Positions 1 to 37,450 of a stretch of DNA of 37,450 nucleotides are shown here, one piece after another. How positions within the stretch are numbered: the stretch's first letter is position 1; every line of letters starts with the position of its first letter. The notes below the pieces were generated by a model. It ran no database searches and was not told where the DNA came from. It saw only the letters and a program-made list of their open reading frames with translations. The DNA lies in assembly GCF_900167125.1 (NCBI RefSeq), contig NZ_FUYC01000020.1, forward strand, positions 1 through 37,450, read 5' to 3'. The position numbers and the translations under genes are program-made. The DNA is from Paucidesulfovibrio gracilis DSM 16080. GTDB taxonomy: Bacteria > Desulfobacterota > Desulfovibrionia > Desulfovibrionales > Desulfovibrionaceae.

Positions 1-2
1 CT

Positions 3-65
3 TTTCCTGCGGTCAACGATGAAAACGACTGCACCACAGGCTGCTCCAAAGAGGTGAGATGCTAG
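3..65 (+). CDS. Possible 3' end of an upstream gene
   Basis: Frame 3 is open from the window edge to a TAG at 63-65 and would end ...CTTGCSKEVRC. Only 20 residues are visible, so no function can be given. Frame 1 is also open to a TGA at 55-57, so the choice of frame is a guess based on residue composition. Confidence 0.2.
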   Translation, partial: FPAVNDENDCTTGCSKEVRC

Positions 66-77
66 GCGCAAGAAAAA

Positions 78-117
78 TGCAAGGCCGACGCGTATATCTA
101 ATACGCGAGGATTTGCA
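78..117. repeat. Imperfect inverted repeat (hairpin)
   Basis: The inner arms CGCGTAT (89-95) and ATACGCG (101-107) pair around a 5-nt loop. The outer arms TGCAA (78-82) and TTGCA (113-117) extend the structure. It lies between the possible upstream gene end and the convergent radical SAM gene. There is no clear T-run, so it is described only as a hairpin. It could be a weak bidirectional terminator or a small dispersed repeat. Confidence 0.4.
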
Positions 118-160
118 GTTTTCGCAGCAACGCCGCAGATGGCCTCTTTGGGGCAGCCTG

Positions 161-1186
161 TCAGGGGTGGAAGACAATAAAATCCCGCCCCCGCCAAGAG
201 CGCAGGGTTACGCCCGCCCGTTGCCAGCAACGCCGCAATTCCGCGCGGTGGCCCATGATTTCTCCGGAAAACCGTTGCGGATACCGCAACAGCTTGGGAC
301 CATCGCCCAACGGCAGAGCCATGGTCCGCACATGGTCAAACAGCGCCAGGGAGCGCACCATCTGCCCCAGGGCCGGGTGCCACGGTCCATCCAACAGCGC
401 GTCCAACAACGCAGGCTCCGGATGCAGCCCCACCCGCAGTATCGGAATGCAGGCCCGAAACAACGCCCCCAAAGCCAGCGCCAGTTCCTGACGGGTTCGG
501 GTCAGACTCCAAGGGCGATAGCCTCCCTTTTGCCAAGTTTGCGCCAGCGGGGTTTTGTCGATGACCACACACGGGTAGAGCCGCACGCCTTGCGGAGCGA
601 GCCGAACAGTCTGTTCCACGTCGTTTTGGAAAATTCCTGGGAGGTCGCCGGGCAAGCCGGGCATGAGCTGCACGCCCAGGTCCAAACCGGCCTCGCGCAC
701 GTTGCGGCAGCCTTGCAGCGCCTGGGCCGCGGTGTACCCCCGGCCCGAAGCCAGGAGCGCTTGGTCGTTGAAACTCTGGATTCCCAATTCCACCACATCC
801 AGCCCCATGTCCCGCAGGGCGGCGAGTCGGTCCGGGGCAACGGTGTCGGGCCGCGTGGAGCAGCGTACCCGCCGGATCAGGCCCGTGGCGCGATGCCGAG
901 CAGCCAATTCCAAAAACCGTTCGGGCCAGGGGGCGGGCAGGGCCGTGAACGTGCCGCCAAACAGGGCCAGCTCCAGGCTGCGGCGCGGCCTGCGCTGCTC
1001 CTCCTGCTCCAGGTCGCGCTGTAATGCGGCATGCATTTGTTCCAGGGGGCGGACCCCCTGGCCGGTTTGCCGGTCCTGGCCGCAGAACACGCAGCGGTGC
1101 GGGCAACCCGCAAAGGGAAGAAACACGGGCCACGTTTGTGGCCCGCGTGGTTTGGTCTCAGGATGGGGAAAGCGTCGCCACCGCAT
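161..1186 (-). CDS. Radical SAM protein, Elp3-like class
   Basis: The product is 341 aa. The radical SAM cluster motif is visible near the N-terminus as GCPHRCVFC, with Cys28, Cys32 and Cys35 in CxxxCxxC spacing, so a 4Fe-4S cluster and S-adenosylmethionine cleavage are expected. The following region (ALFGGTFTALP, then VELGIQSFN) fits the glycine-rich SAM-binding strands of the COG1243/Elp3-like group. The C-terminal half lacks an obvious acetyltransferase domain, and the length is typical of short bacterial radical SAM enzymes of unknown substrate. The ATG at 1186 gives a sensible N-terminus. The next gene, on the same strand, ends about 36 bp away. The substrate cannot be named from sequence. 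Confidence 0.8.
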   Translation of the reverse strand: MRWRRFPHPETKPRGPQTWPVFLPFAGCPHRCVFCGQDRQTGQGVRPLEQMHAALQRDLEQEEQRRPRRSLELALFGGTFTALPAPWPERFLELAARHRATGLIRRVRCSTRPDTVAPDRLAALRDMGLDVVELGIQSFNDQALLASGRGYTAAQALQGCRNVREAGLDLGVQLMPGLPGDLPGIFQNDVEQTVRLAPQGVRLYPCVVIDKTPLAQTWQKGGYRPWSLTRTRQELALALGALFRACIPILRVGLHPEPALLDALLDGPWHPALGQMVRSLALFDHVRTMALPLGDGPKLLRYPQRFSGEIMGHRAELRRCWQRAGVTLRSWRGRDFIVFHP

Positions 1187-1222
1187 GGAATGAACGCTCC
1201 GGCGCCATGGCGCGCTGTTTGA

Positions 1223-2350
1223 TCAGCCCAGCAGGGCCGTGCACACGGCGTCCTGATCCGCCTCGCTCAGATAAGGCGACATGGGCAGGGCAAAGATGCG
1301 CTCGCCCACGGATTCACTCACGGGCAGGTCGCCGCGCTTATAGCCCAGGTCGGCATAGGCGGTCTGAAGGTGCAGGGGAGTGGGGTAATAGATGGCCGAT
1401 GGCACGTCTGCCTGGCGCAATTGGGCCTGAAGGGCGTCGCGGTGGGCGGAATCCTTGGCCTGCACCGAATATTGCGCCCAGACGCAGAGCATGTCCTCGG
1501 GAATCAGGGGCAGAACCAACCCGCTTTGGGCCAGCTTTTCATTGTAGCGCCGGGCCACGGTCTGGCGGACTTGAATTTCTTCGGGGAAAATGGCCAGCTT
1601 GGGCAGGAGCACGGCGGCCTGGATGGTGTCCATGCGGGCGTTCAGGCCGATGCGTACGTTATCGTATTTGTCCTCTCCCTGGCCGTGGACCCGCAGGGAC
1701 TGCATGATATCCTGCAATTCATCGGAATCCGTGAAGCACGCGCCGCCGTCGCCATAGCAGCCCAGGGGCTTGGCCGGGAAAAAGGAGGTGCAGGCGATGT
1801 CGCCCAGGGAGGCGGTCTTGACGCCCTTGTATTCCGCGCCAAAGGATTGGGCCGCGTCCACAATGACCCGCAGGTCGTTGGTTTCGGCAATCTTCAGGAT
1901 GCGATCGTAGTCCGCGGGCAGACCAAAGATGTCCACGGGCATGACGGCGCGGGGCGTCAGCTCGGGCCGGGCGATGCGCAGATCCCGGATGGCGGTTTCG
2001 AGCCGGGCCGGATCCAGGTTATAGGTCGCGGGATCAATGTCCACAAACACGGGCGTGGCCCCGGTGAGCACGATGGTTTCGGCTGTGGCCATAAAGGTGA
2101 ACGGCGAGGTGAACACCGCATCCCCCGGGCCGATGTTCAGAGCCATAAGCGCCAAAAGCAGCGCGTCCGTTCCCGAACCGCAGGAAAGGGCGTGGCGGGT
2201 TCCGGCAAAGGCCGCGGCCTTGCTTTCAAATTCCGCGATTTCCGGACCCATGACATAGCGTCCATGCTCCAGCACGTTGCGGATGTTCTGGTCCACTTCT
2301 TCCTGAATGCGTGCATACTGGGATTTCAGATCAATGAAGGGAATGCCCAT
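1223..2350 (-). CDS. DegT/DnrJ/EryC1 aminotransferase, WbpE-like
   Basis: A PLP-dependent nucleotide-sugar aminotransferase of 375 aa. The start at 2350 (MGIPFIDLKSQYARI) is chosen over longer in-frame options because an AAGGA sits about 7 nt upstream and the protein then begins exactly as family members do. The motif SFFPAKPLGCYGDGGA carries the Schiff-base lysine (Lys194), and VDAAQSFGA carries the PLP-binding Asp165. From memory, the block HGRYVMGPE...CTSFFPAKPLGCYGDGG closely resembles WbpE, which aminates UDP-3-keto-GlcNAcA in O-antigen synthesis. The exact substrate here is inferred. No other enzyme of that pathway lies beside it, so it may work with a distant glycan locus. It is expected to be cytoplasmic. 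Confidence 0.88.
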   Translation of the reverse strand: MGIPFIDLKSQYARIQEEVDQNIRNVLEHGRYVMGPEIAEFESKAAAFAGTRHALSCGSGTDALLLALMALNIGPGDAVFTSPFTFMATAETIVLTGATPVFVDIDPATYNLDPARLETAIRDLRIARPELTPRAVMPVDIFGLPADYDRILKIAETNDLRVIVDAAQSFGAEYKGVKTASLGDIACTSFFPAKPLGCYGDGGACFTDSDELQDIMQSLRVHGQGEDKYDNVRIGLNARMDTIQAAVLLPKLAIFPEEIQVRQTVARRYNEKLAQSGLVLPLIPEDMLCVWAQYSVQAKDSAHRDALQAQLRQADVPSAIYYPTPLHLQTAYADLGYKRGDLPVSESVGERIFALPMSPYLSEADQDAVCTALLG

Positions 2351-2602
2351 GGTGATATCCTTCTTACGAGTGCTTGCGGACCCCGGACAGGATCGGGTGT
2401 TGCGGGTTTCGGGGGAAGCGTCCATCGGCTGCCCAACGGCACGGCACAGCGCGTTGCTTGGTTTTTGCCAAAAATTCCCAAAGGAATGGAGGGAGTTATA
2501 CCATTCTTCGCGTTGTGCGCTACGTCTTGTCACAGCCCGTGGCCGGGACTTGTTTGCCCTTTTTGCTATCGGTTTTCCCGTGCGGAAGCAAGCGGGGCGG
2601 GT

Positions 2603-4039
2603 CTACGGAAAGTCCGGCGGCGGCAACACAGGTGCCCATTCCACGGCTTCGTCCGAAAGAATGGTGCGGCGCTCGGGCAGATGATCCGGCAGGGGGCTGA
2701 ACTGGTCGGGCTGCTCCGCGCGCATCCACCAGAGAAACCGTCCCACACCCGGCACACTGCGGCAGAGCAGCATATCGTGATCCCATTGAAAAGCCCGGTC
2801 CGTGAGCATGTAGCAGTTGTCCTCAAGGCAGAAATTGCCCTTGGCATTGACGCTGACGCGTTGCCATCCCGAGGCGCACGGTTCGGCCGCGTCGCCCGCG
2901 TCCGGCACCAGGGTACGGTTGAGAAGACCGGTTCGGCTGTCGTACAGCCGCACCATGCCGTCCAGATCGCGCACACGGATCAAATGCCGCTTTGGGCAAT
3001 GGCGCACGTCGAATTCCGGGTACCCGGCATACTCCGCGAGATGCGGAACATTGCCCCAGGTGGTGTAGCGCAGGACACCGTCATCTAAAAAAAACTGCGC
3101 CATTTTCCGGCTGAAGGGTACCTGGGTTCGGGTTTGCAGATCCCAGGCGAACCGGCGGCCCGCTGCCGTGGTCAACACCAGATAGCGGCCCTGAAACCGG
3201 GCCTGGGCAAAAGGACCGCCCCGGGCCTGGAACCGATCCATGATCCGGGCAGCGGGATTGCTTTCCCGGGCGTTGATCAGGGTGATGCGTCCCTGGGGCG
3301 AAACACTGAAGAGCATACCGCCCTCTGGACCAAATCCCAAGGCCAGTACGGTTCCCCCGAGGTCGGCCAGAGGCTTTGGCTCCTGGCTGGGCGAGCCGAA
3401 CCAGATCCGGCCCGCATCATCGGCCAGCGCCAGGAAACGACCTCCCGAAGACACGGCCATGGTCTGCACCGGCGCAGGCACGGCCAACTCCTCGGTCCGC
3501 TCGCATCGGCGCACGTCGTAGACATAGACCACATCCCGGGCCTGGCCCTGCACGGCCAGGTAGGGGGAGTCCGGCCGCCAGGCCATGTTGCGCACCGCAC
3601 CAGGAACCGGAAGATCCGTTCGCGCACAGGAAAACGCGCCGTACACGCGGATCTGCCCGTCCCGGGTGCCAAGGGCCAGGGCGGAACGCGAACCCTGGAA
3701 ATCCGAAACCTGGGGCGCCAGATCCAGGGTGGCTGGACCATGGGAAAAAAGGTGGTATCCCGGGCCATAGCGACCGGTGCCGTCGGCGGTTTCCAGCAGC
3801 GGAACCGAGGGTTTATACAGTTGGTTCAGTCGAAACGCCTGGGCATCGCGCACCGTGGCCAAATATTGCGGCAGGGTCAGCCCCTGGTAGGCATTTTCCG
3901 CATCCGGCATCGGCCTGGCACATGCTGCGACCGCCAAAAACATGGCCACCCCGAGCCAAAACCGCAAATAACGCCATCCAGCGGCAAAACCATGCGGAAC
4001 CATGGCAGGACCGGTTCCAGTGCAACTTTTTTCGACCAT
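2603..4039 (-). CDS. WD40/YVTN-like propeller lipoprotein
   Basis: About 478 aa from the ATG at 4039 (MVEKSC...), which has an AGG/GGAG region upstream. A later ATG at 4003 is also possible. A hydrophobic stretch ends in FLAVAAC, a good lipobox, so the mature protein should be a lipid-anchored lipoprotein. The body holds repeated beta-propeller-like units such as GSRSALALGTRDGQIRVYG, GAVRNMAWRPDSPYLAV and PVQTMAVSSGGRFLALAD, and later segments of similar rhythm. The C-terminal part contains several cysteines (CPKRH, CASGW, CLEDNCY) that may form disulfides. No catalytic motif is visible; a scaffold or envelope role is inferred. No sensible homologue name can be given. Confidence 0.75.
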   Translation of the reverse strand: MVEKSCTGTGPAMVPHGFAAGWRYLRFWLGVAMFLAVAACARPMPDAENAYQGLTLPQYLATVRDAQAFRLNQLYKPSVPLLETADGTGRYGPGYHLFSHGPATLDLAPQVSDFQGSRSALALGTRDGQIRVYGAFSCARTDLPVPGAVRNMAWRPDSPYLAVQGQARDVVYVYDVRRCERTEELAVPAPVQTMAVSSGGRFLALADDAGRIWFGSPSQEPKPLADLGGTVLALGFGPEGGMLFSVSPQGRITLINARESNPAARIMDRFQARGGPFAQARFQGRYLVLTTAAGRRFAWDLQTRTQVPFSRKMAQFFLDDGVLRYTTWGNVPHLAEYAGYPEFDVRHCPKRHLIRVRDLDGMVRLYDSRTGLLNRTLVPDAGDAAEPCASGWQRVSVNAKGNFCLEDNCYMLTDRAFQWDHDMLLCRSVPGVGRFLWWMRAEQPDQFSPLPDHLPERRTILSDEAVEWAPVLPPPDFP

Positions 4040-4206
4040 GCGTGACCTGTACTCCAATCCGGTCCGGGCTGGCAACTTTCCCCCTGGTCCGCTTGCCCGG
4101 GATGCATCCTGCTGGTATTGCATTGCTACGAATTGCGGATACGCGACCGTCCGTCCGGCGTTGCCGGACATGGGCCGCGCATCCGAGCAACCAACGGAGA
4201 AAAGAA

Positions 4207-4629
4207 ATGCAGATCAAGACGTTGCTGTTACCTGTGGATGGTTCCCCCTGCTCGGACCGCGCCGTGAACTATGCTCTGGGATTTTGCGAATTGGTACAGG
4301 CCCGACTGGTACTCCTGCACGTCCACAAGGCCGTGCCGCAGACCCTGGGCAAGCCCAATTTCGATGAGGCCATGGATCGTCTGCGCAAAGAGGCCCAGGA
4401 TGTTCTTCAACCCTATGAGGACATGCTCGCCGAAACCGCCGTGGAATACGAAAGCCGCATCGTGAGCGGACCAACGGCCGAAGTGATCTTTGACGTGGCC
4501 AAGGCGGAATCCTGCGACCTGATCATCATGGGATCCAAAGGCAAGAGCGATCTGGAAGGGCTGATGGTGGGCAGCGTGACCCACAAGGTGCTGCACGTGG
4601 CGCCCTGCCCGGTGCTGGTCATCCACTGA
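4207..4629 (+). CDS. Universal stress protein (UspA family)
   Basis: A 140-aa single-domain Usp. The start at 4207 follows GGAG at 4196-4199 with 7-nt spacing. The N-terminus MQIKTLLLPVDGSPCSDRA is the usual first strand and Asp loop. The C-terminal motif GSKGKSDLEGLMVGSVTHKVL fits the G-2x-G-9x-G(S/T) ATP-binding signature exactly, so it is likely an ATP-binding Usp. It ends CPVLVIH, typical of the last strand. It stands alone between a leftward lipoprotein gene and a rightward sugar-enzyme pair. It is probably cytoplasmic and dimeric, modulating stress survival; its specific role is unknown. Confidence 0.93.
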   Translation: MQIKTLLLPVDGSPCSDRAVNYALGFCELVQARLVLLHVHKAVPQTLGKPNFDEAMDRLRKEAQDVLQPYEDMLAETAVEYESRIVSGPTAEVIFDVAKAESCDLIIMGSKGKSDLEGLMVGSVTHKVLHVAPCPVLVIH

Positions 4630-4812
4630 CCCTGGACGACCGGCGGGCAACGGCGTATAGCCACGCCAGGAAAACAACGGACCGCGTTTTCTTCCGCCCG
4701 GCAACAAAGGGCGTTCCCTCCCGGAATACACCCAGGAACACGCCCGTGCGCAGGGACGAATACGCGATCCATAACTACATGATTTTCGGTACAGCCTGGA
4801 GAACGCACAATC

Positions 4813-5976
4813 ATGCCTGTCCGACCCAAAGAGCGCTTCCTTGTCTTCGGCTCCCCGCGCATTGAGGAAGCCGAGGTGGAGGAGGTCGCCGGGAGCCTTC
4901 GCAGCGGCTGGCTCGGCACCGGTCCCAAAGTAGCCCGGTTCGAACGCGATTTCGCCGCATATAAGCAAGTCAACCACGCCGCGGCCTTCAACTCCTGCAC
5001 AGCCGCGCTGCACCTCAGCCTGGTGGCCCTGGGCCTGGAACCGGGCGACGAGGTCATCACCACCCCCCTGACATTTTGCGCCACGGTCAACGCCATCATC
5101 CACGCGGGCGGTGTTCCCGTGCTGGCGGACGTGGATCCCGTGACCATGAACCTGGATCCCGAGGCCGTGCGCCAACGCATCACACCGCGCACCAAGGCCA
5201 TCCTGCCGGTACACTTTGCGGGCCGCCCCTGCGACATGGACGCGCTGCTCGCCCTGGCCGACGAATACGGGCTGCGCATCGTGGAAGATTGCGCCCATGC
5301 CATTGAATCCACCTACAAAGGCCGTGCCTGCGGCACGTTCGGGGATTTCGGCTGCTTCAGCTTCTACGTGACCAAAAACGTGGTCACCGGCGAAGGCGGC
5401 ATGGTCCTGGCCCGACGCAAGGAAGACCTGGACCGCATCAAGGTGCTCGGCCTGCACGGTATGAGCGCGGACGCCTGGAAACGCTTCGGGGACGAGGGAT
5501 ATAAACACTACCAGGTGGTGGCCGCCGGCTTCAAATACAACATGATGGACATTCAGGCCGCCATCGGCATCCATCAGCTCAGCCGCGTGGAACGCTACTA
5601 CGAGCGGCGGCAACAGGTCTGGAACGCGTATGACCGCGCCTTTGCGGGCATGCCGCTGACCACGCCCGCTCCTCAGGAAACCGATACCCGCCACGCCCTG
5701 CATCTCTATTCCGTGCTTGTGGATGAGGCGCGCACCGGCGTGAGCCGGGACCGCTTCCTGCAACGCATGACCGCCGAAAATATCGGCGTGGGCGTGCATT
5801 ACCTCGGCTTGCCGGAACAACCATATTATCAAGAACGATTCGGCTGGCGGCCCGACGATACGCCGCACGCCACGCGCATCGGTCGGCAAACCGTAAGCCT
5901 GCCCCTTTCGGCCAAGCTTACGGACACGGATATTCAGGACGTAGTTGAGGCGGTGCATATCGCCCTGGAATCATGA
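4813..5976 (+). CDS. DegT/DnrJ/EryC1 sugar aminotransferase
   Basis: A PLP aminotransferase of 387 aa. SFYVTKNVVTGEGGM carries the PLP lysine (Lys188), and VEDCAHAIES carries the PLP-binding Asp/His region. SGWLGTGPKVARFE near residue 32 is the usual family opening. Start at 4813, with GGAG upstream at somewhat long spacing. The next gene, 16 bp downstream, is a PglD/NeuD-like acyltransferase, so the pair probably makes an acylated amino-sugar nucleotide: aminotransfer to a 4-keto sugar, then N-acylation, as in the PglE-PglD step of bacillosamine synthesis. A matching dehydratase is not in the window, so the exact sugar is unproven. Confidence 0.9.
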   Translation: MPVRPKERFLVFGSPRIEEAEVEEVAGSLRSGWLGTGPKVARFERDFAAYKQVNHAAAFNSCTAALHLSLVALGLEPGDEVITTPLTFCATVNAIIHAGGVPVLADVDPVTMNLDPEAVRQRITPRTKAILPVHFAGRPCDMDALLALADEYGLRIVEDCAHAIESTYKGRACGTFGDFGCFSFYVTKNVVTGEGGMVLARRKEDLDRIKVLGLHGMSADAWKRFGDEGYKHYQVVAAGFKYNMMDIQAAIGIHQLSRVERYYERRQQVWNAYDRAFAGMPLTTPAPQETDTRHALHLYSVLVDEARTGVSRDRFLQRMTAENIGVGVHYLGLPEQPYYQERFGWRPDDTPHATRIGRQTVSLPLSAKLTDTDIQDVVEAVHIALES

Positions 5977-5992
5977 CCAAAGGGGACAGGCA

Positions 5993-6616
5993 ATGAAGGT
6001 GGTCATCATCGGCGCCGGGGGACACGGTCAAGTCGTGGCCGATATTCTTTTTCACATGTGGACCAAGGGTCGCGACCTGGAGCTGGTCGGCTTCGTGGAT
6101 GACGATCCCGAACGCGAAGGCACAAGCGTGCTCGGACTGAAAGTGCTCGGCCCGGTGAACAAACTCGACCACATCGGGCATGAAGCCGTGATCGTGGCCC
6201 TGGACGACAACCGCGCACGGCTGGAAATGACCGAACGACTGGATGACGAACGCATGATCAATGCGATCCATCCCTCGGCCGTGCTCGCGCCGGACGTTTC
6301 CGTCAAGCCCGGGGGCGTGGTCTGCGCCGGAGCCGTGATCAATCCCGGCACCATCATGGAACGCGGGGCCATCGTAAATACCGGAGCCATCGTGGATCAT
6401 AACTGTACCCTGAACGAATTCAGCCATGTGGGTCCGGGCGTGAACCTGGGCGAGGGCGTACACGTCGGACAAGGCACCCTGATAGGACTCGGTGCCAGCC
6501 TGATTCCCAAACTGCGGCTGGGAAACTGGTCCGTGGTCGGTGCCGGGGCCGTAACCACCCGGGATGTCCCAGACTCCGAAACCTGGGTCGGCGTTCCCGC
6601 ACGAAAATTGTCCTGA
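5993..6616 (+). CDS. PglD/NeuD-like left-handed beta-helix acyltransferase
   Basis: A 207-aa sugar acyltransferase. The ATG at 5993 follows AGGGGACAGG and removes a poor 16-residue extension. Residues 1-90 form the small Rossmann-like nucleotide-sugar domain (MKVVIIGAGGHGQVVADI...GFVDDDPE). From about residue 97 hexapeptide repeats begin (IHPSAVLAPDVSVKPGGVVCAGAVINPG). The expected catalytic histidine is in NTGAIVDHNC. Members transfer acetyl from acetyl-CoA to the amine or hydroxyl of a UDP- or CMP-sugar, as trimers in the cytoplasm. The tight link to the upstream aminotransferase favours N-acetylation of that enzyme's product (inferred). The 375-bp repeat begins 7 bp after its stop codon. 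Confidence 0.9.
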   Translation: MKVVIIGAGGHGQVVADILFHMWTKGRDLELVGFVDDDPEREGTSVLGLKVLGPVNKLDHIGHEAVIVALDDNRARLEMTERLDDERMINAIHPSAVLAPDVSVKPGGVVCAGAVINPGTIMERGAIVNTGAIVDHNCTLNEFSHVGPGVNLGEGVHVGQGTLIGLGASLIPKLRLGNWSVVGAGAVTTRDVPDSETWVGVPARKLS

Positions 6617-6622
6617 AAAACG

Positions 6623-6997
6623 GCCTTCGGCGACCAGGGGGAAAACCTTTCTGAAGAAAGGTTCTTCCCCCTGGACCCCCTTTCCAAAGACTTTTACCGG
6701 CTCCAGGCCTGCGGCCTGTCGCGGGTAGCCCCCCCCTTTCTTACATGATCTATTTGTTTCCCCCTCCCAAAGCAAAAGAACGGCCGAAGCCGTTCTTTTG
6801 CTTTGGGGCGCACCGTTGCCGCGAGTTTTGGGAGGGCGGAGCCATCCCGGAAATCGCGGCAACATGAGATCACGCCGCCGCGCTGCTGCGTCTGACCACC
6901 CCCGGACGTCCTCTCAGCCCACGCCCCCGGCCGCGCGCAAGCGCGAGACCGGTAAACGGGGGTCCAGGGGGCCGCGGGCCTCCTGGTCGCCGAAGGC
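6623..6997 (-). repeat. Hairpin-rich TIR element, copy A
   Basis: A 375-bp dispersed element. Its ends are perfect 16-bp inverted repeats: GCCTTCGGCGACCAGG at 6623-6638 and its reverse complement at 6982-6997. Inside are three hairpins. One is near 6635-6682, with CTTTCTGAAGAAAG at its tip. One is a perfect 16-bp stem at 6769-6784/6789-6804 with a CGAA loop, extended by CC/GG. The third has GTTGCCGCGA-type arms at about 6818-6865. The same sequence recurs inverted at 27566-27945, and its beginning recurs at 37380. It fills the space between two convergent genes. No protein is convincingly encoded. It is a MITE-like or structured-RNA repeat by shape; mobility is inferred. Confidence 0.8.
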
Positions 6998-7062
6998 ATG
7001 CTTTTTTCTCTCGTTCTCCTGGTGCGGACGTCCGGAAGAACGCCACAACATACTATCGTATT

Positions 7063-8235
7063 TTAAATAAAGCACTCAATTTCGTCCACGGGCTGACTGA
7101 GCAGGAATTTTCCATCCATGATCCAGCGTTTCAGCTCATTGGCCACTTCCAGGGACATTGGGTGTGATGTAACTGGAATAGATGGAATTTTTCGTCCATC
7201 CACCACAATTTCCCCGGACATGAGTTCTTCGAGTGTCACGTGTCCGAGCACGCGAGGCACCCCATTGGGATAATCATATCCGTAGTCGCGCACGGGCATT
7301 TGGATATCCGCGTTGGACACGCCGGTATGCCAGGCGATTTCCTCGTTGAGGATGGGGATGGGGATTCCCACGCCCACATTGAGGGAGGAACCGTATCCCA
7401 CCACGGACACGCCACGCAGGTAGCGGGCGTTCATTTGTTTCATATCGCCCTTGACCATCAGTGTTCCGGCCGGAGTGGTCGGAATGCCGTATTCATTGCG
7501 CGGCGGTTTGGGATTATGCTGTGTGCCTGCGCCGATCACGTATCCGATGCCGCCGGCCAGGAAGATGCGTGTTCCCATGCCAATGGTCTTGAACAGCGGA
7601 TCGTTGAACAGGGGCGAGAGTGCGCCCGAGGTGGCGAAGTTGGCGTTGCGCGACTTGGGCTTGAGCGGTCCCATGTATGTATAAATGGTCCGGCTGGTCA
7701 GGTTCACGGCGCAATTGTAGTTTTGGTAGCAGTTGCGCGGGTTGATCAGCCAGGCATTGGGCAAATCGGCCAGGGTCACGTCTTTATCGAGCTTACGGCG
7801 CGGATAGCAATCCGTACCATAGGCGCGTGCCTTGAGGTGTACGGCCTTACCGCGCACAAGGTCTTCGATGACGTGTCCGCCGCCGTAGACGAAGCGGCCG
7901 GGGTGGACCTTGTTGAGCGGGTCATCCTCGGCAGGCTCTGTAGCGCCCAGGAAGGCATCCACAGCGGCCAAACCGCTATAGGCCGGGACCGTATTCATCC
8001 AAAGCTCGGAAACTTTCATCACGGGCGGTTCCTGCCCGATATTGAAGAGCATGCCCGAGGAGCACATGGTGGAGAACGTGCCGGTGGTGACAACGTCCAC
8101 TTCCTTGGCTGCCTTGACCTTGCCCAGACGACGGACTTCCGCGGTCATTTCCTCGGCATTGAGCACCACCGCCTTGCCCTTACGGATGCGCTCGTTGATT
8201 TCCTGAATGGTTTTATTGACCTGATGCGTGGCCAC
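7063..8235 (-). CDS. Homocysteine biosynthesis protein (DUF39/COG1900)
   Basis: About 390 aa. The start is GTG at 8235, because GGAGG lies about 6 nt upstream and no ATG fits; the open frame beyond it is only the shadow of dnaA. It matches the DUF39 family, which with a ferredoxin-like partner forms homocysteine from aspartate semialdehyde and a sulfur donor in methanogens and sulfate reducers. Conserved-looking cysteines include FSTMCSSGMLFN and NPRNCYQNYNC, and glycine-rich segments (GGIGYVIGAGTQHNPKPP; GVSVVGYGSSLNVGVGIP) dominate the middle. No CBS domains are attached. It is divergent from dnaA, with terminators between. The ferredoxin partner is not in the window. Confidence 0.88.
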   Translation of the reverse strand: MATHQVNKTIQEINERIRKGKAVVLNAEEMTAEVRRLGKVKAAKEVDVVTTGTFSTMCSSGMLFNIGQEPPVMKVSELWMNTVPAYSGLAAVDAFLGATEPAEDDPLNKVHPGRFVYGGGHVIEDLVRGKAVHLKARAYGTDCYPRRKLDKDVTLADLPNAWLINPRNCYQNYNCAVNLTSRTIYTYMGPLKPKSRNANFATSGALSPLFNDPLFKTIGMGTRIFLAGGIGYVIGAGTQHNPKPPRNEYGIPTTPAGTLMVKGDMKQMNARYLRGVSVVGYGSSLNVGVGIPIPILNEEIAWHTGVSNADIQMPVRDYGYDYPNGVPRVLGHVTLEELMSGEIVVDGRKIPSIPVTSHPMSLEVANELKRWIMDGKFLLSQPVDEIECFI

Positions 8236-8335
8236 GGATACCTCCGTTGAAACGAATGCTTGGAAAGACTCCGATAGTGTCCCAAATCGCTCCCAAACGC
8301 AATTTTTTTCCTGAATGGGTCGGAACGCGCCCGGT

Positions 8336-8360
8336 CCGCCCTTGGCTTGGGCGGGTTTTT
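8336..8360 (+). terminator. Weak terminator-like hairpin upstream of dnaA
   Basis: CCGCCC (8336-8341) pairs with GGGCGG (8349-8354) around a 7-nt loop and is followed by GTTTTT. It could stop rightward transcripts before dnaA, though no rightward gene precedes it within 1.1 kb. Confidence 0.45.
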
Positions 8361-8372
8361 GAGCTATATAAT
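8342..8372 (+). promoter_or_regulatory. Possible sigma70-like promoter for dnaA
   Basis: TTGGCT (8342-8347) and TATAAT (8367-8372) are separated by 19 bp. The -10 box is perfect, but the spacing is long and the -35 weak. Transcription would start near 8380 and run straight into the terminator hairpin at 8388-8419. Confidence 0.4.
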
Positions 8373-8387
8373 GATACGTTCCGGCGC

Positions 8388-8419
8388 GGCCCGAAACGAT
8401 GTGGTTCGGGCCTTTTTTT
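8388..8419 (+). terminator. Strong intrinsic terminator just upstream of dnaA
   Basis: A perfect 8-bp stem, GGCCCGAA (8388-8395) with TTCGGGCC (8405-8412), is followed by seven T residues. It ends 44 nt before the dnaA start, so dnaA transcription either begins after it or must read through it. Confidence 0.75.
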
Positions 8420-8463
8420 CGTTTTGCATTCCAATAACATACTAAATCAAAAAGAATCCTGCC

Positions 8464-9774
8464 TTGAGCGACAGACAAGCCCTTCGCGACCACCTGCTGC
8501 AAACCTGCTCCGAAGAGGAGCTTCAGCGCTGGTTCGACCCATTGCAAGTGACCATTCAGCCCGGGGAACGCCGTGCCGTGGTGGTGTTTCCACACGGTTT
8601 TTTCGCGCGCTGGTTCGAGGGAACCATCCAGGAAAAATTCGAGGCGCAGCTGAACGGCTTTTTGGACGGTGAATACACGATCCGCTATGAATCCCCGCGC
8701 AACGGCGCCAAAGGTTCGCGGACCATGGAATCCAGTACCAAGGCCGTGGGCTTTCCGTTCGACTCCAAATTCATCTTCGACACCTTTCTCGTGAACCGGA
8801 AAAACTACTTTCCTCTGGCCTCGGCGCGGGAGGTCACCAAGCAGACCGGCACCCTGTTCAACCCCTTCATCATCTGCGGGCAGAACGGTTCCGGCAAGTC
8901 TCACCTTATGCGCGCCATTGCCAACGAGATCAGCAAAAAGTCGGATCCATCCAGCGTGCTGCTGCTCTCCATGGACGAGCTGAAGAACCTCTACAGCACC
9001 ACTTTTGGCGGCGATGTGTTCCGGGCGCGCAACCATATTTTCGGGTTTGACTACCTGTTTGTGGACGATTTTCACCAGATCCAGAAATACGATGGTATGC
9101 AGCAGGAAATGGTCATTGTTTTCAATCATTTCCATGACCGCAAAAAACAAATGGTCTTTTGCTGCCAGGGCAAGCTTTCCGCCCACGACTATCTGGATCC
9201 GGTGCTGCTTTCCCGGCTGGAATGGGGGCTGATGGTCAGCCTCAAGCAGCCGGATCTGGAAGTGCGCATCGACTACATCCGCGAGCAGGCCAAGCGGAAA
9301 AAACTCCAACTTTCCAAAGAACAAATCCTGACCCTGGCCCAGCGATTCAAGGACTTCCGCTACCTCCAGGGTATCCTGATCAAGCTGGTGGCCTTCCGCG
9401 AGCTGGTACGCAAGGATCTTTCCAAGCGGGACTTTGAGCACATCCTCAACAACACTGAGGAAAAAACCACGGAAACGCTCAAATCCGGGCACATCATCAC
9501 CCTGGTGGCCGACCATTTCGGGGTCAGCGTCACGGATATCAAAGGCGCAAAGCGCCACGCGCACATTGCCCAGGCCCGGCAGGTTTCCATGTACCTGTGC
9601 AAAAAACTGCTGCCGGTTTCGTACCCGGCCCTGGGCCGTGTCTTTGGCGGCAAAGACCATTCCACGGTGCTGTATTCCGTCAAAAAAATGGAACAACTCC
9701 GGGAAGATGATAATGATCTGAACAACCTGTTGAAAGAGCTGAAGAGAAAATGTCTCCTTTATGGCCGGGAATGA
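8464..9774 (+). CDS. dnaA: Chromosomal replication initiator DnaA
   Basis: 436 aa from a TTG at 8464; no ATG fits the domain start and no clear Shine-Dalgarno is seen. Domain I is residues 1-65 (LRDHLLQTCSEEELQRWFDPL), followed by a short linker to about 95. The AAA+ domain has Walker A GQNGSGKSHL (139-148, Lys145), Walker B YLFVDDFH (Asp201-Asp202), and an arginine-finger region LLSRLEWGL. Domain IV (about 345-436) has the helix-turn-helix and GGKDHSTVLYSVKKM. The usual ARPRQ of the DNA-binding signature reads AQARQ, and GPxGxGKTHL reads GQNGSGKSHL, so this is a divergent but complete DnaA. It binds ATP and the origin to load the helicase. dnaN follows 135 bp later. Confidence 0.96.
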   Translation: MSDRQALRDHLLQTCSEEELQRWFDPLQVTIQPGERRAVVVFPHGFFARWFEGTIQEKFEAQLNGFLDGEYTIRYESPRNGAKGSRTMESSTKAVGFPFDSKFIFDTFLVNRKNYFPLASAREVTKQTGTLFNPFIICGQNGSGKSHLMRAIANEISKKSDPSSVLLLSMDELKNLYSTTFGGDVFRARNHIFGFDYLFVDDFHQIQKYDGMQQEMVIVFNHFHDRKKQMVFCCQGKLSAHDYLDPVLLSRLEWGLMVSLKQPDLEVRIDYIREQAKRKKLQLSKEQILTLAQRFKDFRYLQGILIKLVAFRELVRKDLSKRDFEHILNNTEEKTTETLKSGHIITLVADHFGVSVTDIKGAKRHAHIAQARQVSMYLCKKLLPVSYPALGRVFGGKDHSTVLYSVKKMEQLREDDNDLNNLLKELKRKCLLYGRE

Positions 9775-9909
9775 ACCAACGCTGGATCATGTGCGTGACG
9801 TTCCTTGTGAGCAACATGAATTGTATAAAAATTAAGTAAAAAATACGGACTGTTATTGTGGTTAGGAACCAAGTGACAGCCCTTATAAAAAGAACAAGGA
9901 GTCTTCTTT
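9775..9909. other. AT-rich dnaA-dnaN spacer, candidate origin region
   Basis: The middle (9815-9860) is strongly AT-rich and could be an unwinding region or a dnaN promoter. No exact TTATNCACA box is present on either strand; the closest is TGTGGTTAG near 9857, two mismatches from TGTGGATAA. AAGGAG at the right end is the dnaN ribosome site. Origin activity is inferred only from gene order. Confidence 0.3.
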
Positions 9910-13475
<3,566 letters not shown>

Positions 13476-13582
13476 TCGGCGGACGGTATTTGCAATAGTC
13501 TGTTAATCGGGGGAACGCTGTTCTCTTGCCAGAGAGAGCCGCGTCTGCGGGCCAGACCCGTATTCCACCCAATGGAGGATAC

Positions 13583-16012
<2,430 letters not shown>

Positions 16013-16810
16013 ATGCGTTGCATGGTGCGTCTCGCATTCGCGCTGCTTATGGCGGCGATGCTGGCAGGAGCGCTCACGGCCTGCGGTGGATCCGGTTCCG
16101 ATGAGGAAACCGATCTGCTGGAGGTCCGCGAGGCGTACATGAACGGCTTTTATGTGGAAGCCAAGGAGGGCTACGAGTCCTACCTGCAACGCTATCCCAA
16201 GGGATCGCATCGGCTGGAAGCCTGGGAACGGCTTTTGGAAATCTCCCTGAACGTCAAGGGGGATCTGGACCGCTCCATTGTGTTGCTTGAGGCCATGATC
16301 CTGGAATATGGAGAAAAGTCCGATGCAGCCTGGAAGCTCATGTTCCAGCTGGCCGAGTTGTATGAACAGCGCGGCGACCGGACCAAGGCGCTGGATACCT
16401 GGGAAAAGTGTCTGGAGCTAGGCGGGGAGGATCCCGGACGCCGTGTGGAAACCATGCTGCGCATGGCTGCGGTGCACCGGGTTCTGCGTAACTATGACCA
16501 CGCCCTGTCCCTGTTGCAGCAATGTGAGCAACAGGCGCCGGACGGACCCACCCGCGCCCGCTGTCAGTACGAGGAGGCCCAGACCTACAGCTTTATGCAG
16601 AGCTGGGGCCAGGCCAAGGAAGTGCTGGAAGTGATTATGGCTGATGGCGTGGCGGACGAGGAAACCCACGCCCTGGCCGTGTTTCTGCTCGCCGACGTGT
16701 ACGAGCAGGAAATGGATTATGAGCGGGCCAGGGAGTTGTTCGAGTCCATAGCGGACACGTATCCCAACCCCAAGGTCATTCAAATCCGCTTGCGCAATAT
16801 GGGCCGCTGA
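16013..16810 (+). CDS. TPR-containing lipoprotein
   Basis: 265 aa. Its ATG directly follows the gyrA stop and uses a GAGGGAG inside the gyrA end, so it is translationally coupled. The signal peptide MRCMVRLAFALLMAAMLAGALTAC ends in a lipobox with Cys24, giving a lipid-anchored envelope protein. The rest is a run of TPR-like helical hairpins (YESYLQRYPKGSHRLEAWERL; LAELYEQRGDRTKALDTWEKCLELG; LADVYEQEMDYERARELFESIADTYPN), resembling the outer-membrane assembly or YbgF/BamD repeat type. It is likely a protein-interaction scaffold. Its conserved place after gyrA in this group of bacteria is recalled, not checked. Confidence 0.88.
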   Translation: MRCMVRLAFALLMAAMLAGALTACGGSGSDEETDLLEVREAYMNGFYVEAKEGYESYLQRYPKGSHRLEAWERLLEISLNVKGDLDRSIVLLEAMILEYGEKSDAAWKLMFQLAELYEQRGDRTKALDTWEKCLELGGEDPGRRVETMLRMAAVHRVLRNYDHALSLLQQCEQQAPDGPTRARCQYEEAQTYSFMQSWGQAKEVLEVIMADGVADEETHALAVFLLADVYEQEMDYERARELFESIADTYPNPKVIQIRLRNMGR

Positions 16811-16874
16811 GTTCCGCGCCGCTCCCCGCTCCGGGGAATGCGGATCTCCGATTTTGAACCATCCCGATCATCCT

Positions 16875-16906
16875 GGACCGTACCGCAAGGTGCGGTCCAT
16901 TTTTTT
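16875..16906 (+). terminator. Intrinsic terminator of the gyr operon
   Basis: GGACCG (16875-16880) pairs with CGGTCC (16893-16898). The stem extends inward to about 10 bp around GCAA and is followed by ATTTTTTT. It lies 64 bp after the TPR lipoprotein stop. The T-run ends 38 bp before the island core site, a spacing also seen at the other junctions. Confidence 0.85.
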
Positions 16907-16944
16907 CAGCCGGGCCGCCATTTTCGTACTTTCCCCGCGCACAG

Positions 16945-17055
16945 GATTAGGAATCCGATGCGCAACTTTCAACTACCTGATATGATTAAGTAAAAAAGTC
17001 TAGAAAAAGTCAAATGTCAACATTTTTAGAGCTTGAGGTTGGCAAATGGTTGGCA
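16945..17055. other. att-like junction 1 (left island end)
   Basis: The core GATTAGGAATCC is at 16945-16956, and the paired arm motif GGTTGGCA lies at 17037-17044 and 17048-17055, 92 bp from the core start. The stretch between is AT-rich. The core is identical to that of junction 3. No tRNA sequence flanks this copy on the left; the gyr terminator does. Confidence 0.6.
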
Positions 17056-17084
17056 TGAATGTACGATTATTCAACAGCAACTTA

Positions 17085-17558
17085 TCAATAATCTTCGGTA
17101 TCGTAATCGTCGCTTATATGGATGCAGTTTAAATAGGCGCTTCTGCGATATATATCGAAGCCCGTTAAAGTGAGTGCTCTTGGAGTAGAAGAAATGAATG
17201 AGAGGTGGATATGGTTTATGATTTTCCATGGGAACAGCAGCGATATATTTAAAATGTCATCCTTTTTTAAATCATCTTTTTCCTTGTGAATATATCCTAT
17301 TATCCCGTCCAATTCTCTTTCTTCCACTTGGAATGATATTTTAGACTTCATTCCAACCTTTACCTTCTTGCTCGATGAATATGAAAGAGTCGTCTCGATA
17401 TTGAATGTTGGAGAAGAAAGGAGTTCTCGGGTAGCGTTCTTCCCACGTCCAGAAAAAAGAAAAAATTGTGAAAACTCACCATACACTCGACAGCTCTCGT
17501 GTAGGTCAAAAAGGTAGCTCGCATAAACAGTCTTAGGGTCAACTTGATGTTTTGCCAT
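17085..17558 (-). CDS. Uncharacterised small protein in STAND operon
   Basis: 157 aa from the ATG at 17558, which follows GGAGG in a spacer of 31 bp after the STAND gene stop. A longer frame into the STAND gene exists but lacks reason. I do not recognise a family. It has no signal peptide or membrane segment. The middle is beta-rich and lysine-rich (SSKKVKVGMKSKISFQVEERELDG), and the end is acidic (HISDDYDTEDY). The opening MAKHQVDPKTVYASYLFDLHESCRVYGEFSQFF looks helical. Its position suggests an accessory to the upstream nuclease-STAND protein (inferred). Its stop codon is 30 bp from the left junction arm motif. Confidence 0.7.
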   Translation of the reverse strand: MAKHQVDPKTVYASYLFDLHESCRVYGEFSQFFLFSGRGKNATRELLSSPTFNIETTLSYSSSKKVKVGMKSKISFQVEERELDGIIGYIHKEKDDLKKDDILNISLLFPWKIINHIHLSFISSTPRALTLTGFDIYRRSAYLNCIHISDDYDTEDY

Positions 17559-17589
17559 CAGCCCTCCAAATGCTTTTCTTACAACCCCT

Positions 17590-20472
17590 CTATGCTCCGC
17601 AGCATTTCTTATATTTTTTCCCTGAGCCACATGGGCATGGAGAATTTCTCCCAACCTTAGCGCCAGCTGAATGATATAGCCCCCTTCCTTCACTCGCCAT
17701 CCGTGGAGGCGGCTTAAGATAGCCTCGTATGATAGCAACTGTCATTCGGGCGTGATTCTCTAGTTCTTTTTGAAATCTCGAATCAACGGCATTTCTAAAA
17801 GGTTCTACAATCTCAAGCTGCTTAGCGGCTTCGAGCGAAGCTCCGCAGTAAGCCAACACGACTGCATATTGACTTCTAATTGGTATGATCCAATCCATCA
17901 TTTTGTAAGACTTAGCAGATGGCAGCAAAGTTTGCTCGATAAACTGCCTTGCAGCATCAACAGCACCAAGAGGACTGATAAAATCATCAACGATGTCCTG
18001 ACCGACCGTCATTGCTGAAGTGAAAGCATGCGCCATGTTGTAAAACTTAAACGCATGAAGCTTCGCCAATCCATAATACCCACCACTCTCCAACACAGAC
18101 CGGGCGTGGAGATCATAGCAATCAGCCAATCGTTTAAAATCATCAGGATCATACTCAGTGGTAATTTTCTTTAATATTTCTGGAGGATTCTTTGCATCGA
18201 TGTCATCAAAGGACAAGCCAAGCATTCGTAAATATTCAAGAACAAGCGAAAATGCCTGGTCGGAAGCCTCTGAATACTGCTTATTGTCATACAAAACGAC
18301 TGCGTAATTATACTTGATAAATCTCGATAGGAATGGATCCTCAATGATGGATAGTTTGCTTTTGTAGACTTTTTTTGCTTTTGAGATATTCCGCTCTCTT
18401 GATGCGACGAGCATTTCTTTCATAAAGTAATTGGTATGCTCACGGCTGCCGACATCAAACTCATCAACGCGAGGCTTCATTTTGTTAAGCCATTTTTTAG
18501 CGGATGAAATTGCACCATTCTGCAAATCAAAAAAAGCAAAAGTGTCATATACCCAAAACAGATCACGACTAGTAACGTCTGAATTAGTTTTTACAATGTT
18601 ATGGAGTAACGACTCAATATGGCTTGAGATGCCCATTTCCTGAAACGGCTCCGCCATTGATGTGCATACATCAATAAGTCGCTCATACTCACCAACGGCA
18701 TTTAGCAGCTGCAACTGAAGGAGGATCCTATCAATACTGAACACAAAATCCGTTGAAGAAGAAAGAACTTTTATGATTGTACGCTTCAATGTTTGAAGTT
18801 CATCATCATCGTTCAAATCCAACCAACTCTGCGCTATTACCCCAAATGCATCATGGAGCTTGTATGTTGCTCCCTCCAAACGCTGGACGACTCCCCCATC
18901 AATCGCTGATCTAATTGCTTTTCCAATTTTCCCAGCATCAGGAAATGCTAAATCGTAGGCAGTTGACAATTCATCTTTATTAAGGGGAACGCCTTCGCAA
19001 ATCTTTAAAATTCCACACACAGACTTAGAATCAATACCGAGACGGTCAAAGCTGTCAGACAGGATGCGCTCCTGCGCTGACTGCTCCCAGTTATCAGATC
19101 TTTCAAAATCGTTTAAAAATTCAATTAGTTGACCTTTGTATTCCTTCTGAACAAGCGATATAGAACTTAATACATAGAGCGGAAGTCCACCTGTTGCAGT
19201 TTTGAGCCGGTCGCAATCCTTAATACGAAAATTAACTCCCTTAGAGCTAAGAATTGCCCCTATTGTCTCTACAGACCATCCGCCCAACTCCTTCGCTTTA
19301 ACGTCAAGAGATATTTCTATTTGACTTGACAATGCTCCTGGATGCGACAGAAGAAGCCAACGCGCCTCTGGACATGCACCGACCATCACCCTCAAACTCT
19401 CTGAGGGAACACGATGAGAATTGTCTACGACTAAATATGGATGCACAGCTTGAGTTTTAAGATAAAAATTCAAAGCTCGTAAGGAGTCCACTGCGGACGA
19501 ACCTGGCAACAAAATCTCTCCCAGGCTCTTGCTGCTTTTACCTGCTAGGGCGGCGGCGACTTCCCTCACAAAAGATGGCAAAATGTTTTCTTTCTCAACC
19601 CCAGCAACATCAAAATATACAACGGGAACACCAATACGTATTGATTCATGAGCAACCCACGCCGTCTTACCAGCCCCAGACAGACCAGTAACTAATCGCA
19701 CCAACGCATCAGAAGGAAAGCACAAATCCCCCTCTAACCCATAGTACTCTTCAGGGGGTTCGGGCATGCCTTGTAATTGAGTTACGATTTGTTCAAAGAG
19801 TGACTTGATCGCTTCAAGATCAATTATGTGGTTTTCGTCCTGCTCCCCTGTGCATAAAAACTGAACCCATGCGGCGAGCTTGAAAACAATATTTTGAGGG
19901 GTTAACGTCGTATATTCAATTTCATCAGCCAGCCTTACACACCAGTCCATCCCTGTCTGGATATCTTTCCAAGCAGGAGGAAGAAAATCGAAATAACTCG
20001 CCCCACCTGGAGTGACAATATTTACGTCATCTGACCAAGAGCCTTCTTTCATTTTTTTTCGCAGCCCACCACCCGGCTCGACATTACTAACAATAACAAG
20101 AAATGGGGAAAGAGAACGATCACCTCTCGAATGTTTTTCTTTTATTTCTTCGAACAATTCCAATGAGCCTCTTATATCACTTTCAATAAGAGACTCCTTC
20201 CTTGTCTTTATTTGTATGTATATATGAGACTTAGCACTGATAACTTCTATATCTTCATCTCGTTCGACGGATATGTACTCAACACCTCCCTTTGCAGCCA
20301 ATAACATGCATCCAACTGCATACAAATGCTGATAAAAAAAGCCTCTATGAACATTCTCGATCCGCTTTAACTGCTTTGGGTCTACAACAGCCGGGATATC
20401 CATTTTAGAAGGCACTGCAACACCCCATCTAATATTTTTCTGACCACATGAAGTTCGATAACTATTCATCAT
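17590..20472 (-). CDS. Nuclease-STAND NTPase-SEC-C protein (Avs-like)
   Basis: About 960 aa; numbering is from the ATG at 20472. A TTG at 20490 with a GGAAG-type site and ATGs at 20469 and 20403 are alternatives. Residues 35-130 look like a PD-(D/E)xK nuclease domain of the Cap4/DUF4297 kind: [11 protein letters not shown], then YIQIKTR with Gln87 and Lys89. The STAND P-loop NTPase has Walker [11 protein letters not shown] (Lys269), Walker B PYLVVDN (Asp350) and the clade motif TGGLPLYVL near 428. A winged-helix region and a long helical, TPR-like sensor region follow. The C-terminus is a SEC-C zinc motif, [17 protein letters not shown]. The architecture matches antiviral STAND proteins, which oligomerise on a phage trigger and cut DNA. 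The trigger is unknown. It overlaps the integrase remnant by a few bases. Confidence 0.85.
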
Positions 20473-20790
20473 CCATGTAAAGGCTTCCAATATCGGAAAT
20501 TTTGAACTTCTTTTTCTTCTTCCGCTGAGAGCTTACCGTTTTTTTCCCTTTGCCGCCTCTTCCCCTTGGATGATCCCCCTCATAGAGTCTTGGCACCGCG
20601 TCAACCGCCTTCCTCTTTTCTTCATCCATTGCCTGATAATAAATTCTATAAGTCGTTGTGATATCGCTATGGCCAAGGACAGAGCTTACCGCTTCTGGCT
20701 AAACCCCGTCCTTCCTAGAATATGTCGCCATCATGTGCCTGAGGTCTTTCAGCTGAAACGACTTTGTAATTCTTCCAGCACTGAGCATTT
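20462..20790 (-). pseudogene. Tyrosine recombinase (integrase) C-terminal remnant
   Basis: The minus strand encodes a phage-type integrase C-terminus: QLKDLRHMMATYSRKDGV, an in-frame TAG at 20699-20701, then PEAVSSVLGHSDITTTYRIYY and a basic tail ending at a TAG at 20462-20464. The RH box, the GHSDI histidine and the candidate nucleophile tyrosine are visible. The amber codon sits where family members have Ser or Asn before Pro (GV-x-PEAVS), consistent with a single base change. Everything upstream of about 20790 (the N-terminal and core-binding domains) is missing, and toxin-like DNA on the other strand takes its place. It is therefore dead as an integrase. The STAND gene overlaps its end. 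Confidence 0.85.
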
Positions 20791-20818
20791 TGGATGTATA
20801 TATATGATTGAATAATAA

Positions 20819-21025
20819 AATAAAAGGAAATATGAAGACTTCGGCAACTACCATTATGGACTCTACACCCGAGCAATGGGTATAAGCATAAACATTGCTC
20901 AGGCGGCAGTAGGAGCGGCGCAATTGGCAGCAGGTACGTACAAAACCAAATGGTACCGAACATGGTTCGATGATCCCCGGGACAATGAAATGATCCGCAA
21001 GGGCCACCAATCCCCGTTCAAATAA
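20819..21025 (+). pseudogene. Toxin-44-like C-terminal fragment
   Basis: An open frame of about 68 codons without its own start reads KYEDFGNYHYGLYTRAMGIS ... FDDPRDNEMIRKGHQSPFK. It aligns along its length with the C-terminus of the gene at 22004 (YEDFGNYHYGLYTEALGL ... FDDPRDNAMVRKGQGSP). The domain resembles the polymorphic-toxin type 44 family, a predicted RNase-class toxin. An upstream in-frame TAA (20816) and the adjoining integrase remnant show it is truncated at a rearrangement point. The membrane protein that follows would be its former immunity partner (inferred). Confidence 0.7.
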
Positions 21026-21027
21026 AA

Positions 21028-21055
21028 ATTGAGCGCGGGTCACCCTGCGCTCAAT
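21028..21055. repeat. Inverted repeat between toxin fragment and membrane gene
   Basis: TTGAGCGC and GCGCTCAA form an 8-bp stem around a GGGTCACCCT-type loop. No T-run follows. It could limit readthrough from the toxin fragment. Confidence 0.5.
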
Positions 21056-21066
21056 GCCAACGAACG

Positions 21067-21531
21067 ATGATGCAAAATATGACGGAACCAGCAACTAGCA
21101 ATCAACACCCCATGCCGACATCATCACTCGTTGCCCGCCTGCTTATTCTCACCTACTCCGCCACCAAGGGATTTGTATCCCTAGTGTATTTCCTATTATT
21201 TCTCTGGCATGGACTTGTCGGCTTGCCGTTTGGGGATGAGCACCCATTCTGGCTTGATATGTATCATATTTTAGAACCACTCAGCTTCATAGTTTTATCA
21301 TTGTATGCATGCCTCTTCATACTCAGAAAAAGGACGCACGTATCAAAAAAAATAGCGGGAATTGCCGCTTTCAACATTCTGACTTCACTCATTGGCATCA
21401 TTCTCTTCTGGCACAAGCATGGTCTCGACTTTCAATATGATCATCCGAAATTATGTATTATCCAAATAATGTTATGTAGCATCATTTACGCTGCATCGAC
21501 AGAAAGGCACAGCGAAACCACCAGTACCTAA
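21067..21531 (+). CDS. Four-TM membrane protein, candidate immunity
   Basis: 154 aa from the ATG at 21067; the ATG at 21079 is also possible, and the ribosome site is weak. Four hydrophobic segments are visible: LVARLLILTYSATKGFVSLV/YFLLFLWHG, ILEPLSFIVLSLYACLFIL, IAGIAAFNILTSLIGIILFW and LCIIQIMLCSIIYAAS. It directly follows the toxin-44-like fragment. The fuller toxin copy at 22004 is likewise followed by a four-TM protein, so an immunity role is inferred from paired context. The two membrane proteins do not look closely alike. Its last codons enter the 134-bp direct repeat. Confidence 0.65.
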   Translation: MMQNMTEPATSNQHPMPTSSLVARLLILTYSATKGFVSLVYFLLFLWHGLVGLPFGDEHPFWLDMYHILEPLSFIVLSLYACLFILRKRTHVSKKIAGIAAFNILTSLIGIILFWHKHGLDFQYDHPKLCIIQIMLCSIIYAASTERHSETTST

Positions 21532-21643
21532 AAAGCCGGTAAACAAGATTCCGGATGAACGAATACACAACGAAAATCCGCCTTCCAAAGAGAGTGGGTT
21601 TATTTTTCTATGGTGCTCTTAGCGCGAGTGAAACACGCGGCAC
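21510..21643. repeat. 134-bp direct repeat, copy 1
   Basis: It runs from CAGCGAAAC to GCGGCAC and recurs at 24132-24265 with scattered mismatches. It contains AGCCGGTAAACAAGATTCC, a degraded terminator hairpin around CCTTCCAAAGAGAG, TATTTTTC, then TGGTGCTCTTAGCGCGAG. Read on the minus strand, this looks like the 3' end of a degenerate tRNA (ending CACCA) followed by a tRNA terminator. It is immediately left of junction 2. Confidence 0.75.
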
Positions 21644-21646
21644 TTG

Positions 21647-21757
21647 GATTGGGAATTCGATTGACTGTATGTAATAGAGCTATATAGTTTAATATATTAA
21701 ACGCAAACACTAGCTATGTCGACCTGTTTTCAGGCTCTTGGTTGGCATAGGTTGGCA
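21647..21757. other. att-like junction 2
   Basis: The core-like GATTGGGAATTC (21647-21658) differs from the other cores at two positions. CAGGCTCTT and the paired GGTTGGCA (21740-21747, 21750-21757) follow, 93 bp from the core start. TGGTG starts 36 bp left of the core, the same distance as the TGGTG (tRNA CCA end) at junction 3. Confidence 0.6.
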
Positions 21758-22003
21758 CCAATGAACGATTCTATTGCAGCCTAACGCCCCGGTTTTGTCG
21801 GATCATTCTCCAAAACCCGTCAAGCGAAATCGACCGCCCCCAAATAGTATTTCACCGACATCAGCGTGTATTCAACCGACACGGCGGTGTATTTTCCGAC
21901 ATGCTCCGCGCATAGCGCAATTCTCCTCAAAACCCCGTGCTACGTTGGCAATAACGCGACACATGGGGTGTTGTCGCAATGCACCCTCAAAAGGAGAAAT
22001 GGA
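21758..22003. other. Leader of toxin module with CCGAC iterations
   Basis: No gene is seen here. Three CCGAC motifs stand at 21855, 21876 and 21896 (about 20-21 bp apart, roughly two helical turns), the first two in near-repeated context (CCGACATCAGCGTGTATT; CCGACACGGCGGTGTATT). An inverted GTCGG lies near 21798. Such iterated ends recall the multiple terminal repeats of IS21-family elements, but no transposase is present. They could instead be operator sites for the toxin gene. AAGGAG at 21991 is the ribosome site of the next gene. Confidence 0.45.
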
Positions 22004-22645
22004 ATGAGCGGACATTGGAATCAACACATTGGCGACGATCAGCTTGTATACGGGATGCCGAAACACATGAGTGCGGTTGCCGGAAGTGGAAACGAGGCAA
22101 CATACTGGCGTTATCATCCGAAGCCGCAAGCGTGCGACAAATGCCAGGCAATGAAAGGGCTATGGTTCGATGAAAATCCTGGACGTGTGCACCCGAACTG
22201 CAGGTGCGAAATCGAAGAGTTCAGAGCTATCAAAGTCACCGGCAGAGCCGAAGGAATACTTGTACCGCCTGGAGTCGACCTGGCAGCCAATATCGCAGAA
22301 GCGAGAAGGGTAAAAAGAATATGCGATGCGTTCATTCTCAACTTCCCGCCCTATTCATCTGCGAGCTTCTCCCTCAAATGCGCATGGGTTGTTTTCAAAT
22401 TCTCTCCTGGAGCCGACTACGACTTCAAGAAGGATGGACACCCTGAATATGAAGATTTTGGCAACTACCACTATGGGCTTTACACCGAAGCCCTCGGCCT
22501 CAATGCCACCTTCACTCAAGCCGCTGCGGGCTTTGTCCAGCTCTGCACGCGCACATCTAGTTGGGACTTCGAAGAAACTTGGTTTGATGATCCGAGAGAC
22601 AATGCCATGGTCAGAAAGGGACAAGGTTCTCCCTTGCTCAGATAA
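22004..22645 (+). CDS. Toxin-44-like protein with HPNCRC motif
   Basis: 213 aa. The ATG at 22004 follows AAGGAG with 7-nt spacing. The N-terminal part has ACDKCQAMKG and RVHPNCRC, the CxxC...HPNCRC pattern common in phage head-morphogenesis proteins and in polymorphic-toxin linkers, probably a zinc site. The C-terminal part (FKFSPGADYDFKKDG, YEDFGNYHYGLYTEALGL, WFDDPRDNAMVRKG) resembles the bacterial toxin 44 domain. There is no signal peptide or long delivery region, so it is either a cassette cut from a large toxin or an intracellular toxin. A four-TM gene follows by 95 bp and is the likely immunity partner. Toxin activity is inferred from family resemblance. Confidence 0.6.
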   Translation: MSGHWNQHIGDDQLVYGMPKHMSAVAGSGNEATYWRYHPKPQACDKCQAMKGLWFDENPGRVHPNCRCEIEEFRAIKVTGRAEGILVPPGVDLAANIAEARRVKRICDAFILNFPPYSSASFSLKCAWVVFKFSPGADYDFKKDGHPEYEDFGNYHYGLYTEALGLNATFTQAAAGFVQLCTRTSSWDFEETWFDDPRDNAMVRKGQGSPLLR

Positions 22646-22740
22646 CCATCAATCAACAATACATCTTTGGAAGTCGCAACCAAGATGGCCGCTTCCAAAG
22701 ATTGACACCATCATACCCCCAAGGCATATAGGGAAAATGA

Positions 22741-23216
22741 ATGTTTTAACTATATCAACAAGAAACATTCCCCTCACCACAATTCGTGCAGTAATAATTG
22801 CAGGGCTGTGTATTCAGACAATCGGTGTTGGCTTCTATTTCCTGATGGGTACCGGATTTTTTCTCCTTGATGCCCTCTTTATCAGATTCCATTTTTGGAC
22901 ACTTTTCGCATGGTCGATGTATTGTGCAATGGCAATTATCCTGGCGGCAAACATCCATCTCATTGCCAGACTTATCAACAGGTCTCCCGCGCAATTCCAA
23001 AAACATAGTTTGGACATACTTGCGAGCATCGCATGCATGTCAGTGTCTGCTTGGGCCAATTTGTCATACATTCTGAAAGACGATTGGACCCTCGACAGCC
23101 ATATGTTCTATCTAGTACCAACCCTGTTCAATTTTTTTGTTCTTTGCCTCGCCAGCATTCCGATTTTTCACAGGCGGCTCTTTGAACATAACACAACTCG
23201 ATCAAAAAGCCGGTAA
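22741..23216 (+). CDS. Four-TM membrane protein, candidate immunity
   Basis: 158 aa. The ATG at 22741 has an AGGGA 7 nt upstream. The hydrophobic segments are AVIIAGLCIQTIGVGFYFLMG, FWTLFAWSMYCAMAIILAANIHLIA, LDILASIACMSVSAWANLSYIL and MFYLVPTLFNFFVLCLASIPIF. It lies just after the toxin-44-like gene, in the same order as the 20819/21067 pair, which favours an immunity role (inferred). Its stop lies within the hairpin at 23206-23225. Confidence 0.6.
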
Positions 23217-23225
23217 ACCGGCTTT
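23206..23225. terminator. Hairpin at end of membrane gene
   Basis: AAAGCCGG (23206-23213) pairs perfectly with CCGGCTTT (23218-23225) around TAAA. The loop contains the stop codon of the preceding gene. It lacks a long T-run. AGCCGGTAAA is shared with the left arms of the other junctions. Confidence 0.5.
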
Positions 23226-23250
23226 CCAGTTTACATTGAATTACAAAAAT

Positions 23251-23286
23251 ATGACCCGCTCTCCAAAGAAAGCGGGTCATATTTTT
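23251..23286. terminator. Intrinsic terminator, bidirectional
   Basis: A perfect 10-bp stem ATGACCCGCT/AGCGGGTCAT (23251-23260, 23271-23280) with a 10-nt loop is followed by ATTTTT on this strand, and by AT-rich sequence on the other. On the minus strand it directly follows the tRNA 3' half, so it is probably that tRNA's own terminator as well. Confidence 0.85.
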
Positions 23287-23289
23287 ACA

Positions 23290-23337
23290 TGGTGACCCCG
23301 GCAGGAATCGAACCTGCAACACCGAGATTAGGAATCC
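23290..23337 (-). pseudogene. 3' half of tRNA-Arg(CCT), displaced
   Basis: Read on the minus strand, this runs from the anticodon loop TTCCTAA (anticodon CCT) through TCTCG, a variable region, the T-arm GCAGG-TTCGATT-CCTGC and the acceptor strand CGGGGTC to A-CCA at 23290. The 5' half is absent: the sequence past the core is AT-rich and unrelated, and no GACCCCG acceptor strand was found in the window. This is what an island integrated in the anticodon loop leaves behind. The intact gene is presumably elsewhere or lost. Confidence 0.85.
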
Positions 23338-23437
23338 AGGTATGTGTATATAATATATTTATATAATGGAACTTTTTATAATTCAAAAACAAACTACATC
23401 AACCACTTTCCAGGCTCTTGGTTGCCAGAGGTTCGCA
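23326..23437. other. att-like junction 3 in tRNA-Arg anticodon loop
   Basis: The core GATTAGGAATCC (23326-23337) is the tRNA anticodon-loop sequence, identical to junction 1. CAGGCTCTT and a decayed arm pair GGTTGCCA (23420-23427) / GGTTCGCA (23430-23437) follow, 94 bp from the core start. Confidence 0.65.
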
Positions 23438-23487
23438 TCAGCAAAATTTATTTCTGAGGGGTTGTCCACATCCTCAATATACAAACT

Positions 23488-23516
23488 TTGACAATCTTTG
23501 TATTGCTGGTTATTTT
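23488..23516 (+). promoter_or_regulatory. Sigma70-type promoter for parD-parE
   Basis: TTGACA (23488-23493), 17 bp, then TATTTT (23511-23516), 21 bp before the antitoxin start. The -35 is perfect. ParD proteins usually bind their own promoter, so autoregulation is likely. Confidence 0.65.
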
Positions 23517-23537
23517 TTCTCAAACAGGAGGAGTACG

Positions 23538-23795
23538 ATGCATATCTCCCTGACCCCAGAGTTGGAAGCTCAGGTAAAAAGCAAGGTAGAAACTGGACAT
23601 TACAACAATGCCAGTGAGGTTATACGAGACGCATTGCGATTCATGATCCAGCATGAAGATCTCGTTCATCTCATGAAACTTGATGCCATGCGCAAGGAAT
23701 TGGCTGTCGGTGAAAAGCAGGCATTGAACAACGAGTTTTCCGATTCCAGCATTTCGGATATCATCCAAGAATCCAAATCTGGGATCAATGCGTAA
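23538..23795 (+). CDS. parD: ParD-family antitoxin (ribbon-helix-helix)
   Basis: 85 aa. The ATG at 23538 follows GGAGG in AGGAGGAGTACG. The N-terminus MHISLTPELEAQVKSKVETGHYNNASEVIRDALRFM is the classic ParD/CopG fold: a DNA-binding strand, then two helices with the YNNASEVIRDALR signature. The disordered C-terminal tail (residues 50-85) would wrap the toxin. The stop overlaps the toxin start by 8 bp, so the two are co-translated, with the antitoxin first. It neutralises ParE and probably represses the operon. Confidence 0.92.
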   Translation: MHISLTPELEAQVKSKVETGHYNNASEVIRDALRFMIQHEDLVHLMKLDAMRKELAVGEKQALNNEFSDSSISDIIQESKSGINA

Positions 23796-24078
23796 AGTCC
23801 GTCTTACCCCTTCTGCCAAAGGGCACTTGAAATCCGTTTGGCGGTACACCTATGAAACGTGGGGCGAAGGTAAAGCTGACGTATATCTTGCTGAGATCGA
23901 TGCCAAATTGAACCAATTGACTGATAATCCCAATCTTGGGAGAACCAGACCAGATGTCAAAGCCAACTACCACTCGATCAAAGTCAACAAACACATTGTC
24001 TTTTACCTCTTCGATGACGAGCACATTGATGTCATTGGTGTCCTGCATGAAAAGATGGACGTTTTGACAAGGCTGTAG
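23788..24078 (+). CDS. parE: ParE/RelE-family toxin
   Basis: 96 aa, overlapping parD by 8 bp. Features of the ParE/RelE superfamily are RLTPSAKGHLKSVWRYTYETWGEGKADVYLAEID near the N-terminus, then NPNLGRTRPDVKANYHSIKVNKHIVFYLFDDEHIDVIGVLHEKMD. The pairing with a ParD-like antitoxin makes ParE more likely than RelE; ParE toxins poison gyrase, whose genes lie nearby, though that closeness is probably chance. The reading frame is complete and seems functional. It is the only gene pair in the third module of the island and may stabilise it. Confidence 0.92.
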   Translation: MRKVRLTPSAKGHLKSVWRYTYETWGEGKADVYLAEIDAKLNQLTDNPNLGRTRPDVKANYHSIKVNKHIVFYLFDDEHIDVIGVLHEKMDVLTRL

Positions 24079-24131
24079 CGTGTCGGGCTAATTGCCTTTG
24101 AGAGGTGGAGTCGGTTCTTTGGACCAGTCCG

Positions 24132-24265
24132 CAGCGAAACACCAAAACGTTACAAGCCGGTAAACAAGATTCCGGATGAACGAATACATAACGAAAAACC
24201 CGCCTTCCAAAGAGAGCGGGTTTATTTTTCCATGGTGCTCTTAGCGCGAGTGGAAAACGCGGCAC
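24132..24265. repeat. 134-bp direct repeat, copy 2 (right island end)
   Basis: The partner of 21510-21643. It has the same order: AGCCGGTAAACAAGATTCC, a terminator hairpin, TATTTTTC, TGGTGCTCTTAGCGCGAG, GCGGCAC. Past GCGGCAC the two copies diverge, and no core or GGTTGGCA arm follows here. It marks the likely right edge of the island. Confidence 0.75.
24196..24228. terminator. Intrinsic terminator in right repeat
   Basis: AAACCCGC (24196-24203) pairs with GCGGGTTT (24216-24223), followed by ATTTTT. It could end the parD-parE transcript, and on the other strand the acs-DUF4911 transcript. Confidence 0.8.
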
Positions 24266-24306
24266 CAAGAGTACAAATTTTTGACTTGTACCAGTTGCCA
24301 CGCCTG

Positions 24307-24600
24307 TCAGGGCTGGGTGCCGGCCGGGTCATACTCCACGGAAAGGGGCATCTCTTCGGCAGCGGCTGCAAGAAAACCGCGTACTTCGGATTCCTGGTGC
24401 GGGCTGAAGCGGAGCAGGAGCACTCCACGCAAGCGGTCCACCACCGTGAACAGCGCCAGATTGTCCCAGGCTTCCAGCAGAAAGCGGAACAGGCCGATAT
24501 GTTCGCGCCGCACGCGCACGTAGAGCCGGGCGGAATGGGCCGGAGCCGGATACACGCGCCCCTTGCGCGGGCGTCGGCCACGGGATTTGGATCGGGTCAT
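24307..24600 (-). CDS. DUF4911-type protein
   Basis: 97 aa. The ATG at 24600 overlaps the acs stop (ATGA), so it is translationally coupled to acs. The N-terminus is very basic (MTRSKSRGRRPRKGR). The rest (SARLYVRVRREHIGLFRFLLEAWDNLALFTVVDRLRGVLLLRFSPHQESEVRGFL) fits the small DUF4911 family, which has an alpha/beta ACT-like rhythm. Its function is unknown. Placement after acetyl-CoA synthetase suggests a link to acetate or CoA metabolism, or regulation (inferred). A short inverted repeat GTACAA/TTGTAC lies just after its stop. Confidence 0.75.
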   Translation of the reverse strand: MTRSKSRGRRPRKGRVYPAPAHSARLYVRVRREHIGLFRFLLEAWDNLALFTVVDRLRGVLLLRFSPHQESEVRGFLAAAAEEMPLSVEYDPAGTQP

Positions 24601-26471
24601 ATTTCCCTCAGGGCGCTGCGTTGGATTTTTCCGCTGCGGGTTTTGGGCAGGCTTTCACGGAAGTCCACGCCGCTGACCGCGGCAATGGGACCCATTTCAT
24701 CCCGCACATGCTCCAGCAGTTCTCGGCGCAGGCTGTCTTCGGATTCGGTTTCATGGTCTGGCGCCAGGACCACAAAGGCCTTGGCGGTTTCTCCCTTGAT
24801 GGGGTCGGGAACCCCCACCACCGCCACTTCGGCCACGGCCGCATGGGAGATGAAGGCTTCCTCAAAATCCGCGGTGCCGATGCGGTGGCCTGCAATGAGT
24901 AGGACTTCGTCGGACCGGCCCTTGACCCAGATGTAGCCGTCTTCGTCCAGGCGGGCCAGATCCCCGGCAAAATAACGTCCTGGTACGCGGGAAAAGCAGG
25001 CCCGGAACGCGTCGTCGTCGCCGAGCATTCCGGTCATCATGGCAGGCCAGGGGCGCGGGATGACCAAAAAGCCGCCTTCGCCCCGTTCCACCGGGCCGCC
25101 GTCCAGGTCCACCACGTCCGCGCTCACTCCGGGCAGGGCGCGGGCCACGGATCCGGGCTTGACCACGCTCACGGGCAGCGGGGAAATCATGAACATGCCG
25201 GTTTCCGTCTGCCACCAGGTATCCAGCACCGGGCAGTGCTCATTGCCGATGCGTTTGTGCAGCCAGGTCCAGGTTTCCGGATCCAGTGGCTCCCCTGCCG
25301 AGGCCAGCAGGCGCAGGCTGGAGAGGTCGGCCCGTTGCGGATGTTCAGGACCGAACCGCATCAGGGTGCGGATGGTGGTGGGCGTGGAATAGAACACGCT
25401 CACCCCGTAGCGCTCCACAATGCTCCAAAGCCGGTCCGGGCGCGGATAATTGGGATGGCCCTCGTACAGGACCGTGGTGGTGCCTGCCAGCAGGGGACCG
25501 TAGACCGTGGCCGTGTGGCCCATGATCCAGCCGGGATCCGCAGTACACCAGAAAATATCCGTGGGTTTGCTGTCAAAGACCTGATGAAACGTGCGGTGCA
25601 CTCCCACCATATAGCCGCCGTGGCAGTGGATCACGCCTTTGGGACGGCTGGAAGCGCCCGATGTATACAGATAAAAGAGCGGGTCATTCGCTTCCATGAC
25701 CTCCACTCCGGATTCTTTGCGCTCCTTGCGGACCAGGGCTTCATACCAATGGTCGCGTCCTTCGCGCATGGCCACGTCCGCGCCCGTGCGCCGCACCACG
25801 ATGCACGGCACATCCGTGCAGCCGGATCGCTCCAGAGCGCGATCCACCACGTCCTTGACCCGCAACACGCGTCCGTTGCGGTACGAGCCGTCCGCAGTGA
25901 TCAAAATGGTCGGGCGGCAGTCCGAAAGTCGCTGGTGCAGCGCTTTGGCGGAATAGCCGGAAAACACGAACGCGTGCACCGCACCAATGCGCGCACACGC
26001 AAGCATGGCAAAGACAGCCTCGGGCAGCGAGGGCAGAAACACGCCCACGCAATCCCCCTTGCGGACGCCCAGCCGACGCAAAGCATTGGCCAGTCGGCAC
26101 ACTTCGCGGTGCAGTTCAAAATAGGTAAATTTGCGGGTGTCGCCTGGTTCGCCTTCCCAAATCAGCGCCAGCTTGTTTTTGTTGGGCGTGCGGATGTGGC
26201 GGTCCAGGGCATTGTAGGCGATGTTGCAGCGCGCCCCGGGAAACCAGCGCTGTTCGTGCATGGCTCCGTCCGAGAGCACCTTGTCCCAGGTGCGGAACCA
26301 TTCCAACTCCTCGGCGGCCTCTTCCCAATATCCCAGCGGATCGGCTTCGGCGCGTTCGCGCAGGTCCAGAACCTGGCCCGGCCGGAGATTGGCCTCGGCC
26401 GTAAACTGGGGCAGGGGCCGGATGACGCGTTCTTCGCGCAAAAGGTTGTCTAATGTGTCGCGTAGGTTCAT
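24597..26471 (-). CDS. acs: Acetyl-CoA synthetase (AMP-forming)
   Basis: 624 aa from the ATG at 26471 (MNLRDTLDNLL); an upstream frame start at 26510 is less likely. It activates acetate through acetyl-adenylate to acetyl-CoA. Motifs are the phosphate-binding loop YTSGASSRPKGVIH (about 267-280; most Acs read SGSTGxPKG), WWQTETG (about 418) and PKTRSGKIQR with the catalytic lysine near 612, the usual site of control by acetylation. It is about 30 residues shorter than E. coli Acs, mostly at the N-terminus. It is followed by a coupled DUF4911 gene. Because the P-loop differs, another short acyl substrate cannot be excluded. Confidence 0.9.
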   Translation of the reverse strand: MNLRDTLDNLLREERVIRPLPQFTAEANLRPGQVLDLRERAEADPLGYWEEAAEELEWFRTWDKVLSDGAMHEQRWFPGARCNIAYNALDRHIRTPNKNKLALIWEGEPGDTRKFTYFELHREVCRLANALRRLGVRKGDCVGVFLPSLPEAVFAMLACARIGAVHAFVFSGYSAKALHQRLSDCRPTILITADGSYRNGRVLRVKDVVDRALERSGCTDVPCIVVRRTGADVAMREGRDHWYEALVRKERKESGVEVMEANDPLFYLYTSGASSRPKGVIHCHGGYMVGVHRTFHQVFDSKPTDIFWCTADPGWIMGHTATVYGPLLAGTTTVLYEGHPNYPRPDRLWSIVERYGVSVFYSTPTTIRTLMRFGPEHPQRADLSSLRLLASAGEPLDPETWTWLHKRIGNEHCPVLDTWWQTETGMFMISPLPVSVVKPGSVARALPGVSADVVDLDGGPVERGEGGFLVIPRPWPAMMTGMLGDDDAFRACFSRVPGRYFAGDLARLDEDGYIWVKGRSDEVLLIAGHRIGTADFEEAFISHAAVAEVAVVGVPDPIKGETAKAFVVLAPDHETESEDSLRRELLEHVRDEMGPIAAVSGVDFRESLPKTRSGKIQRSALREI

Positions 26472-26620
26472 ACCAATACTACTCCGGACGTGGTCGGATG
26501 GTCCGTCCATGCTGGACCGCAGACGGTTTCGCGTCCAGCGTCTTTCGGCAAAAGGTCCGGCCCGGACGGTGAACGGAGCATTGAACGCGTTGGGCAGGCC
26601 GGATTCCCCCCGGCAGACGG

Positions 26621-27487
26621 CTAAAATCCGAGCATCTGCTTGAGCCGGGTGATGCGCCGCCGCGAAATGGGCAGCTCGATGCGCGTTTTCCCGGCCGTGC
26701 GCAGCATGAAATTACTCCCCGGCAAACTGGCGATTTCCGTGACCATGTCCATGTTCACCAAATATTTGCGGTGGACGCGGAAAAAGCGGTGCGGCTCCAG
26801 ACGTTCTTCCAGATGCTTGAGCCGGTGGGAGGTCAAAAATTTTTGACCGCTCGTGTGGACATACGAATAGTCCTCGAATGCTTCCACAAAAATGATTTGG
26901 GTATAGGGGATCAGAATGGTCTTGCCGTCCTGGGTCACGGCCAGCTTTTCGATTTCCGGGCTGGCTTTGTGGGTGGAATCCCAGGCCTGCTTGAGCGCGG
27001 CCAGAAAGCTGTCCTGCTCGTCTTCGTTCAAGGCTAGCCGGAGCGTTTGTTCGTCCGTGGCCTCGCCCGCCTCGGCATCGCGCCAGTCCGCAGGTTCAGG
27101 AACCTCGCGGTAGCGCGCCTTGAAGTCCCGGAGCTTCTCCAGGGTGGTTTCCAGGCGCTGTTCGTCCGCAGGCCAGACAATATAATCCAGCGCCCCCAGC
27201 TCAAAGGCGGCATAGGCGCGGCTTTCGTCCGCAGCAAGCAGCACCAGGGCGGGACGCTCCGTGCGGCCGCGTAAAGTGCGCGCCAGCTCCACTCCCTCGG
27301 ATTCCGCCTCCAGATCCACACCCACGAAGATCACGCCATAGCCCACATGGTCCAGCAGCTCCAATCCCTCCGCAGCGGACACCGCCTCACCCAATACCTG
27401 CAAAAACGGCACGGATGCGAGCATAGAACGCAGCGCCGAACGCACGTTCGCATCCGGATGAAGCAATAGGGTTTTGAGTCGGGACAT
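26621..27487 (-). CDS. LytTR-family regulator with degenerate receiver
   Basis: 288 aa. Residues 1-125 have a CheY-like fold, but the usual phosphorylation landmarks are altered. The third strand reads GVIFVGVDLEAESEG, so the expected Asp position is Val or Gly. The conserved Lys-Pro of the last strand reads Trp-Pro (DYIVWPAD). Residues 185-285 are a LytTR DNA-binding domain (VEAFEDYSYVHTSGQKFLTSHRLKHLEERL...FFRVHRKYLVNMDMV...LPISRRR). It is probably a transcription regulator that does not use classic phosphorylation. There is no neighbouring kinase. GGAG is about 10 nt before the start. Confidence 0.88.
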   Translation of the reverse strand: MSRLKTLLLHPDANVRSALRSMLASVPFLQVLGEAVSAAEGLELLDHVGYGVIFVGVDLEAESEGVELARTLRGRTERPALVLLAADESRAYAAFELGALDYIVWPADEQRLETTLEKLRDFKARYREVPEPADWRDAEAGEATDEQTLRLALNEDEQDSFLAALKQAWDSTHKASPEIEKLAVTQDGKTILIPYTQIIFVEAFEDYSYVHTSGQKFLTSHRLKHLEERLEPHRFFRVHRKYLVNMDMVTEIASLPGSNFMLRTAGKTRIELPISRRRITRLKQMLGF

Positions 27488-27565
27488 GGGCGCAAATCTC
27501 CGCGTTTCAACGCTCTTCTAGCTTGAAACAGGCCCACTGGCAACATGGGGGAAAAAAGGAAGAGT

Positions 27566-27945
27566 GCCTCCGGCGGCCAGGAGGCCCGCGGCCCCCTGGA
27601 CTCCCGTTTACCGGTCTCGCGCTTGCGCGCGGCCGGGGGCGTGGGGTGGGATGGCGTATGAGGCGTGGTCAGGCGGAGCAGCGCGGCGGCGTGATCGCAT
27701 GTTGCCGCGATTTCCGGGATGGCTCCGCCCTCCCGAAACTCGCGGCAACGGTGCGCCCCCCAAAGCAAAAGAACGGCTTTGGCCGTTCCTTTGCTTTGGG
27801 GGAGGGGGAAACAAATAGATCATGTAAGAAAGGGGGGGCTACCCGCGACAGGCCGCAGGCCTGGAGCCGATAAAAGTCTTTGGAAAGGGGGGCCAGGGGG
27901 AAGAACCTTTCTTCAGAAAGGTTTTCCCCCTGGTCGCCGAAGGCG
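27566..27945 (+). repeat. Hairpin-rich TIR element, copy B
   Basis: The same element as 6623-6997, inverted, 380 bp long. The ends GCCTCCGGCGGCCAGG (27566-27581) and CCTGGTCGCCGAAGGC (27930-27945) are inverted repeats with two mismatches. The hairpins are GTTGCCGCGA/TCGCGGCAAC (27701-27749), AAAGCAAAAGAACGGC with its partner (27763-27798), and CCAGGGGGA...TTCCCCCTGG (27893-27933). Compared with copy A, the stem arms are nearly unchanged while the loop of the second hairpin differs (TTTG against CGAA). It lies upstream of the LytTR gene and downstream of the epimerase-like gene. Confidence 0.8.
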
Positions 27946-28299
27946 GTTCAAGCAAGCCTGGGACAACCAAGGTGAGGGGGGAAAACGAGATGAGGCTCCC
28001 GAAGGAGCCTCAGAAATTCTCAAAGAAGGAAGTGTGAAGGATGCTATAAATATAGCAAGCAGCGTGCCAGAGTAGTGTTTTTGATAAAATAAAAAATATA
28101 TTGTTTTATTTCAGATTGTTGTGTCTTGAATAATGGTGACTTGTTCATGAGCCGGGCCAAGCGGACGGTATAGTTTTTTGCACTCTGCCCTGGCAGACGC
28201 GGAATGCGATCAAATTTTTGAACCCGGCGGCCTTGGCCGCGACGGGACCAGGGAGAATCGTTCCCAAGGGGGCAAAAAGCCCCCGGGAGCACTGTGTGG
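27946..28299. other. Intergenic region with hairpins, no gene seen
   Basis: It holds a perfect 9-bp stem TGAGGCTCC-CGAA-GGAGCCTCA (27991-28012), an AT-rich middle (28060-28130), and GGGGGC/GCCCCC around an A-rich loop (28268-28284) just past the end of the leftward gene. No reading frame with a ribosome site was accepted. The AT-rich middle might hold a promoter or small RNA. Confidence 0.35.
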
Positions 28300-29223
28300 T
28301 TAGCGTTGGCCGCTGAGTTTTTGCACGGCGTCGGACAGGGCGGCCTGCAATGTGGGAAAGCGGAACTGGTATCCGGCCTGGAGCAAGGCACGCGGCAGCA
28401 CGCGTTGTCCGGCGAGCAGCACTTCGTCCGCCATTTTTCCAAAGAGCAGGCGCAGCACTGGGCCGGGAGTGGGCAGCAGCGCCGGGCGGTGCAGCACGGA
28501 GCCGAGGGTCTTGGCGAATTCGCGGGACGTGGCTGGTGAGGGTGCCGTCAGGTTATAGATCCCGCCCAATCGATGTTCGATGAGATAGCGAATGGCTCCC
28601 ACCTCATCGGCGAGCTGGATCCAGGAAAGGACGTGCTTTCCGTTGCCCACCGGACCGCCCGCAAAAAGCCGGAAGGGAGTGATCATGCGTTCCAGCGCCC
28701 CGCCCGGGCCGAGCACTACGCCGGTTCGTATCACGGCACGGGGAACGCCCATGGTTTCGATTTCCTGGCTGGAGGCCTCCCAATCGCGGCAGACCTGCGC
28801 AAGAAAGCCGTCCCCAGAGGGCGAGGATTCGTCGAGTTCTTTTTCCCCGGGCTGGCTGCCGTAGAATCCTATGGCCGAACCCTGCACCACGATGGCGGGG
28901 TGTTGTTTTGCAGCCTGTACCGCGCGCACCACGGCCTCTCCGGACCGGACCCGGCTGTCGCGGATGCGCTGCATGGTGTTCGGGGTCCAGCGGGCCGCGA
29001 TGTTCTGCCCGGCCAGGTTGACCACGGCGGTATCCGGTCCCAGGGCATCGGCCCAGGACGAATCCTCTCCGCCCCATTCCAGGGCTTGCACGGCCTCGCC
29101 GAACACGCGCCGCACCTTGGCTTGGGACCGCGAGAGCACGGCCACTTCGTGTCCGCCCTGCATCAGTTCCACACACAGTGCCTGCCCGATGAAGCCTGTT
29201 CCTCCAAGAATGATGACCCGCAT
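28300..29223 (-). CDS. TIGR01777-family NAD-dependent epimerase-like protein
   Basis: 307 aa. The Rossmann motif is GGTGFIG at residues 7-13 (MRVIILGGTGFIGQALC). The family markers VNLAGQNIAARW, GSAIGFYGSQPGEKELDESSPSGDGFLAQVCRDWE and RTGVVLGPGGALERMITPF are the typical order of the YfcH/TIGR01777 group. The extended C-terminal segment (LLPTPGPVLRLLFGKMADEVLLAGQRVLPRALLQAGYQFRFPTL) is the family's DUF1731-type end. The reaction is unknown; a nucleotide-sugar or small-molecule redox step is likely. The start at 29223 is the natural one. It is divergent from cheW. Confidence 0.9.
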   Translation of the reverse strand: MRVIILGGTGFIGQALCVELMQGGHEVAVLSRSQAKVRRVFGEAVQALEWGGEDSSWADALGPDTAVVNLAGQNIAARWTPNTMQRIRDSRVRSGEAVVRAVQAAKQHPAIVVQGSAIGFYGSQPGEKELDESSPSGDGFLAQVCRDWEASSQEIETMGVPRAVIRTGVVLGPGGALERMITPFRLFAGGPVGNGKHVLSWIQLADEVGAIRYLIEHRLGGIYNLTAPSPATSREFAKTLGSVLHRPALLPTPGPVLRLLFGKMADEVLLAGQRVLPRALLQAGYQFRFPTLQAALSDAVQKLSGQR

Positions 29224-29264
29224 GTGTCCTCCGTGATAATCGTACGATCAATTGACGCTAAACC

Positions 29265-29293
29265 TTGCACCCTCTGGTTTCATCCCTTATCAT
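29265..29293 (+). promoter_or_regulatory. Sigma70-type promoter for cheW
   Basis: TTGCAC (29265-29270), 17 bp, TATCAT (29288-29293), about 50 bp before the cheW start. A perfect 10-bp palindrome ATCGTACGAT lies just upstream near 29239 and could be an operator. Confidence 0.55.
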
Positions 29294-29344
29294 ACCTTTG
29301 AATAGCAATCAGCTTTGCGCTAATCTTTTTGCATGGAGGGCACG

Positions 29345-29860
29345 ATGTCGGAAGAAAAGCTCAACAATGCCATTGAGGAAGAATTCCTGGATGATGATGA
29401 CGGGGATTCCCAGAAGGACAAATACCTCACCTTCCATCTGGGCAATGAGGATTACGGGCTGGATATCCGATTCGTCATAGAAATCGTCGGAATCCAGAGG
29501 ATTACCGAAGTCCCGGACATGCCTGATTTTGTGAAGGGAGTCATCAACCTGCGGGGTCAGGTCATTCCGGTCATGGATGTTCGCACGCGGTTCAACATGG
29601 AGCCGCGGGAGTATGACGACCGCACCTGTGTCATAGTGGTGCGCATCAACGAAACATCCATCGGCCTGGTGGTGGATACGGTCAACGAAGTGGCGGATAT
29701 CCCGGAAAAGAACGTTTCCCCGCCGCCGCAGGTCTCCAAGGGCGAGGGCAGTCGGTTCATCAAAGGCATGGGCAAGATCGGCGACGAGGTCAAGATCCTG
29801 CTCAACGTGGACAAGCTGCTCTACGAAGAAGAAATGGAACAGATCGGCACCGCAGCCTGA
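29345..29860 (+). CDS. cheW: Chemotaxis coupling protein CheW
   Basis: 171 aa. The start at 29345 is preferred over 29333 because GGAGG (29335-29339) lies 5 nt before it. An acidic N-terminal tail (EEEFLDDDDGDSQ) precedes the CheW SH3-like fold: KYLTFHLGNEDYGLDIRFVIEIVG, then PDFVKGVINLRGQVIPVMDVRTRF, the diagnostic stretch, and ISIGLVVDTVNEV-type strands. It links chemoreceptors to the CheA kinase in the cytoplasm. It stands alone here with its own promoter and terminator, and no cheA or receptor is near. Confidence 0.95.
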   Translation: MSEEKLNNAIEEEFLDDDDGDSQKDKYLTFHLGNEDYGLDIRFVIEIVGIQRITEVPDMPDFVKGVINLRGQVIPVMDVRTRFNMEPREYDDRTCVIVVRINETSIGLVVDTVNEVADIPEKNVSPPPQVSKGEGSRFIKGMGKIGDEVKILLNVDKLLYEEEMEQIGTAA

Positions 29861-29883
29861 TCCGCAGCGCTCCGCCGGCATGT

Positions 29884-29932
29884 AACAGCCCATGCCGTTC
29901 CCGTGGCATCAAGGGAACGGGTGGGCTGTTTT
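29884..29932 (+). terminator. Intrinsic terminator after cheW
   Basis: AACAGCCCA (29884-29892) pairs with TGGGCTGTT (29922-29930) and an inner GTTCCC/GGGAAC stem; TTTT overlaps the 3' arm. It separates cheW from the lipase gene. Confidence 0.75.
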
Positions 29933-30046
29933 GCGTGGGAGTTCCGCACGATCCCGACCGACACGCCAGGATTGACAGCCGCCTGGGGAAGCGTTCACCA
30001 TATCCGGAACACTTGTCCTGTTTTTCCTCTTCCTTCGGAGTTCGCC

Positions 30047-30997
30047 ATGCCTGCTTCTGCCCACGTGTCCACGGCCCATTCCACTGTTCCGCCGTCCGCC
30101 ACTGCCCTGGAACAAACCGCATTGATTCTGGAAGGCGGAGGCCTGCGCGGGGTCTACACCAGCGGTGTGCTGCGGTTGTTCATGGACCGAGGTCTGTGGT
30201 TTCCCAATGTGCTCGGCGTTTCCATGGGAGCCTGCAACGCGGCCAATTACCTTTCCCGACAGGTGGAACGCAACGAGATCGTCAACGTGGCCTTTGTGCA
30301 TGATCCAAGATACTTGAGCATGGGACGTTTGTTGCGTGGGGGTGACCTTTTCGGCATGGACTTTATCTTCCAGGACATCCCGGACCGGCTGGTGCCGTTT
30401 GATTATGCCGGGTTTCTCGATAATCCCGCTCGGTTCTGGGTCGTGACCACGGATTGCCGCACCGGGCGGCCCGTGTATCATGAAAAGTCCGCCTGGGATC
30501 GGGCCGAGACCATGACCCTGTTGCGAGCCACATGCAGCCTGCCCGTACTGGCCAAACCCGTGGCCTGGACCGACCCGGCAGGCCGGGCGCGCTTGCTGCT
30601 GGACGGGGGCATTGCCGATCCCGTTCCGTTGCAACACAGCCGGGACCAAGGGCTGACGCGCCCCGTGCTGGTGCTCACCCAGCCCAAGGGCTACCGGAAA
30701 TCCCCCACCCGGGGCCGCTTGCTGGCCAGGTTGCGCCATCCAACCCTGCGCGGCCTGCACCGCGCCCTGCGCGACCGGCACGAGCGCTATAACCGGCTCA
30801 TGGATGAAATCGACGACCTGGAACGGACGGGCAAGGCGCTGGTGATCCGCCCGGACGCACCGCTCCAGGCCGGACGCGTGGAACGCGACCAAACCATGCT
30901 GCGCCGGGTCATCCGCCAGGGGCATGAGGACGCGGCCGCGCAATGGAACAACCTGCAGGACTTTCTTGCCGCTTCCGCAGCATCCTCCTTTTCCTGA
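30047..30997 (+). CDS. Patatin-like phospholipase (RssA/YjjU type)
   Basis: 316 aa from the ATG at 30047, with GGAG 6 nt upstream; the frame extends further but without support. The patatin catalytic dyad is visible: oxyanion loop EGGGLRG (about 29-35), nucleophile GVSMG with Ser59, and DGGIADPVPL with Asp186. It would hydrolyse acyl esters of phospholipids or other lipids. A basic C-terminal region (LARLRHPTLRGLHRALRDRHERYNRLMDEIDDLE) follows the fold, typical of the YjjU-like group. There is no signal peptide, so it acts in the cytoplasm or on the inner face of the membrane. Confidence 0.9.
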   Translation: MPASAHVSTAHSTVPPSATALEQTALILEGGGLRGVYTSGVLRLFMDRGLWFPNVLGVSMGACNAANYLSRQVERNEIVNVAFVHDPRYLSMGRLLRGGDLFGMDFIFQDIPDRLVPFDYAGFLDNPARFWVVTTDCRTGRPVYHEKSAWDRAETMTLLRATCSLPVLAKPVAWTDPAGRARLLLDGGIADPVPLQHSRDQGLTRPVLVLTQPKGYRKSPTRGRLLARLRHPTLRGLHRALRDRHERYNRLMDEIDDLERTGKALVIRPDAPLQAGRVERDQTMLRRVIRQGHEDAAAQWNNLQDFLAASAASSFS

Positions 30998-31169
30998 TGA
31001 AATAGCATGCAAAGGGGCTTGTGTGCCGGACCATCACTGGCCATTTTATCCGCTTTACGCTCATCGCAACGGGAAAAGCAGCGTTGAGGGATCGCTGCTT
31101 TGCGCCTGCCCTGCTTGCGCGAATCCCGGAAACAGGGCATTCATACGGTAACACGCACGGGAGGGGACC

Positions 31170-33887
31170 ATGCCACGATGTCGTTGTTGCCGTCCGGTTT
31201 TTGCCGGGAATCGATTGGTATCATTTTGGATGCATGCCGTTGTTTTGGCCATGGTGTTGTTCGCGACATGGGGGGGAGGTCCGGCCCTGGCCGCGCTGCC
31301 CCTGGCCGAGCAGGAAAAACTGCTTTGGCGGGCCGTGGAAGACGTGCTGGCCGAACACCCGGAATGGGCAGCACAAACGCGTCTGCTGGGTGTGGGATCC
31401 TGGATGGGCGGCTCGCCCGGACCCAATGCGGATATCGACATCACCGTGGGACATGCGGACCGGGCCACGGAAAAAAAGCTGGCCCAGAGCATCCAGGCCC
31501 GGGTGGATGAACTGGCCGCCGGAGCCGGACATGAGGTCAAGGTGACCTTCAGTCGTGACGTGCTGTTTGAGGACCGCTTCCGAGGCGAGGTGGGGCAAAA
31601 GTTTTTCTACGACTACGCGGACAAGACCGGGGATTACCGTTCCTGTTTTGTGATGGAGGCGGGACCGGAGGGCATCCGGCCGCGCCGTGCGCGCACAGAG
31701 CGCTTTTGGATCGACACGGGTCAGAAGATTCCGCGCCAGGTGGAGGGAGCCTATCGGTTCGTGGAGGATTCCGTGGTGTTTCTGGAGCGGTATTCCACCA
31801 AGCCTACCCTGGTGCAGGCGGAAAAAGCCGCCAAATATCTGGATAACTACGAATCGTTTCTCAAGGAACACCTGCGCCGCAACATCGGCACGTTGAACGG
31901 CCTGGATGAATTGCCCGAAGCCATGCGCACCCGCATGCGCGCTCTGCTGCGATACAAGGCCGAAGTCGGACGCGACGCCGGGCGTGCCGCAGAGCGGCTG
32001 CGTGACGCCCTGGGCGTGGAAAGCAAAATCGCCCTGGAAGCGGAATTGCGTTCCTTTGTCCGCGATACCCGCCGCTACCTGATCAATGCCCGTGACGACG
32101 TGGAACTTGTGGAGCGCCTGCACCGGGCCGGATTGCTGGACCGGGCGGGCGGCCCGGCCCGCGCCGTGAAGATGCGCGACAGCCTGCTCACCCGCGTATT
32201 TCGCCGGGCCAAGGTTCCTCTGGCCGCGCTGGACGCCTATATGATCATGAAGGCCTACTACGAGGGAGGCATCCAGGCGGCGGCCCTGGAAACCGGGCTG
32301 GCCCTGGCCGGATACGCGGTTCCTCCGGCCCTGGTCGCGGGCATTGTGGCCGAGCTGGCCCGGGAAGTGTTTGTGGCGGGCGTGGAATGGGCCGGCAACG
32401 AACTCGTCTTTGACACCATTAACGACAGTTTTCTCGCGGGCCATATCTATGCCATGGCTTCGCCCGTGCAGATTTTTACCTGGGATCAGAGTCCGTTCCG
32501 CGGTTTGACCCGGCAGACCCTGGCCTGTCGGTTCACCAGTATGGAGATGATTCGGGCGGGCGTGAACCAGTATTTGGAACTGGCCAAGTCCTGGCGGGCC
32601 GGACTGTTCGCTTCCGAAGGGTCCGGGGACATCACGCCCCGGCTTTTTGCCCGCATGGAGGCGGACCGCCAACGCTCTGCGGAGTGGCTGGACCAGCAGC
32701 GAGATTTCGGTTTGCTGCTGGCTCGCGGCGTGTATGCGAACGTTCCAAGGCCGCTGCGTGCCGTAATCAACGGCCAGCCCGCGAGCCTGGAAGCCGTAGC
32801 CCCGGCCTCGACGAATCAACCCGCGGAATTCCGTCTGGAACTGGAAGCCTTATTTGGATTGGGACGCGTGGTTCCTTCCAACTATGGGTTCTATGAGCGC
32901 ATTATTTGTGAACGGGGAGTGGAACAGGCCGGAGTCTGGTTACAGGAGCATATGGTGGAGCAGTTTCGGCCCGGCTATAGCGTGCGCGTGGCCGTGGAAA
33001 CCAACCATACCGAGGGATGGGTACTGGAAGGGAATTGGCCCAAGCATGGTTCAAAATTCTGGTTCGCGTCGGAAAACGCATCCTATGCCCGTGCATTGCG
33101 TACACTGCGAATTCGGCCCACACCCGGGGCGCGGTCCGATTGCACGGTTCGGATCACCTTTTCCACGGCCTTTAATGAGGGCGAGACCCCGAGGCAGGAA
33201 CAGATCACGGTTCGGCTGCGGGCGTCCCTGGCGCATGCGACCCTGGCGGTTGACGTGGTGGACGCGGCATCCGGCGCTCCTGTTTCCTCGGCAACGATTC
33301 AGGCGGACGGCCCGGCCGGGCTTTCCACAACAGGGGCGCGGGCACGGTTTGAGGATGTCCCCGGGGGGATGTATACGGTGCGCGGCTCGGCACCGGGATA
33401 TGCGGGCGACGTCACAAGGGTTCGCGCCCTGCCCGGAGGCCAAGCCACGGCCAGGCTGCAGCTCATTCCCCTGGAACAGCCTGCCCCGGAACCGGATTCC
33501 CCGGCTCCACCCCGGCCCGACACGCAGAAACCGCGTCCGCCCAAACCAGAACCCAAGCCCGAACCCAAACCTGATCCCGCCTTGGAGCATCAGGCGTTGT
33601 GCGACTGCATCAACACCTACAAAACCACGGTGGAGACCCAAAAGTTGTTGGAAGGCTGCCGCAAGGTCAACGGCGCGAATTTTTGCGGCGGGGAAATGCG
33701 GCTGGTGCAGCCCTACACATGGGATGAGCAGCAAGAGGCCTGCGTGGGCCGTGCGGAATGGTGGGATTGCGACAAGAGCCGCCGTGCCGGAGAGGAGTGG
33801 TTCAACACGTCCACTGTTCACGGACCCGTGAACCGGAGCAGTGCGGCCTGGTTCTGCCGCCAGTTGGGAATCAAGCCCGGCCAGTGA
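31170..33887 (+). CDS. Large exported protein, nucleotidyltransferase-like N-terminus
   Basis: 905 aa. The ATG at 31170 follows GGAGGGG. A signal peptide ends near ALA (residue 41). Residues 72-92 read LLGVGSWMGGSPGPNADIDI, which fits the hG(G/S)...Dh(D/E)h pattern of the nucleotidyltransferase fold (Asp88, Asp90). A third carboxylate is not obvious. A long helical middle has a glycine/alanine-rich hydrophobic stretch near 375-400. At about 690-770 is a carboxypeptidase-regulatory-like beta domain (LAVDVVDAASGAPVSSATI...GGMYTVRGSAPGYAG), then a Pro/Lys/Glu linker (about 770-805) and a Cys-rich end (CDCINTYK...CRKVNGANFC...EACV...WDCD). It is probably periplasmic or exported. I do not recognise a named family. 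Confidence 0.8.
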   Translation: MPRCRCCRPVFAGNRLVSFWMHAVVLAMVLFATWGGGPALAALPLAEQEKLLWRAVEDVLAEHPEWAAQTRLLGVGSWMGGSPGPNADIDITVGHADRATEKKLAQSIQARVDELAAGAGHEVKVTFSRDVLFEDRFRGEVGQKFFYDYADKTGDYRSCFVMEAGPEGIRPRRARTERFWIDTGQKIPRQVEGAYRFVEDSVVFLERYSTKPTLVQAEKAAKYLDNYESFLKEHLRRNIGTLNGLDELPEAMRTRMRALLRYKAEVGRDAGRAAERLRDALGVESKIALEAELRSFVRDTRRYLINARDDVELVERLHRAGLLDRAGGPARAVKMRDSLLTRVFRRAKVPLAALDAYMIMKAYYEGGIQAAALETGLALAGYAVPPALVAGIVAELAREVFVAGVEWAGNELVFDTINDSFLAGHIYAMASPVQIFTWDQSPFRGLTRQTLACRFTSMEMIRAGVNQYLELAKSWRAGLFASEGSGDITPRLFARMEADRQRSAEWLDQQRDFGLLLARGVYANVPRPLRAVINGQPASLEAVAPASTNQPAEFRLELEALFGLGRVVPSNYGFYERIICERGVEQAGVWLQEHMVEQFRPGYSVRVAVETNHTEGWVLEGNWPKHGSKFWFASENASYARALRTLRIRPTPGARSDCTVRITFSTAFNEGETPRQEQITVRLRASLAHATLAVDVVDAASGAPVSSATIQADGPAGLSTTGARARFEDVPGGMYTVRGSAPGYAGDVTRVRALPGGQATARLQLIPLEQPAPEPDSPAPPRPDTQKPRPPKPEPKPEPKPDPALEHQALCDCINTYKTTVETQKLLEGCRKVNGANFCGGEMRLVQPYTWDEQQEACVGRAEWWDCDKSRRAGEEWFNTSTVHGPVNRSSAAWFCRQLGIKPGQ

Positions 33888-33979
33888 CCCTGGCTGCATT
33901 GCCCGCCGGTTTTGCTGGCTCCTGGTGCGCCCGCTTGTGAACCGGCCTGGAGGTTGACGCTTTTCCACTCAGGTTCGCC

Positions 33980-34021
33980 AAAAAAAATCGCCCAACGCAC
34001 GGACATACTGTGCGTTGGGCG
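33980..34021. terminator. Terminator of the lepA-lepB operon
   Basis: A perfect 12-bp stem CGCCCAACGCAC/GTGCGTTGGGCG (33989-34000, 34010-34021). On the minus strand it is followed by a run of seven T residues, so it ends the leftward lepB transcript. On the plus strand GTTGTTT follows, giving weaker termination for the 31170 gene. A second inverted repeat GTTTACAGC/GCTGTAAAC lies at 34025-34044. Confidence 0.85.
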
Positions 34022-34057
34022 GTTGTTTACAGCACGCTGTAAACGGGTCGGAGTGCG

Positions 34058-34690
34058 TCAGCGCACAAGATCCCCGATGCGATTCCAGCGCACGCTGCTG
34101 TCTAAATGATCCCAGGACCAGTATAAAATCCAGGCTTTCCCGATGATGGCCTCGCGGTCCACAAATCCCCAGAAACGGGAGTCGCGGGAGTCGTCGCGGT
34201 TGTCGCCCATCACAAAGTATTTGTTTTCCGGTACGGTGAACTCGGCCAAAAAGTCGCGGCGGCTGGGCAGGATGCGCGGATCCGAGTGCTGGATGTACGC
34301 TTCGTCCAGCGCCTGGCCGTTGCGGTAGACCACCTTGTCGCGGATTTCGATGCGGTCCCCGGGCAGACCAATGATGCGCTTGATGAAGTCCATGCTCGGG
34401 TTTTCCGGATACTCGAACACAATGATGTCGCCGTGGTCGGGATCGCCCGTGGGCAGGATGGAAATGTTGGTGAAGGGTACCTTGATATCGTAGGAAAAGC
34501 GGGTCACGAGCAGGTGGTCGCCGATTTGCAGCGTCTCCAGCATGGAGCCTGACGGGATTTTGAACGCCTGCACCACAAAGGAACGGATGAACAGGGCCAG
34601 AATCACGGCAATGACAATGGCCTCGATCCACTCGCGCAATTTGGCAATGGGGTCGTCGGGGGCAGCGGATTTTTTCTTCCTGAAAAACAT
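34058..34690 (-). CDS. lepB: Signal peptidase I
   Basis: 210 aa. A hydrophobic membrane anchor (about 22-40, WIEAIVIAVILALFIRSFVVQ) is followed by the catalytic box FKIPSGSM (Ser49), FIKRIIGLPGDRIE with the general base Lys104, and the last family box GDNRDDSRDSRFWG. It is a single-pass inner-membrane protease whose active site faces the periplasm and removes Sec/Tat signal peptides. The gene starts 40 bp after lepA on the same strand, the classic lepA-lepB pair. Confidence 0.97.
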   Translation of the reverse strand: MFFRKKKSAAPDDPIAKLREWIEAIVIAVILALFIRSFVVQAFKIPSGSMLETLQIGDHLLVTRFSYDIKVPFTNISILPTGDPDHGDIIVFEYPENPSMDFIKRIIGLPGDRIEIRDKVVYRNGQALDEAYIQHSDPRILPSRRDFLAEFTVPENKYFVMGDNRDDSRDSRFWGFVDREAIIGKAWILYWSWDHLDSSVRWNRIGDLVR

Positions 34691-34730
34691 GGGGGAATTC
34701 CTCTTGCGCGTTGATTAGTTGGATCCGGCC

Positions 34731-36533
34731 TTATTCATCCCCGGCCTTGAGCACGGCAAGGAAGGCCTCCTGCGGGATTTCCACATTGCCCATGCGACGC
34801 ATGCGCTTTTTGCCTTCCTTCTGCTTTTCCAGGAGCTTACGCTTTCGTGTAATGTCGCCGCCATAGCACTTGGCCGTGACATCCTTGCGGAAGGGCGCGT
34901 TGCGCTCCTTGGCCACGATCTTGCGGCCGATGGCCGCCTGGATGACCACTTCGAACATCTGGCGCGGAATGGACCGCTTCAGCTTCAGGGCCAGGCTGCG
35001 ACCCATGCGGGGGGCGTTCTCCCGATGCACGATGATGGAAAAGGCGTCCACGGGATCGCCGTTGATGAGAATGTCCAGCTTGATCATGTCGGCTTCGCGG
35101 TAGTCGATGACCTCGTAATCCAGGGAGGCATAGCCCTTGGTGGAGGACTTCAACTTGTCGAAAAAGTCGTACATGATTTCCGCGAACGGAATCTCATAGG
35201 TGATGATGACACGGTTTATCCCGGCATAGTTGATATTTTTCTGAATGCCGCGCTTTTCTTCACACAGCGCCAAAACCGCGCCCACAAAGTCGTTGGGTAC
35301 ATGGACTTCCAGGCGCACATACGGCTCGCGGACCACCTCGATCTCCTGGGGATCGGGCAGCTTGCTGGGGTTGTCGATGAGCAGTTCCTCGCCGTCCGTG
35401 TTGCGCACCTGGTAGACCACGGACGGAGCCGTGGTGATCAAGCGAGCCTCGAACTCCCGTTCCAGGCGCTCCTGAATGATCTCAATGTGCAGCAGGCCGA
35501 GAAAGCCGCATCGGAACCCGAATCCCAAAGCCTGGGAAGTTTCCGGCTCAAAGGTGAACGCCGCGTCGTTGAGCTGGAGCTTTTCCAATGCGGCCTTAAG
35601 GGTTTCATATTCCGCCGGCTCCACAGGATACAGCCCGGCAAAGACCATGGGCTTGACCTTTTGGAATCCGGGATACGGCGTGTCCGTGGGATTCTCCGGC
35701 TTGGTGATGGTGTCGCCAACCGGCGCATCGCCCAGCTCCTTCATGGAAGCGCAGAGAAAACCAACCTCGCCGGGACCAAGCTCCTTCACATCCTTTGGGC
35801 CGGGCGAAAACACGCCCAGCTTGGTGACTTCAAAGTCCCGCTTGGTGGAAAAAATACGGATGCGGTCACCCTTTTTCAGGCTCCCGTCAATGATGCGAAA
35901 CAGCACCACAACGCCCTGGTAGGAGTCATACCAGGAGTCAAAAATCAACGCCTTGAACGGCGCGTCCGCAGAACCCTTGGGCGGGGGCAGCTGCTCCACG
36001 ATCTGCTGGAGCACCTGGTCCACGTTCAGGCCGGTCTTGGCGCTTACGGTCACAGCCCCGGACGCGTCCAGGCCAATGACCTCTTCGATTTCTTCGGCCA
36101 CCCGCTCAGGCTCGGCGCTGGGTAAATCCGCCTTGTTCAACACCGGGATCACTTCCAGGTCGTTGTCCAGAGCCAAATACACGTTGGCCAGGGTCTGGGC
36201 CTCCACGCCCTGGGTGGCGTCCACCACGAGCAACGCGCCCTCGCACGCGGCCAGGGAACGGGAAACCTCGTAGCTGAAGTCCACATGGCCGGGCGTATCA
36301 ATGAGATTGAGCGTGTATTCCTGTCCGTCCGGCGCTGTGTAGGGGATGCGCACGGCCTGCGCCTTGATGGTGATGCCCCGTTCTTGTTCCAGCTCCATGC
36401 GGTCCAGGTACTGCTCCTTCTTGTCACGGTCCGTCAACAGGCCCGTAAGCTCAAGGATGCGGTCGGCCAGGGTGGATTTGCCATGGTCGATGTGAGCAAT
36501 GATGCTGAAATTGCGGATCTTGGCGGTGTCCAT
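34731..36533 (-). CDS. lepA: Elongation factor 4 (LepA)
   Basis: 600 aa, the family's usual length, from the ATG at 36533 ([21 protein letters not shown]). An upstream in-frame extension to 36668 is rejected. The GTPase motifs are AHIDHGKST (G1), ERGITI (G2), DTPGHVDF (G3), NKADLP (G4) and SAKTG (G5). The C-terminal EF4-specific domain includes [34 protein letters not shown]. It acts on ribosomes, back-translocating or aiding initiation under stress. The ribosome site is weak. lepB follows. Confidence 0.97.
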
Positions 36534-36709
36534 AGAATATACGCGGTCCGTGGGTTCCAGTTTTTCGGTGGAGCCACTTGTATAGGATTCATGCGCGCCT
36601 GTCCAATAAGAGCACCCCGGAACGCGCGGAATGCCCGCGTGCCGGGAGTGGGTGGCTGCATGGTCCACTGTGGCTGATGGAGAATGACGCCCGATGCGCC
36701 GAGAACACC

Positions 36710-37228
36710 CTACATGGAGTTGGTGAAGGAATCGACCTTTTCCGTACCCATTTGGCGGCGGGTGTGTCGAAAATCACGAGCGTCCGCCCTGAGCCGCCGC
36801 ACAAGCTGGGAAGAAAGATCGTCCGGCGTGGAACGTAGCACCACGGAACGGATGCGCTCCCCGTTTTGCACATCCATCTCATACCAATAGCGCAACGGCG
36901 TGTCCCGGTTCAGCTCGGCATATTTGTCCTGGGCTTCCACATGAATGCGCAACTGCCGCGCATGCGCCAGTTCCCCGGCAAGCAGACCGTCAATAAGCCG
37001 CTCCTCCCCGCCACTCCAGCGCAACTCCTTGGGCGTGAGCGGTCCGGTCCAGACAAGCCGCTTGGCAGAACGCCGGGATTCGCTGCCCAGCGCCTGTAAG
37101 TCAAATCGGGAATTCTGGCTGAAAAATAAGGCCAACAGACCCAAACCAACCAATACCAGAATCACGGTCCAAACGTGCTGGCTCTTGTTTTCTTTCGGCT
37201 TAAGAGAAAGATTCCAGTCTGCGGACAT
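36710..37228 (-). CDS. Uncharacterised single-TM protein
   Basis: 172 aa from the ATG at 37228 with GGAAG upstream; the frame is open further but unsupported. One membrane helix is visible at about 18-38 ([19 protein letters not shown]), with a positive N-terminus (SLKPKENK), so the remainder would face the periplasm. The outer part ([26 protein letters not shown]...[39 protein letters not shown]) is mixed alpha/beta. I know no family for it. It lies on the same strand as lepA, 176 bp upstream, and could be co-transcribed. Confidence 0.65.
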
Positions 37229-37379
37229 CAGGAGCTTCCTGGCTGCGGTGGTGGCGAATAACAAGCCGCGATTCAAACTGAAAACAGCGATAACTGGTTT
37301 CACTAAAAAAAACAACGCAGAAGCAAATTCCAGCCTCCGGCCAGCCAGACTGCTCCGAGGAACCGATCCCGGCATTTTT

Positions 37380-37450
37380 GCCTCCGGCGGCCAGGAGGCC
37401 CGTGGCCCCCTGGACTCCCATTTACCGCCCGCGCTTTGCGCGGCCGGGAT
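37380..37450 (+). repeat. Hairpin-rich TIR element, copy C (cut by window edge)
   Basis: The first 71 bp match copy B closely from its terminal repeat GCCTCCGGCGGCCAGG, through the CCCCCTGGACTCCC stretch, into the GCGCGGCCGGG region. It has the same orientation as copy B. The rest lies outside the window. The 150 bp before it, upstream of the 37228 gene, show no other feature. Confidence 0.75.

Follow-up and report, generated by a model that had tools for sequence, protein, structure and literature searches.

A family of paired inverted half-elements shared by Desulfobacterota and Ruminococcus, with end hairpins that may fold as intrastrand triple helices

Results

The window, by which we mean the whole stretch of 37,450 nucleotides analysed here from Paucidesulfovibrio gracilis DSM 16080, carries two whole copies and one end of a repeated element. 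Copy A (6623-7001, plus strand) has a hexapeptide transferase gene on its left and an HcyBio gene on its right, and begins 6 bases past a stop codon. Its terminal inverted repeats (TIRs), at 6623-6638 and 6982-6997, are perfect over 16 bp (19 nt at 95%), and likeness among most copies extends to about 7001. Copy B (27566-27944, minus strand) is 94% identical to copy A; its TIRs (GCCTTCGGCGACCAGG at the 5' end, CCTGGCCGCCGGAGGC at the 3' end) have two mismatched positions, and one pair of the main stem is G-T. Copy C (37380-37450, minus strand) is an RE end only, cut by the contig end, because the window is one whole contig. An earlier note on this DNA had placed copy A at 6623-6997 with perfect 16-bp TIRs, an inverted copy B at about 27566-27945 and the start of copy C at 37380; a repeat search bore out all three, setting the end of copy B at 27944 and revealing copy C to be only an end that stops at 37450. 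In the region 27566-28030, copy B is flanked on one side by a hairpin that looks by eye like a terminator and on the other by the start of a gene for a LytTR response regulator (26621-27487, minus strand).

Comparison of copy A with its own genome yielded at least 58 matches at no fewer than 40 places, in line with the earlier expectation of many genomic copies. Both figures are lower bounds since 40 of 91 first-look candidates were scored; the 40 places are the 58 matches minus 16 self-palindrome rows, with two split pairs joined by hand. Near-complete copies span ~300-385 bp, the unit being about 375 bp, and R1, the model of one half of the element described below, finds further halves in this genome beyond the copy-A matches. 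For 30 of the 40 counted places a contig end is no more than 150 bases away, and the element is probably a main cause of the fragmentation of this draft. Because some contig ends carry the same flank twice (L008/L009 and L021/L022 have identical flanks, each pair being the two sides of one unassembled copy), real copies are fewer than places. Five places (L005, L010, L013, L035 and L036) show a mosaic arrangement on the right flank, with another short repeat of about AGCCYTGCRGGGCCGCCGGAGGC after the RE end; in some of them this repeat is complete.

On the plus strand, the order of parts in copy A is as follows. The LE hairpin H1 (CCAGGGGGAAAACCTTTC..GAAAGGTTCTTCCCCCTGG, 6634-6674), which contains a purine tract (6637-6645) and belongs to the half modelled as R1, is followed at 6676-6695 by a segment, CCCCCTTTCCAAAGACTTTT, that comes close to a parallel complement of the H1 rising arm and that we propose as a third strand, H. 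The interior contains a small hairpin (CAGGCCTGCGGCCTG, 6704-6718) with one pair changed on both sides, a 19-bp hairpin (6766-6807, arms 6766-6784 and 6789-6807) in which 6 of 19 pairs are double-changed among copies in the same genome, a hairpin with nearly invariant pairs (GTTGCCGCGA..TCGCGGCAAC, 6815-6863) and one whose pairs are invariant (GGCCGCGCGCAAGCGCGAGACCGG, 6929-6952). The RE hairpin H2 (CCAGGGGGCC..GGGCCTCCTGG, 6964-6986) occurs in 7 of 22 aligned own copies as the variant CCAAAGGGTC..GGACCCTTTGG, with three pairs changed on both sides. The fold of copy A is not a product of chance, because its folding energy lies far from that of 100 dinucleotide shuffles (z = -10.7 as RNA, -12.0 as DNA). 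The internal stem, previously described as 18 bp and perfect, is indeed perfect but is 19 bp long. The reported change of its loop from CGAA to TTTG is a strand artefact: since copy B is inverted, TTTG belongs to the other strand and the loop on the element strand is CAAA, so that the true change is of one base.

Covariation was assessed in an alignment of 22 of the 40 own places, which excluded partial copies as well as L008 and L021, whose flanks are repeated in L009 and L022. Ten of 90 stem pairs have changed on both sides. Double-changed cells number 52, compared with 15.9 in shuffles, a value reached by none of 500 shuffles, and sliding the partners by 1-3 columns lowers the proportion of paired cells from 96.4% to 41-54%. 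The excess is less marked for the number of double-changed pairs (10 vs 7.5, with 2 of 500 shuffles as high), and further pair types show no excess over shuffles among these 22 copies (18 vs 20.8). The covariation that had been suggested as a check is therefore present, and it supports the earlier proposal that structure is under selection; the reason then given, the loop comparison, was wrong, having been made across strands.

The element belongs to a wider family. Copy-A DNA matches 6 of 20 genomes searched, its own included, and R1, a covariance model built on the half-element (~62 nt, a hairpin and its conserved tail), has matches in 12 of the 20, again including its own, 11 of them from the same family of bacteria. 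Under stricter filters, a sample of 297 genomes from the phylum gave R1 matches in 29, the own genome among them, across nine families, and 398 genomes of the phylum of Ruminococcus gave matches in 4, two of them with a single weak match. In the latter phylum, Ruminococcus YE71, one of the four, holds at least 150 R1 matches and R. flavefaciens XPD3002 holds 109, counts that may include a second match on the opposite strand of one hairpin. Across 13 genomes of the YE71 genus, with at most 150 matches scored in each, the numbers were 148, 0, 0, 17, 128, 14, 80, 48, 4, 7, 47, 7 and 8. An exact 29-mer of the hairpin occurs in 34 stretches, 29 from the metagenome-assembled genome (MAG) Desulfovibrio STF2_139 and 5 from Ruminococcus (four genomes, two of them without a MAG label), and copies in YE71 and in G001, a genome of the window's genus, share 59 bases without change. 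This 59-mer had no match in the phage and plasmid collections. Pattern scans of IMG/VR returned one contig for each of three patterns (L123, L278 and L279) and none for a fourth; in L123, one solo half (7017-7080), with no partner within 4 kb, directly follows the stop codon of a gene with Mu-transposase C-terminal and integrase-core domains, and a second lies at 11818-11876.

A complete member of the family measures about 170-400 bp and consists of two inverted halves around a variable interior with hairpins of its own, in the order [outer arm] H1 - linker - H ... interior ... H' - linker - H2 [outer arm], which can be drawn as a four-way junction. An intact half comprises a purine-rich hairpin, a linker of ~3 nt (mostly GGA, AGA, GAA or AAA) and the third segment H. 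Elements in other genera have a different interior and the same end architecture; in the species of the window, the full motif is kept by the LE half only. The YE71 copies read mostly have one end of type 1 (CCTTTCTGAAGAAAGG) and the other of type 2 (CCCTTTTGAAAAAGGG), in either order, and in one (L155) both ends are of type 1. The short copies, five of the 21 examined in YE71 (L157, L167, L168, L171 and L172), lie inside locus-specific inverted repeats of 40-100 bp, which outscore all 420 mismatched flank pairs; the flanks of the other 16 do not. In Desulfovibrio sp. STF2_139 (G002), of the window's genus, elements form tandem arrays with a period of 206-208 bp, the units of which keep both ends and have a shorter interior. 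At L066-L069, L098 and L110, arrays in this genome have a similar linker at different loci. The short hairpins that the earlier note mentioned between Desulfovibrio genes are present, but as whole elements of this same family.

Rfam returned no family at gathering score in the window, and for seven related loci only sub-threshold matches, nearly all of them to generic hairpins such as miRNA precursors. We found no description of the family in the open-access literature, as distinct from supplements and subscription papers, where an earlier description is possible; the main texts of PMC2267715, PMC1590033, PMC3733652 and PMC3116915 contain no occurrence of Desulfovibrio, Ruminococcus or triplex. 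Within Rfam, the phage and plasmid collections and the open literature, the element is undescribed, as had been suspected. The repeat family appears to be new, and its general kind, MITE-like, is known.

Insertion could be read directly from comparisons within the genus of YE71 (G020). Between mutL and miaA (assigned by Pfam), the aligned flanks are 399 bp apart in YE71, where an element is present, and 38 bp and 46 bp apart in the relatives G032 and G029. In G028 (L256, C10) the same interval holds a different insert, about 510 bp of other sequence. In the leader of a gene for an FGGY kinase, the YE71 element lies between the -10 box and the ribosome site; G032, G028 and G029 have no element there and a different upstream gene order, the promoter and ribosome site on either side of the insertion are common to YE71 and G032, and the 35 bp of contig available for this leader in G026 contain no element. 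For an S1-domain gene, the upstream gap measures 484 bp in YE71, element included, and 135 bp in G032. A further YE71 copy in the compared stretch has no syntenic counterpart. Since three YE71 copies are missing at the corresponding places in relatives, copies insert, and mobility in this one Ruminococcus genus is well supported by these sequence comparisons.

In the window's genus, we infer mobility. The left neighbour of copy A, the hexapeptide transferase gene, is directly followed by another gene in G001, and in G002 an element of the G002 type lies about 30 bp past its counterpart. The counterpart of the HcyBio gene is on another contig in both genomes, which puts copy A at a synteny break. 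The target-site duplications and matching transposase that the earlier note had recommended looking for did not emerge: among 12 own copies, of which 11 were usable and some share a flank, no target-site duplication was found, and no k-mer of 2-9 at small offsets was clearly more frequent in own-copy flanks than in shuffled ones. The Y1 transposase domain (PF01797) had no match in the own genome (G000), G001 or G002, in a search that matched 11 of 20 genomes. Among the loci read, we saw no coding copy or related autonomous transposon, the search of whole genomes being confined to PF01797. The widely spaced halves of L258 in YE71 were considered as an autonomous copy and rejected, as they are separate short elements.

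The most distinctive feature of the family is the relationship between each hairpin and the H segment beside it. H approximates the complement of the rising arm read in the same direction, so that G5A3-C2-T3C faces C5T3-C2-A3G, and it varies in step with the hairpin. In genome G007, hairpin and H read CTTTTTG/CAAAAAC at L080 and CTTTTTTG/CAAAAAAC at L049; other in-step variants are TCTTGAAAGA/AGAACTTTCT (L045), GAGGGGGGA/CTCCCCCCT (L050) and GGGGGAGGAA/CCCCCTCCTC (L191). A run-length test was applied to the 186 of 361 halves that fit a strict pattern, 86 of them unique within their genome. In these 86, the T-run and A-run have equal length in 75 (rho 0.883), the junction lengths are equal in 82 (rho 0.94) and in 80 the runs are followed by a complementary base. 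Neither correlation was reached by any of 5000 permutations, including those in which H was shuffled only within genomes, and with one vote per genome or record the T-run and A-run agree in 21 of 26 and the junctions in 24 of 26. The antiparallel alternative, in which the base before the T-run (always C) is compared with the base after the A-run, fits only 57 of the 86. The rule has exceptions. Eleven unique halves break the equality of T-run and A-run, six of them with T4 and A6; G-run and C-run lengths agree only roughly (rho 0.463, reached by 17 of 2000 within-genome permutations); the G that a strict rule would place in H at the junction Cs is instead C (or CCT); and the match continues over the hairpin loop, where triads cannot form.

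Further tests addressed the purine tract and the specificity of the rule. In a fixed register (249 halves parsed, 122 unique), purine-tract triads exceed shuffles with z 8.5, compared with -0.1 for an antiparallel control, and the excess one base out of register is also high (z 6.1). With a floating register (269 of 361 parsed, 77 unique), the score was 7.14 vs 6.59, with 0 of 1000 permutations as high. Shuffles are also exceeded at the apex under each of the four transformations (z 11.4 for the complement, 9.4 for the reverse, 5.1 for the reverse complement and 2.8 for identity), a result to be expected from relatedness and from the symmetry of the hairpin itself. When family hairpins were compared with other hairpins from the same DNA, a parallel-complement score of at least 10 was obtained by 94 of 173 and 3 of 316, respectively; scored as identity, reverse and reverse complement, 1, 10 and 3 of the 173 family hairpins and 0, 2 and 1 of the 316 controls reached this value. 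By reading, two of the three high-scoring controls lie within family elements (L054, a diverged end, and L107, an interior). In a one-strand control with no bulge allowed the means are close (5.92 for the family vs 5.59), with 15 of 120 family hairpins scoring 10-11 and no control above 9. The third strand, the insertion polymorphism and the occurrence in a second phylum were all absent from the earlier note.

Discussion

Alternate-strand triplexes, in which a third strand passes from the purines of one strand to those of the other, are known as a class, and the open-access papers found to mention them appear not to concern bacterial repeats. As read from the sequences, the parallel-complement rule is the one that an intrastrand alternate-strand triplex would follow. 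A third strand, in either of the standard triplex motifs, has the same base as the strand to which it runs antiparallel (orientations as given in the main text of PMC4666352); the observed rule therefore combines the pyrimidine motif, on rising-arm purines, with the purine motif, on falling-arm purines. H would lie first on the rising-arm purines, forming C.G-C and T.A-T triads, cross over at the junction Cs and then lie on the falling-arm purines, forming A.A-T and G.G-C triads. In single-stranded or extruded DNA, each intact end would fold into such a triplex hairpin, which a transposase or other DNA-structure enzyme, supplied in trans, may recognise, and this recognition would let copies spread without target duplication. 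Our main reading is thus that copies A, B and C belong to a non-autonomous MITE-like family whose ends are selected to fold as intrastrand triplexes, are recognised by an enzyme in trans and spread without target duplication, to which we give a probability slightly better than even (about 0.55). Covariation by itself makes the triplex a strong hypothesis; triplex formation, DNA rather than RNA as the acting form and the enzyme in trans are our inferences. The fuller picture, of a natural, selected alternate-strand DNA triplex with four canonical triads along one hairpin, in a mobile family of two phyla and recognised by an unknown transposition machine, is more tentative, and we hold it at a little under even odds.

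The closest known relative in form is the intrastrand triplex motif BoxC/PIT/TM_ECO, treated in the main text of Holder et al. 2015 (PMC4666352). According to that text, BoxC/PIT resembles our element in being of high copy number, in having three consecutive blocks with a 3-nt second loop and in a copy number that is very uneven between close relatives, and it has been linked to genome rearrangement, copy A lying at a synteny break. In copy A, the purine, pyrimidine and Hoogsteen blocks (GGGGGAA / TTCCCCC / CCCCCTT) stand in a row on one strand, within the 6-15 nt block range. The purine and pyrimidine blocks are 21 nt apart, a spacing outside the ITxF loop range of 1-6 nt used in the BoxC/PIT search as the main text of PMC4666352 describes it. 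The two also differ in sequence, in the arrangement of the present element as two inverted halves bounding a 170-400-bp unit, and in that its rule runs past the homopurine tract onto the other strand, unlike that of BoxC/PIT in the same text. Neither Desulfovibrio nor Ruminococcus occurs in that main text, as distinct from its database and supplements.

Like bacterial MITEs, the element is short, non-coding and intergenic, with inverted ends, many copies and insertion polymorphism: it has TIRs, no coding gene and a length under about 600 bp, and it is present or absent at the same site between mutL and miaA, in the FGGY leader and at the S1 gene in the genus of YE71. It differs from MITEs in that no target duplication was found at own copies and no parent transposon among the loci read, and in its end hairpins with a covarying third strand. 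In IS200/IS605 and the palindrome-ended elements derived from them, the ends are recognised as folded single-strand hairpins and no target duplication is made. For our element likewise no target duplication was found at own copies, and recognition of its ends as single-strand hairpins is what we propose; it differs in its inverted symmetric halves and in that no Y1 enzyme was found in its own genome.

How the H segment bears on other explanations can be judged from its two possible partners, its own hairpin and the opposite half. An ordinary cruciform-forming MITE, in which hairpins flank a central Watson-Crick stem of H and H' and H is kept only as a stem arm, would explain why H and H' are able to pair in many members and why halves often come in inverted pairs. 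We nevertheless consider it unlikely. In the YE71 copies read, each H matches its own hairpin, which it appears to follow rather than its partner, and in L123 a half stands solo. In the window's species, H is near-invariant across the 22 own copies even though the RE has lost most of H', including the AAAAGTCTTT part that would pair with H, so pairing with the other half is not why H is kept there. Hairpin-templated mutation and inter-copy gene conversion, acting without selection, appear most improbable as the source of both stem and third-strand covariation. Quasi-palindrome correction, together with conversion among many copies, can make stems match, and copies are indeed alike within a genome, but template switching gives inverted rather than parallel-complement copies, which leaves H following the rising arm unexplained.

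Two further readings concern function and mode of movement. An RNA element, that is, an intergenic or 3'-end structure with a role in ending or stabilising transcripts and kept by RNA-level selection, would be consistent with the covarying stems, with the position of copy A just past a stop codon and with the neighbouring genes, which are convergent for 11, tandem for 13 and divergent for none of 24 classified copies. (The survey, by simple ORF calling, began with 31 copies and dropped the 7 for which one of the flanking genes could not be called; for copy A it got the left gene wrong but not its orientation.) The lack of copies between divergent genes also fits tolerance of insertions near gene ends. 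Terminator function is weakened because several copies (L027, L029, L066 and L074) start just past what appears by eye to be an ordinary hairpin-plus-T terminator; moreover, most copies have no strong T run after their hairpins, again by eye, one copy is in a 5' leader, and the purine-motif part is reported in the main text of PMC4666352 not to form in RNA, making this reading decidedly unlikely. That the family is of REP/BIME/REPIN type, with a RAYT-type Y1 transposase as its mover, seems to us very doubtful. Like such repeats, the element forms high-copy intergenic palindromes without a target duplication being found, and the tandem arrays of 206-208-bp units in G002 recall BIMEs; its units of ~170-400 bp with paired inverted halves are, however, much longer than and unlike 20-40-bp REPs, and PF01797 was not matched in the three genomes tested of the window's genus, in a search positive in 11 of 20 genomes.

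If the triplex reading holds, its interest extends beyond this locus. Pattern searches have listed bacterial triple-helix motifs, for which a function is difficult to demonstrate; concerted change of third strand and hairpin, across two phyla and 26 genomes or records, would provide an evolutionary test of the triplex that is independent of energetics. The family would likewise point to a mobile element moved by an enzyme as yet unknown, and, with 30 of 40 places near contig ends, the element helps to explain breaks in draft genomes of this kind. Finally, in YE71, at L258:2450-2900 and L259:400-850, we observed small sequences with GCCTTAGCTTCGCAC or similar nested in the H1 hairpin apex of some copies.
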